DNA from: a bacterium
GTDB lineage: Bacteria; SZUA-79; Acidulodesulfobacterales; Acidulodesulfobacteraceae
Length of the DNA: 64,000 bases
Assembly: GCA_021794255.1 (NCBI GenBank)
Contig: JAJYRF010000001.1
Coordinates: forward strand, 1-64,000
Direction of reading: 5' to 3'
Below are positions 1 through 64,000 of the stretch, piece after piece. The notes beneath the pieces were generated by a model that worked only from the letters and a program-made list of their open reading frames with translations, was not told where the DNA came from and ran no database searches. The position numbers were made by a program, and so were the translations under genes. Positions within the stretch are counted from its first letter, which is position 1, and each line of letters opens with the position of its first letter.

Positions 1-61
1 ATAAATAAATTAAATAAATAAATTAAATAAATAAATTAAATAAATAAATTAAATAAATAAA
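1..61. repeat. 13-bp AT tandem repeat
   Basis: Seen directly: the unit ataaataaattaa is repeated head to tail about 4.6 times from the window edge. It lies between the TPP riboswitch (99-188, minus strand) and whatever gene that riboswitch controls beyond the left edge, so it would be transcribed as part of the leader. Arrays with the same 13-bp period but other sequences occur at 8030-8079 and 47808-47898. Confidence 0.9.
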
Positions 62-98
62 TTTAATTAATTAAATTAAATTAATTTAATTTCAAGCT

Positions 99-188
99 TT
101 CCTTCGCTGGTATTGTCCATATTCAGGTTCAAAGGGTTTTGAATAGATCCAATCTCAGCCTATTATAATATAATTAGGCACCCCTAGC
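99..188 (-). promoter_or_regulatory. TPP (THI-box) riboswitch
   Basis: Reading the minus strand, the segment starts with a GGGGTGCC-type 5' stem. It continues with the CTGAGA box (as GGCTGAGATTGG), then ACCCTTTGAACCTG, and ends with the AATACCAGCG-AAGGAA 3' part. These are the invariant blocks of the thiamine pyrophosphate aptamer in the right order and spacing. It should repress a thiamine synthesis or uptake gene when TPP is high. That gene lies to the left of the window. No GC-rich terminator follows the aptamer within the window, so control may be at translation initiation or the expression platform may lie beyond the edge. Confidence 0.93.
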
Positions 189-255
189 ATTTTATTATTT
201 TTTTGTTTATATTTATATCTTAATAAGTATCTTAATTAATTAACTTATAAAATAT

Positions 256-284
256 ATATTATCATATTGGCTTAACTTAGTCAA
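256..284 (-). promoter_or_regulatory. Sigma70-type promoter for the TPP riboswitch
   Basis: On the minus strand a TTGACT -35 box (279-284) is separated by exactly 17 bases from a TAATAT -10 box (256-261). The predicted start is near 248, about 60 bases upstream of the aptamer. Position and spacing support it as the promoter of the riboswitch transcript. No expression data are available. Confidence 0.6.
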
Positions 285-301
285 CTTGTTAAATTACCCC
301 A

Positions 302-426
302 AAATTGCCGATTGAATTTTTTAAATCTATTTTTATACCCCCTTATTTATTTTATATTCACCATCAAGGTGAAAATAAAATAAATAAGGGGGTATTTAGT
401 TTTTAGTTAATTTATATCGGCAAATT
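302..426. repeat. Nested inverted repeat (long hairpin)
   Basis: A perfect 21-bp inverted repeat (arms 335-355 and 375-395, ATACCCCC...GGGGGTAT at the ends) continues inward as a TTCACC/GGTGAA stem with one mismatch. An outer 8-bp pair TTGCCGAT/ATCGGCAA lies at 305-312 and 416-423. The element sits between the end of the minus-strand cysM gene (603) and the TPP promoter. It could be the cysM-side transcription terminator, although T-runs after the stem are short, or a small palindromic mobile element. The 420-600 remainder shows nothing further recognisable. Confidence 0.7.
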
Positions 427-602
427 ATAGATTAATCTCTAAATAATTGTGAAAATTGATATTAATAATTATGACGTTTAAATTTTTTACATATTTATAA
501 AATATAAAAATAGTTATATGTATTGGGTGGGATACATTATTTACATAATATTGACGTTAATTTAAAATTTTTTAGAGATAATAAATAATTAATATTAATC
601 AA

Positions 603-1556
603 TTATAATATTTCTTGGAAAACAAGGGTTGATAAATATCGAGAGCCTGCGTCAGGCAAAACCGTGCTATAATTTCCTTTGTATTTTTGACTAAGTTTAT
701 GAATTCCGTACAAATTAGCTCCAGAAGAAAAGCCGCATAAAAGACCTTCTTGTTTTATAAGCTGTTTAAGCATTAAATAGCTTCCTTCCGTGTCTACTTT
801 TATGTAATCATCTATAATATCGTTATAATCAAATCCTTGAAAATTAAATGAGTAATTATATTTCCATCCTTCTATGCCATGCATCGGATTATCTGGCACG
901 ATGGCGATGATTTTAATATTTTTATTATATTCTTTAAGTCTTTTTCCTGTTCCTAAAATAGTGCCGCCTGTTCCAATGCCAGTTACAAAATAATCAATAT
1001 TGCCGCCTGTTTGTGTAATAATTTCTAATGCCGTAGTTTCATAATGAGATACGGCATTATTTGGATTATTATATTGGTCAGGCATATAATAAATATTATT
1101 TCCGCCTCTTTTATATTCTTCTATAGATTTTTTAATAGCTCCATCATGGCTTTCTTCCGCAGGAGTCAGAATTAATTCTGCGCCGTAAAGCTTGATTATC
1201 TGTTTACGTTCCTCGCTCATATTTAAAGGAGCATAAATCTTTACTTTTATACCTAACAATGCACCTATCATAGCGTAAGAAATACCAGTGTTTCCTGAAG
1301 AAGAATCAATTATAGTCATATTTTGTTTAAGGATATTTCTGTTTATCGCGTCTCTTATCATATAAAATGCTGGTCTATCCTTAATAGAACCCCCCGGATT
1401 CTGAGATTCTGTTTTAGCATAAACTTTAATGCCGTCAGAAACGTTAAATAAATTATCTAATAAACAAATATCCGTTCCGCCGATTGAATTAAACAAATTT
1501 AAACTTAAGAAATTTAATTTATATTTTAGTTCACTTACTATATCTTTTTTACTCAT
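603..1556 (-). CDS. cysM: CysM-type cysteine synthase (PLP beta-family)
   Basis: This is a 317-residue fold-type II PLP enzyme of the cysteine synthase family. The Schiff-base lysine is K59 in NPGGSIKDRPA, the substrate loop SSGNT is at 86-90, and the phosphate loop GTGGT is at 195-199. The SIKDRPA signature and the C-terminal PDAGSRYLST segment resemble the CysO-dependent CysM group, which uses O-phosphoserine and a protein thiocarboxylate rather than free sulfide. That assignment fits the neighbours: a CysO-like carrier, a MoeB-type activator and a TusA-like protein lie upstream on the same strand. It is the last gene of the minus-strand unit, 149 bases after tusA, with no clear ribosome-binding site. 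It could instead be an ordinary O-acetylserine sulfhydrylase; the family call is firm, the sulfur donor is inferred. Confidence 0.85.
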   Translation of the reverse strand: MSKKDIVSELKYKLNFLSLNLFNSIGGTDICLLDNLFNVSDGIKVYAKTESQNPGGSIKDRPAFYMIRDAINRNILKQNMTIIDSSSGNTGISYAMIGALLGIKVKIYAPLNMSEERKQIIKLYGAELILTPAEESHDGAIKKSIEEYKRGGNNIYYMPDQYNNPNNAVSHYETTALEIITQTGGNIDYFVTGIGTGGTILGTGKRLKEYNKNIKIIAIVPDNPMHGIEGWKYNYSFNFQGFDYNDIIDDYIKVDTEGSYLMLKQLIKQEGLLCGFSSGANLYGIHKLSQKYKGNYSTVLPDAGSRYLSTLVFQEIL

Positions 1557-1705
1557 TACGTTTTTTATTATTTCTTTATAATGTTTATAATGATCGTTAA
1601 CTTATTAATTGATAAGTATTAATTAAGTTAATTAATATGCTAATATTAATTATGATAAATTAATTATTATAATTAAGTTATTAAGCTAATATTATAATTT
1701 AACAA

Positions 1706-1951
1706 TTATTTTCTAAGTCCGTTTTTCTCAACTATTATTTCATAATCGGTATCATTTATTTGATTAATTGAAAGCACTTTATGACCCTGTTCTTCCATAG
1801 AACGCGGAACATTTCTTATAGCAGGTTCATAATCTACTATTATTCTTAATATTTCGCCCTGTTTCATTTTTTCTAAAGCAAGTTTAGACCTGACAAAAGT
1901 AAAAGGGCATATTTCGCCTTTAATATCTAATTCGCTCTTATATTCAGCCAT
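1706..1951 (-). CDS. tusA: TusA-like sulfur carrier protein
   Basis: A small protein of about 81 residues of the TusA/SirA fold. The active cysteine lies in the segment ICPFTFVRSKLALEKM, followed by a beta-rich half ending IIVEKNGLRK. The usual CPxP motif reads CPFT, so the second proline is missing, as in the CPxTF variant of the family. The ATG at 1951 is preferred over an upstream TTG at 1969 because GGAG sits about ten bases before it and the family usually begins just before the first strand. It lies between moeB and cysM on the same strand and could pass persulfide sulfur to the carrier protein at 3015-3530. Its donor is unknown. Confidence 0.85.
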   Translation of the reverse strand: MAEYKSELDIKGEICPFTFVRSKLALEKMKQGEILRIIVDYEPAIRNVPRSMEEQGHKVLSINQINDTDYEIIVEKNGLRK

Positions 1952-1998
1952 TTCGCATTTACTCCGCAAATATTAAATATATTAATTAAATAAGCAAA

Positions 1999-2032
1999 TT
2001 AATCTATATATTAATATTAATATATAGATTAA
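1999..2032. repeat. Perfect 34-bp AT palindrome plus 27-bp direct repeat
   Basis: The segment reads the same on both strands over 34 bases (arms 1999-2014 and 2017-2032, centre TA). Its right part is also the start of a 27-bp exact direct repeat, at 2021-2047 and again at 2133-2159. Both lie in the 235-base gap between tusA and moeB. This spacer is AT-rich with no further gene. It may form a cruciform or an RNA hairpin within the operon; no function can be assigned. Confidence 0.8.
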
Positions 2033-2186
2033 GTGAATAAATTAATTGAATTAATTATAAAACTAATTGAATAAGTTTATTAATTTAATAAGCTATTGAA
2101 ACAGATTAAATAAATTAAATAAACAAGTTAATTATATAGATTAAGTGAATAAATTAATTAATTAAAAATTAAATAAATATTTTTTA

Positions 2187-2990
2187 TCAATTTCTAAATT
2201 CACAAGATTCTTCGTATTCTATTAAATTGATTATAGTATGGTTTTCGCCGCAAAGCGGACAAGTTTTATCCTGTCTAAGTTTCATTTCGGTAAATTTCAT
2301 ATCTAAAGCATCATATATTAATAATCTGCCGTTTAATGTCGTACCGATGCCGAGAATTATTTTTATAGTTTCATTAGCCTGTATAGCTCCTATTATTCCC
2401 GGCAATACGCCTAAAACGCCGGCTTCCTGACAGCTTGGAACCAATCCTTCAGGCGGTGGCGAAGGAAAAAGACATCTATAGCAGGGACCTTTATCAGGCA
2501 GAAAAACAGTTGCTTGACCGTCAAACCTAAAGATAGAACCATAAACAAGAGGTTTTCCGTAAAAATGGCATGCATCGTTAATTAAATATCTTGTCGGAAA
2601 ATTATCGGTAGCATCTATTATCACGTCATAATCTTCAATAAGTTCTTTTATATTAGCAGAAGATATTTTCTCCTTATATGTTACGACTTTAACATCAGGG
2701 TTAATTCTTTCGATTGAATCTTTTGCAGAGTCTACCTTATATCTTCCGACGTCTTTATTGCCGTGCCATATTTGCCTTTGCAGGTTTGAAAGATCCACCG
2801 TATCAAAATCGGCAATTCCGAGAGTTCCAACACCCGCCGCTCCAAGATATAATCCGCATGGCGCTCCTAAACCGCCTGCTCCTATTAAAAGAACTTTAGA
2901 AGACAATAATTTCTCCTGACCTTCGCCGCCAACTTCCGGCAGTATTATATGTCTAGCGTATCTTTTTATCTGTTCTTCCGTAAAATCCAA
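2187..2990 (-). CDS. moeB: MoeB/ThiF-type sulfur-carrier adenylyltransferase
   Basis: An E1-like enzyme that adenylates the C-terminal glycine of a ubiquitin-like sulfur carrier. Numbering from the outer ATG at 3002, the nucleotide loop GAGGLG is at 41-46. Zinc cysteines are C174/C177 (CYRC) and C248/C251 (CPLC), and the candidate catalytic cysteine is C191 in SCQEAG. There is no C-terminal rhodanese domain as in MoeZ, so sulfur must come from another protein, plausibly the neighbouring TusA. The start is ambiguous: an ATG at 3002 has no ribosome-binding site, while GGAGG at 2996-3000 is ideally placed for the TTG at 2990, which is adopted here. It follows the CysO-like gene by about 24 bases and probably activates that protein. 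Confidence 0.92.
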   Translation of the reverse strand: MDFTEEQIKRYARHIILPEVGGEGQEKLLSSKVLLIGAGGLGAPCGLYLGAAGVGTLGIADFDTVDLSNLQRQIWHGNKDVGRYKVDSAKDSIERINPDVKVVTYKEKISSANIKELIEDYDVIIDATDNFPTRYLINDACHFYGKPLVYGSIFRFDGQATVFLPDKGPCYRCLFPSPPPEGLVPSCQEAGVLGVLPGIIGAIQANETIKIILGIGTTLNGRLLIYDALDMKFTEMKLRQDKTCPLCGENHTIINLIEYEESCEFRN

Positions 2991-3014
2991 AATAACCTCC
3001 ATAATTAAAAATTT

Positions 3015-3530
3015 TCATTCGACAATATCTAATACAATAGGTTCAACGCTTACGCCTTTAGATTCTAAAAATGCTACCGCTTTTTCAATATCTGAATATT
3101 CCCCTTCAATTTCAAGAGCAATGATGCCTATATCATTAGAGATACTGGCGCTTCTTATGTTAGTAATTACATTATAATTTTTCCCTATTAAATATATTAG
3201 CGGATCTTTAATTACCCCTTGAGGATAATTTAAATAAAATTTTTTCTTTTCGGGAGCGCCTCCTGCAATAGCAGGAATGATTGAAATTGTGTCTCCGTCT
3301 TTGACCGATGAATTATTGCTGTCTATAAATCTGATATCTTCATCATTTAAATAAACATTGACGAATCTTCTGACCTGATCATTCTGTTCGCATATTCTTT
3401 CTTTTATGCCTGGATAATTTTTTTCAAGGTCATTAATGATTTCTAAAATATTAGATCCTTGAGTGTCAACTTCTGATTTTCCGCCTGTTAATGTCCTTAA
3501 AGGCGTCGGTATTCTAACAGTTATAGCCAT
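3015..3530 (-). CDS. CysO-like sulfur carrier fused to NIL domain
   Basis: A 171-residue two-domain protein. Residues 1-91 are a beta-grasp carrier very like mycobacterial CysO: IPTPLRTLTGG near the start, then RRFVNVYLNDEDIRF, and an IPAIAGG ending. In CysO the Gly-Gly is the C-terminus that becomes a thiocarboxylate. Here it is internal (G90-G91) and followed by a linker and an ACT-like NIL domain (about 95-171), the type found at the end of the methionine transporter ATPase MetN and in homocysteine-synthesis proteins. A strong GGAGG ribosome-binding site precedes the ATG. The gene lies between the threonine-synthase-like gene and moeB in a SAM-I riboswitch unit. Thiocarboxylation would need cleavage after GG; no JAMM protease gene is visible in the window. 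Confidence 0.88.
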   Translation of the reverse strand: MAITVRIPTPLRTLTGGKSEVDTQGSNILEIINDLEKNYPGIKERICEQNDQVRRFVNVYLNDEDIRFIDSNNSSVKDGDTISIIPAIAGGAPEKKKFYLNYPQGVIKDPLIYLIGKNYNVITNIRSASISNDIGIIALEIEGEYSDIEKAVAFLESKGVSVEPIVLDIVE

Positions 3531-3582
3531 TTTTCCTCCAGATTATTATCAACTAATTATATAATTAATTGTGTTTATGTGT

Positions 3583-4824
3583 TTATTTTTTTTCTCTTAT
3601 TTTTTTAAGTATTTCTTCAAATTCTTCCAGATTAGGATTAATAATCGGAGCTTCATTTAATCTGTTGTTAAGTGCTTCTAACGTTTTTAATCCATTCCCG
3701 GTAATTGCAAGTACGGTAGTTTCATTTTTATTAATGTAGCCTTTTTCAATGAGTTTTTTTGCAACGGCAACGGTGACGCCGCCGGCAGTCTCGGTAAATA
3801 TTCCTTCCGTAGATGCTAAAAGTTTCATACCTTCCACTATTTCATCGTCCGTGGCATCTTCTCCGAATCCGCCGCTTTTATGCATCAGATCCGCGGCATA
3901 ATATCCGTCTGCAGGATTGCCTATTGCGAGCGATTTTGCAATAGTATCGGGAATTTTAACCGGTTTAATAAATTCTCTTTTTTCTTTTACGGTTGATGTA
4001 ATAGGATTGCATCCTGTAGCCTGCGCTCCGAATATTTTAGTATTGTGTTTTTCAATTAATCCACAATATTCAAATTCTTCAATAGATTTTCCGACTTTTG
4101 TAATTAAAGAACCGCCGGCCATAGGGACGACAATATTATCAGGAGCTTTAAAGCCAAGCTGTTCAAGGATTTCAAATGTAAGAGATTTTGAACCTTCCGC
4201 ATAATAAGGTCTTAAATTTATATTAACAAATGCCCAGTTATGTTTGCCTGCTATCTCCGTGCAAAGTCTGTTTACTTTGTCATAACTCCCCTCTATCTTA
4301 ACTAAATTAGTCCCGTAAATAAGGGTGCCTAAGACCTTGCCTACTTCAAGATTTGACGGAATAAACACAAAACTTTCAAAACCGGAAGAAGCTGCCAAAG
4401 CAGCCGTTGCATTTGCAAGATTGCCTGTTGAGGCGCATGCGATAACTTTAAAACCAAATTCTTTTGCTTTAGCTATAGCAACAGAAACTACTCTGTCTTT
4501 AAAAGAAAGAGTGGGAAAGTTAACCGCATCGTTTTTAATATATATATGTTTAACACCTAAAGTTTTGGCAAGATTATCAGCCTTAACTAAAGGAGTGAAT
4601 CCGACATCTTTGCCTATTTCTATATCGCCTTTAATAGGGAGCAATTCTCTGTATCTCCACATATTTGGCTGTCTAGATTTAATTTTTTCTATGCTTATAT
4701 TTTTTTTGATTTTATCATAATCATAATCTACTTCTAACGGTCCAAAGCAATAATCGCAGACATAGAGAGCGCTGTCCGGATATTCTTTTCCGCATTCTCT
4801 GCATTTTAGTCCTTTCACAAACAT
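3583..4824 (-). CDS. thrC: Threonine synthase-like PLP enzyme
   Basis: This 413-residue protein belongs to the threonine synthase branch of fold-type II PLP enzymes. It has an N-terminal zinc-ribbon-like segment (C8, C11, C23, C26), the Schiff-base lysine K108 in TLSFKDR, a STGN substrate loop, and a C-terminal GNGLKTLEAL segment. AAGGAG precedes the ATG by five bases. It normally converts O-phosphohomoserine to threonine. It is the first gene after a SAM-I riboswitch and precedes the CysO-like, MoeB, TusA and CysM genes, so a role in methionine synthesis is worth considering, for example making homocysteine from O-phosphohomoserine and a protein thiocarboxylate. That alternative is inference; sequence alone supports the threonine synthase family. 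Confidence 0.85.
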   Translation of the reverse strand: MFVKGLKCRECGKEYPDSALYVCDYCFGPLEVDYDYDKIKKNISIEKIKSRQPNMWRYRELLPIKGDIEIGKDVGFTPLVKADNLAKTLGVKHIYIKNDAVNFPTLSFKDRVVSVAIAKAKEFGFKVIACASTGNLANATAALAASSGFESFVFIPSNLEVGKVLGTLIYGTNLVKIEGSYDKVNRLCTEIAGKHNWAFVNINLRPYYAEGSKSLTFEILEQLGFKAPDNIVVPMAGGSLITKVGKSIEEFEYCGLIEKHNTKIFGAQATGCNPITSTVKEKREFIKPVKIPDTIAKSLAIGNPADGYYAADLMHKSGGFGEDATDDEIVEGMKLLASTEGIFTETAGGVTVAVAKKLIEKGYINKNETTVLAITGNGLKTLEALNNRLNEAPIINPNLEEFEEILKKIREKK

Positions 4825-4946
4825 TTTGTCTCCTTAATTTTATTAAAGTGTTATATAAACTATATAGCTATCTATGACCATTAAGTTATTAAGACAATGA
4901 ATAATGTATTGCTCATCATCATTAGTATATTTATTTAAGTTAAGCC

Positions 4947-5117
4947 ATTAAATTATTAAATTATTAAGTTATTAAATTATTAAGTTATTAAATGATTAAG
5001 TTATTAAGTTATTAAGTTATTAAATGATTAAGTTATTAAGTTATTAAGTTATTAAATGATTAAATGATTAAATGATTAAATGATTAAATTATTAAGTTAT
5101 TAAATGATTAAGTTATT
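4947..5117. repeat. 8-bp AT tandem array in riboswitch leader
   Basis: About 21 copies of an 8-bp unit lie head to tail, in three variants: GTTATTAA, ATTATTAA and ATGATTAA. The array lies between the SAM-I riboswitch terminator (5181-5227) and the thrC-like start codon (4824), so it would form part of the 5' untranslated RNA of that operon. The remainder of 4825-5180 is AT-rich and otherwise empty. The pattern of variants suggests slippage or unequal exchange. Confidence 0.9.
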
Positions 5118-5180
5118 TATGTATATTAAAAGTATTATAAATTAAATTAAAATGTATGTTGTGTTAAATAAATTATTTGC

Positions 5181-5227
5181 AAAAAAAAAGCCTTTTCTTC
5201 CGGATGAAATATGAAGAAAAGGCTTTT
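5181..5227 (-). terminator. Intrinsic terminator of the SAM-I riboswitch
   Basis: On the minus strand a strong stem (AAAGCCTTTTCTTC paired with GAAGAAAAGGCTTT) is followed directly by a run of T. It begins about ten bases after the aptamer's closing P1 strand, the usual place for the expression platform of an S-box transcriptional OFF switch. Confidence 0.93.
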
Positions 5228-5237
5228 AACGCTTATC

Positions 5238-5419
5238 TTCTTATCTTCCAGGCATAATTATTTTGTTTAATCCTATGATGTTATTATGGCATAAATGCCA
5301 CATTCCTGCGGGAGTTAGCACCGAATAAATTAAATTTTTTTTTAAAGATAAATTAAAATTTAAAGTTTCGGTTGCTGCGGTTTCAAATGGGCCCGTCCCT
5401 TCACCGCTCTTGATAAGAA
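5238..5419 (-). promoter_or_regulatory. SAM-I (S-box) riboswitch
   Basis: The minus strand shows the S-box consensus in order: TTCTTATCAAGAG as the 5' P1 side, GGTGAAGGGACGGGCCC, TGAAACCGCAGCAACC, an AT-rich variable arm, GGTGCTAACTCC, and GAAGATAAGAAG as the 3' P1 side. It is followed by an intrinsic terminator. SAM binding should terminate transcription of the genes from 4824 down to 603. An apparent reading frame over this RNA has no homology and is not a gene. The 335 bases between the aptamer and rlpA (5755) are AT-rich and must hold divergent promoters, but I cannot fix them. Confidence 0.96.
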
Positions 5420-5729
5420 ATATCAAATTATTTTTTAAATTTAAAAGAACAATATTGTTAATTATTAAATTAAAATAATTAACAATTATATAATGTTTTA
5501 AAATTATATAATATAATATTATTTAATTTATGTCAAATTATTTATATTGCTGTAACAATTATTTATGTTGTCTTAAATAAAAATTTCTAATGCAGAATTA
5601 AGGTATTGCATTAATGATAATATAATAAATATATAATCTTTTAGCAAGACAAAAAATGTTTTGAATTAACTATAATATATATTATTATAATAATAATATG
5701 AATATGTAAATACTTTAAAATTAAGTTTT

Positions 5730-5757
5730 ATAAATTATAAATTATAAATTATAAATG
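5730..5757. repeat. 7-bp tandem repeat ending in the rlpA start codon
   Basis: Four 7-base units (ataaatt three times, then ataaatg) end so that the last unit supplies the ATG of the RlpA-like gene. Length change of the array would alter the spacing upstream of the start but not the frame. No ribosome-binding site is visible before this ATG. Confidence 0.8.
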
Positions 5758-6552
5758 AAATTAGACTTATTGCTATTAAATTATTCATTAAAAAACAAGT
5801 TTAAAATAATAAGGGCAGGGATAATTATATTATTTTCCATACTGTCTATACCTATTTTTTTATCAGGATGCGTACCCTATATTATTGGCGAATATCATAC
5901 TAAACCGAAGTATATAAATAGTTCTATGCCTCCACAATATTATACTCCAAAATCCTTACCTCACAATATAGAAGAAGGTATTGCATCATGGTATGGACCT
6001 GGATTCCAAGGGAGACCTACTGCAAGCGGGCATATTTACAATATGTATGATTTAACAGCGGCTTCAAGGACACTTCCTTTAGATACATATGCTTATGTTA
6101 CAGATTTAAAGAATGGCAGAAGCGTTGAAGTGTATGTTGACGACAGAGGTCCGTATTACGGAGGAAGGATAATGGATCTTTCATATGCGGCAGCAAGGGC
6201 TTTAAATATGCTGGGACCCGGCACCGCTCTTGTCAAAATACAATATTTAGGACCTAATCCTGCTGCAAAAGTTGAGCAGAATGAAATTAACGGATTCGGA
6301 ACAAAATATTTGCCGCCTCTTACGGGATATACTCTTCAATTTGCCGCATATACATCTAAAAATAAGGCTTTTAAGAAAAAGAAAGTGATTGCAAATTTAG
6401 TACCGGGTGTACATATAATAACAAAAACAGTGCATAATACCGATTATTATTGCGTGGTACTGGGAAAATTTGATAGTTTAAATAAAGCTTATGTTTTTGC
6501 AAAAGTTATTGCAAAAGAAGGTTATGATATATATATTACTAAAAGAGGATAA
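5755..6552 (+). CDS. rlpA: RlpA-like lipoprotein with SPOR domain, catalytic residues substituted
   Basis: This 265-residue envelope protein has a lipoprotein signal (membrane segment about 21-36, lipobox FLSGC with C39), a double-psi beta-barrel RlpA domain (about 75-165) and a C-terminal SPOR domain (about 190-265) that should bind denuded glycan at division sites. RlpA enzymes are septal lytic transglycosylases. The residues matching the catalytic Glu, Asp and His of Pseudomonas RlpA are H93, N96 and S104 here; only the Asp of the VNDRGP motif (D130 in VDDRGP) remains. It may be a glycan-binding rather than cleaving protein. It begins a plus-strand run with kdsB 34 bases downstream. Confidence 0.9.
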   Translation: MKLDLLLLNYSLKNKFKIIRAGIIILFSILSIPIFLSGCVPYIIGEYHTKPKYINSSMPPQYYTPKSLPHNIEEGIASWYGPGFQGRPTASGHIYNMYDLTAASRTLPLDTYAYVTDLKNGRSVEVYVDDRGPYYGGRIMDLSYAAARALNMLGPGTALVKIQYLGPNPAAKVEQNEINGFGTKYLPPLTGYTLQFAAYTSKNKAFKKKKVIANLVPGVHIITKTVHNTDYYCVVLGKFDSLNKAYVFAKVIAKEGYDIYITKRG

Positions 6553-6586
6553 ATAAAATAAAATAAAAATATGAGCAGGGGGGTAA

Positions 6587-7369
6587 ATGAAAATAGTGGC
6601 TTTAATACCTGCAAGGTTTGCTTCTACAAGATTTGAAGGAAAACCTTTGGTAAAAATTATGGGTAAACCTATGATTCAGCATGTGTGGGAAGGCGTGTCT
6701 AAATCTGCGATAATTTCTGAAATAATTGTTGCTACGGAAGATAAAAGAGTTTTTGATGCTGTTATTAATTTTGGAGGTAATGCCGTAATTACCAAAGATA
6801 CCCATGTATCGGGCACTGATAGAATAATTGAGGCGTCAGAAAATATTGATGCTGATATTATCTTAAATATTCAGGGAGATGAACCTTTAGTGAATAATGA
6901 AATAATCAACGCCTTAGTTAAACCTTTTAAGGAAGATGAAAACATTGTTTTTACGAGTGTTAAAACTCCTATTTATTCCTTTGAAGAATTTACGGATGTC
7001 AATAATGTAAAAGTGGTAACGGATAAAAACGATTATGGAATTTATTTTTCAAGAAGCCCGATACCTTTCGACAGAAATAGTTTTGATTCAAAATTTAATT
7101 TAATAAACAGCGACTTAAAAAATAAAGATAAAAATAAATTATTTGGTTATAAACACTTAGGCTTTTATGGATATAGAAAAGATTTTCTTAAAACTTTCGG
7201 GCAATTGCCTCCTTCATATTTAGAGGAGAAAGAAATGCTTGAACAGATGAGAGCTATTGAAAACGGTTATAAAATAAAGATTGAAACCGTTAATATTTCA
7301 ACAATACCGGTTGATGTCCCTGCCGATATAAAAAAAGTTGAAAGTTATTTATTAAAATTATATAATTAA
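6587..7369 (+). CDS. kdsB: CMP-KDO synthetase (3-deoxy-manno-octulosonate cytidylyltransferase)
   Basis: The 260-residue cytosolic enzyme activates KDO with CTP for lipopolysaccharide inner core. The N-terminal nucleotide-binding PARFASTRFEGKPL motif, the NIQGDEPL metal site near residue 100, and the C-terminal YLEEKEMLEQMRAIENG segment are all diagnostic. A short Asn/Lys-rich stretch (about 170-184, NSDLKNKDKNK) enlarges one loop. The ribosome-binding sequence GCAGGGGGG precedes the ATG. Its presence marks the organism as a KDO-containing Gram-negative. Confidence 0.96.
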   Translation: MKIVALIPARFASTRFEGKPLVKIMGKPMIQHVWEGVSKSAIISEIIVATEDKRVFDAVINFGGNAVITKDTHVSGTDRIIEASENIDADIILNIQGDEPLVNNEIINALVKPFKEDENIVFTSVKTPIYSFEEFTDVNNVKVVTDKNDYGIYFSRSPIPFDRNSFDSKFNLINSDLKNKDKNKLFGYKHLGFYGYRKDFLKTFGQLPPSYLEEKEMLEQMRAIENGYKIKIETVNISTIPVDVPADIKKVESYLLKLYN

Positions 7370-7488
7370 TCTTTTATTAATATTATTAATAAAAAAAATA
7401 TCAATATAGATAGCAAAATATATAAATAAAATTATTTAATTTAATAAAAAAAAATAAAAAATTAAATTTCAAAGAGGTATAGAAAAAT

Positions 7489-7698
7489 ATGAAAAAAGAA
7501 ATTCACCCAGAATATTTAGAGACCAAAGTAAGATGTGCATGTGGAAATGAATTTGTTACAGGGAGCACCGTAAAAGAAATTCATATTGATATTTGTTCCC
7601 AATGCCATCCGTTTTACACAGGCAAACAAAAATTTGTTGACAGCGCAGGCAGAATAGAAAAGTTTAACAAAAAGTATAATATAGAAAAAAAGAAATAA
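7489..7698 (+). CDS. rpmE: 50S ribosomal protein L31 (bL31, zinc type)
   Basis: A 69-residue protein with the bL31 pattern MKKEIHPEY and the [18 protein letters not shown] core. Cysteines C16, C18, C36 and C39 give the zinc-binding form rather than the Cys-less paralogue used under zinc limitation. AAAGAGG precedes the ATG. It stands alone, with 119 bases before and 441 bases after it. Confidence 0.96.
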
Positions 7699-7820
7699 GG
7701 TAATTTTAATTTATTAAAATACATGAATTAAAGTTATTAAAATTTATTCAATTTAATATATTTTACGAAGAAACTTGCAAGAATGCTCTTGTTTTTAAAA
7801 ATGAGATAAATTGCGGAAAA

Positions 7821-7990
7821 TATTTAAATATTAATATATCTTATGTCTTAATATTTAAATATATTATAATAATATATTTAAATATTTATATGTTAATATC
7901 GTTAATTAATATCATAGTATAGTGTAGCATAGTATATTATTAATATTATTCTTATTCAAATGTATATATTTAATAAATATATACATTTGA
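7821..7990. repeat. AT inverted repeats downstream of rpmE
   Basis: Two structures occupy the gap between rpmE and thyX. The first has 14-bp perfect arms (7821-7834 and 7848-7861). The second is a perfect 35-bp palindrome (7956-7972 and 7974-7990, single A in the centre). A weak five-base-pair hairpin followed by T5 at about 7778-7795 may terminate rpmE. Otherwise the 7699-8139 gap is AT-rich, and no gene is visible in it. Confidence 0.7.
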
Positions 7991-8029
7991 AGTATTTGCG
8001 TTTTTAGCTTAATTTTGTATCTATTGCTT

Positions 8030-8079
8030 ATTTTATTCTAATATTTTATTCTAATATTTTATTCTAATATTTTATTCTA
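8030..8079. repeat. 13-bp AT tandem repeat
   Basis: The unit attttattctaat occurs almost four times in a row at an exact 13-base period, 60 bases before thyX. The sequence differs from the 13-bp arrays at 1-61 and 47808-47898, but the period is the same. Confidence 0.88.
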
Positions 8080-8139
8080 TTTATTTTAATAAATTTATTT
8101 AATTTACTTATTAATAGTTAATTAATAGTTATTATATAG

Positions 8140-8847
8140 ATGGTTAAACTTATAAACTATACAACGAGTCCTGAAATCACTATTGCTATAGCGGCAAGGC
8201 TATGCTATAGTTCTTCCGATATAACAAAAATAGAGTATGATTTTAAAGAAGCTGAAGACGGTTTAGAAAAAGCAAGGAAGTTAATAAAAAAAATTAGAAC
8301 TTCAGGGCATGAATCGGTGCTTGAGCATGCTAATTTTACTTTTATAGTTGATAAATTATCTCGAAGCGCCTCGCATCAGTTAGTAAGGCACAGAATAGCT
8401 TCGTATTCACAGAGAAGTCAGAGATATGTCAAAGAAACCAATCCGCAAATAATTATTCCTAAGTCTATATCCGAAAATAAAGAATTTTTGGATAAATTTA
8501 ATAGCTTAGTTAAAGAAATTTATTCTTTATACGGGTTTTTTTTAGAAAAAGGCGTGCCCGCCGAAGATGCTAGATATATTTTGCCGAATGCTGCTCAAAC
8601 GCAATTAAGTTTTACAATGAATGCAAGAGAACTTTTGCATTTTTTTAGATTAAGGGGATGTGAAAGAGCGCAATGGGAAATAAGAAATCTTGCTAAAGAA
8701 GTTTTTAAACTTGTTTATCCGATAGCTCCGTCGGTTTTTCACGGCGCGGGACCGTCTTGCGTTAGAAGCGGGTGTTCGGAAGGAGAGTTTAGCTGCGGCA
8801 GACCTTTAGAAATTAAAAAAGAATGGACGACAAAGGGTTTATTGTAA
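8140..8847 (+). CDS. thyX: Flavin-dependent thymidylate synthase
   Basis: This 235-residue enzyme methylates dUMP to dTMP using FAD, NADPH and methylene-tetrahydrofolate. The ThyX motif RHRIASYSQRSQR (83-95) matches RHRxxSxxxxSxR exactly. It is followed by YILPNAAQTQLSFTMNAREL and FRLRGCERAQWEIRNLA, the substrate-binding segments. A cysteine-rich tail (CVRSGCSEGEFSC) is longer than in many members. It overlaps the start of prfA by one base (TAATG), indicating translational coupling. Confidence 0.96.
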   Translation: MVKLINYTTSPEITIAIAARLCYSSSDITKIEYDFKEAEDGLEKARKLIKKIRTSGHESVLEHANFTFIVDKLSRSASHQLVRHRIASYSQRSQRYVKETNPQIIIPKSISENKEFLDKFNSLVKEIYSLYGFFLEKGVPAEDARYILPNAAQTQLSFTMNARELLHFFRLRGCERAQWEIRNLAKEVFKLVYPIAPSVFHGAGPSCVRSGCSEGEFSCGRPLEIKKEWTTKGLL

Positions 8848-9986
8848 TGGAAGATTTAATTGAACAGAATAATTATCAAAATGATAACGAACCGCCGTTT
8901 ATAAAACTTGAAGATGTTATAATACAAAAATGTAAAGAGCTTAAAGAAGAAGCTGAAAATCTTAATAAAAATATTCAGGAAATCAGTAAAGACGGTTTTA
9001 ATGAATCTGCTAAAGACCCTATTAAGAGATATAATTTAATTAAAAAAGTCATAGATACTTTTGAAGAATATAATAAAATATTATCAGATATAGAAGAACT
9101 TCAAAGGCTAAAAAAAAAAGAATTAGATAGCGAGCTTCTATTTATGGAGCTTGAAGAGATTAATGCTCTTCAGGCTAAAGCTAATAAAGCCGCCGAAACA
9201 ATAAAAGAATATTTTTACCCTAGAGATGCAGATGCCGATAAAGATATACTTTTAGAAATAAGAGCGGCAACAGGCGGAGAAGAAGCTGCTCTTTTTGCTC
9301 TTGATTTGTATAAAATGTACAATAAATATGCAATAATAAAAAATTTTAATTTTGAACTTATATCTTCAAGTTATTCAGCATCCGGCGGGCTTAAAGAAGC
9401 CGTAATATCGGTTAAGGGCAAAGATGTTTTCAGGCTTTTAAAATATGAAAGCGGCGTTCACAGAGTTCAAAGAATTCCTGCAACGGAAACTCAAGGAAGA
9501 GTTCATACTTCTGCTGCCACAATCGCGGTTATGCTGGAACCCGAAGAAATTGACCTTAAAATAGCTGCCGAAGATTTAAGGATAGATGTTTACAGGTCAA
9601 CCGGGCATGGAGGGCAAAGCGTCAACACAACAGATTCTGCCGTCAGAATAACCCATTTACCTACTAATCTTGTTGTTACCTGTCAGGATGAAAAATCGCA
9701 GCATAAAAATAAGGCTAAAGCTTTAAGAATATTAAGATCAAGACTATTAAACATATTAGAAGCCGATAAGAAATCTATTGAAGCAAAAAATAGAAAAAAC
9801 ATGGTTGGAAGCGGAGATAGAAGCGAAAAAATCAGAACATATAATTTTTCACAGGGCAGAATAACAGACCACAGGGCAGGAATAACACTTCATAAGCTGA
9901 ATTCTATTATGGAAGGAAATCTTGATGAGTTGCTAATTCCGCTGTCAAAATATTTTGAATCTCAAAGATCTCTTGAAATCAAATAA
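8847..9986 (+). CDS. prfA: Peptide chain release factor 1
   Basis: RF1 terminates translation at UAA and UAG. The codon-recognition motif PAT is seen in VQRIPATETQGRVHTSAAT, and the peptidyl-hydrolysis GGQ in STGHGGQSVNTTDSAVR. The ATG at 8847 overlaps the thyX stop. An upstream in-frame ATG at 8823 would overlap thyX by 25 bases and is less likely. The GGQ glutamine is normally methylated by PrmC, whose gene follows directly, so the two form the usual prfA-prmC pair. Confidence 0.95.
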   Translation: MEDLIEQNNYQNDNEPPFIKLEDVIIQKCKELKEEAENLNKNIQEISKDGFNESAKDPIKRYNLIKKVIDTFEEYNKILSDIEELQRLKKKELDSELLFMELEEINALQAKANKAAETIKEYFYPRDADADKDILLEIRAATGGEEAALFALDLYKMYNKYAIIKNFNFELISSSYSASGGLKEAVISVKGKDVFRLLKYESGVHRVQRIPATETQGRVHTSAATIAVMLEPEEIDLKIAAEDLRIDVYRSTGHGGQSVNTTDSAVRITHLPTNLVVTCQDEKSQHKNKAKALRILRSRLLNILEADKKSIEAKNRKNMVGSGDRSEKIRTYNFSQGRITDHRAGITLHKLNSIMEGNLDELLIPLSKYFESQRSLEIK

Positions 9987-11184
9987 TTTTACTGTTTTTG
10001 AAACAATTAAGGCAGGAGCTGAATATTTAAAAAAAAATAACGGGGATATTTTTGATTGTTTTAAAGAATCTCTGCTGTTAATGAGCTATGTTTTAAATAT
10101 TCCTATCGAAAAAATTATTATAAATTATGAAAGCAAAATAAGTAAAAATAAATTAAAGGTTTTTAACGGTTATATTGCAAGAAGAGCTAAAAAAGAACCG
10201 TTTGCTTACATAATTAAAAATAAAGAATTTTATTCAATTGATTTTTTTGTCAACAAATATGTTCTTATTCCAAGACCGGATACCGAAATTTTAGTAGATG
10301 AAAGTTTAAAGGAAATTAACAGATTAAACACAATAATAAACAACGATAACTATAATGACATAACTAGCAATGACATAACTAGCTGCACAGATAATAATAT
10401 AAACAATAATAACAAAAAGACAGATGACAACAACTATAAGAATAATGACGGTAATTATAATTATAGCAGCATAAACAATATAGATAAAAATATTAAAGTT
10501 ATAGATCTCGGTACAGGTTCAGGAGCTGTAGCGGTATCTATTGCTAAAAATTATCAATATTCAAATATTGAAATTTATGCCGCCGATAATAGTTTCAGAG
10601 CTTTAAATGTCGCAAGAAATAATGTAATATTAAATAATGTAGAAAATAAAATTAAATTAACCTATTTTAATATTTTAAATCAAAATATATGCTGGTATAA
10701 TGAATCTAAAAAAAAATATAATGCGCATTTTTATGAATTTGATATCATTATATCTAATCCGCCTTATATAGTATCATCTGATATTGCATTGCTAAGCGAT
10801 GAAGTTAAAAATTACGAACCCTATAAAGCTCTTGACGGAGGTATTGACGGACTTAAATTTTACAGGAAGATATTTGAATTGTTTTCATCGGCAATAGAAA
10901 ATTCAGCGTATAATCATTCAATTAATAAAGAACTTTGTTTAATTTTAGAAATAGATTACAGATATAAAGAAGAAATAAAAAAAATTTATGAATTGACATT
11001 TTATGATAAAGATAATAAATATAATAATAATTGTAAAGAATATGAACATAAAATAAATACAAAAAACAATAAAAATAATAAAGACAATAAAAAAAAACCA
11101 ATCAATATAACAATCAATTTTATAAAAGATATGTCAGGAAAAGAAAGGGTGGCAAAAATTAATTATGGAAAAAATAATAATTGA
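9955..11184 (+). CDS. prmC: Release-factor glutamine methyltransferase with Asn-rich insertions
   Basis: PrmC methylates the GGQ glutamine of RF1 and RF2 using SAM. The N-terminal helical domain, the SAM loop VIDLGTGSGAVAVSIA (from about 182) and the catalytic NPPY motif are all present. At 409 residues it is well above the usual 280 or so. An insertion of about 58 residues rich in Asn, Asp and Lys (about 121-178) separates the two domains, and a second one (about 350-390) lies near the C-terminus. The apparent start is TTG at 9955, inside the end of prfA, with no ribosome-binding site. The gene overlaps murA by 20 bases. Confidence 0.93.
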   Translation: MNLKDLLKSNNFTVFETIKAGAEYLKKNNGDIFDCFKESLLLMSYVLNIPIEKIIINYESKISKNKLKVFNGYIARRAKKEPFAYIIKNKEFYSIDFFVNKYVLIPRPDTEILVDESLKEINRLNTIINNDNYNDITSNDITSCTDNNINNNNKKTDDNNYKNNDGNYNYSSINNIDKNIKVIDLGTGSGAVAVSIAKNYQYSNIEIYAADNSFRALNVARNNVILNNVENKIKLTYFNILNQNICWYNESKKKYNAHFYEFDIIISNPPYIVSSDIALLSDEVKNYEPYKALDGGIDGLKFYRKIFELFSSAIENSAYNHSINKELCLILEIDYRYKEEIKKIYELTFYDKDNKYNNNCKEYEHKINTKNNKNNKDNKKKPINITINFIKDMSGKERVAKINYGKNNN

Positions 11185-12511
11185 AGGTGGTATCCCCTTA
11201 AGGGGCGAAGTATCTATAAGCGGTTCAAAGAACGCTGCATTACCTATTATTGCATCGTCGATTATGTTTGATGATACCGACAATGAACTATACAATGTCC
11301 CAAATCTCCAGGATATAACTACTATCAAGAAACTTCTTGTCAGTCTTAATGCCGAAGTAAAAGATTCTGACGACGGAAAATTGTTTATAAACACATCAAA
11401 TATTAATAACTTTGATGCTCCTTATGATCTTGTAAAAACTATGAGAGCTTCAGTTCTTGTTCTCGGACCGCTGCTTGCCAAATATAAAAGAGCACGAGTA
11501 TCGCTTCCTGGCGGATGCGCTATAGGAGCAAGACCGATAGACTTTCATTTGCAAGCGCTTAGGACTCTCGGCGCCAGTATTACAATGGAGCATGGATATG
11601 TTGAGGCTACGGCAGGAAAACTTAAAGGCGCTGAAATTATTTTTCCTATTCCTTCTGTTACCGGAACGGAAAATATTATAATGGCGGCAACGCTTGCTGA
11701 AGGTACCACAATTATAAAAAATGCCGCAAGAGAACCTGAAATAGACGATTTGATCCTTGCTTTATGCAACGGAGGAGCAAATATTAAAAGAGTTCTGCCT
11801 TCGGTAATAGTAATTAAAGGAGTCAAAAAGCTGAATAAACTGAGCCATTACATTGTTTCAGACAGAATTGAAGCAGGCACGTATATGGTTGCTTCAGCTA
11901 TAACCCAGGGCGATATTATAGTTAAAAATGTTGATTTGAATCATATCAGCGTAATCATAGACAAGTTAACAGAAGCAGGGGTAAAAATTAATGTTGTTTC
12001 GCCTTCTTCTATCAGGGTAAAAGGTCCTAAAACAATTAAAAGCGTAGATATTTCAACTGCGCCTTTTCCTTATTTTCCTACTGATATGCAGGCTCAAATG
12101 ATGGCGCTTATGTCTATTGCAAGTGGTTTATGCGTAATAACTGAAAATATTTTTGAAAATAGATTTATGCATGTAGCTGAACTAAGAAGGCTTGGTGCCG
12201 ATATAAAAGTATGCGGTAATTTTGCGATAGTAAAAGGAACAAATGCTTTATTGGGAACCGACGTAATGGCGACAGATTTAAGAGCAAGCGCATCATTAGT
12301 GTTGGCAGGATTGGCTTCGTCCAAGGATTATACTTCTATATCTAGAATATATCATTTAGACAGAGGGTATGAAGCGATGGAAAAAAAACTCTCAGGATTA
12401 GGCGCTATTATTTCAAGAGTTGATGATTCAAATAAAACGGATTATAATGATAACGAAGATTATTTAGCATCATATCAATCAATAAAATCAATAGCATCGG
12501 GAATTAAATAA
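11165..12511 (+). CDS. murA: UDP-N-acetylglucosamine 1-carboxyvinyltransferase
   Basis: MurA carries out the first committed step of peptidoglycan synthesis, transferring enolpyruvate from PEP to UDP-GlcNAc. The 448-residue protein starts ISGSKNAALP after ten residues and carries the catalytic loop GGCAIGARPIDFHL with C118, the residue alkylated by fosfomycin (many resistant enzymes have Asp there). The C-terminal 25 residues beyond the usual end are Asn/Asp-rich and low in complexity. hisG begins one base after the stop. Confidence 0.96.
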   Translation: MEKIIIEGGIPLRGEVSISGSKNAALPIIASSIMFDDTDNELYNVPNLQDITTIKKLLVSLNAEVKDSDDGKLFINTSNINNFDAPYDLVKTMRASVLVLGPLLAKYKRARVSLPGGCAIGARPIDFHLQALRTLGASITMEHGYVEATAGKLKGAEIIFPIPSVTGTENIIMAATLAEGTTIIKNAAREPEIDDLILALCNGGANIKRVLPSVIVIKGVKKLNKLSHYIVSDRIEAGTYMVASAITQGDIIVKNVDLNHISVIIDKLTEAGVKINVVSPSSIRVKGPKTIKSVDISTAPFPYFPTDMQAQMMALMSIASGLCVITENIFENRFMHVAELRRLGADIKVCGNFAIVKGTNALLGTDVMATDLRASASLVLAGLASSKDYTSISRIYHLDRGYEAMEKKLSGLGAIISRVDDSNKTDYNDNEDYLASYQSIKSIASGIK

Positions 12512-13216
12512 ATGAAAGAAAAAATGAGAATTGCAATTCCAAAAGGGCGTGTACTTGAAGATTCTCTTGATTTATTAAGAAAATCGGGGTTTATTAAACA
12601 TTCCGGTGAAGATTACAATTCTCGAAAATTAATATTTAATTATGAAGATGACAATGCAAAATTATTGATAGTTAAACCGTGGGATGTTCCTACGTTTGTT
12701 GAATATGGAGCAGCTGATATCGGTATAGCAGGAAAAGACATTTTGCTTGAAAAATTTAAAAATGTTTATGAACCGCTGGATCTTGGCATAGGAAGATGTA
12801 AAATAGCAGTTGCGATTCATAAATCAATAAATGTTAATATTAATAAAAAAACAGAAATTGAGATTAATCAAAATACCATAGACAATATAGAAAATATCAA
12901 AAATGCATTATATCTATTAAATAATATACGGGTAGCAACAAAATATGTAAATATAACAAAAGATTTTTTTAAAAAAAAAGGCATAAGCGTTCAAATAGTT
13001 AAATTATACGGAAATATAGAATTAGCTCCCTTAACCGGACTTTGCGATGTTATAGTAGACCTTGTTTCTACCGGAGAAACTTTAAGGCAGAATAATCTTT
13101 TGCTTATTGAAGAAATAGCTGCTATAACATCACGGCTGATTGTTAACAGGGCAAGCCTGAAAACAAATCCTAAAGAAATACATAATGTTATAATGAGAAT
13201 AAGTCAAAATATATAA
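12512..13216 (+). CDS. hisG: ATP phosphoribosyltransferase, short form
   Basis: HisG joins ATP and PRPP in the first step of histidine synthesis. The 234-residue protein has RIAIPKGRVLEDSL near the start and the PRPP loop in DVIVDLVSTGETLRQNNL. It lacks the C-terminal regulatory ACT-like domain, so it is the short HisG-S type, which needs the HisRS-like partner HisZ for activity and feedback control. No hisZ is in the window. A 20-residue Asn/Ile/Lys-rich loop (about 112-135) enlarges it slightly. It begins the histidine gene block; a second ATG four codons in is an alternative start. Confidence 0.94.
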   Translation: MKEKMRIAIPKGRVLEDSLDLLRKSGFIKHSGEDYNSRKLIFNYEDDNAKLLIVKPWDVPTFVEYGAADIGIAGKDILLEKFKNVYEPLDLGIGRCKIAVAIHKSINVNINKKTEIEINQNTIDNIENIKNALYLLNNIRVATKYVNITKDFFKKKGISVQIVKLYGNIELAPLTGLCDVIVDLVSTGETLRQNNLLLIEEIAAITSRLIVNRASLKTNPKEIHNVIMRISQNI

Positions 13217-13270
13217 ATATAATTAGAATAAAAATAAAAAATAAAATATTATAAAAAATATAAATATAAA

Positions 13271-14641
13271 ATGAAATTTTTTGATACAAAAAAAGATAAT
13301 TTTAAATCATTTATTTTTGAAAGAAGAAAACTACAATTAAATTTTAGCGTGGATATTCAGCATGATTTAGAAATTATACGTAATAAAATTATAGAAGAAA
13401 AAGATGATGCTTTATCTTTTTATACTGAAAAATTTGATAAAGTACGTATCAATTCCGATGAATTTGAAATAAAAGAAAAAGATAAAAAATCTGCCTTAGA
13501 TTTTTTATCTAATGATGAACGAAAAATATTAGAAAAAACAATCAAGAGAGTTTTTGATTACCATTCAAAGCAAAAAATAAAAACATGGTTTTCTTTTGAT
13601 AATTGTGAAAGCGCCGAAGAAAGTTTTATAGAAACAATAAATAATAAAAATAATAATGACAATATGATTGCTCCCGGAATTATTACAGGACAATTAATTT
13701 CCCCGCTTCAAAGAGTCGGTATATATGTTCCGGGTGGAAAAGCAAGTTACCCTTCTTCGGTTATAATGAATGCTATTCCTGCAAAAGCCGCAGGAGTCAA
13801 AGAATTAATTATGGTCACCCCCCCTTCCGATAAATTAAACAATTATGTTATTGCATCGGCTGTTTTGTGCGGAGTAGATAAGATATACAGAATAGGAGGA
13901 CCGCAGGCTATATTCGCGCTGGCATACGGAACTGAAACTGTTCCTGCCGTTGATAAAATAGTCGGACCTGGTAATATCTATGTTGCAATCGCCAAAAAGA
14001 TGGTTTACGGAGATGTGGATATTGATATGATAGCAGGACCAAGTGAAATTGCGGTAATATGTGATGAATTTGCAAATCCGGATAAAGTAGCTATTGATTT
14101 AATGTCTCAGGCAGAGCATGATGAAATGGCGGTTTCTACATTGATTACAAATTCTTTTGATTTAATTGAAAATGTTAAAAAATCTTTAGAAAAATTTATT
14201 TTAAAAGAAGGTAGAAAAAATATTATTGAAAAATCTTTAGATTCTAGCGGTTCTTTGGTGCTAACCTGTTCTGTCAACGAATCTATTAATATTGCCAATG
14301 CTTTATCCCCTGAACATTTAGAATTATATATAAGAAATCCGTTTGAAAAATTATTTTTAATAAAAAATGCAGGCGCAGTGTTTCTTGGTGAAAATACTCC
14401 GGAAGCAATAGGCGATTATATTGCAGGTCCGAGCCATGTTTTGCCCACTGGCGGAACTGCAAGGTTTTTTTCTCCGCTTGATACCGTATCGTTTTTAAAA
14501 AGAACAAGTGTTATTTTTTCAACTGAAGACTTTTTAAATAAAAATGCAAAAGATATAAAGTTTTTTTCAGAAATTGAAGGTTTAGGCGCGCATGGTAATT
14601 CAGTGCTTATGCGGCTTACGCAGACAGATAAAGAAATATAA
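13271..14641 (+). CDS. hisD: Histidinol dehydrogenase
   Basis: This zinc enzyme oxidises L-histidinol to histidine in the final two steps of the pathway. The 456-residue length is slightly above the family norm. Diagnostic segments are RVGIYVPGGKASYPSSV, DMIAGPSEIAV, SQAEHDEMA with the zinc His, and ANALSPEHLEL. An Asn-rich patch (NNKNNNDN, about 127-134) forms an insertion just before the conserved core. It lies 54 bases after hisG. Confidence 0.96.
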   Translation: MKFFDTKKDNFKSFIFERRKLQLNFSVDIQHDLEIIRNKIIEEKDDALSFYTEKFDKVRINSDEFEIKEKDKKSALDFLSNDERKILEKTIKRVFDYHSKQKIKTWFSFDNCESAEESFIETINNKNNNDNMIAPGIITGQLISPLQRVGIYVPGGKASYPSSVIMNAIPAKAAGVKELIMVTPPSDKLNNYVIASAVLCGVDKIYRIGGPQAIFALAYGTETVPAVDKIVGPGNIYVAIAKKMVYGDVDIDMIAGPSEIAVICDEFANPDKVAIDLMSQAEHDEMAVSTLITNSFDLIENVKKSLEKFILKEGRKNIIEKSLDSSGSLVLTCSVNESINIANALSPEHLELYIRNPFEKLFLIKNAGAVFLGENTPEAIGDYIAGPSHVLPTGGTARFFSPLDTVSFLKRTSVIFSTEDFLNKNAKDIKFFSEIEGLGAHGNSVLMRLTQTDKEI

Positions 14642-14757
14642 TAAAATTAAATAAAATAGAAAATAAAAAAATTCAAACTATATTTATTTAATGGGTAAAG
14701 AAATATAATAAAACTAAATTATATAAAAAAATTGCATTAATATTCTAATCTAAAATT

Positions 14758-15900
14758 ATGGCAATTTATGATTTTATTAAAGATAGCGTTCTCAATCTTA
14801 AGCCTTATCAATTAATAGAAATTGAATCTGATTCTAATTTGCTTAAATTAGATGCCAATGAATCAAACTACACATTAAATAAAAGCTTGAAAAGAAAGTA
14901 TGCCGATTTTATAAAGGAAACTCTTATTAATTTATATCCTGATTCAGGCAATAAAAAATTAATTAAATTATTAGAAAATTTTTATAATATTAAGTCCGTT
15001 AATTTTATGTTCGGAAATGGTTCCGACGAACTTATATCTATTATTTTGTCCAGCTTAAAAAAAGATGTTGCCGTGAATATACCCTATCCTTCTTTTTCTA
15101 TGTATGAAATTATTGCAAAATATAATGATTTGAAAGTTAATAATATAAATTTGCTTGAAGATTTTTTTGAATTGCCTCAATATATATTAGAACAAAATAC
15201 CGTATCCGATTTATATGCCCCAAATAACGGAGACAAAAAAAATATCAAATTGCAAAAAAATATTTATTTTTTCAGCTATCCTAATAATCCGACGGGAAAT
15301 CATTTTAGCTATGATATATTAATAAACCTTCTTGAAAATAAAAATAATATTATTGTTATAGATGAAGCTTATTTGTTCTTTTCCGATAAAGAATCTTTTA
15401 TCAAATATTTGCATAAATATGAAAATTTAATAGTTTTAAAAACTTTTTCTAAAATAGGGCTTGCGGGTTTAAGATTTGGTATGCTCTTTGCAGGCGATAA
15501 ACTAATAAATGAATTTAAAAAAATTAAACTTCCATATAATATTAATTCATTAACATTGGCTTCAATAGAATTTTTTTTAGATAATTACGAATTTTTTGAA
15601 AAAAATATTAAAAAAACAGTTATTCAGAGGGATAAATTATTCGCAAAGTTAAAAAAATTAAGTTTTATTGAAGTTTATAAGTCGGATGCAAATTTTATTT
15701 TTTTTAAATTAATTAATAAAAATTTAAAATCTGAATTTGATAATTTTCTTAAAAAAAATAATATAGTTATAAGAAATTTTACGGGACAGTTTGAGAATTT
15801 TTATAGAATAACTATCGGACTTCTTTCAGAAAACGATAAAATAATTGAATATTTCAAAGAATTTGGCTCGAATATAAAAATCAATAATAATAATATATAA
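14758..15900 (+). CDS. hisC: Histidinol-phosphate aminotransferase
   Basis: This class I/II PLP aminotransferase converts imidazole-acetol phosphate to histidinol phosphate. The 380-residue protein carries LKLDANESNY at the start, NPTGNHF in the cofactor site, VIDEAYLFF, and the PLP lysine in LKTFSKIGLAGLRFGM. Its context between hisD and hisB settles the substrate among HisC-like enzymes. Confidence 0.94.
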   Translation: MAIYDFIKDSVLNLKPYQLIEIESDSNLLKLDANESNYTLNKSLKRKYADFIKETLINLYPDSGNKKLIKLLENFYNIKSVNFMFGNGSDELISIILSSLKKDVAVNIPYPSFSMYEIIAKYNDLKVNNINLLEDFFELPQYILEQNTVSDLYAPNNGDKKNIKLQKNIYFFSYPNNPTGNHFSYDILINLLENKNNIIVIDEAYLFFSDKESFIKYLHKYENLIVLKTFSKIGLAGLRFGMLFAGDKLINEFKKIKLPYNINSLTLASIEFFLDNYEFFEKNIKKTVIQRDKLFAKLKKLSFIEVYKSDANFIFFKLINKNLKSEFDNFLKKNNIVIRNFTGQFENFYRITIGLLSENDKIIEYFKEFGSNIKINNNNI

Positions 15901-15951
15901 AAATAATTAAAAATAAATTAATCGTTATAAAAAGTAAAATATATAATTAAA

Positions 15952-16842
15952 ATGCTTAAAGACGAAAAATTTAAAGATGAAGGACCAAGAAAAGATAAGT
16001 TTCAAAGAAAAACTAAAGAAACAGATATTGAGCTTTATTTGAATATTGACGGGACCGGCGAATATTATATAAACACGGGAGTTCCTTTTTTTAATCATAT
16101 GCTTGAACAATTGGCAAAACACTCTAATTTTGATATTAATTTAAATGCGAAAGGCGACATTGAAATAGATTTACATCATTTAATAGAAGATACGGGAATT
16201 GTGTTCGGACAAGCCATTAATAAACTTGCCGGAGAAAAAAAGGGTATAAACAGATACGGTTTTGCTTCGGTTCCTATGGACGAAGCATTATTGCAGACTA
16301 CTGTTGATTTTAGCGGAAGGGCATATTTTGTTTATCATTATTATAACAATGATAATAATGTTTTTAGCGGTTCTAAAATAAAAAATAAAACCTCATGTTT
16401 ATCTGTTGATGATAATTATAATAATGGTTTTGACGATTTGTCGGGAGGGTTTCCTTTATCTAAAAGAAAACGCACTGATAAACTTAATAATTTTAATGCA
16501 AAATTTAAAAATTTAATACATAAAATAAATTCAATAAATTATGACGGTTCTGTTCAATCATCTAAATTAGGCAATAATGAAAAAGAATTAAAAACAGGAT
16601 TATTTAATTCAGAATTATTGTATAATGAATTAGTGGCAGAAATTTTTTTTTACGATTATGTAAATATATTTTTTGAAGCTTTTTGCAAAAATGCTTTGAT
16701 TAATCTGCATATTAATGTCATGTACGGCAATAATTATCATCATATAACCGAAGCAATTTTTAAATCTTGTGCCGTAAGCATTTCTAATGCTTTAAGAAAG
16801 ACGGGGAGAAATAATATTCCGTCAACAAAAGGAATAATTTAA
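15952..16842 (+). CDS. hisB: Imidazoleglycerol-phosphate dehydratase with large insertion
   Basis: HisB dehydrates imidazoleglycerol phosphate. Metal-binding repeats are present as DLHHLIEDTG (first half) and NNYHHITEA (second half), and the start RKTKETDIELYLNIDGTG is typical. Family members have about 195 residues; this one has 296. About 85 residues (roughly 131-217), rich in Asn, Lys, Asp and Ser, are inserted between the two halves after GRAYFVYHY. Both halves remain in one frame and look intact, so the gene is probably functional. There is no phosphatase domain. Confidence 0.93.
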   Translation: MLKDEKFKDEGPRKDKFQRKTKETDIELYLNIDGTGEYYINTGVPFFNHMLEQLAKHSNFDINLNAKGDIEIDLHHLIEDTGIVFGQAINKLAGEKKGINRYGFASVPMDEALLQTTVDFSGRAYFVYHYYNNDNNVFSGSKIKNKTSCLSVDDNYNNGFDDLSGGFPLSKRKRTDKLNNFNAKFKNLIHKINSINYDGSVQSSKLGNNEKELKTGLFNSELLYNELVAEIFFYDYVNIFFEAFCKNALINLHINVMYGNNYHHITEAIFKSCAVSISNALRKTGRNNIPSTKGII

Positions 16843-16896
16843 TTTCCGCCCTTTAATTCTGCCGTATAATTTGCAGAAAATATTTTATATTTTATT

Positions 16897-18054
16897 ATGT
16901 ATAAAAATATCAACAATATAAAAAATGGGAATAAATTAAATACTTATGGTAAATATTACGATAAGTATAATTATATATTTAATTTTAAAAAATATTTTCT
17001 TTATCAGTCAAAATATTTATTAAAATTTTATTTGATTGCAATTTTTCTGATGTTTTTTTCTTTGAGTTTTATTAACTTTCTATTGGTAGGCATTTCAAAT
17101 GCTTATGCCTACAATTTAAATAATTCCGTTAAAATAACATCGGTGCACACCAACTATTATAATAATACAATTAATATTTATACAATAGGAAAACCTTTTT
17201 ATAAAGGCTATTTATTCAAAAAAGGACAGGATAATTTTTTTATTGCTGCATTCGGTCATGCCGTGCTTTACGGAAATGCCGGCAGGGCAAGCAGACCTTT
17301 CGGAGATATTTTCAGTGTTTTATATGCTCAATTTGCTACAAATCCGTATGTTGTTCATATTGTCGTCAAAGAAAAATTACTTGAAAAATTACCGATGAAG
17401 ACAATTATCATCGGTAATAATAAATATGACACTATAATTTACGGATCAGGCAAGATAAAAACTTTTAAGAATGTTATTCCTCAGCTCAAAAAATACAATT
17501 ACCAAAAACCTGTTTTTAATGTTTTTATTGATGCAGGTCACGGCGGAAGCGACCCCGGAGGCATTGGTCCCATGGGTTTGCCGGAAGCCTTTGTTAATTT
17601 AAGCATTGCTTTAAAACTTCAAAGGTTATTGAATGCAAGAGGTATTAAAACCGAGATAGACAGAACGTCTAATGTTGACGTTAGTTTGCAGCAGCGTGTA
17701 AATGAGGCTAATCACAGCGGCGCAAATCTTTTTGTCGGATTATATTGCAATTCAGCGGTGGTGCCGTATCTTTACGGAACGACTACTTATTATTTTCATA
17801 AAGATTCGTATCTTTTTGCAAAATTTTTGAACGATTATGTGTCAAAACATTTAAAGCTTAAAAATGACGGCACTGTTATGGATGATTTGTATGTAATAAG
17901 ATTTACAAAAATGCCTGCGGTATTAATAGAATATGCTTATATATCTAATCCTTTAGAGGAACATCTTATTGCTTCCTCAACATTCAGGCAATTATTGGCA
18001 GATGCTATTTCAAATGCAATATATCAATATTATATCGCAGATAAAAGATATTGA
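16897..18054 (+). CDS. AmiC-like N-acetylmuramoyl-L-alanine amidase, zinc ligand His replaced by Tyr
   Basis: A 385-residue protein with an N-terminal membrane or signal segment (about 41-72), an AMIN-like beta region (about 77-190) and a C-terminal Amidase_3 domain (about 207-380). Such enzymes cleave the bond between muramic acid and the stem peptide at division. H215 (DAGHGG), E230 and the general-acid region E345 (VLIEYAYISNP) are conserved. The usual third zinc ligand in the SIHANS motif is Y283 here (GLYCNS). It could be a degenerate, peptidoglycan-binding or regulatory form. The gene sits between hisB and hisH, unrelated in function. Confidence 0.88.
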   Translation: MYKNINNIKNGNKLNTYGKYYDKYNYIFNFKKYFLYQSKYLLKFYLIAIFLMFFSLSFINFLLVGISNAYAYNLNNSVKITSVHTNYYNNTINIYTIGKPFYKGYLFKKGQDNFFIAAFGHAVLYGNAGRASRPFGDIFSVLYAQFATNPYVVHIVVKEKLLEKLPMKTIIIGNNKYDTIIYGSGKIKTFKNVIPQLKKYNYQKPVFNVFIDAGHGGSDPGGIGPMGLPEAFVNLSIALKLQRLLNARGIKTEIDRTSNVDVSLQQRVNEANHSGANLFVGLYCNSAVVPYLYGTTTYYFHKDSYLFAKFLNDYVSKHLKLKNDGTVMDDLYVIRFTKMPAVLIEYAYISNPLEEHLIASSTFRQLLADAISNAIYQYYIADKRY

Positions 18055-18230
18055 TAAAAATATTAATATTAAAAAATATATTAAATAAGAATGATATACG
18101 ATGAGTAACTCAAATAGATGTTATAAATTATTAAATATGCCTGATACAATATTAAATATTTGCATTGCATATTTATGTATTATTCACATAATTTAAAGGC
18201 GAAATAATAAATCTGTATATTATTTATTAA

Positions 18231-18260
18231 AGCCGGATTCCCGCGAAGGCGGGAATGGCT
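18231..18260. repeat. REP-like palindrome (ATTCCCGC...GCGGGAAT)
   Basis: A GC-rich hairpin in an AT-rich spacer: AGCC-ATTCCCGC pairs with GCGGGAAT-GGCT around a GAAG loop, with a two-base bulge. The ATTCCC(N8)GGGAAT core resembles dispersed repeats such as neisserial dRS3, and related sequences are common in many proteobacterial genomes. An in-frame ATG for hisH (18255) lies inside it, which argues for the later hisH start. Confidence 0.8.
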
Positions 18261-18278
18261 ATAAAAAATTCAAATATT

Positions 18279-18917
18279 ATGTATAATAATAGAGATAATA
18301 CTAAAATAGTTATTATAGATTACGGGATGGGTAATCTTAATAATGTAAAAAATTCATTTAATAAAATAGGATTTAATTCTGTTATAGCTGACGATTTTCA
18401 TGAAATAGAAAAGGCGACGCATCTTATATTACCTGGAGTAGGAGGCTTTAAAGATGCAATGAAAGAACTAAAAAAAAAAGATTTAATACAGCCTATCAAA
18501 GATGCTATAGCAAATTATGAATTTGTTTCATTTCTTGGAATATGTTTAGGCATGCAGCTTTTGTTTGAAAGTTCTGAAGAATTTGGCGAGACCGAAGGGC
18601 TTGGAATACTTAAAGGGAAAGTTATTAAATTTAATGAAAATATTGTTCCTATAATACCGCATGTGGGCTGGAATGATATTAATATTAAAAAAAACGAAGA
18701 AATAAAGGAATTTAAAAATATAAAAAATAACAGTTTTTTTTATTTTCTGCATTCTTATTACTGTAAACCGGATGATGATACTATTACTGCCGCTTCTTGT
18801 TTTTATTATGAAACATTTGCCGCATGCGTAAAAAAAGACAATATTTTTGCATGCCAATTTCATCCTGAAAAAAGCCATGATGCAGGATTAACATTATTAA
18901 AAAATTTTGTATCTTGA
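18279..18917 (+). CDS. hisH: Imidazole glycerol phosphate synthase glutaminase subunit
   Basis: HisH hydrolyses glutamine and channels ammonia to HisF. The triad glutaminase features are the nucleophile Cys in FLGICLGMQLLFE, plus FHPEKSHD near the end, and the oxyanion region ILPGVGGF. I chose the ATG at 18279 because the upstream one at 18255 lies within a REP-like repeat and adds eight residues not seen in the family. No ribosome-binding site helps. hisA and hisF follow. Confidence 0.94.
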   Translation: MYNNRDNTKIVIIDYGMGNLNNVKNSFNKIGFNSVIADDFHEIEKATHLILPGVGGFKDAMKELKKKDLIQPIKDAIANYEFVSFLGICLGMQLLFESSEEFGETEGLGILKGKVIKFNENIVPIIPHVGWNDINIKKNEEIKEFKNIKNNSFFYFLHSYYCKPDDDTITAASCFYYETFAACVKKDNIFACQFHPEKSHDAGLTLLKNFVS

Positions 18918-19010
18918 TTTATTAAGATTTATTAAACAAAAATACAATAAAACAATACATAAAACAATAAGATAAAACATTAAATTAATTATTCTAAATA
19001 TTTTAAAAAT

Positions 19011-19799
19011 ATGATTATTATACCTGCCGTAGATATTTTAGGTTCAAAATGCGTAAGGCTTACAAAAGGAGATTACAAAGATAAAAAAAATTACGAATTG
19101 ACGCCTTTAGAAGCTGCTTTAAATTGGCAGAATAAAGGAGCAGAGAGACTTCATATAGTTGATCTTGACGGCGCAAAATCCGGAAAACCAGAAAATTTTG
19201 ATGTAATTAAAGAGATTGTTAAATCCGTTAATATACCCGTCGAAATAGGCGGCGGTTTAAGAGATGACGAGACGATAGACGGTTATTTTAATATCGGCGT
19301 TTCATATGTCATTATGGGGTCTGTTCTTTTTAAAAATATTAACAGCATTTCAAAATCTATTGCAAAATATGCAGGGAAAATAATTGCAGGACTTGATTTG
19401 ATTGACGGAAAAATTGCATTATCCGGCTGGACGGAAAAGATAGATGTTAATTTTTACGATGCCGTGAATAAATTATATAATAACTATGGAATTAATCAAT
19501 TTATTTTTACAGATATTAACAGAGACGGAATGTTGAAAGGACCAAATATTGATTTTATAAAAGAATGTTCAGATATATGTAAAAATGCGCAAAAAATAAA
19601 AAATAATGCAAGTAATTTATATAACGCAAACAATAATATTAATGATATTCAATTTATAGCTTCAGGAGGAATATCGGGGATTGTCGATGTTATACGATTA
19701 AGAGATTTATATTTAGATAATATGTTGGGTATAATAACAGGGAAAGCTTTATATGACGGCAGGCTTGATTTAAAAGAATCAATTATAGTGTTGCAATAA
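19011..19799 (+). CDS. hisA: ProFAR isomerase
   Basis: HisA is a TIM barrel that isomerises the 5'-ProFAR intermediate to PRFAR. D8 in IIPAVDILGSKCVRL and the second catalytic Asp in FTDINRDGMLKGPN identify it, and GGGLRDDETI is the phosphate loop. About 20 extra Asn/Lys residues (KIKNNASNLYNANNNIND) precede the IASGGI strand, another example of the Asn-rich loop expansion seen in this window. Confidence 0.95.
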   Translation: MIIIPAVDILGSKCVRLTKGDYKDKKNYELTPLEAALNWQNKGAERLHIVDLDGAKSGKPENFDVIKEIVKSVNIPVEIGGGLRDDETIDGYFNIGVSYVIMGSVLFKNINSISKSIAKYAGKIIAGLDLIDGKIALSGWTEKIDVNFYDAVNKLYNNYGINQFIFTDINRDGMLKGPNIDFIKECSDICKNAQKIKNNASNLYNANNNINDIQFIASGGISGIVDVIRLRDLYLDNMLGIITGKALYDGRLDLKESIIVLQ

Positions 19800-19921
19800 G
19801 CAAATAATTAGGAAATAATAGAATGAATAATTTAAAAAAAAATAGCAACAAATTTAACATAAATCCAAATTAGTTAAATATTAGTTAAATTATTTTTTAT
19901 TTTATAATTATTATTTTAAAA

Positions 19922-20677
19922 ATGTTAGCAAAAAGAATTATCCCGTGTCTTGATATTAAAGAAAACAAAGTTGTAAAGGGCATCAATTTTGAGTCTATAA
20001 AATCGGCAGGCGATCCAGTTGAGCTTGCAGTTTCTTATAACGATGACCTTGCCGACGAATTGATGTTTCTTGATATTACCGCTTCGTTTGAGAAAAGGAA
20101 AACATTGATAGAATTAGTAAAAGAAATTTCAAAAAATATTTTTATTCCTTTTAGCGTAGGCGGCGGCATATCCGATATAAATGACATCAGGAATCTTTTA
20201 AACAGCGGAGCCGATAAAATATCAATTAATACTTCGGCAGTTTTAAATCCTGATTTTATTGACGAAGCTGCCAAAAAATTCGGGTCTTCTACGATAGTCA
20301 TTGCATTAGACGTAAAAAATATAGACGGCAAGTATTGCGTTTTTACGCATGGAGGCAGGAAAAACACAGGTATTGATGCAATAAACTGGTCAAAAGAAGT
20401 TTACAGCAGGGGAGCTGGAGAAATTTTGCTTACAAGTATGGATATGGACGGAACTAAGAAAGGTTATGACATAAAATTAACAAATCTTGTTGCCCAAAAT
20501 GTTAAAATTCCTGTTATAGCTTCAGGCGGAGCAAGCTGCGCCAAGGATTTTGAAGATGTTTTTAACGAAGGGCATGCAAGCGCCGCTCTTGCAGCATCAA
20601 TTTTTCATTACAAAGAAACTAATATTACAGCTATTAAAAACTATCTCATATCGCATGGGATAAACGTAAGAATTTAA
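19922..20677 (+). CDS. hisF: Imidazole glycerol phosphate synthase cyclase subunit
   Basis: HisF uses ammonia from HisH to form imidazole glycerol phosphate and AICAR. The 251-residue TIM barrel has catalytic D11 in IIPCLDIKENKVVKG, the phosphate loops VGGGI and ASGGAS, and the second Asp in TSMDMDGTKKGYD. It has the normal family length with no insertions, unlike its neighbours. A 122-base AT-rich spacer separates it from hisA. Confidence 0.96.
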   Translation: MLAKRIIPCLDIKENKVVKGINFESIKSAGDPVELAVSYNDDLADELMFLDITASFEKRKTLIELVKEISKNIFIPFSVGGGISDINDIRNLLNSGADKISINTSAVLNPDFIDEAAKKFGSSTIVIALDVKNIDGKYCVFTHGGRKNTGIDAINWSKEVYSRGAGEILLTSMDMDGTKKGYDIKLTNLVAQNVKIPVIASGGASCAKDFEDVFNEGHASAALAASIFHYKETNITAIKNYLISHGINVRI

Positions 20678-20761
20678 AAAAATGCTTTTAACTAAAATAA
20701 TTGCAATATAATTTAAGATATAATTTTTAATTTAATTAAAATTGATTATGATGAAAAAATC

Positions 20762-21544
20762 ATGATGAAAGAAATAAATAATTTTGCGGATTCTATTGAT
20801 TTTTCAAAATTGAATGGGCTTGTGCCTGCGGTAGCGCAGGATTATTATTCTAAAGAAGTGCTTATGCTTGCTTTTATGAATAAAGAATCGCTTAAAAAAA
20901 CATTAGAAACGGGTTATGTGCATTATTATTCCCGTTCCCGCAGGCAATTATGGAAAAAAGGCGAAACATCGGGACACATTCAGGAAATAAAAGAAATATT
21001 TTATGACTGCGATAGCGACAGTATTCTTCTAAAAATTATACAAATAGGCGATGCCTGCCATACAGGACATAAGACTTGTTTTTATTCAAAATTAGATAAT
21101 AGTTTAATAAAGTTTAATAACAACAAAGACAAAAAAGACAAAAATATTAATAATGAAGATATAAATCAAGATATTGAAGATACAACAGATACAAAAAATA
21201 TAAAAGATAGCGAATTTAATAAAGAAAAATTTTATTCATTAAAATTAATATTTGATTTGATTAAAAGCAGAAAAATATCAGATCCTGAAAAATCCTATGC
21301 GGCAAAGCTTATAAATGCAGGTTTGGAAAAAATTGGCAAAAAATTGCAGGAAGAATCTCTTGAATTGATTATAGCAGGTTTTAATAAAGAAAAGCAGGGT
21401 ATTATTTATGAAGCTGCCGATTTGCTATTTTTTTTTATGGTGCTTTTAGTTTATCTTGATATTGATATAAATGATGTAATAATAGAATTAAAAAAAAGAG
21501 AAGGTATATCCGGTATTGACGAAAAAAACTCAAGGAAGATATAA
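20762..21544 (+). CDS. hisIE: Bifunctional PR-AMP cyclohydrolase / PR-ATP pyrophosphatase
   Basis: The two enzymes that follow HisG are fused. HisI occupies about 1-115, with the zinc and metal motifs DCDSDS and [12 protein letters not shown]. HisE occupies about 160-258, with [14 protein letters not shown] and [14 protein letters not shown]. The linker between them (about 118-155) is Asn/Asp/Lys-rich and low in complexity, longer than usual. This completes the histidine block. Confidence 0.95.
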
Positions 21545-21657
21545 AAATTATATTAAAATATTCCAATATTTATATTTTAAATTATAATTATATATGATAG
21601 TATAAAAAAATAATATCAAATAATATTATGATAAACTAATTTTAATGAGGTTAATTT

Positions 21658-22503
21658 ATGTATGAAATTATTGAAAATAAAAGTATAGGAGAAGGGGTTA
21701 ATGTTTATAAAATAAATGCTCCTGATATTGCAGCCAAAGCATTGCCGGGACAATTTATTATTCTTCGCGTCCATAAAAAAGGAGAACGTATTCCTATAAC
21801 CATTGCAGATACCGATAAAAATTCCGGATATATTACAATACTTGTTCAAACATTAGGCAAAACAACGCATTTATTAAGTGAAGTTAGAGAGGGAGAAAAA
21901 TTAACCGATGTTGTAGGACCGTTAGGCATACCTTCCGAAATTGAAAACTTCGGTACGGTAGTTTGTATCGGAGGGGGGTTTGGTATTGCCGCCGTCCATC
22001 CTATTGCTAACGCTCTAAAAGATGCAGGCAATTATGTTATTTCTATAACAGGAGCAAGAAGGAAAGACCTTCTGCTGATGGAAAACGAAATGAGGAATGC
22101 AAGCTCAGAGCTTTTAATAGCAACTGATGACGGCAGTTACGGAACAAAAGGATTTGTTACCGATATATTAAAAAAATTAATAGTTGACGATAAAAAAAAT
22201 ATTAACAGAGTTATAGCAATAGGTCCCGTTCCTATGATGAAGGCGGTTAGCGATTTTACTAAAAAATATGATATAAAAACTATTGTAAGCTTGAATCCGA
22301 TTATGATTGACGGAACAGGAATGTGCGGAGCTTGCAGAGTCATAGTAGGCGGGAAAACAAAATTTGCATGTGTTGACGGTCCTGATTTTGACGCGCATCA
22401 AGTTGATTTTGAGAATTTAGTCAACAGGCAGAGATTTTACAAAAATGAAGAAAAAATATCTTATGAATGTCATCAAAAAGAGCATCATAAAGAACGGCAA
22501 TAA
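21658..22503 (+). CDS. nfnA: NADH-dependent ferredoxin:NADP+ oxidoreductase subunit A (NfnA/SudB-like)
   Basis: A 281-residue flavoprotein of the ferredoxin-NADP reductase superfamily. The N-terminal FAD domain has RIPITIADTD, and the NAD domain has CIGGGFGIAAVHPIA. A C-terminal [2Fe-2S] cysteine set is seen in MCGACRV and FACVDGPDFDAHQVDF. With the following NfnB-type gene it should form a bifurcating transhydrogenase linking NADH, NADPH and ferredoxin. Close relatives are also called sulfide dehydrogenase SudB. GAGG precedes the ATG. Confidence 0.9.
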   Translation: MYEIIENKSIGEGVNVYKINAPDIAAKALPGQFIILRVHKKGERIPITIADTDKNSGYITILVQTLGKTTHLLSEVREGEKLTDVVGPLGIPSEIENFGTVVCIGGGFGIAAVHPIANALKDAGNYVISITGARRKDLLLMENEMRNASSELLIATDDGSYGTKGFVTDILKKLIVDDKKNINRVIAIGPVPMMKAVSDFTKKYDIKTIVSLNPIMIDGTGMCGACRVIVGGKTKFACVDGPDFDAHQVDFENLVNRQRFYKNEEKISYECHQKEHHKERQ

Positions 22504-22749
22504 TAAAAATAATCAGTATTTATTGTAATTATATATAATTTATGAAAATTATTTTACAATATTTAATTACAGTTATTTAAGATTAATATATAAAATATAT
22601 AAAAGCATTAAAAATTAAAATGTTATTATTTTGTTTAAATAAATCTAAGAAACTTAATTCAATTATTATGAAGGAGAAAAAGTTGATCCTTATATTTATA
22701 TTCTAAACTCAAAATATACATTAAATTATAAGGCAGCTAAAATTAAAAT

Positions 22750-24198
22750 ATGGAAAATAAAAATAAAGAGCACACACTACTTGGCACCAAAGACAGACTG
22801 AAAATAAAACGCCATGATATGCCGGCTAAAAATCCTGAAGAAAGAATACAAAATTTTAAAGAGGTTGCTATCGGATATTCAATTGAAGATGCAATTGAAG
22901 AAGCAAAAAGATGTATTGATTGCAAAGTTCCGTATTGCATACAGGGATGTCCTGTAAGCATTGACATCCCTGCTTTTATAAAATTAATAGAAAAAGGTGA
23001 TTTTCTTGGCGCTGCAAAGAAAATTAGAGAAAAAAGCTCTTTACCGGCTATATGTGGCAGAGTCTGTCCTCAGGAGGACCAGTGCGAAAAAGTTTGCACT
23101 ATAGGAAAAAGAAAAGATTCAACTTCCGTTGCTATAGGTTATTTAGAAAGATTTGCGGCGGATTATGAGGCTGAACATGGCAAAAAAAATAATTTGCAAT
23201 GTAAAAATTTATATGATAAAAAAATTGCAATAGTCGGCGCCGGACCATCGGGACTGGCAACGGCGGGAGAATTACAGCAAAAAGGCTATCAGGTATCAAT
23301 ATTTGAAGCTTTACATGAAGTAGGCGGCGTTTTAATATACGGAGTCCCTGAGTTCAGACTTCCTAAATCTATTCTTTTAAGAGAAGTTCAGATTTTGAAG
23401 GATATGGGAGTAGAAATATTCACTAATGTTGTTATTGGAAAGACAATTACCGTAGATGAACTTTTAAATGCAAGAGGTTTTAGCGCCGTTTTTATCGGAA
23501 CAGGGGCGGGAACCCCTAAATTCTTGAATATTCAGGGAGAGGAACTAAACGGGATTTATTCTGCCAATGAGTTTCTTACCAGAATAAATCTTATGCGCGC
23601 ATATAATATGAATGAATACGATACTCCGATGAAATGCGGAAAAACATTAGTGGTTTTCGGTGCAGGCAATACTGCAATGGATGCGGTTCGTACAGGACTT
23701 AGATTAGGTTATAGCGATGCAAGAATATTTTATAGAAGGTCCCGCAATGAAATGACTGCCAGAATTGACGAAATACATCATGCGGAGGAGGAAGGGATAA
23801 AATTTGAATTTTTAATAAATCCTATAAGATTTATAGGCGATGAAAAGCAGGATATTAAACAAGTAGAATGCCAAAGAATGGAATTAGGGGAACCTGATGA
23901 AAGCGGACGCAAAAGACCCATACCGATTAAAGGGTCTGAATTTATTACCGATATTGATGCCGCAGTTATTGCTATAGGAACTAACGTAAATCCTATCGTG
24001 CCTTCAAGTACTCCCGGTATGAATTTAAATAAATGGGGATATATTATAGCAGATGAAAAGACTGGGAAGACTACAAAAAAGGGTGTTTTTGCAGGAGGAG
24101 ATATAGTAACCGGCGCAGCAACCGTTATTCTTGCAATGGGCGCGGGGAAAAATGCCGCCGAAGCTATAGACGAGTATTTAAAAACAGGTATTTTTTAA
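22750..24198 (+). CDS. nfnB: NfnB/SudA-like subunit (glutamate synthase small-subunit family)
   Basis: A 482-residue flavoprotein with an N-terminal cysteine-rich Fe-S domain (RCIDCKVPYCIQGCP and CGRVCPQEDQCEKVC) and two dinucleotide folds: FAD loop VGAGPSGLATAGE and NAD(P) loop FGAGNTAMDAVRTG. It lacks a partner GltB large subunit nearby. Pairing with the NfnA-type gene 246 bases upstream indicates the NADH-dependent ferredoxin:NADP oxidoreductase rather than glutamate synthase. The spacer between them is AT-rich and has no clear signal. Confidence 0.88.
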   Translation: MENKNKEHTLLGTKDRLKIKRHDMPAKNPEERIQNFKEVAIGYSIEDAIEEAKRCIDCKVPYCIQGCPVSIDIPAFIKLIEKGDFLGAAKKIREKSSLPAICGRVCPQEDQCEKVCTIGKRKDSTSVAIGYLERFAADYEAEHGKKNNLQCKNLYDKKIAIVGAGPSGLATAGELQQKGYQVSIFEALHEVGGVLIYGVPEFRLPKSILLREVQILKDMGVEIFTNVVIGKTITVDELLNARGFSAVFIGTGAGTPKFLNIQGEELNGIYSANEFLTRINLMRAYNMNEYDTPMKCGKTLVVFGAGNTAMDAVRTGLRLGYSDARIFYRRSRNEMTARIDEIHHAEEEGIKFEFLINPIRFIGDEKQDIKQVECQRMELGEPDESGRKRPIPIKGSEFITDIDAAVIAIGTNVNPIVPSSTPGMNLNKWGYIIADEKTGKTTKKGVFAGGDIVTGAATVILAMGAGKNAAEAIDEYLKTGIF

Positions 24199-24359
24199 AG
24201 TTATTTATTTGTAGACATTATAATTATAATAGTTTACGACAAAATATAAAATTAATTAGACAAAATAAAATTAATATGATATAAATATAAACCATAAAAT
24301 AAAAGTCGATAAAATCCACACTCCTGATATTGTTATTTTTGAATACGATGACTTTTAAT

Positions 24360-24490
24360 GTGGTTACTTTTTTTTGTGGTTACTTTTATAGCTTTTGTGG
24401 TTACTTTTATAGCTTTTGTGGTTACTTTTATAGCTTTTTTTGTGGTTACTTTTATAGCTTTTGTGGTTACTTTTTTTTGTGGTTACTTTT
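24360..24490. repeat. Interspersed array of seven GTGGTTACTTTT units
   Basis: The 12-base core GTGGTTACTTTT begins at 24360, 24376, 24397, 24418, 24442, 24463 and 24479. The start-to-start spacings are 16, 21, 21, 24, 21 and 16, a symmetrical series made by presence or absence of ATAGCTTTT and extra T. It lies between nfnB and the tRNA-Leu promoter. The rest of the 24199-24540 gap is AT-rich and empty. It might be a protein-binding array or slippage product. Confidence 0.88.
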
Positions 24491-24540
24491 ATAGCTTTTT
24501 AGATATTTTTATTTATAATTAAAATTATTTATTTATCTGT

Positions 24541-24569
24541 TTGATGTAATATCATTAATTTATTATACT
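24541..24569 (+). promoter_or_regulatory. Sigma70-type promoter of tRNA-Leu
   Basis: A TTGATG -35 box and TATACT -10 box are separated by exactly 17 bases, about 30 bases before the mature tRNA end. The match to consensus is close for so AT-rich a region and the placement is right for a tRNA gene. Confidence 0.65.
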
Positions 24570-24598
24570 CTTTTTTATATTATTTAGTACTTAAAACT

Positions 24599-24686
24599 GC
24601 CGGGGTGGCGGAAGTGGTAGACGCAAGGGACTTAAAATCCCTCGGAACTTAGTTCCGTGCCGGTTCGATTCCGGCCCTCGGCACCA
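24599..24686 (+). tRNA. tRNA-Leu (anticodon TAA)
   Basis: The 88-base sequence folds as a class II tRNA. The acceptor stem is GCCGGGG with CCTCGGC, followed by A and an encoded CCA end. The anticodon stem GGGA/TCCC carries the loop CTTAAAA with anticodon TAA at 24633-24635. A long variable arm follows (CTCGGAACTTAGTTCCG), and the T arm contains GGTTCGATTCC. It reads UUA codons, which must be very common in this AT-rich genome. Confidence 0.97.
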
Positions 24687-24710
24687 AATAAAAAAGATTA
24701 AAAGCACTAT

Positions 24711-24735
24711 TTAAAAATTTAACTCAAATTTTTAA
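24711..24735. repeat. AT hairpin after tRNA-Leu
   Basis: Ten-base perfect arms (TTAAAAATTT and AAATTTTTAA) flank a five-base loop AACTC, just before the binding-protein start codon at 24747. It could act as a weak terminator for the tRNA or lie in the leader of the next gene. Confidence 0.5.
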
Positions 24736-24746
24736 GAGATGTTATT

Positions 24747-25739
24747 ATGAACAAAAATTCACTAAAATTTTTCAAGCTTTTAGGCATTGTAATGGCTTTT
24801 GTTTTTGTAATTTCTATGACAATGTCCGAGAGTTCATTTGCTATAGGGATTAGACGGATATTTCCCCCATGGTGTAAACAAGGCGATCCTGCGCTTCATC
24901 AAGGATATGTATTTAATGCAATAACAGTTGACAATAATCCTGATTATCATGGTAACATTACCACTGTCACATTACACCCAAAATCCAGTTTAGTGCTTTA
25001 TATCGGAGGAAATATTTTCTTCGTTGTTCCACGTTTAGTTAAAGCATTTCTAAAAGAATATCCAAATATTAAACATGTATTTTATATTACTATTCCTCCC
25101 GGAATCTTGATTAGAATGTGGAAACACGGGGATACGATTACACTGGGCAATTTAACTATGCACGTTGTTCCTGATGTATATATGTCCGGAGCAAAAAAAA
25201 TAAATTATACCAATAAAATAGGTATGACTGTGGGTAAGAAAGTAACTTATGTTACAAATGACCTTGAAATTATGACCGATAAAGGTAATCCATATCATAT
25301 TATCGGTTTAAAAAGCTTTTTTAACCCAAAATTAACTTTATCTATGCCAAATCCTGAATGGGAAGGAATTGCAAGACAAATTAAAGCCTCCTTAATAAAA
25401 GCCGGTGGTAAAAAGTTAGAACAGGCTGTTTATAACTATGGAGTTAAATCTGGAAGAGTATATTTAACGCATATTCATCATCGTCAGACTCCGATAAGAA
25501 TAATGCAGCATAAATCCGATGCCGGAGTAAATTGGTTTTCTGAAGTAAAATTTCAGGAAATGATAGGTAATCCTATAACAGGAGTTAAAATTCCTGCTAA
25601 TCAAAATACAACCGCTCTTTATGGCGCAGCTATGACAAAAGGCGCTCCAAACCCTGTTGCTGCCAAAGAATGGTTAAATTTCTTGAAAACAAAAACAAGT
25701 TTAAAAATATTTGAAAGATACGGTTTTAAAGCTCCTTAA
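24747..25739 (+). CDS. Periplasmic type II substrate-binding protein (molybdate/anion-type)
   Basis: A 330-residue secreted protein with a Sec signal (hydrophobic 11-25, likely cut after SSFA near 32). The body has the features of ModA-like type II binding proteins, such as TLSMPNPEWEGIARQIKASL. Its C-terminal block NPVAAKEWLNFLKTKTS followed by FERYGF is the hallmark end of that family. The ligand cannot be read from sequence; molybdate, tungstate, sulfate or an organic anion are possible. No permease or ATPase gene is adjacent, so it is an orphan component. A thiosulfate oxidoreductase (DoxDA) lies downstream, which may hint at a sulfur oxyanion ligand, but this is speculative. Confidence 0.65.
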   Translation: MNKNSLKFFKLLGIVMAFVFVISMTMSESSFAIGIRRIFPPWCKQGDPALHQGYVFNAITVDNNPDYHGNITTVTLHPKSSLVLYIGGNIFFVVPRLVKAFLKEYPNIKHVFYITIPPGILIRMWKHGDTITLGNLTMHVVPDVYMSGAKKINYTNKIGMTVGKKVTYVTNDLEIMTDKGNPYHIIGLKSFFNPKLTLSMPNPEWEGIARQIKASLIKAGGKKLEQAVYNYGVKSGRVYLTHIHHRQTPIRIMQHKSDAGVNWFSEVKFQEMIGNPITGVKIPANQNTTALYGAAMTKGAPNPVAAKEWLNFLKTKTSLKIFERYGFKAP

Positions 25740-25834
25740 TATTATTGTATAGTAGAATTTAATAATGTTCTTATAATATATATATCTATTATTACTTTAA
25801 TGATTTAAAATTAATCAAATTAATATTGTTAAAA

Positions 25835-25942
25835 TTGACATACTCCCCATTGCTAAAGCAAGGGGATTATGCTATCAACGGCGACTGCCGGTTTGACCGG
25901 TCTTACGTCGCCTCCTGTAAGAAGAGTAGATGTCCCTACTCT
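25835..25942 (-). mobile_element. IS200/IS605-type right-end, omega-RNA-like relic
   Basis: Read on the minus strand, three hairpins lie in series: AGAGTAG/CTACTCT, GGCGAC/GTCGCC enclosing a CCGGT stem, and CCCCTTGC/GCAA-GGGG. The sequence then ends with GGGGAGTATGTCAA. A terminal hairpin closing in GGGGAG-TGTCAA is the usual 3' end of TnpB-carrying IS200/IS605 and IS1341-type elements, where it forms the scaffold of the omega RNA. No tnpA or tnpB reading frame is nearby, so this is a solo end or a small derivative mobilised in trans. It is GC-richer than the flanks. It lies between the binding protein and DoxDA genes. The left limit of the element (toward 25980) is uncertain. Confidence 0.7.
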
Positions 25943-26014
25943 GTAAAAATCGGTTATTATAATGTTTGCAATAAAGTTAAGTTATTAAATTATTGAAAAT
26001 GAGGTTAAGAAAAA

Positions 26015-27070
26015 ATGTCAAATAAAAATAATTTGAATCAAATGGATGATAATTTGTTGTATCGTTATCTTGGCTATGCGGCAATTCCGTTAAGAATAAC
26101 TTTAGGATGGATGTTTTTTTCTGCTGCATGGAGAAGAGTAATTTTGGCTTCAGGAAAACTTGCGCCTAATTCTCCTTTATGGGTGGGACATAAGTTTAAC
26201 ACCTTTTTACCTCATGCAAGCTATTTTCTTGGCGTTGGCGGGTTAATACATTTATTGCTTCTTCATCCCGGAGCGCTTGCCGTGTTCCTGGATATTTTTA
26301 CGGTAATTGAGTTTTTAGTAGGATTATCGCTTATTTTTGGGTTATTTTCAAGATTAGGCGGTTTTGGGGCAGTTGCATTAGCATTTGGAATTTTATTCGG
26401 TTCAGGATGGCTCGGATCAACGTGTTTAGACGAATGGCAGGTAGGTTCGGTAGAAATGCTCGTCGGGCTTTTAATTCTATTTGTCGGCAGCTCGTGGTCA
26501 TTTGATGATTTAGTCAGAAACGCATGGCCTAAAACGGCAAATTCATTCGGATATCGTTTGATTGGAAACGGTCCGCTATGGGGGGCAGGTTTTAAAACTT
26601 GGGTAGTTGTATTTGCAATCTTTGGAACGGTTGTTACATTTGGAACAAATCAGATGTTTCAAGGCGGCGTCTGGGGAAAATTACATAACTTCGGTAAAAC
26701 ATTAGTAGTTTCCGTGTCTAATACAAAAATTGTAAATAAAAATATTCAATTTACGGCTTATAGAACCGGAGGCAGCCCGGCGGCATATGCAAATATAATA
26801 AAAGCAAAATTAGTAAACTCTTCCGGTGCGACCGTATTTAAATGGAATACAAAAGATATAACAAGTTTGTCTAAATCAGATATCCATAATATATATGTAA
26901 ATAAAGTAACAATTAATAAATACAGCATGATAATGGCACTTGGCGCTAAGGCTGTTATATCAATGCCTATGTCTAAAATGCCAAAAAGTTTAACCCCAGG
27001 TAATTATAAGTTGGAATTACTCAATATCAGCGGCGCTATATTTTCAAACAATTTTACATATAGCGGATAA
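26015..27070 (+). CDS. doxDA: Thiosulfate:quinone oxidoreductase, DoxD-DoxA fusion
   Basis: A 351-residue membrane protein. Residues about 20-180 are a DoxD-type domain with four hydrophobic segments (LRITLGWMFFSAAWRR at the first). A further membrane segment near 195-213 leads into a C-terminal DoxA-like beta domain (about 228-351). The pair forms the TQO that oxidises thiosulfate to tetrathionate and reduces quinone, known from acidophilic archaea and bacteria; fused DoxDA also occurs in acidithiobacilli. AGGTTAAG precedes the ATG. It is monocistronic here, flanked by repeats. Confidence 0.9.
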   Translation: MSNKNNLNQMDDNLLYRYLGYAAIPLRITLGWMFFSAAWRRVILASGKLAPNSPLWVGHKFNTFLPHASYFLGVGGLIHLLLLHPGALAVFLDIFTVIEFLVGLSLIFGLFSRLGGFGAVALAFGILFGSGWLGSTCLDEWQVGSVEMLVGLLILFVGSSWSFDDLVRNAWPKTANSFGYRLIGNGPLWGAGFKTWVVVFAIFGTVVTFGTNQMFQGGVWGKLHNFGKTLVVSVSNTKIVNKNIQFTAYRTGGSPAAYANIIKAKLVNSSGATVFKWNTKDITSLSKSDIHNIYVNKVTINKYSMIMALGAKAVISMPMSKMPKSLTPGNYKLELLNISGAIFSNNFTYSG

Positions 27071-27145
27071 TAATAATAAATAACTAATGGGTTAAAAATT
27101 AAATCCTCTAAATCCTCTAAAAGTCATTCCCCTGCCCAGAAGCTC

Positions 27146-27262
27146 TGCAGGGGCAGGCTCTGCATAAGCAGGAAAGTTCAGAAGATAGAAACCCGCGCGC
27201 CGTTTCTGTTCACGAGGTTATAAGCCATATAAACGCTTGCCGTTTATGACGAAGCGGTCATA
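27146..27262. repeat. Dispersed 118-bp repeat, copy 1
   Basis: This GC-richer segment in the pheS upstream region is about 85% identical by eye to 50946-51063, in the same orientation. Both contain TGCAGGGGCAGGCT, a GAAAC...GTTTC hairpin around CCCGC, TATAAGCCATATAAA, and end in GAAGCGGTCAT. Copy 1 can also pair TTATGAC with GTCATAA near its end. No gene is visible in it. It may be a small non-autonomous element or a structured RNA. Confidence 0.8.
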
Positions 27263-27329
27263 AGGTATAATATTAAATTTGATGAATTAAATATTGATAA
27301 AAAATTTAAAAATGATAATATAATACATT

Positions 27330-28358
27330 ATGAATAATAACGAATTATTAAAAAAAATTGAAGCTATTTTAAATAATGCTAAGGCAGAATTTAATGAAAA
27401 AATTAGCGAGAAAAATTTAGACGAAGTCTATAAAAATTATATAGGAAAAAATAGTTTTCTAAATAATATATCACGCAATATCTCTGACTATGAGCCGGAA
27501 GTCCGCAAAATTATCGGTATGTCTGTCAATAATGCTAAAATTAAAATTGAAGAAATATATAAAAATTTAAAAGAACAAATAAAATCTGAAGATAATTTAA
27601 ATGATTCTTATTCAAAAATTGATATATCTCTGCCAGGCGTAAAAATAACGCAATTTCATAAACATCCAATTACTGCGGTTTTAGACGAAACAGTGGAATT
27701 TTTTACTTCAATGGGATTTGAAGTAGTTGAAGGTCCTGAAATAGAAACGGCTTATTATAATTTTGATGCTCTTAATATTCCCGATAATCATCCTGCCCGC
27801 GATGTCTGGGATACTTTTTATTTAAAAAACGGACTGATTCCGCGAACTCATACGTCAAGCGTACAGGTTAGAACAATGGAAACTAAAAAACCGCCTCTAA
27901 GAGTCATAGCGCCTGGAAGATGTTATAGATATGAATCTGTAGATGCAACCCATTTATTTATGTTTAATCAGGTAGAAGGTCTTTTTGTTGATAAAAATGT
28001 TAAGTTAAGCGATTTAAAAGGTGTGCTTGAATCTACGGTAAAACATCTGTTAGGCGCAAAAAAAACTAGATTTAGACCTGCCTTTTATCCTTTTGTTGAA
28101 CCTGGTTTAGATTTGGATATAGAATGTGTTTTTTGCGGCGGCAAGGGATGTAATGTTTGCAAATTTACAGGATGGATAGAGGTGATTCCTTGCGGTATGG
28201 TACACCCTAAGGTTTTTGAATATGCGGGAATAAATCCTGGAATATATAAAGGTTTTGCATTTGGAATGGGGTTCGATAGACTAGTTATGTTAAAATATAA
28301 CGTTAATGATTTACGATTATTATATTCCGGAAATATAGATGTTTTAAATCAATTCTAA
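27330..28358 (+). CDS. pheS: Phenylalanyl-tRNA synthetase alpha subunit
   Basis: The catalytic class II subunit of the (alpha-beta)2 enzyme. The 342-residue protein has an N-terminal coiled coil for tRNA binding, motif 2 around RVIAPGRCYRYESVDATH and motif 3 in FAFGMGFDRLVMLKY. HPARDVWDTFYL and a CVFCGGKGCNVC segment preceding GWIEVIPCGMVHP are typical. Unusually, pheT is not adjacent but 4.5 kb downstream, beyond three other genes. Confidence 0.97.
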   Translation: MNNNELLKKIEAILNNAKAEFNEKISEKNLDEVYKNYIGKNSFLNNISRNISDYEPEVRKIIGMSVNNAKIKIEEIYKNLKEQIKSEDNLNDSYSKIDISLPGVKITQFHKHPITAVLDETVEFFTSMGFEVVEGPEIETAYYNFDALNIPDNHPARDVWDTFYLKNGLIPRTHTSSVQVRTMETKKPPLRVIAPGRCYRYESVDATHLFMFNQVEGLFVDKNVKLSDLKGVLESTVKHLLGAKKTRFRPAFYPFVEPGLDLDIECVFCGGKGCNVCKFTGWIEVIPCGMVHPKVFEYAGINPGIYKGFAFGMGFDRLVMLKYNVNDLRLLYSGNIDVLNQF

Positions 28359-28373
28359 TTTATGAAATAAATT

Positions 28374-30656
28374 TTATTTAAAATCTATAAAATCTGATTT
28401 ATCCCCGGTATAAGTAATAAAAATAATATCCTTAGCTCTTGTTGCTCCTACATAGAACAACCTGCATTCGTCATCTATATTTTTATAATTATTAGATTGA
28501 AATCTATAAAAAGAGCTAAAGGGATGTTTAATTTCAAAATTATTGTTTATTTTGCCTTTTTTTGGAAAATTTACTGAAGAAAAATTGCTTAAAATAACTG
28601 AATTAAATTCCATACCTTTTGATTTATGAATAGTTCCGATGAATGCATTTTTTATATATTTAGAATTTAAATTATTTTTTGAAGGTATTTTCAGATAATA
28701 TTGTAAAAAATTTTTATAATTAATTTCTTCCCTGATTGTTCTTGTTAATATCGCTGCTTTAAATCCGCTATTTAATAGGACAATTAACAAATTAACATTA
28801 AATTCAATTTCGTCGGTATAGTTTTTAAAATTAATAAGATTTATAAAATCATAATATATTGAATTTTCAGGTCCTATTTCTTTATTGGTTGATATCCAAT
28901 TATTTATGCCGGATTTAAATATAGAAAAATTATGGGCGTGTGTTTTAATGAAATTTAAATAAAAATTTTTTAATTGTAAATCTTCTGTTATATTTTTAGT
29001 ATTATTTTTGATATTATTTCCATAAGTCATTAATTTTGGATATCTGAAGTCAATTTTTTTAATAATATTATTGGAAAAATTAATTATAGTCTCATTAGAG
29101 CGGTAATTAGATTGTAATAAAAAGACTTTTCCCGATGGATAAAATAAATCAAAGCTAAGTATATTCGTAGAATCCCCGCCGTTAAATCTGTATATAGACT
29201 GGTCATCGTCGCCCGCATAAGTAATATTGCCCCTTCCGTAATCAATTTTTTTAATTATAATATCGCTTAATATATTAAGATCTTGATATTCATCAATTAA
29301 TATATATTTGTATTTTTTTGATATTTCAATTAAAATATCTTCATTCTCAAATAATTTTAAAGTATGCTTTAAAATATCGTCAAAATTTTTTATGCCATCC
29401 ATATTATTGAAATAAGACGACTGGTTATAATTTTCAGAAAAAAAAGTATTGTTTTTATAGTTATTTTTAGCATAAATTTCCGGAACATTTTGAAAACCTA
29501 AATATTTATAATAAATTTTAATAATAGAATAAAAAAAACTATGATAAGTATAAATTTTTAAATTGTTTTTTATGATAAACTCATCATCATTTAAATTTAA
29601 AGTTTTAAATATCCGATTTTTTATCTCATTCACAGCATTATTAGTGAAAGTTAACACTAAAATCTCATATGGCGATATATAATTTAAAAGATATAAAAAT
29701 TTATTAACGATAACTTTAGTTTTGCCTGAGCCGGCGCCGGCCATAATAAGGACAGGATTATTAATTTCACTTGCGGCTATATTTTGAATTTTGCTAAGAT
29801 TAATATCTAAATTAGGACGGCATTTAGATTCGGTAATATTTAAAATATCTGAGCCTATATTATTATTATTAAAATTATTTTTTATATAAGCAATATAGGC
29901 TACAATTTTATTAATTAATGAAGAAGGATTAAAATAAATTTCATAAGAATTTGAATAGACTATTAAATTAATTGCGTATTTATTTTTTTTAGATTCCAAT
30001 TTACTAAAATACAATCTTTTTAAAAAATTTAATTTATCCAATTTAATAGCTATTTGAAAAATATTTGAATATTTAAGGATTAAATTTTCAGACATAATTT
30101 TTGTATTTTCAGTGCAAAAACCGCGTTGTAAAGCATAATGCAAAAAAACATTTATACTTTTTGGATAAATTTCATAAGTATCTATTAATCTTATATGGCA
30201 TAATAATTTAAGTCTGAGTTTAAATATTTCAATGTAATTAAATTGCGGAGAAGCGCATTTTTTCATAAAAAAATCATAAACATTTAAAATTGAAATATTT
30301 GAGCTATTTAAACAAGGTATAAAAATAGTTTTATCTGAATTTAAAAAGTAATCTACGATAGAATTAAAAAGCACGGCATCATTTAAAGTGTCTATAGATA
30401 TATTTTTTACAAGCAAAAAATTAAAATTTTTATAATCAGCCAAAAATTTGTCTAAACAAAAATTTAACGGTTTTTTATTGAAATCAATTATTAAATTATT
30501 TTTATAAGTTTCAAAATTTAAAACATTATATGATGCATTAAAGTTTATATTTTTTAAATTATGAATAAAATAATTTATTTCATATTCGCTAAAAAGTTTG
30601 GTGCCTATAAGATTTGAATAATAAAATTTTATATTTTTAAAGAAATTTACATTCAT
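28374..30656 (-). CDS. UvrD/Rep-family (SF1A) DNA helicase with unrecognised N-terminus
   Basis: A 760-residue protein. The SF1A helicase motifs run from a Q-motif region near 286-292 through Walker A GAGSGKT (about 307-313), LTFTNNAVNEI, ILIDEYQDLN, AGDDDQSIYRFNGG, LQSNYRS and TIHKSKGMEFNSVIL, to RLFYVGATRAK. The first 285 residues match no helicase domain I know and are rich in Asn, Ile and Phe. They may hold a substrate-binding or regulatory module. It is the only minus-strand gene between pheS and the right end, converging on pheS (15 bases between stops) and divergent from the phosphoribosyltransferase. Helicase call firm, exact role unknown. Confidence 0.88.
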   Translation of the reverse strand: MNVNFFKNIKFYYSNLIGTKLFSEYEINYFIHNLKNINFNASYNVLNFETYKNNLIIDFNKKPLNFCLDKFLADYKNFNFLLVKNISIDTLNDAVLFNSIVDYFLNSDKTIFIPCLNSSNISILNVYDFFMKKCASPQFNYIEIFKLRLKLLCHIRLIDTYEIYPKSINVFLHYALQRGFCTENTKIMSENLILKYSNIFQIAIKLDKLNFLKRLYFSKLESKKNKYAINLIVYSNSYEIYFNPSSLINKIVAYIAYIKNNFNNNNIGSDILNITESKCRPNLDINLSKIQNIAASEINNPVLIMAGAGSGKTKVIVNKFLYLLNYISPYEILVLTFTNNAVNEIKNRIFKTLNLNDDEFIIKNNLKIYTYHSFFYSIIKIYYKYLGFQNVPEIYAKNNYKNNTFFSENYNQSSYFNNMDGIKNFDDILKHTLKLFENEDILIEISKKYKYILIDEYQDLNILSDIIIKKIDYGRGNITYAGDDDQSIYRFNGGDSTNILSFDLFYPSGKVFLLQSNYRSNETIINFSNNIIKKIDFRYPKLMTYGNNIKNNTKNITEDLQLKNFYLNFIKTHAHNFSIFKSGINNWISTNKEIGPENSIYYDFINLINFKNYTDEIEFNVNLLIVLLNSGFKAAILTRTIREEINYKNFLQYYLKIPSKNNLNSKYIKNAFIGTIHKSKGMEFNSVILSNFSSVNFPKKGKINNNFEIKHPFSSFYRFQSNNYKNIDDECRLFYVGATRAKDIIFITYTGDKSDFIDFK

Positions 30657-30794
30657 ATTATGATAAAATAAAAAATAAATTTAATTTATTGACATTAAAA
30701 AATAATAGCATTAATTTAATTAAAAAAATAACCATAATTATAATATTAAAAAATATTAAAAAATATATACCGCATATAGCGCATATATTATATA

Positions 30795-31367
30795 ATGATT
30801 TATATATCTGACAGCAAAATAAAAGAACCGAAAATACAGTACTTGCAAATACAATATAGTGAAAAAGATAATTATTTTTATTTAGATAATTATTTTCCAA
30901 AATATAAGAAAAAAGAAGACGCATTTTCTAAATTAATTATCCAGTACAAAAAAGGGAATAATTTTGCTATAAAATATTTTGAAAATATAATTGTTAATAT
31001 TGTATTTAATTATTTTTGGTTTTGCGATTTAGTTATTCCTATTCCTCCAAGTTCTTCTATGCTAGATATCTATTCGAATAAAATAATATGTTTATCGTTA
31101 AATTCTTTAAATATTATTCAATATAAACAAGATATATTAAAAAGATCAATAAGTTCTGTTCCGTCGCATATTACAAACAAAAGAGATACTGCTCATATAA
31201 TAGATTCCGTTAAAATAACAAATGATAGTCATATTAAAGATAAAAAAATTATTTTATTTGACGATATAATAACAACAGGAAATACTTCAAGTATAATCAA
31301 GAATATGTTAATCTTAAGAGGAGCAGATTCTGTAATCAGATTATTTTTAGGAAGAACGATAAATTAA
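30795..31367 (+). CDS. Phosphoribosyltransferase-family protein (ComF-like)
   Basis: A 190-residue protein with the type I PRTase signature IILFDDIITTGNTSS near residue 155, which binds PRPP. The segment upstream (LVIPIPPSSS, then KRSISSVPSH and KRDTAH) recalls ComF, which helps take up transforming DNA. The usual N-terminal zinc finger of ComF is absent. dprA follows 236 bases downstream, and DprA is another competence-related protein, which gives mild support. Substrate cannot be assigned. Confidence 0.7.
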   Translation: MIYISDSKIKEPKIQYLQIQYSEKDNYFYLDNYFPKYKKKEDAFSKLIIQYKKGNNFAIKYFENIIVNIVFNYFWFCDLVIPIPPSSSMLDIYSNKIICLSLNSLNIIQYKQDILKRSISSVPSHITNKRDTAHIIDSVKITNDSHIKDKKIILFDDIITTGNTSSIIKNMLILRGADSVIRLFLGRTIN

Positions 31368-31515
31368 AATTATTTTTATAAAATATTTCAGGTTAATATC
31401 ACATGTTAACATCACATAATGATCATTTTTAGAAAGAAATTAATTTTAATCTATTTAATCTATATGTTAAAGAATTAGCCGCCATCATAATGTTAAAATA
31501 CAAAACAAATGTTAT

Positions 31516-31552
31516 ATTTTATATCTAAAATATTAAATATTAGATATAAAAT
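31516..31552. repeat. AT inverted repeat upstream of dprA
   Basis: Thirteen-base perfect arms (31516-31528 and 31540-31552) flank an 11-base centre. It sits in the 236-base gap before dprA and could be a terminator for the upstream gene or a leader structure. Little else is visible in the gap. Confidence 0.6.
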
Positions 31553-31603
31553 AAAATAAATAATTCTTATAATTAATATACCATATTAAAATATTAAATT
31601 ATT

Positions 31604-32584
31604 ATGGATGACCTGATTTGTACTCTGGCATTAAAAAAAATTCCAGGATTAAGAAACAGTCATATATTTATTTTGTTGACGCATTTTGCTAATCCGTGCG
31701 ATATATTTAATACAAATAAAACTGAATTTTTAAAAATTGGGTTAAGAAATGATATTATAGAAATATTGATGAATACCAGAACGATAAGAACTGCATTTTT
31801 GAATGCAATAGATGAAATTGAAGAAGCTTCAAAAAATAATATTAGAATAATAACGTTTAAATCGCCTGCATACCCGTCAAATCTTTTGTTTGTTAAAAAT
31901 AAGCCGCCTATTTTATATTATAAGGGAAATATTAAAGAAAATCTTAGGTTTGCCATTGCGATTGTCGGGCAAAGAAATCCTCCTGATTATGCATGCGAAA
32001 TTACCTCGCAAATAGCTAAAAAAATAGGAGATGCAGGGTTCTCAGTAATAAGCGGATTAGCAGCAGGAATAGATACTGCTGTCCATAAAACGGCTATTGA
32101 TGGCGGTATCAATACAATTGCATATATAGGCTCGGGACTTTTAGAACCTATATATCCCTATCATAATGCAGAACTGTATCAAGATATAATTTTAAAAAAA
32201 GGAGCTATTATTTCTGAATTGCCGCTGCATGAAAAATTATCCGCTAAAAATTTAGTTGCACGGGATAGACTTCAAAGCGGATCCAGCCTAGCAGTATTTG
32301 CGATGTCTTCTCCTCTATCAAGCGGTACATTGAAGACTTGTAACTTTGCGTTTAAACAAAACAGACCTGTATTTATTCCTTCGTATGAACCTGATATTAT
32401 GGATAATTATTCGAACTTAGGGCTTAAATCATTATTGAATAAAAGTGGGGTCATTAATTTTAATGTTGAAAATATTGATTTAAACGTTATAATTGATGAA
32501 TTAAGAATAGTGTATAATGATTTATATGAAGAAAAATATGATAAAACAGGATATTTATTGGAACAGCCGAACCTATTCGGTTAA
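31604..32584 (+). CDS. dprA: DprA/Smf-family DNA-processing protein, divergent
   Basis: A 326-residue protein with the DprA Rossmann fold: GQRNPPDYACEI, VISGLAAGIDTAVHKTAI, IAYIGSGLLEPIYPYHNAELY. DprA binds single-stranded DNA and loads RecA during natural transformation. The usual RNRIISGLS motif reads ARDRLQSGSSLAVF here and the C-terminal winged-helix domain is missing or reduced. The N-terminal helical region (1-80) is present. The family is clear, but this is a divergent member that may differ in partner. Confidence 0.85.
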   Translation: MDDLICTLALKKIPGLRNSHIFILLTHFANPCDIFNTNKTEFLKIGLRNDIIEILMNTRTIRTAFLNAIDEIEEASKNNIRIITFKSPAYPSNLLFVKNKPPILYYKGNIKENLRFAIAIVGQRNPPDYACEITSQIAKKIGDAGFSVISGLAAGIDTAVHKTAIDGGINTIAYIGSGLLEPIYPYHNAELYQDIILKKGAIISELPLHEKLSAKNLVARDRLQSGSSLAVFAMSSPLSSGTLKTCNFAFKQNRPVFIPSYEPDIMDNYSNLGLKSLLNKSGVINFNVENIDLNVIIDELRIVYNDLYEEKYDKTGYLLEQPNLFG

Positions 32585-32811
32585 TCTATAAATCGCAGGT
32601 ATAAATTTCTTTAATGACGTATTAATTAATATTATGCCTTTCAGGTGAATTGAATAATAATATAATAGAGATAAATAAATATATAAATCTCATATAAATA
32701 TGGTATTAAATATTTTTAATAATTTCTATCGGCAATTTTGGGTTAGTTATGATTACGTGATACAATATTTAAGTATTTAAATAATAAAATAATAAAATAC
32801 TGGAGGAAATT

Positions 32812-35250
32812 TTGAAGGTTAGTTTTAATTGGCTTAAAGAATATATTGATTTTACAGGAAAAGAGAATTTAGTACCTTCTCTTTTAAATAGCAGGACAAT
32901 GGAAGTTGAAAAAATTATCGCATATTTTGAAAAAAAATCGTTTAAGAATATAATAGTAGGAGAAGTTAAAGATATTAAACCTCATCCGACCAGTCCTAAT
33001 TTTAATATTGCAGCAATTTATGCAGGAGAAAATATAGGACAAAAAACAATAGTTTATACAAAAGTTAAAGCTGATTTAAGTATTGGCGATAAACCTTTAG
33101 TAGCAATTAAAGGAGCCATTTTTGATGACGGACTGAAAATTCGGGAAAAATCAATTCTCGGAGTTGTTTCGGAGGGTGCCTTTTGTTCTGAAAAAGAATT
33201 AGGACTTTCCTTAAATGTATCAAACATATTAAAATTTCCACACGAACCGTTAGGAAAATCAGTATATGATATTTTTGAATTTAACGATACCATTTTAGAA
33301 TTTGATCTTGAGCCAAACAGACCAGATTTATTCGGCATTCAAGGGTTTGCTTACGAGTTATCCTCTATATTTGATAAAGATATTAAATTGCTGGATATAG
33401 ATAATGACATTGAATTTAAGATAGACAGCTCATATTCTTCTAATCCTGACCGGCTATCCGTAATAATGAGCGACTCGGAGGCAGTTCCATGTTATATTGC
33501 AGTTCAGATTGACGGGATTATAATTAAGGAATCAGACTTAGAAATTAAAAATAAATTAATTAAATCAGGAATAAGACCTATAAATAATGTAGTTGATTTA
33601 ACAAATTTAGTTATGCTTGAAACTGCTCAGCCCCTGCATGCATTTGACAAAAATAAACTTGCGGGCAATAAAATTTTCCCGAGACTTAAAGAAAAAAAAG
33701 AAGATATGATACTTGCTCTTGACGAAAAGGAAAGGAAAATTTTTGATGATTCTATTGTTATTGCAGATAAAGATAAGATTATTGCACTTGGAGGAATTAT
33801 AGGCGGGTTTTTAAGTATGATAGATAAAAAGACAGATTCTATAATAGTTGAATCGGCTAATTTTAATATGTCAAATATTAGAAAGACATCAAGATTAATG
33901 TCTCTTCGTACGGATGCTTCAGCGAGATTTGAAAAAGGACTGAGTCCTATTGCCGCTATTAATGCCATAAAGAGATTTATATATCTAATTAAAAAAAATA
34001 TTCCCGAGGCTAAAGTAAATTGCTATTCATACTATATTTCAGACATTGCAAAACCTAAAGAATTTAATATATATTTTGAGGATTTATTTAATTTTCTTGG
34101 ACAATCTATAGATAAAAATAAAGTTATAAAAATATTGGCAAGATTAGGTTTTGATGTCAGATTATCAGAACAGGAAGAAGGTATTTCCGTGATAGCTCCT
34201 TATTTTAGAAGCGATATATCAGACGCAATAAATATTTACGAAGAAATATTCAGAATTTACGGGTATGATAAAGTAAAGCCTACAATGCCTGAAGGTATTT
34301 TAAGCCATCCCGAAGCAAATATCAATTATCAGACATCCAAAGAAATAAGAGAAATATTAAGATATGCCGGTTTTTTGGAAATAATAACGCCGTCTTTTAC
34401 AGGCGATAAAGAACTTAAGATAATTTCCGAAAATTTAAATAATGCGCTAGAGCTTAAAAACCCTATTTCCGTTGAATTTAATTATCTTAGAATGAGCCTC
34501 ATACCTGATTCCCTTAAATCATTAAATCAAAATTCAAGGAAATATAAAGATATTAAAATTTTTGAAATTGGCAAAACGTATTTTAGTAAGGATAATGTAG
34601 AGAATAATAATTATACGGATAATTATCCGGTTATAGAAAAAAATAGATTGTGCGGAGCAGTTTGCTCAGGAATAAAATTGCAAAGCGAGGAAACTGAATT
34701 TTATAAAATAAAAGGCACGGTGGATTTTTTACTTTCAAATTTAGGAATAAAAAAATATAATTTTTCACAGCCTAAAAATAATAAAATATTTGATGCAGAT
34801 AGAGCACTTGAAATTTTTGTCGGAAAATCTTCCGCCGGTTTTTTTGGTGAAATTAAAATAGATGTGCTTAAAGAATTTGATTTAGATTCTAGGGTAGGGG
34901 TATTTGATATTGATTTAGAAACCATAAAAGAATTTATTTCTCATAAAAAAACTTTCAATGCACCTTCAAAATACCCGATAATAGAACAGGATATTTCTAT
35001 TATCGCACCCACCGGCATAGAATACGGTGAGATTGAAAAATTTATTAAAAAATTTTCAAATCTTATTAAAAATGTTGTTTTGATAGATATCTATAAAGGA
35101 AAACAGATAGAAAAAGATAAAATAGCATATTTAATTAGATATGATGCATCAGATATTGCAAAAACATTGACTATGAAAGAAGTAAATGAACTAAGAGACC
35201 AATTAGTAAATGAATTAAATAAAAATTTCGGAATTATTTTAAGAGGATAA
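32812..35250 (+). CDS. pheT: Phenylalanyl-tRNA synthetase beta subunit
   Basis: An 812-residue protein with the full domain order: N-terminal MKVSFNWLKEYIDF, a tRNA-binding domain (about 43-150), B3/B4 editing domain (about 215-385), B5 (about 410-480), a catalytic-like core and the C-terminal ferredoxin-fold anticodon-binding domain (about 717-812). GGAGGAAATTTT precedes the TTG start. It is separated from pheS by the helicase, phosphoribosyltransferase and dprA genes. Confidence 0.96.
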   Translation: MKVSFNWLKEYIDFTGKENLVPSLLNSRTMEVEKIIAYFEKKSFKNIIVGEVKDIKPHPTSPNFNIAAIYAGENIGQKTIVYTKVKADLSIGDKPLVAIKGAIFDDGLKIREKSILGVVSEGAFCSEKELGLSLNVSNILKFPHEPLGKSVYDIFEFNDTILEFDLEPNRPDLFGIQGFAYELSSIFDKDIKLLDIDNDIEFKIDSSYSSNPDRLSVIMSDSEAVPCYIAVQIDGIIIKESDLEIKNKLIKSGIRPINNVVDLTNLVMLETAQPLHAFDKNKLAGNKIFPRLKEKKEDMILALDEKERKIFDDSIVIADKDKIIALGGIIGGFLSMIDKKTDSIIVESANFNMSNIRKTSRLMSLRTDASARFEKGLSPIAAINAIKRFIYLIKKNIPEAKVNCYSYYISDIAKPKEFNIYFEDLFNFLGQSIDKNKVIKILARLGFDVRLSEQEEGISVIAPYFRSDISDAINIYEEIFRIYGYDKVKPTMPEGILSHPEANINYQTSKEIREILRYAGFLEIITPSFTGDKELKIISENLNNALELKNPISVEFNYLRMSLIPDSLKSLNQNSRKYKDIKIFEIGKTYFSKDNVENNNYTDNYPVIEKNRLCGAVCSGIKLQSEETEFYKIKGTVDFLLSNLGIKKYNFSQPKNNKIFDADRALEIFVGKSSAGFFGEIKIDVLKEFDLDSRVGVFDIDLETIKEFISHKKTFNAPSKYPIIEQDISIIAPTGIEYGEIEKFIKKFSNLIKNVVLIDIYKGKQIEKDKIAYLIRYDASDIAKTLTMKEVNELRDQLVNELNKNFGIILRG

Positions 35251-35359
35251 TTGCAAAATATTTTAAAACATTTGCACTTTATACAAAAAAAAATTATAAT
35301 ATAGCTTAACTTAAAATAATTTTCTAATTCAATTAATAATCAGGAGTTTGCATATCTTT

Positions 35360-36532
35360 ATGGGCAATATATTACAATCATTATTTTCAAATGGAGTAGT
35401 AGTAGATGTTTTAGCTTTTATTATAGTTGTAAGTATAATAGTAGTTTTTCATGAATTTGGCCATTTTATAGTAGCCAAAATACTTGGAGTAAAAGTAGAA
35501 AATTTCTCTTTAGGATTCGGACCTAAATTAATCTCAAAAAAAATAGGTGAAACTGAATACGCAATTTCAGCGCTGCCTCTTGGCGGTTATGTTAAACTTA
35601 TGGGAGAAGATCCTGAGGAAAAGCTATCGCCTGAAGATGAAAAAAGGTCATTTAGCAAGCTCAGCCCTTTTAAAAAATTCTTAATTATATTTTTTGGACC
35701 TATGTTTAATTTTATATTGGCATTGGTTATTTTAACAATAATTTTTTCGGCAGGCGAACCTATATTAAAATCAGTTGTCGGTAAAGTTATAAAAGGAGAT
35801 CCCGCAGCGGTATCGGGACTTAAAAAAGGCGATATTATAACTTCCGTCAACGGCAAAAAATTATGGAAATGGACTTCCGTATCAAGATATATTCAAAAAT
35901 ACGGGCAACACACTATTGCTTTAGGCGTAAAACGTCCTGTTCCTGTCAATACAATAAACAGTAAAAACAAGACGATTAAAGAATCGCAGGCAGCTAATAA
36001 AACCAATTATTCTAAAACATTTTTTATTCATATCAAGCCTAAGTTAATTTCAGGTTTTAATATATTTAAACAAAAAATTAAGCGTTATATTATCGGAATA
36101 TATCCTTCTAATGTGACCGTTAATCAAAGCCGTAATATATTTTCGGCATTTTACTCCGGATTAAAAGAAGTCTGGTTTATTATTTATATAACGATATTTA
36201 GCGTATATATGCTTATAGCAGGTAAAATTCCATCTACAGATTTAGGCGGACCTATAATGATTGCCCAATTATCAGGCAGGGCTGCTTCTATGGGATTGTC
36301 TCAGTTTTTTTATTTTATAGCGGTCATAAGCGTAAATATAGGATTGGTTAATTTATTTCCTATACCTGCATTAGACGGCGGACATATTTTATTTTCATTT
36401 ATTGAAATGATCAGACGAAAACCTTTAAGCCCCAAGTTTCAAGAAAACGCCGCTAAAATAGGATTTGCCATGCTTATAATGCTATTACTGTTTGTTTCTT
36501 ATAATGACATAATGAGAAATATTAAAACTTAA
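35360..36532 (+). CDS. rseP: RseP-type site-2 membrane protease
   Basis: An intramembrane zinc metalloprotease. The active site HEFGH is in the first membrane helix (about 31-35), a PDZ domain lies centrally (about 115-175, with KSVVGKVIKGDPAAVSGLKKGD), and the second metal site is in NLFPIPALDGGHILF near the end. It degrades anti-sigma factors or signal-peptide remnants. The ATG at 35360 is preferred over a TTG at 35348 that would lie only one base after AGGAG. A linker rich in Asn, Thr and Lys (about 185-225) extends the middle region. Confidence 0.94.
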   Translation: MGNILQSLFSNGVVVDVLAFIIVVSIIVVFHEFGHFIVAKILGVKVENFSLGFGPKLISKKIGETEYAISALPLGGYVKLMGEDPEEKLSPEDEKRSFSKLSPFKKFLIIFFGPMFNFILALVILTIIFSAGEPILKSVVGKVIKGDPAAVSGLKKGDIITSVNGKKLWKWTSVSRYIQKYGQHTIALGVKRPVPVNTINSKNKTIKESQAANKTNYSKTFFIHIKPKLISGFNIFKQKIKRYIIGIYPSNVTVNQSRNIFSAFYSGLKEVWFIIYITIFSVYMLIAGKIPSTDLGGPIMIAQLSGRAASMGLSQFFYFIAVISVNIGLVNLFPIPALDGGHILFSFIEMIRRKPLSPKFQENAAKIGFAMLIMLLLFVSYNDIMRNIKT

Positions 36533-36775
36533 TTTAAATTTATAAATATAATTTAATTAAAGCTGTTATAATTTATTAATTTTTCATTTATGCTGCATAG
36601 TTCATTTATGTTATGATTATTGATATATTAAACTCGATTGCTTGCAAATTAATTATTGAATATTAATATTTTTGTTTATTATATAAAAATATAAAAATTT
36701 AAAAAAATTTGTTTAACTTAAATATATTATTGAATACCTTTTTTATCGCGCTGTTACTATCATGTGGTTACTATC

Positions 36776-37519
36776 ATGCTGTTATTATCAATAGACACTT
36801 CCGGCGGTTATTCAAGTATTTGCATAATTGACGATAAATATGAAATTATTGCTGAAAACAATATAGTTTTAAATGAAAATAAATATTTTAAGGAACTATA
36901 TGGTAAGGCGCTAATGCCTTCAACTTTGATTTTTAAACAATTAGACGATATTTTATCGGGCAGCGGATTAAATTTGGCTGATATTGAAGGCGTAGCGATT
37001 ACTTTAGGTCCCGGTTCTTTTACAGGTATTAGAGTTTCACTTTCTATTGCCAAAACATTAGCTTACAGTCTTAATTTGAAAATAGCGGGAGTTGAAAGTT
37101 TATATGCGTGCGCAATTTCATATATAAATAAAATTAATAACTTTTATCTTACCGTTATAAAAGAATTTATAAAAGATAAATTTTATTTTGAAATTTATAA
37201 AATAGAAAACGGAACTCTTGAAAAATTTAAAAGGTTAGAAACAGGAACTATAAATGAAATTAATTATTTAATAAATAATTTAAATATTAAATCTTATTTT
37301 GTTTACTTAGGCAGCCGTAAGAAATATAATTTGGACAAAAATATTCAGCCAACTAATGATAATAAATTAGATTTTGAATTTTTTGACAGCTTAAGATTGG
37401 CATATTTTTCAGGAATAATTGCTATTAATAAATTCAAGAATAATAAAAAAAATCAATCAGATTCTAAATATCTTGCAGAACTTTCGCCTGTTTATATATA
37501 TAGCGGCGGAATTTTTTAA
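36776..37519 (+). CDS. tsaB: tRNA N6-threonylcarbamoyladenosine protein TsaB
   Basis: A pseudo-ASKHA ATPase that with TsaD and TsaE makes t6A37 on ANN-decoding tRNAs. The start LLLSIDTSGGYSSICII and the segment VAITLGPGSFTGIRVSLSIAKTLAY are diagnostic. The ATG at 36776 gives the family's normal start; a GTG four codons earlier is possible. No ribosome-binding site is seen. A small repeat of GTTACTATCATG flanks the start. Confidence 0.92.
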   Translation: MLLLSIDTSGGYSSICIIDDKYEIIAENNIVLNENKYFKELYGKALMPSTLIFKQLDDILSGSGLNLADIEGVAITLGPGSFTGIRVSLSIAKTLAYSLNLKIAGVESLYACAISYINKINNFYLTVIKEFIKDKFYFEIYKIENGTLEKFKRLETGTINEINYLINNLNIKSYFVYLGSRKKYNLDKNIQPTNDNKLDFEFFDSLRLAYFSGIIAINKFKNNKKNQSDSKYLAELSPVYIYSGGIF

Positions 37520-37689
37520 ATATAATTAATAAAAATAATTTTATTTATTAAAGCTTATTACAATATTTTTATTTTTTTAAGTTGTCAGTATTATTATTAG
37601 ATTATTACAAACATTAATTTTATTTTATTAATTTTTAAATTTATAAATTCACTTTATTTACTTTGAATTCATTTTAATACTGCGGCGGT

Positions 37690-37724
37690 TAATTATCAAT
37701 ATATTAATAATATATTGATAATTA
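37690..37724. repeat. Perfect 35-bp AT palindrome
   Basis: Seventeen-base arms (37690-37706 and 37708-37724) meet at a single A. The geometry matches exactly that of the palindrome at 7956-7990, although the arm sequences differ. It lies 40 bases before the YdcH-like gene heading the ilv genes, so it could be an operator or cruciform there, or a terminator for tsaB. The rest of the 243-base gap is AT-rich without other signal. Confidence 0.75.
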
Positions 37725-37762
37725 AATATTATAAATAAATTTTAAAATTTGGAGGATTTAAT

Positions 37763-37999
37763 ATGCAATGGCTTGATGAAAATGAAAAAAAGATTGCTGA
37801 AACGTTAATAGAAAAAAATTCAGATTTTAAAAAAATTTATGAAGAACATATTAATATAGATAAAAAATTAAATAAATTCAGCACTAAGCCTTTTTTGACG
37901 CCTGAAGAGCAAAAAATAATAAAAGAATTAAAACTTAAAAAACTTAACGGAAATGATATTATGAATAAAATGATTAAATCAAGTATTATTAACGGGTGA
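37763..37999 (+). CDS. Small YdcH/DUF465-like protein
   Basis: A 78-residue, charged, mostly helical protein likely to form a short coiled coil. The pattern [14 protein letters not shown], then [17 protein letters not shown], resembles the YdcH (DUF465) family, whose function is unknown. GGAGG stands eight bases before the ATG. It ends four bases before ilvD and is probably cotranscribed with the ilv genes. Confidence 0.75.
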
Positions 38000-38003
38000 T
38001 ATA

Positions 38004-39671
38004 ATGAAAAGCGATAATATTAAAAAAGGGGTAGATAAAACGCCGCACAGAGCTTTGCTGTATGCGACGGGAATTACGAATAAAGAAATGCATAAACCTT
38101 TTATCGGTATTGCATCAAGTTTTACTGACCTTATACCAGGACATGTCGGAATGAGGGATCTTGAAAGGGCTATTGAAAATGGCGTTTATAGCAATGGAGG
38201 GCATCCGTTTATTTTCGGAATACCCGGTATTTGCGACGGAATAGCAATGGGACATAAAGGAATGCATTATTCGCTGCCGTCCCGCGAACTTATAGCAGAT
38301 ATGGTTGAAACTATTACTGAGGCGCATTCCCTTGATGGTTTAGTGCTGCTTACCAACTGTGATAAAATTACGCCTGGTATGCTTATGGCGTCGCTTAGAC
38401 TTAATATACCTGCTATAGTTGTAACTGCAGGGCCGATGCTGTCGGGACATTATCACGGCAAAAGACTTTCTTTTGTCAGAGACACATTTGAAGCTCTTGC
38501 AAAATATAAAGTAAAAGAAATATCCGAAGACGAACTTATGGATCTTGAAATGTGCGCATGTCCAGGTCAAGGTTCATGCCAGGGATTATATACGGCAAAT
38601 ACTATGGCTTGTTTAACAGAAGTTATTGGAATGTCTTTGCCGGGTGCAGGAACGGCTCTGGCAGGTTCGGCAATTAAAAAAAGAATAGCATTTGAAAGTG
38701 GCGTCAGAATTGTAGATATGGTTAAAGAAAATATATTGCCCCGCAATATTGTTACAATGGATGCATTGCACAATGCTATAATAGTTGATGTTGCGCTTGG
38801 CGGATCGTCAAATTCGGTTCTTCATTTGATTGCTATAGCTAATGAAGCAGGAATTAAATTAGATTTAAAACTTTTTGATGAAATTTCCAGAAAAACTCCG
38901 CAGCTTTCAAGCTTAAGACCTGCAGGAGAATATTTTTTAGAAGATCTGGATTTTGCAGGAGGTATCCCTGCTCTTTTGTATGAACTTAAATCTTTAATTA
39001 AAAATTCAATGAATATTAGCGGGCTTTCAATCAGAGAGATAATCGACGGAGTCAGATATGTAAACAATGAAGTAATTAGAAAAATTGATAACCCTTACCG
39101 GACAGAAGGGGGTATTGCCGTGCTATACGGCAATCTGGCTCCTAACGGAGCTGTTATTAAATCAAGCGGCGTCAGTGCTTCTATGATGAAATTTACTGGA
39201 AATGCCAGAGTTTTTGACAGTGAGGAAGATTCTATGAAAAGCATATCCGCAGGAGAAATAAAACCTGGCGATGTCGTAGTTATAAGATATGAAGGACCTA
39301 AAGGAGGTCCCGGCATGAGAGAGATGCTTGCTCCTACCTCTCAAATAGTCGGAATGGGATTGGGAGATAAAGTCGCTCTTATAACAGACGGCCGTTTTTC
39401 AGGAGGAACAAGAGGTCCATGTATCGGACATATCTCTCCTGAAGCTCAGGAAGGCGGACCTATTGGACTTATTAACGAAGGAGATAAAATAGAAATTGAT
39501 ATAAATGACAGAAAACTTAATGTACTCCTTAGCGATAACGAATTAAGTCTTAGAAAATTAAACTGGAAGAAAAAAGAGAAAAAAATAGATTATGGTTATT
39601 TAGCAAGATATTCCGATATTGTTTCATCAGCTGACGAGGGAGCAATTGTAAATAGAAAGGTGAGAAAATGA
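38004..39671 (+). CDS. ilvD: Dihydroxy-acid dehydratase
   Basis: IlvD dehydrates dihydroxy acids to 2-keto acids in isoleucine and valine synthesis using an Fe-S cluster. The 555-residue protein has cluster cysteines in [11 protein letters not shown] and [18 protein letters not shown], and the active region [20 protein letters not shown] with [11 protein letters not shown] following. It overlaps ilvB by four bases, so translation is coupled. Confidence 0.97.
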
Positions 39672-41386
39672 TTAAAGAGAATAAAAAACAATTAATGACC
39701 GGCTCTAAAATTCTTATTGAAAGTTTATTAAAAGAAGGCGTAGATACTATTTTCGGGTATCCTGGGGGGGCAGTACTTAATATTTACGATGAGCTTTTTA
39801 ATTATAGAGATAAATTAAATCATATTCTTGTACGTCATGAACAGGGTGCCGCGCATGCAGCCGACGGCTATGCCAGAGCTACCGGCAAAGTCGGCGTGGT
39901 GCTGGTAACTTCGGGGCCGGGTGCTACAAATACAATAACAGGGATTGCTACCGCATATATGGATTCAATTCCTATGGTAATTATTACAGGACAGGTTCCG
40001 ACGATTCTCATCGGCAATGATGCTTTTCAGGAAGCCGATACAGTCGGAATAACAAGACCATGTACAAAACATAATTATCTTGTGAGAGATGTTAAAGATC
40101 TTGCAAGAATTGTAAAAGAAGCGTTTTATATTGCTTCAACAGGCAGACCGGGGCCGGTGCTTATAGATATTCCTAAAGATGTCAGTTCAAATGTCGCAGA
40201 ATTTGATTATCCTGAAAGTATTGAAATGCGCAGTTATAATCCTACTTATTTTGGTCATCATGTTCAAATTTTAAAAATGGTAAATGAACTTCTGAAAGCT
40301 GAAAAGCCGATGTTTTATATTGGAGGAGGAGTAATAAGTTCAAATGCAGCTGCCGAGCTTAAAGAAATTGCAGAAATGTTAAATTTACCTATAGTTTCTA
40401 CATTAATGGGTTTAGGAGGTTTTCCGTCTGAACATTCGTTATTTTTTGGAATGCTTGGGATGCATGGAACTTATTCGGCTAATACTGGCATATCAAATGC
40501 TGATTTTATTGTGGCAATAGGTTCAAGATTTGATGATAGGGTTACAGGTAAAGTTGATGAGTTTGGCAGAAACGCAAAATTTGCACATATTGATATAGAC
40601 CCATCTTCTATCGGCAAAAATGTAAAAATAGATATACCTGTCGTAGGAGATGTTAAATCTGTTTTAAGCAGCATGTTAGAAATATTAGCGTTAAAATCGA
40701 AAGAAATAGAATCTACACAGTATAAAAGAATGAAATGGTTAGAAGAACTTAATATGTATAAATATGAACATCCGCTTTCATATAAAATGACGGATATTAT
40801 TAAACCTCAGTATGTGGTTGAAAAAATATATGAATTAACTGACGGAGAGGCTATTATAGCGACAGAAGTCGGACAAAATCAAATGTGGGCTGCTCAATTT
40901 TATAAATTTAAAAATCCAAGATCGTTATTGACATCAGGAGGATTAGGCACTATGGGATACGGTTTTCCTGCTGCAATCGGCGCACAGGTAGCATATCCGG
41001 ATAGAGCAGTATTTGATATAGCAGGAGACGGCAGCATTCAAATGAATATACAGGAATTAGCCACAGCTGTTCAATATAATCTGCCGGTAAAAATTGCAAT
41101 AATAAATAATAATTTTCTTGGTATGATTAGACAATGGCAGGAATTATTTTATGAAAAAAGATATTCATTTTCTAAATTAAACGTTAATCCTGATTTTGTT
41201 AAACTTGCGGAAAGTTATGGCGCCGTTGGATTAAGAGCAAACAAACCGGAGCAGGTAGAAGATGTTTTAAGAACCGCCTTGTCCATAAGGAAGCCTGTTA
41301 TTATGGATTTTGTCGTTGCGCAGGAAGAAGGAGTTTATCCTATGGTTACACCTGGTTCTCCAATTACGGGAATGTTATTGGTATAG
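39668..41386 (+). CDS. ilvB: Acetolactate synthase large subunit
   Basis: A ThDP enzyme that condenses pyruvate or 2-ketobutyrate with pyruvate. The 572-residue protein has the activating Glu in [18 protein letters not shown], the FAD-associated middle domain, and the ThDP-metal motif [12 protein letters not shown] followed by [16 protein letters not shown]. The start overlaps ilvD (ATGA). Confidence 0.97.
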
Positions 41387-41566
41387 ATTTATACTATATA
41401 TAATATAGTATTATGTATGCTATTATAATTTAATTTTATAGTTATATAGTAGTAGTACTGCTATGCAGATAGAAATATTAAACTGCAGGCGAATTTTTAA
41501 ATATGCGTCAGGATCAGGATATTGTATAGTTAAATGTAAATTTGTAAAAATAATTAAAGGAAAAAT

Positions 41567-42055
41567 ATGATGGAAAAAAGCCATATTTTATCTATACTTG
41601 TTGAGAATGAGTCCGGCGTTTTGGCAAGGGTGGCGGGACTTTTTTCTGCTAGAGGATTTAATATAGACGGAATAAGTGTTGCAGGCACTCTTGAAAAAAA
41701 TGAATCAAAGATGATAATATCAACTTACGGCGATGAACAAATATTAGAACAAATTACAAAACAGCTAAATAGGCTTATTAATGTCATTAAAGTTCAGGAG
41801 CTTACCGATGACGAATCAGTAGTTAGGCAAACAGTTCTCGTTAAAGTAAATGCCGATGATTCTACAAAAAATGAAATATTCCGCATTAAAGAAATATTCG
41901 AGGCGAGAATCGTTGACGTAAGCCGCAATGCTTATGTTTTAGAATTTAGCGGGTCAGCTAAAAAAATGGAAGCATTTCTTGAACTAATCAGACCGGTAGG
42001 TATTAAAGATATTGTTAAAACAGGAACAATTGCGATAACGAGATCTAAAAAATAA
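41567..42055 (+). CDS. ilvN: Acetolactate synthase small (regulatory) subunit
   Basis: The 162-residue ACT-domain subunit confers valine feedback inhibition on IlvB. The N-terminal ACT (about 1-80) contains ILVENESGVLARVAGLFSARGFN, followed by a C-terminal regulatory domain. AAAGGA lies before the ATGATG; either ATG may be used. A 180-base spacer with a short AT hairpin separates it from ilvB. Confidence 0.96.
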   Translation: MMEKSHILSILVENESGVLARVAGLFSARGFNIDGISVAGTLEKNESKMIISTYGDEQILEQITKQLNRLINVIKVQELTDDESVVRQTVLVKVNADDSTKNEIFRIKEIFEARIVDVSRNAYVLEFSGSAKKMEAFLELIRPVGIKDIVKTGTIAITRSKK

Positions 42056-42079
42056 AAAAATATTAAAATAATAGAATCT

Positions 42080-42108
42080 AATTTAAATTTAAGATATAAA
42101 TTTAAATT
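42080..42108. repeat. AT hairpin between ilvN and ilvC
   Basis: Twelve-base perfect arms (42080-42091 and 42097-42108) enclose a five-base loop. It is followed by GGG and not by T, so it is a poor intrinsic terminator. It may stabilise or separate the ilvN and ilvC messages. Confidence 0.55.
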
Positions 42109-42125
42109 GGGTATATAAATATTAA

Positions 42126-43160
<1,035 letters not shown>

Positions 43161-43212
43161 TGTTAATTTAATTTTATTAAACAATTCATTAATAATCTAA
43201 ATTAATGTTTTT

Positions 43213-43929
43213 ATGAAATTAATTGCTAAAGAGGGTGTAAAATTAATAATATTTCCTTTAGTTTGTTTTATTATTTTTTTGTGTTTATATTTAATTTTTA
43301 ATATTAACGCAAGCAAATTAAAATATATTTTTATAGTATTATCGGTAATATTTTTTATTTTGTTTCTCTTTAGCATTTATTTTTTTAGGGACCCTGAAAG
43401 GAAAGCATCGGCAGATAAAGATGAAATAATTTCGTCCGCCGACGGCAAAATTATTTATATAGGAAAGGTTTACGATGATAGATATTTAAATCAAGATGTC
43501 TTAAAGATAAGTATTTTTATGTCATTGTTTAATGTTCATGTAAACAGAATTCCTATTTCAGGTAAAGTATTAGAAATAAAATATAATAAAGGAAAATTTT
43601 TTTCCGCAAATTTAGACAAAGCTTCATTAGAAAATGAATATAATGCCGTAATTTTAGAGATAGACTGTATTGATACTGAAGATATAAGTAAAAATACCGA
43701 TTGTAAAAACGGCAAAACAATTATAGCATTTATACAAATAGCAGGGCTTGTTGCAAGAAGAATAGTCTGCAAAATTAATAAAGGCGAAAAAGTTATTGCA
43801 GGCAATAGATTTGGACTTATTAAGTACGGTTCAAGAATGGATTTATATTTGCCTTTATATTTTACGACTTATGTAAAAGTAAATGATAAAGTATATGCCG
43901 GTAAAACTATAATAGGCAAAATCATTTGA
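43213..43929 (+). CDS. psd: Phosphatidylserine decarboxylase proenzyme, short type
   Basis: PSD forms phosphatidylethanolamine. The 238-residue protein is the short PSD-A type: two N-terminal membrane helices (about 8-30 and 36-58), the catalytic DGKI segment, the MSLFNVHVNRIP motif, and the self-cleavage site GS in IKYGSRMD that makes the pyruvoyl group. An Asn/Asp/Lys-rich loop (IDTEDISKNTDCKNGK) enlarges it. It overlaps pssA by four bases. Confidence 0.94.
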   Translation: MKLIAKEGVKLIIFPLVCFIIFLCLYLIFNINASKLKYIFIVLSVIFFILFLFSIYFFRDPERKASADKDEIISSADGKIIYIGKVYDDRYLNQDVLKISIFMSLFNVHVNRIPISGKVLEIKYNKGKFFSANLDKASLENEYNAVILEIDCIDTEDISKNTDCKNGKTIIAFIQIAGLVARRIVCKINKGEKVIAGNRFGLIKYGSRMDLYLPLYFTTYVKVNDKVYAGKTIIGKII

Positions 43930-44732
43930 AAAATAAGCAAAAATATAATAGTCGTCTTAAACCTTATAAAAATCAGCTGACAAAGACAGCCGACGAATTT
44001 TTTGCGCGCAGTATAAATAAGGGCATATATTTTTTCCCGAATCTTATTACAAGCCTGTCTTTATTTTCAGGATTTTATTCAATAATAAATTCTATTAACG
44101 GTAAATTTTATATTGCAGGATGGCTTATAGTAATTTCAATTTTTTTAGACGGCTTAGACGGGAAAGTTGCAAGAATTACAAATACAAGTTCTAAATTTGG
44201 AATAGAATATGATTCGTTATCGGATTTAATAGCATTTGGCGCTGCGCCCTCAATATTAGTATATGTTTGGCAATTAAAAAATTTTGGAAAAATAGGCTGG
44301 GCGCTTATATTCATGTATTTTATCGGCGCCGCTTTGAGGCTTGCCAGATTCAATGTCCAGATGAATTCAGTAGAAAACAAAAAATTTACGGGACTGCCTT
44401 CTCCTGCAGCTGCAGGCATGGCAGTTTTTTCTATTTTTGCTATGAAAAATTTTAAATTAGCAATAAATTATCATATCATAATGATGATTGTTATGCCGAT
44501 GCTTGGACTTTTAATGATAAGCAATATAAGTTATTATGCAATGAAAGATTTAAGTATTTTTAAGAAGAGACCTTTCGAAATTCTTGCATTATCTTCATTA
44601 ATTATTATTATAATAATAATTAAGCCTGTTTTAATGTTTTTTTTAATTTTTATTATTTATTGTTTTATTTCTCCGCTATTGTATTTTTACCTTAATAATG
44701 ATAAGATAAAAATCAAAAATATTAAAAAATAA
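43926..44732 (+). CDS. pssA: CDP-diacylglycerol-serine O-phosphatidyltransferase
   Basis: A membrane CDP-alcohol phosphotransferase that makes phosphatidylserine, the substrate of Psd. The signature DG-LDGKVAR-(N)-GIEYDSLSD (about 75-100) is complete, and six or so hydrophobic segments follow. The start is TTG at 43926 overlapping the psd stop (TTGA); no nearer ATG fits. The psd-pssA pair sits inside the branched-chain amino acid block, a common arrangement in deltaproteobacteria. Confidence 0.94.
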   Translation: MKNKQKYNSRLKPYKNQLTKTADEFFARSINKGIYFFPNLITSLSLFSGFYSIINSINGKFYIAGWLIVISIFLDGLDGKVARITNTSSKFGIEYDSLSDLIAFGAAPSILVYVWQLKNFGKIGWALIFMYFIGAALRLARFNVQMNSVENKKFTGLPSPAAAGMAVFSIFAMKNFKLAINYHIIMMIVMPMLGLLMISNISYYAMKDLSIFKKRPFEILALSSLIIIIIIIKPVLMFFLIFIIYCFISPLLYFYLNNDKIKIKNIKK

Positions 44733-44854
44733 TTTTAATCCTGAACATAATTAATTGCTTATATTATATATAATATTACTTAAATATAAATTTTATAATA
44801 TAACTTATTCATAATAAATAAAATTGCTTAATTGCGGCATAAGGACTTTAATAT

Positions 44855-46426
44855 ATGGCTTACGATAAAGATAAAAAAATAATAAGAATATTTGATACTA
44901 CACTCAGAGATGGCGAACAATCTCCTGGCGCCAGCATGAATATTGAAGAAAAACTTAATCTTGCCCGCCAGCTTGCAAGACTTGGAGTTGACACAATTGA
45001 GGCTGGTTTTCCTATAGCTTCCGATGGTGATTTTGAGGCTGTAAAAGCTATTGCGCAGGAAATAAAAAATGTTGAAATAGCCGGACTTGCAAGAGCTAAT
45101 GAAAAAGATATATACAGAGCTTATTCCGCCGTCAAATTTGCAAAAAAACCTGTTATACATACATTTATTGCTACATCAGATGTGCATTTAAAATATAAAT
45201 TAAAAATGACGCGTGAAGAATTGATTGAAAGAGCTGTTAATATGGTAAAGTATGCTAAGTCGTTTATTGATGAAGTTGAATTCTCAGCCGAAGATGCTTC
45301 ACGAACAGATATAGATTTTTTACAATTAGTATTTGAAGAAGTTATAAAAGCAGGAGCTACAAGGTTAAATATTCCTGATACTGTTGGGTATACAACGCCT
45401 TTTGAATTTTATAATTTTATAAAAGATATAAAAGCTAAGGTAAAAGGAGTAGAAAATGTTATTTTAAGCGTACATTGCCATAACGATCTCGGACTTGGAA
45501 CAGCTAATTCTTTATCTGCTATTCTCGCGGGAGCCAATCAGATTGAATGTACAATCAACGGTATCGGGGAAAGAGCAGGAAACGCCGCATTAGAAGAAAT
45601 TGTCATGGCTTTAAATGTTAGAAAAGATATTTATAATATGGAAACAAATATTAAAACAACGGAATTATATAGGACATCTCAATTACTTACCTATATAACC
45701 GGAATTTCCGTTCAGCCTAATAAAGCTATTGTCGGAAAAAATGCATTTGCTCATGAAGCAGGCATTCATCAAGACGGTGTTTTAAAAGAAAAAACCACAT
45801 ATGAGATAATGACTCCTGAATTAGTCGGCAGACAATCCAATGAGTTAGTGCTTGGAAAACACTCGGGAAAACATGCATTTAAGGAAAGACTTGAATCATT
45901 GGGGTATTTGCTGAATGAAGAAGAAATAGATAAAGCTTTTATAAAATTTAAATCTTTGGCTGACAAAAAAAAAGATATATATGATGAAGACATAGATTCA
46001 TTAGTAGCTAAAAATTCAAAACATTTTGAAAATTATAAACTAAAGTATGTTAATGTTGTTTGCGGAGACACGGTTACCCCTTTTGCCATGGTAAAAATTA
46101 TGATAGACGGTGAATTAAAAACAAGTTCGGAATGGGGTAATGGTCCTGTGGACGCTGTTTATAATTCAATAAGAAAAATAACAGGTGCAAGCTGCACTGT
46201 TATCGGTTATGAAGTAAAATCAATCAGAGGAACTACTCAAGCGCAAGGAGATGTTAGCGTTACAATTGAAGATAACGGTATTAATTTCACAGGAAGGAGC
46301 GCTCATACGGATATTGTTGTTGCCAGTGCCAAAGCGTATATCAACTGTTTAAATAAACATTATATATATAATAAAAATTTAGAAAATATTTCGGAAAAAG
46401 AACCTGATCCAATATATCATACATAA
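44855..46426 (+). CDS. leuA: 2-Isopropylmalate synthase
   Basis: LeuA condenses 2-ketoisovalerate with acetyl-CoA. The 523-residue protein has the HMGL-type TIM barrel starting [16 protein letters not shown], the [16 protein letters not shown] metal motif, and [16 protein letters not shown]. The C-terminal LeuA allosteric dimer domain (about 390-505) is present, so leucine feedback is expected. Confidence 0.97.
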
Positions 46427-46545
46427 TACATACATAATAGTTAAGCAAGTATCTCAGAAATTGTTATATTAATATATCCTGATTTAATTTATTATAAATA
46501 TATAAAAAATATAATAAAATTTTTTTATTTAGAGAGGTAATATTT

Positions 46546-47820
46546 ATGACCAATCCGCTTACAATTACCGAGAAAATAATTTTAGCTCACACTGATTTAG
46601 ATACGGTATCTCCTGGTGACATAGTAAATGCAAGAGTAGATATTGCTCTTGGAAATGATATAACAGCTCCTATTGCTATAAAAGAATTTGATACGATAGG
46701 CGTTTGCGATGTTTTTAACAGAGAAAAAATAGCATTAGTTCCAGATCATTTTGTTCCCAATAAAGACATAGCAAGCGCAAAACAGGCAAAAATACTAAGA
46801 GAGTTTGCAAAAAAATATGACATAAAATATTATTTTGAAAGCGGCGAGGCAGGCATTGAGCATGCTTTATTACCGGAACAGGGAATTGTGCTTCCGGGAG
46901 ATTTAGTTATAGGCGCCGATTCTCACACATGCACTTACGGAGCGTTAGGCGCTTTTTCAACAGGGGTAGGTTCAACAGATTTAGCTTATGCGATGGCTTT
47001 CGGAGAAATATGGCTTAAAATTCCGTATTCCATACAAGTTATTTTTGACGGAGAACCGAATAAATGGGTATCGGGCAAAGATTTAATATTATTCCTGATA
47101 GGCAAAATAGGAGTTGAAGGAGCTAATTACATGGCTTTAGAATTTTCAGGCACAACCTTTAAATATCTTACTATGTCCGACAGATTTTCTATTTCAAATA
47201 TGGCGATAGAAGCCGGAGCTAAAAGCGGAATATTTGAACCAGACGAAATTACCGAAGAATATGTTTCAAAAAGGGCTAAAAGAGATTATATAATATATAA
47301 AAGCGATCCTGATGCAGAATATATTAAAACTTTAAAATACGATACTACCAAAATAAATCCTCAGGTAGCTTTCCCCCATTTACCGGAAAATAGCATTGAC
47401 GTTAAAGAAGCTTCTGCTAAAAATATTAAAATAGACCAATCCGTAATAGGTTCATGTACCAACGGCAGAATAGAAGATTTAAGAATTGCCGCTTCAATTT
47501 TAAAAGGTAAAAAAATAGCCAGACATACAAGATTAATGGTAATTCCCGCAACTCCGGAAATATATTTAATGGCTGGAAAAGAAGGTCTGATAGAAATATT
47601 TATGAATGCCGGAGGGGTTGTAAGCACTCCGACTTGCGGACCGTGTTTAGGCGGATATATGGGAATACTTGCAGATGGAGAAAAAGCTATATCTTCAACC
47701 AACAGAAATTTTAAAGGAAGAATGGGGGATATAACAAGCGAAGTTTATCTTGCAAATCCTGCGGTGTGCGCTGCTTCTGCCATAACAGGTAAAATATCGT
47801 CCCCCGATGAAGTTATGTAA
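46546..47820 (+). CDS. leuC: 3-Isopropylmalate dehydratase large subunit
   Basis: LeuC with LeuD isomerises 2- to 3-isopropylmalate through a [4Fe-4S] cluster. Cluster cysteines are in IGSCTNGRIEDL and TPTCGPCLGGYMG. The 424-residue length is that of the short archaeal/bacterial LeuC group. GAGGTAA precedes the ATG. The last five codons (ending EVM stop) form the first copy of a 13-base tandem array that continues downstream. Confidence 0.96.
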   Translation: MTNPLTITEKIILAHTDLDTVSPGDIVNARVDIALGNDITAPIAIKEFDTIGVCDVFNREKIALVPDHFVPNKDIASAKQAKILREFAKKYDIKYYFESGEAGIEHALLPEQGIVLPGDLVIGADSHTCTYGALGAFSTGVGSTDLAYAMAFGEIWLKIPYSIQVIFDGEPNKWVSGKDLILFLIGKIGVEGANYMALEFSGTTFKYLTMSDRFSISNMAIEAGAKSGIFEPDEITEEYVSKRAKRDYIIYKSDPDAEYIKTLKYDTTKINPQVAFPHLPENSIDVKEASAKNIKIDQSVIGSCTNGRIEDLRIAASILKGKKIARHTRLMVIPATPEIYLMAGKEGLIEIFMNAGGVVSTPTCGPCLGGYMGILADGEKAISSTNRNFKGRMGDITSEVYLANPAVCAASAITGKISSPDEVM

Positions 47821-47898
47821 TGAAGTTATGTAATGAAGTTATGTAATGAAGTTATGTAATGAAGTTATGTAATGAAGTTATGTAATGAAGTTATGTAA
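47808..47898. repeat. 13-bp tandem repeat spanning the leuC stop
   Basis: Seven exact copies of tgaagttatgtaa run without a break from inside leuC through its stop codon and 78 bases beyond. Because the first copy holds the stop, copy-number change leaves LeuC unaltered. Further 13-bp steps place the ATG-TAA pair in all three frames. The rest of the 273-base gap to leuD is AT-rich and otherwise empty. Confidence 0.95.
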
Positions 47899-48093
47899 TA
47901 TTGATATAATTTATAAATTATATCAATAAGATAAGTTTAAAATAATTAATAAATAATATAAGTATGTAACTTATCCGTATGTTTCTTTAGCATTATTATT
48001 GTTTTAAGAAGGCGATAATTAATTTACTTAAGTTGATTTAATCGCGTTATTTTAATTTTTTAACATTAAACAAAATATTAGAGGTGCCGTATA

Positions 48094-48594
48094 ATGCTAT
48101 TAAAAGGCAAAGTATTTAAGTTTGGAGATAATATAGACACTGATGCTATAATTCCTGCAAGATATTTAAATGATTCTGATCCTGAAAACTTAAGAAAACA
48201 TTGCATGGAAGATGCAGATCCTTCATTTGCATCAAATGTCAATAAAGGAGATTTTATTGTCGCAGGCGTCAATTTCGGATGCGGTTCTTCAAGAGAACAT
48301 GCTCCTATCGCTATCAAAGCATCGGGTATTTCTTTGGTTATTGCCAAAAGTTTTGCAAGAATATTTTACAGAAATTCGTTTAATATTGGACTTTTAATTT
48401 TAGAAGCGGATACCGATTCTATCGATTCTGAAGATATTTTAGAAGTAGAAACCGACAAAGGAGAAATCAAAAACATAACTAAAAACATTACCGTAAATGC
48501 AAAACCGATACCTAAGTTTATGGCTGAATTAGTCAGCGCGGGCGGATTAATGGAACATGCCAGAAAAAGAGTTAAGGAGGGCTTTAAAAAATGA
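48094..48594 (+). CDS. leuD: 3-Isopropylmalate dehydratase small subunit
   Basis: The 166-residue swivelling partner of Leu[17 protein letters not shown] near the start and the substrate loop [18 protein letters not shown] are typical. AGAGGTG precedes the ATG. It overlaps leuB by four bases. Confidence 0.96.
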
Positions 48595-49682
48595 TGAAAT
48601 TGGCATTATTTGCAGGAGACGGCATAGGCGTTGAAATAACAAAAGAGGCCGTAAAGGTTTTAAAATATTTATTAGATTTAAATTCCATTAATTATGAAAT
48701 AGAAGAAGGACTTGTAGGCGGCGCTTCTTATGATGCTTACGGAAAGCCTATAACCGAAGAAACTCTTAAAATTGCAAAAGAGTCTGATGCCGTTATATTT
48801 GGAGCGGTAGGGGGTACTAAATGGGAACCTCTTCCCATTAAACTAAGACCTGAAAAGGCTCTTCTTACATTAAGATATGATTTAGGTTTATATGCTAATT
48901 TGCGCCCTGCAAAAGTATATGAAGATTTAATAGATGCTTCGCCGTTAAAAAAAGAAATTGTCAGTGGTACCGATATGATGATAATCAGAGAACTTACGGG
49001 CGGAATATATTTTGGTGAACCGCGCGGAGTTGAAGATTTGCCTGACGGAACTAAAAAAGGTTTTAATACGCTTATATATACGACTAAGGAAATTGAAAGA
49101 ATCGCAAAAATAGCTTTTGATATTTCTATGAAAAGAAGGAAAAAAGTTTTATCGGTTGATAAGGCGAATGTTTTGGAATCTACTGAATTATGGAGAAATG
49201 TTGTAGCTAATGTATCAAAAAACTATCCGGAAGTTGAATTGTCTAATATGTATGTCGACAATTGCTCTATGCAGTTAATTAAACAGCCGACATCATTTGA
49301 CGTTATAGTGACTACTAATTTGTTCGGAGATATATTAAGCGATGAAGCTTCAATGGTTTCAGGTTCTATAGGAATGCTTCCTTCCGCAAGTTTAAACGGT
49401 AAAAAAGGAATGTATGAACCTATTCACGGCAGCGCGCCGGATATTGCAGGACAAAATAAAGCAAATCCATTAGCAACTATTCTTTCTATTGCTATGATGC
49501 TCAGATATAGTTTTGATATGGATAATCTGGCTGATTATATTGAAAAATCTGTTGGAAATGTTATAAAAGAAGGATACAGAACTCAAGATATTTACTCAGG
49601 AGCGGCAGGATTAAAATTAATCGGAACGTCTCAAATGGGTGAAGCGGTTTTATCTGAATTAAAAAATATAATACCTGCATAA
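48591..49682 (+). CDS. leuB: 3-Isopropylmalate dehydrogenase
   Basis: LeuB oxidatively decarboxylates 3-isopropylmalate using NAD. The 363-residue protein has [14 protein letters not shown] at the start, [14 protein letters not shown], and the metal-binding DNCSMQLI through [34 protein letters not shown] in the end of leuD serves as ribosome-binding site. Confidence 0.97.
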
Positions 49683-49710
49683 TACATAATAATAAAAATG
49701 CAGTCTAATA

Positions 49711-49741
49711 AAATATTCCAAATCATGATTTTGGAATATTT
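49711..49741. terminator. Candidate terminator hairpin after leuB
   Basis: Twelve-base perfect arms (49711-49722 and 49730-49741) enclose a seven-base loop in the 171-base gap between leuB and asd. The stem is AT-rich with a CC/GG core and only a short T run follows, so termination is plausible but not certain. Confidence 0.5.
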
Positions 49742-49853
49742 AAAATAAAATTTCTAAATCTGAATTAGGGAATATAATAAATTCAATATCAATATTAAAG
49801 AATGTAAGTATGTATAATTGATTATAAATACAACAATTAATAATAATAATTAA

Positions 49854-50897
49854 ATGAAAAAAGATAAGTATAATGTAGCAGTTTTAGGTGCTTCAGGTCT
49901 TGTAGGCAGAGAGATGATAGAAATTTTACAGGAAAGAAATTTTCCCGTAAATGAACTTTTTTTGATTGCCTCCGAAAAATCAGCAGGAGAAATTATTCAG
50001 TTTCAGGGTAAAGATTATGAAGTTGAACCTGCATCCGAAGATTATTTTAAATTAAAAAAAATAGATATAGTTCTTTCAAGTCCGGGAGCGTCGGCAAGTT
50101 CAAAATATAGTCCGATGGCTGCTAAAGAAGGTGCAGTCGTTATAGATAATACATCTTTTTTTAGAATGGATAAAGATGTTCCGTTAATTGTTCCCGAAGT
50201 AAACCCTGAAGATATTAAATATTTTAGCAAGAAAAATATAATTGCAAATCCGAATTGTTCTACAATACAAATGCTTGTTCCTTTAAAGCCTATTCATGAT
50301 AAATATAAAATTAAAAGAATTGTGGTGTCAACGTATCAATCCACTTCCGGCGCTGGCAAAAAAGCAATAGAAGAATTATTTTATGAGACAATAGATATCC
50401 TAAATTATAAAGGAGATATCTTTCCGGATAAATTTCCTGTACAAATAGCATTTAATTGCATTCCGCAAATAGACGTTTTTAGCGAAGACGGCTATACTAA
50501 AGAAGAAATTAAAATGGTTAAAGAAACACATAAAATATTGCATAACGAAAATATTGGCATATGTGCCACAGCTATAAGAGTCCCGGTAATGTTTTGCCAT
50601 GGAGAATCTATTAATATTGAAACAGAAGAGGATTTTAATATTAAGGACATAAAAATATTATTATCTAATACTAAAGGGGTAAAAGTTATTGACGATATTT
50701 TTAGCGATAACAGTGATGAAAGATATCCGTATCAAACTATGGTGAGCGGCAGTGATGATGTGTATGTAGGAAGAATAAGAAAAGATTTATCGGTTAAAAA
50801 CGGTATTAATTTATGGGTTGTAGCAGACAATGTCAGAAAAGGCGCTGCGTTAAACGCTGTTCAGATAGCTGAAATATTGATAAATAATTATATATAA
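49854..50897 (+). CDS. asd: Aspartate-semialdehyde dehydrogenase
   Basis: Asd reduces aspartyl phosphate to the semialdehyde, the branch point for lysine, threonine and methionine. The 347-residue protein has VLGASGLVGREMIEIL, the catalytic Cys in IANPNCSTIQM, and FCHGESINIET. It supplies the precursor of O-phosphohomoserine that the ThrC-like enzyme at 3583 would use. Confidence 0.96.
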   Translation: MKKDKYNVAVLGASGLVGREMIEILQERNFPVNELFLIASEKSAGEIIQFQGKDYEVEPASEDYFKLKKIDIVLSSPGASASSKYSPMAAKEGAVVIDNTSFFRMDKDVPLIVPEVNPEDIKYFSKKNIIANPNCSTIQMLVPLKPIHDKYKIKRIVVSTYQSTSGAGKKAIEELFYETIDILNYKGDIFPDKFPVQIAFNCIPQIDVFSEDGYTKEEIKMVKETHKILHNENIGICATAIRVPVMFCHGESINIETEEDFNIKDIKILLSNTKGVKVIDDIFSDNSDERYPYQTMVSGSDDVYVGRIRKDLSVKNGINLWVVADNVRKGAALNAVQIAEILINNYI

Positions 50898-50945
50898 ATT
50901 ATAATCTTAATCCTGCAATAGAAATTTTAACACTGGGTTCCCGCT

Positions 50946-51063
50946 TGCAGGGGCAGGCTTTGCGTGAGCAGGAAAATTCCGAAGGTAGAGAAACCCGCAC
51001 GCCGTTTCTGTTCATGAGGCTATAAGCCATATAAATGCATGCCGTTTAGGGCGAAGCGGTCAT
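50946..51063. repeat. Dispersed 118-bp repeat, copy 2
   Basis: About 85% identical by eye to 27146-27262 and in the same orientation. It keeps the GAAAC...GTTTC hairpin and the TATAAGCCATATAAA core. It lies in the 292-base gap between asd and murJ. Flanking bases differ between copies, so the unit boundaries are those given. No reading frame is convincing. Confidence 0.8.
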
Positions 51064-51189
51064 CCAGAAAAATAATTTTCTATCGGAAATTTTCAGAATA
51101 TTAATTATAAGTAAGTCTGAATTTTATGATATTTTCTTTTTTTTCTTTTCTTTTATTTTTTGTTGCTTATTAAATTATTTAAATATTGA

Positions 51190-52755
51190 ATGACTGCCGA
51201 AACTAAAAATAAAGAAATCCTAAAAAATTTATCGGTAGTTTCTTTTTATACTTTTATCAGCAGAATTTTAGGATTATTGCGCGATATTGTCATAGCATAT
51301 TTTTTTGGCGCAGGATATTTTACAGATGCATTTTTTGTAGCTTTCAGAATCCCAAATCTTCTTAGAAGGCTTTTTGGCGAAGGCGGAATTTCTGCCGCTT
51401 TTATTCCTGTCTATTCCGATAATATTGTTAATAAATCTAAAGAACAATCCGAAGATTTTTTGATGACGGTTTTTACAATTTTATTCGTCATACTTCTTTT
51501 ATTATCGTTAATAGGGGTTATATTTTCTTCATTTTTTGTTACAATAACCGCGCCTGGTTTTATCGGTAAGCATTTAGAATATAATCTTACAGTTTTTTTA
51601 ACTAGAATTATGTTTCCGTACATAATTTTAATAGGTCTCACGGCTTTTTTGGCAGGGATTTTAAATGTTCACGGATCATACGGTCCAGGCGCTTTTTATC
51701 CGATAATTTTAAATATTGTGCTAATACTCAGCGCGATATTATTAAGGTCTTTTTTTCATTTCAAGATTATCTCTTTGGCTATAGGCGTTATTATCGGAGG
51801 TGTTTTACAATTATCGTCTCAGCTTTATTATATAAAATATAAAAAAATAAAATTAGGATTTAGATTTCATATTAAAAATAAAGATGTTAAAACGGTATTT
51901 AGGCTTTTAACCCCTTCTCTTTTAGGTATGGCAGTAATACAATTAAATTTGCTGTTTGATACATTATTGGCGTCGTTTTTGCCTGTCGGAAGCATTTCTT
52001 ATCTCTACTATGCCGATAGACTTTATCAATTTCCTCTAGGAGTCTTTGCTATCGCTCTGCAAACCGCAATTTTTCCAGTTATGTCCGCTTCTTTTGCAAG
52101 GCAGAACAGCGAAGAAATAAGGCATTCTTTTAATTTTGCAACATCGTTAATGTTTTTTATAATTATCCCGTCAAGTATCGGTTTAATACTTTTAAAAAGC
52201 CAGTTAGTAGATTTAATATATATGCATGGATTATTCACTAATTTTGACGCAAATCAGACAGCTTCGGTGCTGCTATTTTTTATAATAGGATTATGGGCTT
52301 CCGCATTATTAAAAACGGTAGTTCCCGTGTTTTACTCAATGAAAGATACAAAAACACCGGTTAATGCCGCTATATATGCTTTAATAATCAATATTGTACT
52401 TGCGGTTATTTTAATGAAAATTCTTGGCGTAGACGGCTTAGCTCTTGCATCAAGTATTTCTTTAATATTTAATTATTTTTTTCTTTTAAAAAAAATAAGC
52501 ATAAAAAAGAAATTTAATTTAAATAAAGAATTTTTAGTATCTTTTTTTAAAACAATTTGTGCAGGAATTATAATGGGAGTTTTAGTTGAATTTGTAATCA
52601 TTGAAAGTATGCAATTTAGATTGAGTTTAATCTTTATCGTAGCGATAGCGCTGATCGTCGGCGTACTATCATATATAGGAGCATCTTTTGCCGTTAAAAA
52701 TGAAATACTTAAGTTATTGTATAATAATATTTTAAAAAAAAACAAGTTTGAATAA
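51190..52755 (+). CDS. murJ: Lipid II flippase MurJ
   Basis: A 521-residue inner-membrane protein of the MOP superfamily with about 14 hydrophobic helices. It flips lipid II to the periplasm. The start SFYTFISRILGLLRDIVIAYFFGAG followed by FRIPNLLRRLFGEGGISAAFIPV is characteristic, and includes the arginines that line the central cavity. It starts with ATG at 51190 without a clear ribosome-binding site. Confidence 0.95.
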   Translation: MTAETKNKEILKNLSVVSFYTFISRILGLLRDIVIAYFFGAGYFTDAFFVAFRIPNLLRRLFGEGGISAAFIPVYSDNIVNKSKEQSEDFLMTVFTILFVILLLLSLIGVIFSSFFVTITAPGFIGKHLEYNLTVFLTRIMFPYIILIGLTAFLAGILNVHGSYGPGAFYPIILNIVLILSAILLRSFFHFKIISLAIGVIIGGVLQLSSQLYYIKYKKIKLGFRFHIKNKDVKTVFRLLTPSLLGMAVIQLNLLFDTLLASFLPVGSISYLYYADRLYQFPLGVFAIALQTAIFPVMSASFARQNSEEIRHSFNFATSLMFFIIIPSSIGLILLKSQLVDLIYMHGLFTNFDANQTASVLLFFIIGLWASALLKTVVPVFYSMKDTKTPVNAAIYALIINIVLAVILMKILGVDGLALASSISLIFNYFFLLKKISIKKKFNLNKEFLVSFFKTICAGIIMGVLVEFVIIESMQFRLSLIFIVAIALIVGVLSYIGASFAVKNEILKLLYNNILKKNKFE

Positions 52756-52873
52756 ATTTATAAAATTATTCTTAATTAAATATGTTTGTTTATTTTAAAT
52801 TTATTAATTAAAAATAAATCAGAATAAATTTATCAAATTTTATTTTATTAACTATTATGTTATAATTATTAAA

Positions 52874-53860
52874 ATGGCTATAAAGACAAAATTATATACA
52901 GAAAAAATTGAATTAGACGATGTTGAACTATTTAACAGATTCGCGGATATTTCATTAAATACTTTGCCTATAGTAGAGAAAGAGTTTGACGTGAACGCTG
53001 CGATAAGAGGCAATATTATAATGGTTAGCGGCTTAAATGAAAATGTTAAATTATCAAGTTCGTTTATTTATGATCTTGTAAATTTATATAGATTAAATAT
53101 TAAAATCAGCGACGATGAAATTATTAAGATGTCCAAGGCAAAAATAGCTAATCCTGCTATAAATTTGCATGAACAATTTTATAAAGCTGTTCTTATTACC
53201 TATAGAAAAAAGGTAATTTCGCCAAAAACAATAAATCAAAAAAAGTATGTCGATGCTATTTTTGAAAATGATATAGTAATAGGCATAGGACCTGCGGGTA
53301 CCGGTAAAACATATCTTTCGATGGCTTGCGCCATAAATCTCTTTCAAAAAAATATGTTTGATAAAATTATTTTAACTAGACCTGCGGTGGAAGCTGGAGA
53401 AAAACTTGGTTTTTTACCGGGTGATATTACGGAAAAAATCAATCCATATTTGCGTCCTTTATATGATGCGCTGTATGAAATGCTTGAATTCGATAAAGTT
53501 GTTAAACTGATAGAGCAAGATATAATTGAAGTTGCGCCTCTTGCGTTTATGAGGGGAAGAACTTTAAATAATTCATTTATTATATTAGACGAAGCTCAAA
53601 ATACTACAAACGAGCAAATGAAAATGATGCTGACAAGAATAGGCTCCGGTTCAAAAATTGTAGTTAACGGAGACATTACGCAAACTGATTTGCCTGCTGA
53701 TAAAGAATCAGGTTTAATAACGGCAAGCAATATCTTGACGGGAATTGAAGGGATTAAAATTATTAATTTTAATAAGGCAGATATTTTAAGACATAAACTT
53801 GTCCAGAATATTATAAAAGCGTATGAAACGAACGAAATTCATAGAAATTCTAAAAAGTAA
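52874..53860 (+). CDS. PhoH-family ATPase
   Basis: A 328-residue cytosolic P-loop protein. Walker A is GPAGTGKTYLSMA, Walker B is FIILDEAQNTTNEQM, and the sensor region is VNGDITQTDLP. Members bind RNA and are usually linked with ybeY, as here two genes later, pointing to ribosome or rRNA maturation. It overlaps the next gene by 38 bases. Confidence 0.94.
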   Translation: MAIKTKLYTEKIELDDVELFNRFADISLNTLPIVEKEFDVNAAIRGNIIMVSGLNENVKLSSSFIYDLVNLYRLNIKISDDEIIKMSKAKIANPAINLHEQFYKAVLITYRKKVISPKTINQKKYVDAIFENDIVIGIGPAGTGKTYLSMACAINLFQKNMFDKIILTRPAVEAGEKLGFLPGDITEKINPYLRPLYDALYEMLEFDKVVKLIEQDIIEVAPLAFMRGRTLNNSFIILDEAQNTTNEQMKMMLTRIGSGSKIVVNGDITQTDLPADKESGLITASNILTGIEGIKIINFNKADILRHKLVQNIIKAYETNEIHRNSKK

Positions 53861-56141
53861 GCGGTTTGGAATAAAAAACCATCAGTATAAGTTGACCGCA
53901 ATTTTAGTTATATCTTCAATCTTGCTTACTTTTATGCTTTATAGTGGAGTAGAATACATAAAAAACAAATATAAAGCAGGGGAAATATCAAAAAAAACAA
54001 TAATTGCAAGAAAAAGTTTTAGATATATAAATATTAAAAAAACTAATGATACTCTTAAATTAAAACTTAAAAATATTCCCGATGTTTATATTTATTACCC
54101 GGAAATAAAAGCAGTCTTAGAAAGAAAAATAATAAAAGCATTTAAGAAAGCAGGCTCTTTTGATCGGACGCACGCCAAAAATAATGTAAATGAGAAAATT
54201 TCAGGAAATATATTTAATTCGGAACTCAGTATAAAATTAAATAATAATTTGATAAATGAATTTTATTTTTTAAATTACAATAAAAACATAAAAAATTATA
54301 TTTTAAAAATAGTAGATGATGTATATAAAAAAGGAATTATTTCAGGACACTCTATACAAAATAAAAAAATTGAAATTAAAAATATAGTAACGAATAATTC
54401 AAGATTAATAAAATATCCCCAATTTTTTTTCACGTTAAAAAAAGTTAAAAATTTTTCTTATTATTACACTCAAAAATATTTAAGTTTTTTGCCTTCCTAC
54501 ATGAGAAACGATATTTATGTCTTTGTATCGGCAGTTGCGAAGCCTAATATAATATATTCAAAATCCTTAACTATAAGAAAAATTGAAGATGCAAAAAAAG
54601 AAATCCATCCAATATATAAACATGTAATAAAAGGTATGCTCTTAATAAACGCAGGACAGTTGATTACCAAATCTAAAGCCTTAGAGATAAATACTTATGA
54701 AGATAAATTTATATTAAAAAACAATATACCTTCGTTAATAGGACTTTTTTTTGTCGTCGCTATTCTGCTGTCCGTTTCTTATTTGTTTCCTTATAAGTTT
54801 ATACGGAAATTCAGAACATCTTTGGATTTTAAAAATGTTGTTTTTTCATTGATTATTTTAATTATTTCCGTATTAGCTATAAAAATAGGGATAATATTTG
54901 CCGATGCTTTTTCTAATTATTTTCCATTTATAAATAAGCAGGATATTTACTATTTAATTCCTTTTGTTTTTGGTCCTATGCTTATTAGAATAATATTAAA
55001 CTCTGAAGTTTCTATTGTTTTTATAGCCGTATTTTCAATATTAACGGCGATTATCTTTAAGAATAATATTTTCTTTATGATATATGCATTCAGCGGGAGT
55101 TTTATAGCCTCATATGAAGTATTTGATTTTTCGTCGTGGGGACGAGTTATCAGATCGGGAATTGTTACTGGTATCGCAAATATTTGTATGGTTATAGCGT
55201 TTTCTTTAGTCAGTCTTAATTTGTTAAATATTCAGAATGTTTACAGTATTTTTTTCGCATTTTCATCAGGAGTTCTTTCTTCTATAATTGTAATCGGATT
55301 AATACCTGTGTTTGAAAGGGTATTTAAATATACTACTGATTTTAAGCTGTTAGAATTGTCCAGTTCAAATCATCCGCTATTAAGGCAGCTTTCTTTAATA
55401 GCCCCAGGAACTTATCAGCATTCTATAATGGTAGCTACTTTAGCGGAATCTGCCGCCGACGCGACAGTTGCAAATCCGCTGCTTGCAAGAGTAGCAAGTC
55501 TTTATCATGACATAGGCAAAATAAATAAGCCGAATTATTTTATTGAAAATATTAATAATAAGGATAATCCTCATGATAAGTTATCTCCTACAATGAGCAG
55601 TTTAATAATAGCTTCTCATGTTAAAGACGGATATGAGCTTGCTAAAAAATATGACCTTGGGGACAAAGTTGCTAATATAATAGCCCAGCACCATGGAAAT
55701 TCTATGATAGGAGCTTTTTATGAAAAAGCTCTAAAAGAAAGCAAAAATGAGAATTTATCTAAAGAAAGTTTCAGGTATATAGGCAAAAAACCTCAAACAA
55801 AAGAAGCAGGTATTATTATGCTTGCAGATTCCGTAGAAGCTATATCAAGGACTTTAGAAAATATATCTCCGTCAAGGCTTGAGCTTATGGTTGAAAAAAC
55901 AGTCAACAGAATTTATAACGACGGACAGCTTGATGAATGCGAACTTACGTTAAAAGATTTATATAATATTAAAAAAGCTTTTGTTAAAGTTTTAAACAGT
56001 ATTTTTCATCAAAGAATTCCATATGCGGGGAGAGCTAATATTGAAGAAACAGAAAAAAATGATACAAAAAGCAATAATAAATATAATGAATATCCAAAGA
56101 AAGGAGAAGCTAAATCAAAAGTTAGTCCGTTGTATCGTTAA
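53823..56141 (+). CDS. pgpH: 7TM-HD phosphohydrolase (PgpH-type c-di-AMP phosphodiesterase)
   Basis: A 772-residue membrane protein with an N-terminal helix, an extracytoplasmic 7TMR-HDED domain (about 50-290), seven membrane helices (about 295-500) and a cytosolic HD domain (about 530-720). The HD metal residues are seen in YQHSIMVATLAESAA, LYHDIGKINKP, and IAQHHGNSM. PgpH in Listeria degrades cyclic di-AMP; relatives are widespread outside Firmicutes. The tail after 740 is low in complexity. Its position phoH-pgpH-ybeY is conserved in many bacteria. Confidence 0.9.
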   Translation: MKRTKFIEILKSKRFGIKNHQYKLTAILVISSILLTFMLYSGVEYIKNKYKAGEISKKTIIARKSFRYINIKKTNDTLKLKLKNIPDVYIYYPEIKAVLERKIIKAFKKAGSFDRTHAKNNVNEKISGNIFNSELSIKLNNNLINEFYFLNYNKNIKNYILKIVDDVYKKGIISGHSIQNKKIEIKNIVTNNSRLIKYPQFFFTLKKVKNFSYYYTQKYLSFLPSYMRNDIYVFVSAVAKPNIIYSKSLTIRKIEDAKKEIHPIYKHVIKGMLLINAGQLITKSKALEINTYEDKFILKNNIPSLIGLFFVVAILLSVSYLFPYKFIRKFRTSLDFKNVVFSLIILIISVLAIKIGIIFADAFSNYFPFINKQDIYYLIPFVFGPMLIRIILNSEVSIVFIAVFSILTAIIFKNNIFFMIYAFSGSFIASYEVFDFSSWGRVIRSGIVTGIANICMVIAFSLVSLNLLNIQNVYSIFFAFSSGVLSSIIVIGLIPVFERVFKYTTDFKLLELSSSNHPLLRQLSLIAPGTYQHSIMVATLAESAADATVANPLLARVASLYHDIGKINKPNYFIENINNKDNPHDKLSPTMSSLIIASHVKDGYELAKKYDLGDKVANIIAQHHGNSMIGAFYEKALKESKNENLSKESFRYIGKKPQTKEAGIIMLADSVEAISRTLENISPSRLELMVEKTVNRIYNDGQLDECELTLKDLYNIKKAFVKVLNSIFHQRIPYAGRANIEETEKNDTKSNNKYNEYPKKGEAKSKVSPLYR

Positions 56142-56574
56142 AAAAACCATATCAAATTTATTTTATGGTTCTTTTCAAATTGATATAATTTTTTGTTCTG
56201 CCGCTTATATAAAAAACTTAAATAAAAAATACAGGGATAAAAACAAAGCAACGGATATTCTTTCTTTTGAATTTAAAGAATACGATAAAGATGTATATTT
56301 CATAGGAGAGTTGTTTATTTGTCCTTCCGTTGCAAAAAAAAATGCCTTATATTTTAAAGATTTTTGGGATAAAGAAGGATGGGCATCAAAAAATAAAACA
56401 AAATATTTAATAAAGAAAAATATAGAATATACTGATTTTGAAAAAGAAATTGTTTTACTTTTAATTCACGGTATTTTACATTTGTTTGGTTATGATCATA
56501 CCGTCGATAATGAGAATGATGAAGAAATGAAAAAATTGCAGAATATTTTATATCTCGATGCGACGATTTCTTAA
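56086..56574 (+). CDS. ybeY: Endoribonuclease YbeY
   Basis: A zinc-dependent RNase of 16S rRNA maturation and quality control. The zinc motif HGILHLFGYDH is complete, and DKNKATDILSFEF is the conserved substrate loop. The frame is open back to 56023, overlapping pgpH; ATGs at 56059 and 56086 are both possible, and the latter matches the usual N-terminal length best. No ribosome-binding site decides it. A loop of about 20 residues (YFKDFWDKEGWASKNKTK) is longer than in E. coli. Confidence 0.93.
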   Translation: MNIQRKEKLNQKLVRCIVKKTISNLFYGSFQIDIIFCSAAYIKNLNKKYRDKNKATDILSFEFKEYDKDVYFIGELFICPSVAKKNALYFKDFWDKEGWASKNKTKYLIKKNIEYTDFEKEIVLLLIHGILHLFGYDHTVDNENDEEMKKLQNILYLDATIS

Positions 56575-56598
56575 TTTATTATTTTATTTTATTAATTA

Positions 56599-57348
56599 AT
56601 GGATACAGAGAAAGAAAATAATAAAGATTTTTCATACAAAAAATCGTATAAGCCTAAGAATTGGATTGAAGCGTTTAATGTGGCTATTGAGGGTATAATT
56701 TTAGCTACAAAGACGGAACGCAATATGAAAATTCATTTTTCAGCAGCAATGATTGTTATTCTCGCCGCTATTTTTTTAAAATTGCCGAAGGTTGATTTTT
56801 TGTTGATATTTATTAGTGCTATTATAGTTTTGTCTGCAGAATTATTTAATACTTCTATAGAATATTTTCTGGATTTATTTTTTGAAGGCTACTCTATGAA
56901 AACAGCAGCAATTAAAAATATTGCCGCAGGTTCTGTTTTGGTTGCTTCGTTTGGGGCTTTTATAGTAGGATATGAAATATTTTCAAAATATATATATAGT
57001 ATATTATATTATATGCTTGTTATGATAAAGACAAATGAATCAAATATAATAATTGCCGTAATATCAATTATATTTGTTATAGTTATTATCATTAAAGCCA
57101 TTTTTAATACTGGAAAGCCTCTGAGCGGAGGTATGCCCAGCGGACATTCTGCCGTTGCATTTTCAATTTGGCTTATGGTGTCTCTCATAACATTAAATTC
57201 TATAGTGTCCCTGCTTACTTTCATTTTAGCTTTTCTTGTGGCGTCATCAAGAAAAAAAAACGGCATACATACTTCTGCCGAGGTTATCACAGGCAGCTTG
57301 ATAGGCATTATAATAACTGCTTTAGCGTTTAAATTTTTTTATTTTTGA
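56599..57348 (+). CDS. Diacylglycerol/undecaprenol kinase fused to PAP2 phosphatase
   Basis: A 249-residue inner-membrane protein with two domains. The DgkA-type kinase (about 20-130) has KTERNMKIHFSAA and ELFNTSIEYFLD with its active-site Glu. The PAP2 phosphatase (about 145-249) has GGMPSGHSAVAF and SRKKNGIHTSAEV. The two would phosphorylate and dephosphorylate a lipid such as undecaprenol. The final acidic residue of the PAP2 motif is Glu rather than Asp. Confidence 0.9.
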   Translation: MDTEKENNKDFSYKKSYKPKNWIEAFNVAIEGIILATKTERNMKIHFSAAMIVILAAIFLKLPKVDFLLIFISAIIVLSAELFNTSIEYFLDLFFEGYSMKTAAIKNIAAGSVLVASFGAFIVGYEIFSKYIYSILYYMLVMIKTNESNIIIAVISIIFVIVIIIKAIFNTGKPLSGGMPSGHSAVAFSIWLMVSLITLNSIVSLLTFILAFLVASSRKKNGIHTSAEVITGSLIGIIITALAFKFFYF

Positions 57349-57525
57349 TTATTTTACATGATTAAGATTAAATAATTTAATAAATTCAATATTAATTATT
57401 TTAATAATTTTTTAACATATTTTAATATTCTATATATTAATTAGAATATTAAATCTTATTTAATTTAAGGTTTAAATAAAACTTTAGTAAAATAGTGTAC
57501 TTAATTAAAATATCTAATTTTATTT

Positions 57526-58659
57526 ATGAGCCAAAATAACGAAACTGATTTAGATTATAATTATAAGGGATTTCAGGGATTGATTAATATTATAGAACAG
57601 CTGAGGTCGGAAAACGGTTGCCCCTGGGATAAAAAACAAACTGAAGAAACTCTTAAACCTTATATTTTAGAAGAAGCTTATGAAGTTATAGAAGCTTTAG
57701 ATTCCCAAGATACTTTGGAAATTTCGGAAGAACTGGGTGACCTCTTACTTCAGGTTGTGTTTATATCTCAAATATATGCGGAGAAGAAAATATTTTCAAT
57801 TGAAGATGTTATAGAAAAAATAAATAATAAATTGCTACGGAGGCATCCGCATGTTTTTGATAAAACATTCAGTTTGAAAGAAGGGGAATGTTTAGATGAT
57901 ATTATTTTAGAAAATTGGGAAAAAATCAAAAAACAGGAAAAAAATGAAAAAGAAAATAAAAAACAAAATTATAATGAAAATAATATTAATAATAAAAGCA
58001 ATAACATTGATAATAACAAAGACAGCAATAATAATTTAAACATAAATAATATTATTAATTCTTCTATTTATGTCATTAAAAATATGCCTGCGCTTCATAG
58101 AGCTTATATGATACAAGAAAAAGCCTCAAGACAGGGGTTTGATTTCTCAAGCATATATGAAGCATTAGATAAAATTAACGAAGAAACATGCGAACTTAGT
58201 GAAGAAATTGAAATTTTTAAAAATGATTTTATTAATATTAACAACATCAAAGATAATAAATCAAAATTATTAAATAAATTAAATAACAATATTGATGGCG
58301 ATAACAATATTGAAAGGAAAATTAATTTAAATAATGATAATAATAATATTGATAAAAATGATATAGACAAGATAATTAAAAAAGAAATAAAAAAAGATAA
58401 CTATGTTTTTGACGCTAATAAAAATAATATAAACAAGATAACGGAAGAATACGGCGATTTATTATTTTCTATTGTAAACATAGGCCGATTATTAGATTTA
58501 CATCCCTGCGATGCTCTTAATAAAGCGTCCGATAAATTTATCAAAAGATTCCATTATATTGAAAATCAACTTTCGTCAGTCCAAAATTCTAATATTAAAT
58601 CTGTCGATGCAGACGCATTAAATAATTTATGGGAAGAGGCCAAAAAATATATTAAATAA
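57526..58659 (+). CDS. mazG: MazG nucleoside triphosphate pyrophosphohydrolase with Asn-rich insertions
   Basis: MazG hydrolyses NTPs and dNTPs to monophosphates, clearing damaged nucleotides. It has two tandem MazG folds: the first at about 15-115 (GCPWDKKQTEETLKPYILEEAYE, EELGDLLLQVVF), the second split around about 185-370 (ASRQGFDFSS, EEYGDLLFSIVNIGR). At 377 residues it is about 110 longer than E. coli MazG. Two Asn/Lys/Asp-rich insertions (about 136-178 and 228-300) account for this. The second splits the C-terminal domain between the two metal-binding helices. Confidence 0.93.
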   Translation: MSQNNETDLDYNYKGFQGLINIIEQLRSENGCPWDKKQTEETLKPYILEEAYEVIEALDSQDTLEISEELGDLLLQVVFISQIYAEKKIFSIEDVIEKINNKLLRRHPHVFDKTFSLKEGECLDDIILENWEKIKKQEKNEKENKKQNYNENNINNKSNNIDNNKDSNNNLNINNIINSSIYVIKNMPALHRAYMIQEKASRQGFDFSSIYEALDKINEETCELSEEIEIFKNDFININNIKDNKSKLLNKLNNNIDGDNNIERKINLNNDNNNIDKNDIDKIIKKEIKKDNYVFDANKNNINKITEEYGDLLFSIVNIGRLLDLHPCDALNKASDKFIKRFHYIENQLSSVQNSNIKSVDADALNNLWEEAKKYIK

Positions 58660-58834
58660 AATTAATAATATAATATATTTAGTATATTTTAGTTCACTAG
58701 ATTAATTGTATTGCTAAGTATTTATAACAATTTATTAATTTAATGAAAATATTAAATAATTTTTTAAATTGTATCCATATGTTATAAATGTCATAATAAC
58801 AACTTATCTAATTAATATTTAATATTAATATAAA

Positions 58835-60430
58835 ATGACTTTAAAAATTAGTATAAACAATAAATTAAGCAATTTATTGTTTTCTGTTTTATCGGGAATA
58901 TTGCTTATTTTAATATTTCCTGAATTTAATCTTGAATTTGTTGCATGGATTGCTTTAATTCCCTTATTTATTTCAATAAATAAATCTAAAAGTTTTAAAG
59001 AATCCTTTTTTTACGGTTTTATTTCAGGCGTTATATTTTATGCAGGAATATTATACTGGATAGTTTACACGGTCCATGTATTCGGTAATCTGCCGTATTA
59101 TATTTCTTTTTTTACATTACTTCTTTTATCTTCTTATCTGGCATTATATATAGGTTTTTTTGCGGGTTTTGTTAAAATATTAATTAATCCTGCTATAAAA
59201 AATATTAGAATTAATAAATATTTTATAACATTAAGTTTTATTTTAGTTCCATCCTGCTGGATTTTTTTTGAGTACCTCAAATCAATTTTATTGACGGGTT
59301 TTCCATGGGAAAATCTCGGCTTTTCTCAATATTTAAATATTCCCTTTATTCAAATATCTAATATAGTCGGCACTTTTGGCCTATCTTTTATTATAGTTCT
59401 GATTAATTTTGTTATTTTTCATTTTGTATTTTATAAAAATATTTCAAAAAAGCAGGCCGCCGTAGAATTTTTATTTACCTTATCTGTTGTTTTATTAGTT
59501 ATAGTATATGGATATTTTAATATTTACAGTATTAAAAAATCTTTGTCGGATAAAAAATCTTACAGGGTTGCGGTTATTCAGGGAAATATAGGCATGTTTC
59601 AAAAATGGAAAATTACTAAAAAAAGAACGACGCATATATATTTAAGTCTAACTAAAAAGGCAATGCATTATAAACCCTATATAGTTTTATGGCCAGAAAC
59701 CTCTTTGCCTTATATTATTTCAGCTTATCCTGAATATTGGAAAAAGGTAATGAATTTTGCTAAAGCTAATAAAATATATTTAATTTTCGGGGCTATAGGC
59801 GTTAGATTTTATAATTATAAAGAACATTATTATAATCGTGATTATATGTTTACTAAATCAGGAAAATACTCGTATTATGATAAACATCATCTTGTGCCTT
59901 TCGGCGAATATATCCCGTTAAGACATCAGCTGCCTTTTCTTGCCCATATATTAAAAGGCGCAGGTATAGGCAATTTTACGCCCGGAAAAAAATTCCGAAT
60001 TTTGAATGGAGGAAAAATTAAAGCAGGCTCTATGATATGCTACGAAGCTTATTTTGATTCATTAGTGCGGCATTTTTCAAAAGACGGAGCAAATTTGTAT
60101 ATAAGTATTACCGATGACGCCTGGTACGGTAAAACGGCGGCTCCTTATCAGGATATGTCAATGACTGTATTTTCTGCGGTAGAAAACGACAGATATGTGG
60201 CTAGAGCAGGCAATTCCGGCATAAGCGGAATAATATCTCCTGCAGGAAGTATAATGGCAGAAACAGGGATTTTTAAAAGAACATTTATGATAGGGAATAT
60301 AAAATTAATTAATCATAAGACTTTTTTTGCATTATATGGTAATATATTCGTTCATATAATTATTTATATTTTTATAATATCAATGATAATTTATTTTTAT
60401 TTTAACAGGAGAAAAATAAACAAAAAATGA
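58835..60430 (+). CDS. lnt: Apolipoprotein N-acyltransferase
   Basis: Lnt adds the third acyl chain to lipoproteins, completing maturation for Lol export. The 531-residue protein has an N-terminal set of membrane helices (about 10-245) and a nitrilase-type domain. The catalytic Glu is in WPETSLP, Lys in KHHLVPFGEYIP, and Cys in SMICYEAYFD. GFPWENLGFSQY is the conserved membrane loop. Its stop overlaps the prfB start (ATGA). Confidence 0.95.
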   Translation: MTLKISINNKLSNLLFSVLSGILLILIFPEFNLEFVAWIALIPLFISINKSKSFKESFFYGFISGVIFYAGILYWIVYTVHVFGNLPYYISFFTLLLLSSYLALYIGFFAGFVKILINPAIKNIRINKYFITLSFILVPSCWIFFEYLKSILLTGFPWENLGFSQYLNIPFIQISNIVGTFGLSFIIVLINFVIFHFVFYKNISKKQAAVEFLFTLSVVLLVIVYGYFNIYSIKKSLSDKKSYRVAVIQGNIGMFQKWKITKKRTTHIYLSLTKKAMHYKPYIVLWPETSLPYIISAYPEYWKKVMNFAKANKIYLIFGAIGVRFYNYKEHYYNRDYMFTKSGKYSYYDKHHLVPFGEYIPLRHQLPFLAHILKGAGIGNFTPGKKFRILNGGKIKAGSMICYEAYFDSLVRHFSKDGANLYISITDDAWYGKTAAPYQDMSMTVFSAVENDRYVARAGNSGISGIISPAGSIMAETGIFKRTFMIGNIKLINHKTFFALYGNIFVHIIIYIFIISMIIYFYFNRRKINKK

Positions 60431-61588
60431 AAGATATTAAAACTAATAATAAAGAAATGTCTAATAGCGCTCATGCAGATACTATAATTAATATCGATTT
60501 TATAGAAAAAAATATAGAGATTTTAGATGATAAATTATCTAAAATACGGAGGAGCCTTTGACCCGGATAAAATAAATAAAAGAATTGAAGATATTAATAA
60601 AATTGCAGCAGGCGAAGATTTTTTTAGCAATAAATCTTTATCTGCATCTATTTTAAAAGAAAAAACGTATTTAAATAATAGATTAAATCCTTTTATTACA
60701 GTTTATGAAGAATTTAAAAATTTAAAAGAGTTGGCTGATTTGGCTATAAAAGAAAATGATTCCGAACTATTGGCAGAAATTGAACAAAATCTAAAAACAT
60801 TAGAAAAAACAATTTTAAATTTAGAGATTAAATTAACTCTTTCAGGAAAAGACGATAAATTAAATGCAATTGTTGAAATACATGCAGGTTCAGGCGGTAC
60901 CGAATCTATGGATTTTGCATCTATGCTTTTAAGAATGTATTTAAGGTGGGCAGACAAAAGAAAATTTTCCGTCAATATTATGGAGTTTAATGCAGGAGAC
61001 GAAGCCGGCGTAAAAAGCGTAACATTCATTGTCTCAGGGTTTTATGCATACGGTTATCTTAAATCTGAAACAGGAGTTCATAGACTTGTAAGGATATCTC
61101 CTTTTGATGCCAATAAGCGCAGACACACATCATTTGCTTCCGTTTTTGTTTATCCGGAAATAGAAGATACTTCTGAAGTAATTATAGATGAAAAAGATTT
61201 GAGAATTGATACATATAGATCAAGCGGGGCAGGCGGGCAGCATGTTAATACCACAGATTCAGCGGTTAGGATTACGCATCTGCCGACAGGAGTGGCAGTT
61301 GCATGTCAAAATGAAAGGTCTCAACATAAAAATAAAGATACTGCGCTAAAACTTTTAAAAGTCAGGCTTTACGATTATTATAGAAAAAAGAAAGAGGAAG
61401 AAGAAAATAAACTGCAAAAGGATAAAAAAGAAATATCGTGGGGTTCGCAAATAAGATCTTATACTCTTAATCCTAACAGGGTTATTAAAGACCATCGCAC
61501 GGGAGTTACTATATATGATACCGAAAGTGTTTTTGACGGAAATATAGATGAATTTATTAACGGATATCTTATAAGCCAAATTTCTTAG
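60427..61588 (+). CDS. prfB: Peptide chain release factor 2, programmed +1 frameshift
   Basis: RF2 terminates at UAA and UGA. The main frame begins after a +1 frameshift. A first frame from ATG 60427 runs 44 codons to CTT TGA at 60556-60561, preceded by the Shine-Dalgarno-like CGGAGGAG. Slipping one base gives CTT GAC and continues as LDPDKINKR, matching the family N-terminus. The codon motif SPF (VRISPFDANKRRH) and GGQ (SSGAGGQHVNTTDSAVR) confirm RF2. The start overlaps the lnt stop. The leader of 44 codons is longer than the roughly 25 of E. coli. RF2 thus regulates its own synthesis through UGA readthrough. Confidence 0.96.
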
Positions 61589-61740
61589 TAAAGCAATTGT
61601 TATGTAAGTGTTCGTCCTTACAGACATGGAATAACACAAATGTAAAATAGCAGGGCTTAATCTCGTCATATAAAGTCGAAGGCGAATTGTGTTGGGAGGC
61701 TTAAAAACCATGTTTGGCAATTGAGTAAATTTTATTATAC
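61589..61740. other. GC-richer structured spacer, unidentified
   Basis: The gap between prfB and lysS contains about 120 bases distinctly richer in G and C than neighbouring spacers. It has a GTAAG/CTTAC hairpin (about 61613-61631), CAATTG at both ends, and TGTTGGGAGGCTTAAAAACC near the right. No coding potential is convincing in any frame. It could be a small RNA or the remnant of a mobile element. It does not match the 118-bp repeats or the IS200/IS605 relic. Confidence 0.35.
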
Positions 61741-61803
61741 GTATGTATGTATAATTAATATTAATAAATAGAAGATGATTAAATAAATATTAAGGTGATT
61801 AAA

Positions 61804-63288
61804 ATGGATGAAGAATTAAATATTATAGAAAAAAATAAAATTAATATTATTAACGTTTTAAGAGAAAAAGGCATAAACCCGTTTGACAATAATTTTGCTA
61901 AAGAGAATGTTATAGAAGATATTTTAGCTGAATACAATGATGATTCTAAAGAATTTTTGGAAGAAAATAATATACATATTAAAACATCGGGAAGGATCTT
62001 AATAATAAGAAGTTTTGGCAAGGCTTCTTTTTTCAGACTGAGAGACGGCTACGGAGAAATACAATGCTATATACAGAAAGGTTCAGTTCCGGACGAAGAT
62101 TTTGAACTTTTTGACAAATTTTTAGATGCCGGCGATATTTGCGGCGTAACGGGACATTTATTCAGAACAAAAACAAACGAACTTACAATTAAGGCAGAAA
62201 GTATAAAACTTTTAAGCAAATCAATATTGCCGATGCCTGAGAAATGGCATGGACTTAGAGATATAGAGGTGCGGTTTAGAAAAAGATACGTTGATTTAAT
62301 TGCAAATAAAGATGTCCGCGATATATTTATAAAAAGAGCCAATATTATTAACTATATAAGAGCTTTTTTAAATAACGGCAGATTTTTAGAAGTTGAGACC
62401 CCAATAATGCATGTAAATCCCGGAGGTGCTACGGCAAGACCTTTTAAAACGCATCATAATGCATTGGATTTAGAACTTTATATGAGAGTCGCTCCGGAAC
62501 TTTATTTAAAAAGATTGATTGTCGGCGGATTTGACAGGGTATATGAAATTGGCAGAAATTTTAGGAATGAAGGAATTTCCGTTAAACATAACCCTGAATT
62601 CACAATGCTTGAATTTTATATGGCTTATAGCAATTATGAAGATATGATGAAATTTGTAGAAAAGATGATTTCAGGCTTAGTTGAAAATGTTTGCGGAAAA
62701 TTAGAAATAAATTATATAGGAACCGATATTAATTTTACCCCTCCTTTTAAAAAGATTAAATTACAGAACAGTTTATATGAAGTTGCGGGTTTTTTAACCG
62801 AAGATATTGATTCTTCGGACAAAATCGTTAAAATTTTACAAAATTTAAATTTATCCGTAGATAATAATATAAGCTATGGTGAGCTATTAACAATTTTATT
62901 TGAGGAAACGGTAGAATCTAAACTGATAAATCCGACTTTTGTGACCGACTACCCTGTAGAAAGCTCTCCGCTCGCAAGGAGAAATGATATAGATCCTAAA
63001 GTTGTCGACAGATTTGAATTTTTTGTTGCGGGAAGAGAATTGGCAAATGCTTTTTCAGAACTAAATGATCCTTTCGACCAGGAAGAAAGATTTAAAGCTC
63101 AGGTGGATATTAAATTAAAAGAAGGTTTACCTGCTGAAATAGACGAAGATTATATAGAAGCGTTAAAATACGGTCTTCCTCCTGCTGCCGGGTGCGGAAT
63201 TGGAATAGACCGGTTAGTTATGCTTTTAACTAATTCTTATTCTATAAGGGATGTTATTTTGTTTCCATTACTTAAACCCGTTAAATAA
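61804..63288 (+). CDS. lysS: Lysyl-tRNA synthetase (class II)
   Basis: Charges tRNA-Lys. It has an N-terminal OB-fold anticodon-binding domain (about 50-150) with RSFGKASFFRLRDGYG. The class II core has motif 2 around YEIGRNFRNEGISVKHNPEFTMLEFYMAY and motif 3 at GCGIGIDRLVMLL. The ATG at 61804 is preferred over a GTG at 61795 because AAGGTGA lies eight bases before it. Length 494 residues, normal for the family. Confidence 0.96.
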   Translation: MDEELNIIEKNKINIINVLREKGINPFDNNFAKENVIEDILAEYNDDSKEFLEENNIHIKTSGRILIIRSFGKASFFRLRDGYGEIQCYIQKGSVPDEDFELFDKFLDAGDICGVTGHLFRTKTNELTIKAESIKLLSKSILPMPEKWHGLRDIEVRFRKRYVDLIANKDVRDIFIKRANIINYIRAFLNNGRFLEVETPIMHVNPGGATARPFKTHHNALDLELYMRVAPELYLKRLIVGGFDRVYEIGRNFRNEGISVKHNPEFTMLEFYMAYSNYEDMMKFVEKMISGLVENVCGKLEINYIGTDINFTPPFKKIKLQNSLYEVAGFLTEDIDSSDKIVKILQNLNLSVDNNISYGELLTILFEETVESKLINPTFVTDYPVESSPLARRNDIDPKVVDRFEFFVAGRELANAFSELNDPFDQEERFKAQVDIKLKEGLPAEIDEDYIEALKYGLPPAAGCGIGIDRLVMLLTNSYSIRDVILFPLLKPVK

Positions 63289-63302
63289 AATAAAATAAAT
63301 TT

Positions 63303-64000
63303 ATGAATTTTCAAACAAAAGTTGCATTACATTATTTAAAACCGAAAGGAAATTCTTTTATATCTCTTTTGAGTTTTATTTCAATAGCGGGAATAGCCAT
63401 AGGAGTTATGGCTCTTATTGTCGTAATTTCTGTTATGAACGGTTTTGACCATGCGCTTGAAGAAAAGATTGTAGGGATTGAATCTCAAGTGGTTGTGTTA
63501 AATTATGGCGGCTTAATACCCGATTATAAACAAACTGCTAAAAAAATAAACAAAATGAAAGGCGTTAAAGAAGTTGCCCCTTTTATATATACCGATGTTA
63601 TGCTGTCTTCGGATACTACATCTACGGGAAGCGTGCTTAGAGGAGTTGATGCAGACAGCGCATCAAAAGCAACTAATCTGGGTAAATATATTATTGCAGG
63701 GAGCTTAAAATCTTTAAATAATAACAAATACAACGGAATAATTCTTGGAAAAGTTTTAGCTCAAAGATTAGGAGTTGATATCGGCAGCAAAATAAGCGTT
63801 ATTTCTCCACAGGGTGAGGTTACGCCTTTAGGAATAATGCCAAAATCTGAAATATTCATAGTGAGCGGTATCATGAATAGCGGCATGTATAACTATGATT
63901 CTACATTTTCCTTTATTTCTTTAAAAAATGCGCAAGATTTTATCGGGTTAAGTTCCAATGAAGTAACAGGTATGGAAATCAAGTTATATAATATAAATAA
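63303..64000 (+). CDS. lolC: LolC/LolE-type lipoprotein-release permease, partial
   Basis: The frame runs off the right edge after about 232 residues. The N-terminal segment ALHYLKPKGNSFISLLSFISIAGIAIG followed by VISVMNGFDHALEEKI is typical of LolC/LolE, ABC permeases that extract lipoproteins from the inner membrane. A periplasmic domain follows (from about 50). The ATP-binding LolD should lie next, beyond the window. It follows lysS by 14 bases, an order common in deltaproteobacteria. Confidence 0.92.
   Translation, partial: MNFQTKVALHYLKPKGNSFISLLSFISIAGIAIGVMALIVVISVMNGFDHALEEKIVGIESQVVVLNYGGLIPDYKQTAKKINKMKGVKEVAPFIYTDVMLSSDTTSTGSVLRGVDADSASKATNLGKYIIAGSLKSLNNNKYNGIILGKVLAQRLGVDIGSKISVISPQGEVTPLGIMPKSEIFIVSGIMNSGMYNYDSTFSFISLKNAQDFIGLSSNEVTGMEIKLYNIN

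Follow-up and report, generated by a model that had tools for sequence, protein, structure and literature searches.

A SAM-I-controlled operon with a threonine synthase-like enzyme and a NIL-fused sulfur carrier, read as a probable homocysteine operon of the MetM/MetO kind

The window analysed here, a 64,000-nucleotide stretch of a contig from a bacterium of the Acidulodesulfobacteraceae, carries on its minus strand, from position 5419 to 603, a SAM-I aptamer, a hairpin with a U tail, and genes for a ThrC-like enzyme, a ThiS-NIL sulfur carrier, MoeB, a TusA-like protein and a CysM-like protein. We hold with high confidence that this is a SAM-repressed operon of the MetM/MetO kind for homocysteine and probably also cysteine. 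From sequence comparison, the ThrC-like enzyme is proposed to form homocysteine from O-phosphohomoserine and a carrier thiocarboxylate. Gene content, the riboswitch, the separate enzyme clade, its signature residues, co-occurrence across genomes and conserved gene order were all established computationally.

Operon layout and the SAM-I leader

The first gene (3583..4824, minus strand, as are all features below) encodes a ThrC-like PLP enzyme of the MetM type, the proposed homocysteine synthase, which scores 271 bits against TIGR00260 (cut-off 167.1) and has an N-terminal cysteine motif. It is followed by a ThiS/CysO/MetO-like sulfur carrier fused to a NIL domain (3015..3530; PF02597 and PF09383), a MoeB/ThiF-like E1 adenylyltransferase (2187..3002; PF00899, and NF004281 at 317.4 bits with a cut-off of 266), a TusA-like sulfurtransferase (1706..1969; PF01206, 77.4 bits) and a CysM/CysK-like PLP enzyme (603..1556), the proposed carrier-linked cysteine synthase. 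The last scores 284.1 bits against TIGR01136, below the cut-off of 344.15, and reaches the curated threshold of none of the families listed for it. In a Pfam search, none of the five proteins matched PF01053 (MetY-type) or PF01837 (DUF39). The carrier is 84% identical to protein P0004 of Candidatus Acidulodesulfobacterium ferriphilum.

In the aptamer (5238..5419), the 3′ strand of P1 is preceded by an insertion. Rfam model RF00162 matches 5281-5419 at 50.0 bits (E 1.8e-8), above its gathering score of 44.4, while R1, a model built in this analysis from nine elements (eight other loci and the window itself, which is therefore one training row), covers 5238-5419 at 88.8 bits. SAM is the predicted ligand. 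Strand folding places a terminator hairpin at about 5170..5222, with a 15-bp stem followed by a U run, and the fold of the whole leader has a z-score of -5.25. A simple terminator pattern scan returned nothing for this hairpin because the scan allows loops of up to 8 bases and the actual loop has 12. Further upstream lies a sigma-70-like promoter match (11/12, 5536-5508), of a kind no commoner than chance (9 found, 11.5 expected). Rfam, the fold and the profile matches thus confirm the arrangement described in the sequence-only reading, a SAM-I riboswitch with terminator ahead of the five genes on one strand, and high SAM would stop transcription at the terminator. The same gene set, which that reading had suggested looking for downstream of S-boxes in relatives, is present in two close relatives (L001 and L002), where all five genes occur in identical order with a SAM-I element at each, so that the arrangement is not due to chance.

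For a wider comparison, the best 80 of at least 567 confirmed carrier matches were taken as loci, 78 of them with a carrier reading frame. Of these 78 loci, 69 have a ThrC-like gene of the window's type on the same strand no more than 2 kb away, and MoeB, CysM and TusA genes lie within 5 kb in 40, 41 and 13, respectively. By their record titles, the loci come from Nitrospirota, Omnitrophota, Verrucomicrobiota, Planctomycetota, Binatota, Aquificota, Armatimonadota, Elusimicrobiota and others. Among the same best 80, R1 detected SAM-I at 26 loci besides the window, 18 of them new, with a weak match at L055; Rfam alone gave 9 in the 27 loci scanned. Upstream DNA was sufficient, by a rule set here, in 68 of the 80 loci, of which 25 have the element, L022 being the additional case. 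All 26 elements precede cluster genes, with a NIL frame intervening before the ThrC-like gene in L078 and with a called reading frame that begins upstream of the aptamer in L013 and L055. In the window's phylum, SAM-I is found at 26 of 28 cluster loci (two of the 26 are in the L001 and L002 genomes, also counted among the 80), and the remaining two loci are cut at contig ends. No SAM-I element was detected at 30 canonical thrC loci or at 20 Aquificota loci, each with flanks of about 1.5 kb, or at 17 loci read as Nitrospirota, some of which are cut upstream. The absence from the Aquificota and Nitrospirota loci tells against the homocysteine reading.

Two further loci extend this picture. Genome G305, whose ThrC-like protein is 99% identical to that of the window and whose DNA pieces are mostly 90-94% identical, has the same operon followed on the same strand by a TPP riboswitch, ThiS-like/ThiG-like, CofH-like and CoaBC-like genes and a JAMM protein. 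A locus of the actinomycete Nonomuraea (L172) consists of SAM-I, a ThrC-like gene and an adjacent carrier ending in Gly-Gly; when 24 positions are compared, its enzyme and that of the window share 22, including 7 that canonical ThrC has as well.

Two types of ThrC

In a tree whose rows include neither Streptomyces albulus MetM nor its cyanobacterial homologue, 32 cluster-type rows form one clade (support 100/99) apart from 28 canonical rows, and the Nonomuraea homologue falls inside it (FastTree support 1.0). Canonical copies (n=27) score about 452-597 bits against solved threonine synthases, compared with 96-216 bits for cluster-type rows from the same genomes (n=6), the two full-length ones reaching 206 and 216. 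Seven positions, equivalent to T88, S155, N157, R160, A189, A240 and W249 of T. thermophilus ThrC, are fixed within each set and differ between the sets; all of these except A189 are identical in 28/28 canonical rows and replaced in 32/32 cluster-type rows. We take such positions to be substrate-contacting. At T88, S155, N157, R160, N188, A240 and W249, the window enzyme has L, N, R, Y, G, S and G, and so departs from the canonical threonine synthase signature. The cluster type does retain the PLP lysine and the STGN motif.

Most genomes that carry the cluster type also carry a second ThrC. The cluster type occurs in 28 of 30 genomes from the window's phylum, G326 and G330 being without it; 27 show another match (37-41% identity, read as canonical) and 25 have both. 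Of the 49 carrier-locus genomes, 46 have two or more thrC-like matches when fragments are counted. Canonical thrC lies further along the same array as the cluster type in L024, L025, L028, L029 and L030. Genes near the cluster in L024, L029, L030 and L016 include an aspartokinase and a proposed homoserine kinase, family membership having been tested on one protein of each kind, and these neighbours place both ThrC types on the O-phosphohomoserine branch. In G305 the canonical gene is flanked on one side by homoserine dehydrogenase and on the other by a proposed homoserine kinase.

These data bear on two other readings of the enzyme. The first is an enzyme with both threonine synthase and deaminase activity, the role claimed for ThrC of Microcystis. 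According to PMC12172450, a cyanobacterial homologue 51.6% identical to MetM both makes and deaminates threonine, yielded nothing beyond an unidentified peak when given sulfide, and appears not to act fully as MetM; this weighs against homocysteine formation as the sole role there. However, the sulfur assay described there supplied sulfide rather than a carrier thiocarboxylate, and bifunctionality explains neither the SAM-I control nor the DUF39 pattern described below; we regard it as very improbable for the window. The second, that the gene is the organism's ordinary threonine synthase under incidental SAM control, we consider extremely improbable. The enzyme does pass the TIGR00260 threonine synthase cut-off, its model (mean pLDDT 84.4) is nearest by fold to solved threonine synthases, as expected of a paralogue, and 3 of the 30 phylum genomes show it as their sole copy (G001, G314 and G319, of which two are no larger than 1.0 Mb). 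Yet both types coexist in most genomes of the phylum, the other type is the one adjoining the homoserine genes in G305, and the six canonical residues are replaced throughout the cluster type. Clade, residues, SAM-I and co-occurrence instead support the proposal of the sequence-only reading, which is very probably right, that the enzyme makes homocysteine, not threonine, from O-phosphohomoserine and carrier thiocarboxylate, with canonical thrC encoded elsewhere. Many database proteins named threonine synthase are then probably homocysteine-forming, and the residue signature, the SAM-I test and the co-occurrence test can separate the cluster type from threonine synthase.

Other homocysteine routes and the proposed maturation of the carrier

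If the cluster type makes homocysteine, its distribution relative to the known enzymes is of interest. Among 61 genomes of Aquificota (the phylum of a Hydrogenothermaceae genome), 48 have the cluster-type gene and DUF39 is found in exactly the other 13, so that the two are mutually exclusive in 61/61; MetB/MetY/MetZ, scored as a strong PF01053 match, is present in 0/61. This split may reflect few evolutionary events. In a second phylum (198 genomes, containing Desulfuromonadales), where up to 9 candidates were scored per genome and G152 and G188, whose matches are intermediate (41% identity, 294-300 bits), were counted as lacking the gene, both known enzymes are missing from 14 of the 26 genomes that carry the gene and from 7 of the 172 that do not (Fisher test ignoring kinship: odds ratio 27.5, p 7e-10). 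The remaining 12 of the 26 also carry PF01053 or DUF39, and the routes can therefore coexist. Across the 49 carrier-locus genomes, many of the genomes compared being fragmentary, strong PF01053 (E <1e-20) is found in 14 and absent from 35, DUF39 is found in 4 and a MetX-like protein in 7, all within the 14; in total, 32 have neither PF01053 nor DUF39 and 17 have at least one of them, which, like the 12 genomes above, tells against the proposal. A normal methionine route without another threonine synthase, which the sequence-only reading had named as telling against its proposal, is not what the close relative G002 has: a second thrC is present, with no MetX match and at most weak cross-matches to PF01053 (best 27.5 bits, E 5.4e-7). 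PF01837 is absent from G002 and from G001, a 1.0-Mb genome that may be incomplete.

In the window carrier the Gly-Gly is internal, at residues 90-91, rather than terminal; the Gly-Gly-ending motif is invariant in 31/31 aligned ThiS-NIL proteins. Residues 88-91 have pLDDT below 50 in the model, and this stretch between two folded domains is probably flexible. Of the unfused carriers, 23 end in Gly-Gly and 45 have extra residues after it, some of the 45 being over-long reading frames. Within the 78 carrier loci, NIL is fused to the carrier in 10, encoded by a separate neighbouring gene in 48 and not seen in 20.

The nearest PDB chains to the carrier domain are 4n6e_B and 3dwg_C, which we take to be CysO-type chains. 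Together with the CysM-like gene in the operon, this resemblance would fit a cluster for cysteine only, made from O-phosphoserine as by mycobacterial CysO/CysM, a reading that we consider scarcely credible, since CysM-like genes accompany carriers less often, even within 5 kb, than ThrC-like genes do within 2 kb, and SAM-I, NIL and the DUF39 pattern indicate methionine. A carrier for thiamine synthesis was ruled out: G305 encodes a distinct ThiS-like protein of 66 residues with a C-terminal Gly-Gly, behind the TPP riboswitch and beside the ThiG-like gene (the ThiS, ThiG and CoaBC identities there were read from sequence, and the ThiG-like protein had 0 NCBIfam matches at 1e-20).

An internal Gly-Gly in a NIL-fused carrier implies that a protease should be needed. 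A JAMM gene is present in 26 of the best 80 of at least 567 loci and follows directly after CysM in L001 and L002; in 25 of the 26 it shares the carrier's strand and is no more than 5 kb away; none was found in the window, and the idea of a JAMM gene beside every carrier is ruled out by its presence in 26/80. It is commoner where residues or NIL come after the Gly-Gly (24/55) than where Gly-Gly is terminal (2/23; Fisher p 0.003, uncorrected for kinship and contig cuts). The corresponding family, PF14464, is matched in 48 of the 49 carrier-locus genomes, 47 above the cut-off. It is weak or absent in four: G009, G011 and G035, where Gly-Gly is terminal, and G044, where a single residue follows it. 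Four other terminal-Gly-Gly genomes do possess a match.

In the proposed mechanism, the NIL-fused carrier would be cut after Gly-Gly; the probable protease is a JAMM enzyme whose gene lies beyond the window. MoeB would then adenylate the Gly-Gly end and the TusA-like protein would supply sulfur to give the thiocarboxylate. The MetM-type enzyme would combine this with O-phosphohomoserine from the threonine branch to yield homocysteine, and CysM could draw on the same carrier for cysteine. The NIL domain, which matches MetN chains in the PDB and is described as methionine-binding in PMC12068725, is probably a methionine sensor. A homocysteine pathway missing from Aquifex and others is named as a gap in PMC5764234, and the cluster-type enzyme is a candidate for this missing enzyme of Aquifex-type autotrophs. 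A tentative and rather doubtful extension of the model is that the fused carrier is a proprotein whose methionine-binding NIL domain gates its own JAMM cleavage. Methionine would then control how much active carrier is available to homocysteine and cysteine synthesis alike, a feedback at the carrier level beside SAM control of the RNA, and the enzyme family would also fill the homocysteine gap that remained for Aquifex in Price et al. 2018.

Comparison with known systems

The DUF39 (HcyBio) route with NIL/ferredoxin has homocysteine and a NIL domain in common with the window, whose operon contains no DUF39; in the Aquificota sample that route and the cluster type replace each other. In Wolinella, HcyS/HcyD/HcyF and MetY use a carrier thiocarboxylate for homocysteine, and the carrier end is trimmed by a metalloprotease. 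The window would likewise use a carrier thiocarboxylate for homocysteine, but its PLP enzyme is ThrC-like rather than MetY. The mycobacterial CysO/CysM/Mec+ system makes cysteine from O-phosphoserine in a carrier-based way; it resembles the window in the CysO-like carrier and CysM-like enzyme, and the window's relatives in the JAMM gene, whereas SAM-I control and the ThrC-like enzyme are features of the window.

The closest system is MetM/MetO of S. albulus. As relayed in PMC12172450, Hasebe et al. 2024 report that MetM converts O-phosphohomoserine to homocysteine with MetO, of the sulfur carrier family, as its carrier; PMC12172450 also implies that metM is preceded by a SAM riboswitch. The expectation of an undescribed pathway was accordingly not borne out. 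A ThrC homologue in a separate clade, an adjacent Gly-Gly carrier gene and an upstream SAM riboswitch are all present in the window, L172 follows the same plan, and the operon is very probably a variant of the known MetM/MetO route, not a new pathway. MetM/MetO-like clusters are found across many phyla. Our literature search, in which Hasebe et al. 2024 was taken via PMC12172450 only, recognised no NIL-fused carrier in this role, and the available parts of PMC7311316, PMC12452182, PMC7857596 and PMC11378808 hold nothing on one. Compared with MetM/MetO as relayed there, the window differs in its NIL-fused carrier with internal Gly-Gly and in having MoeB, TusA-like and CysM-like genes in the operon. 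Three features may be new: the fusion of the carrier to NIL with its presumed maturation by a protease, the grouping of MoeB, TusA and CysM genes with it in one operon, and the way in which the cluster-type gene and DUF39 complement each other in Aquificota.

Operon leader and distribution of its first gene

Between the SAM-I riboswitch and the first gene of the operon, the ThrC-like gene proposed to encode a homocysteine synthase, lies a repetitive A+T-rich stretch of about 300 bases (window about 4864–5160). This leader stretch is missing from G305, a near relative with the same operon, where the flanking matching pieces are about 15 bases apart. The ThrC-like homocysteine gene itself was absent from two (G326 and G330) of the 30 genomes searched in the phylum of G002, a close relative.

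Neighboring riboswitches

Immediately 3′ of the operon sits a TPP riboswitch (window 82–195, minus strand, 74.9 bits), and in L169, a near relative's locus, a TPP riboswitch precedes apparent ThiS and ThiG genes. L169 also carries a cobalamin riboswitch (L169 3152–3350, 82.1 bits), located 3′ of the JAMM gene for the proposed carrier-cleaving protease and 5′ of what we read as a putative nickel/cobalt transporter gene.

Low-complexity stretches in other window proteins

Low-complexity stretches were present in four further proteins of the window, by our reading putative PrmC-like (9955–11184), MazG-like (57526–58659), HisIE-like (20762–21544) and HisB-like (15952–16842) proteins. The stretches are asparagine-rich, above all in the MazG-like protein (19 of 40 residues) and the PrmC-like protein (16 of 40). 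By their look these stretches are candidate insertions.
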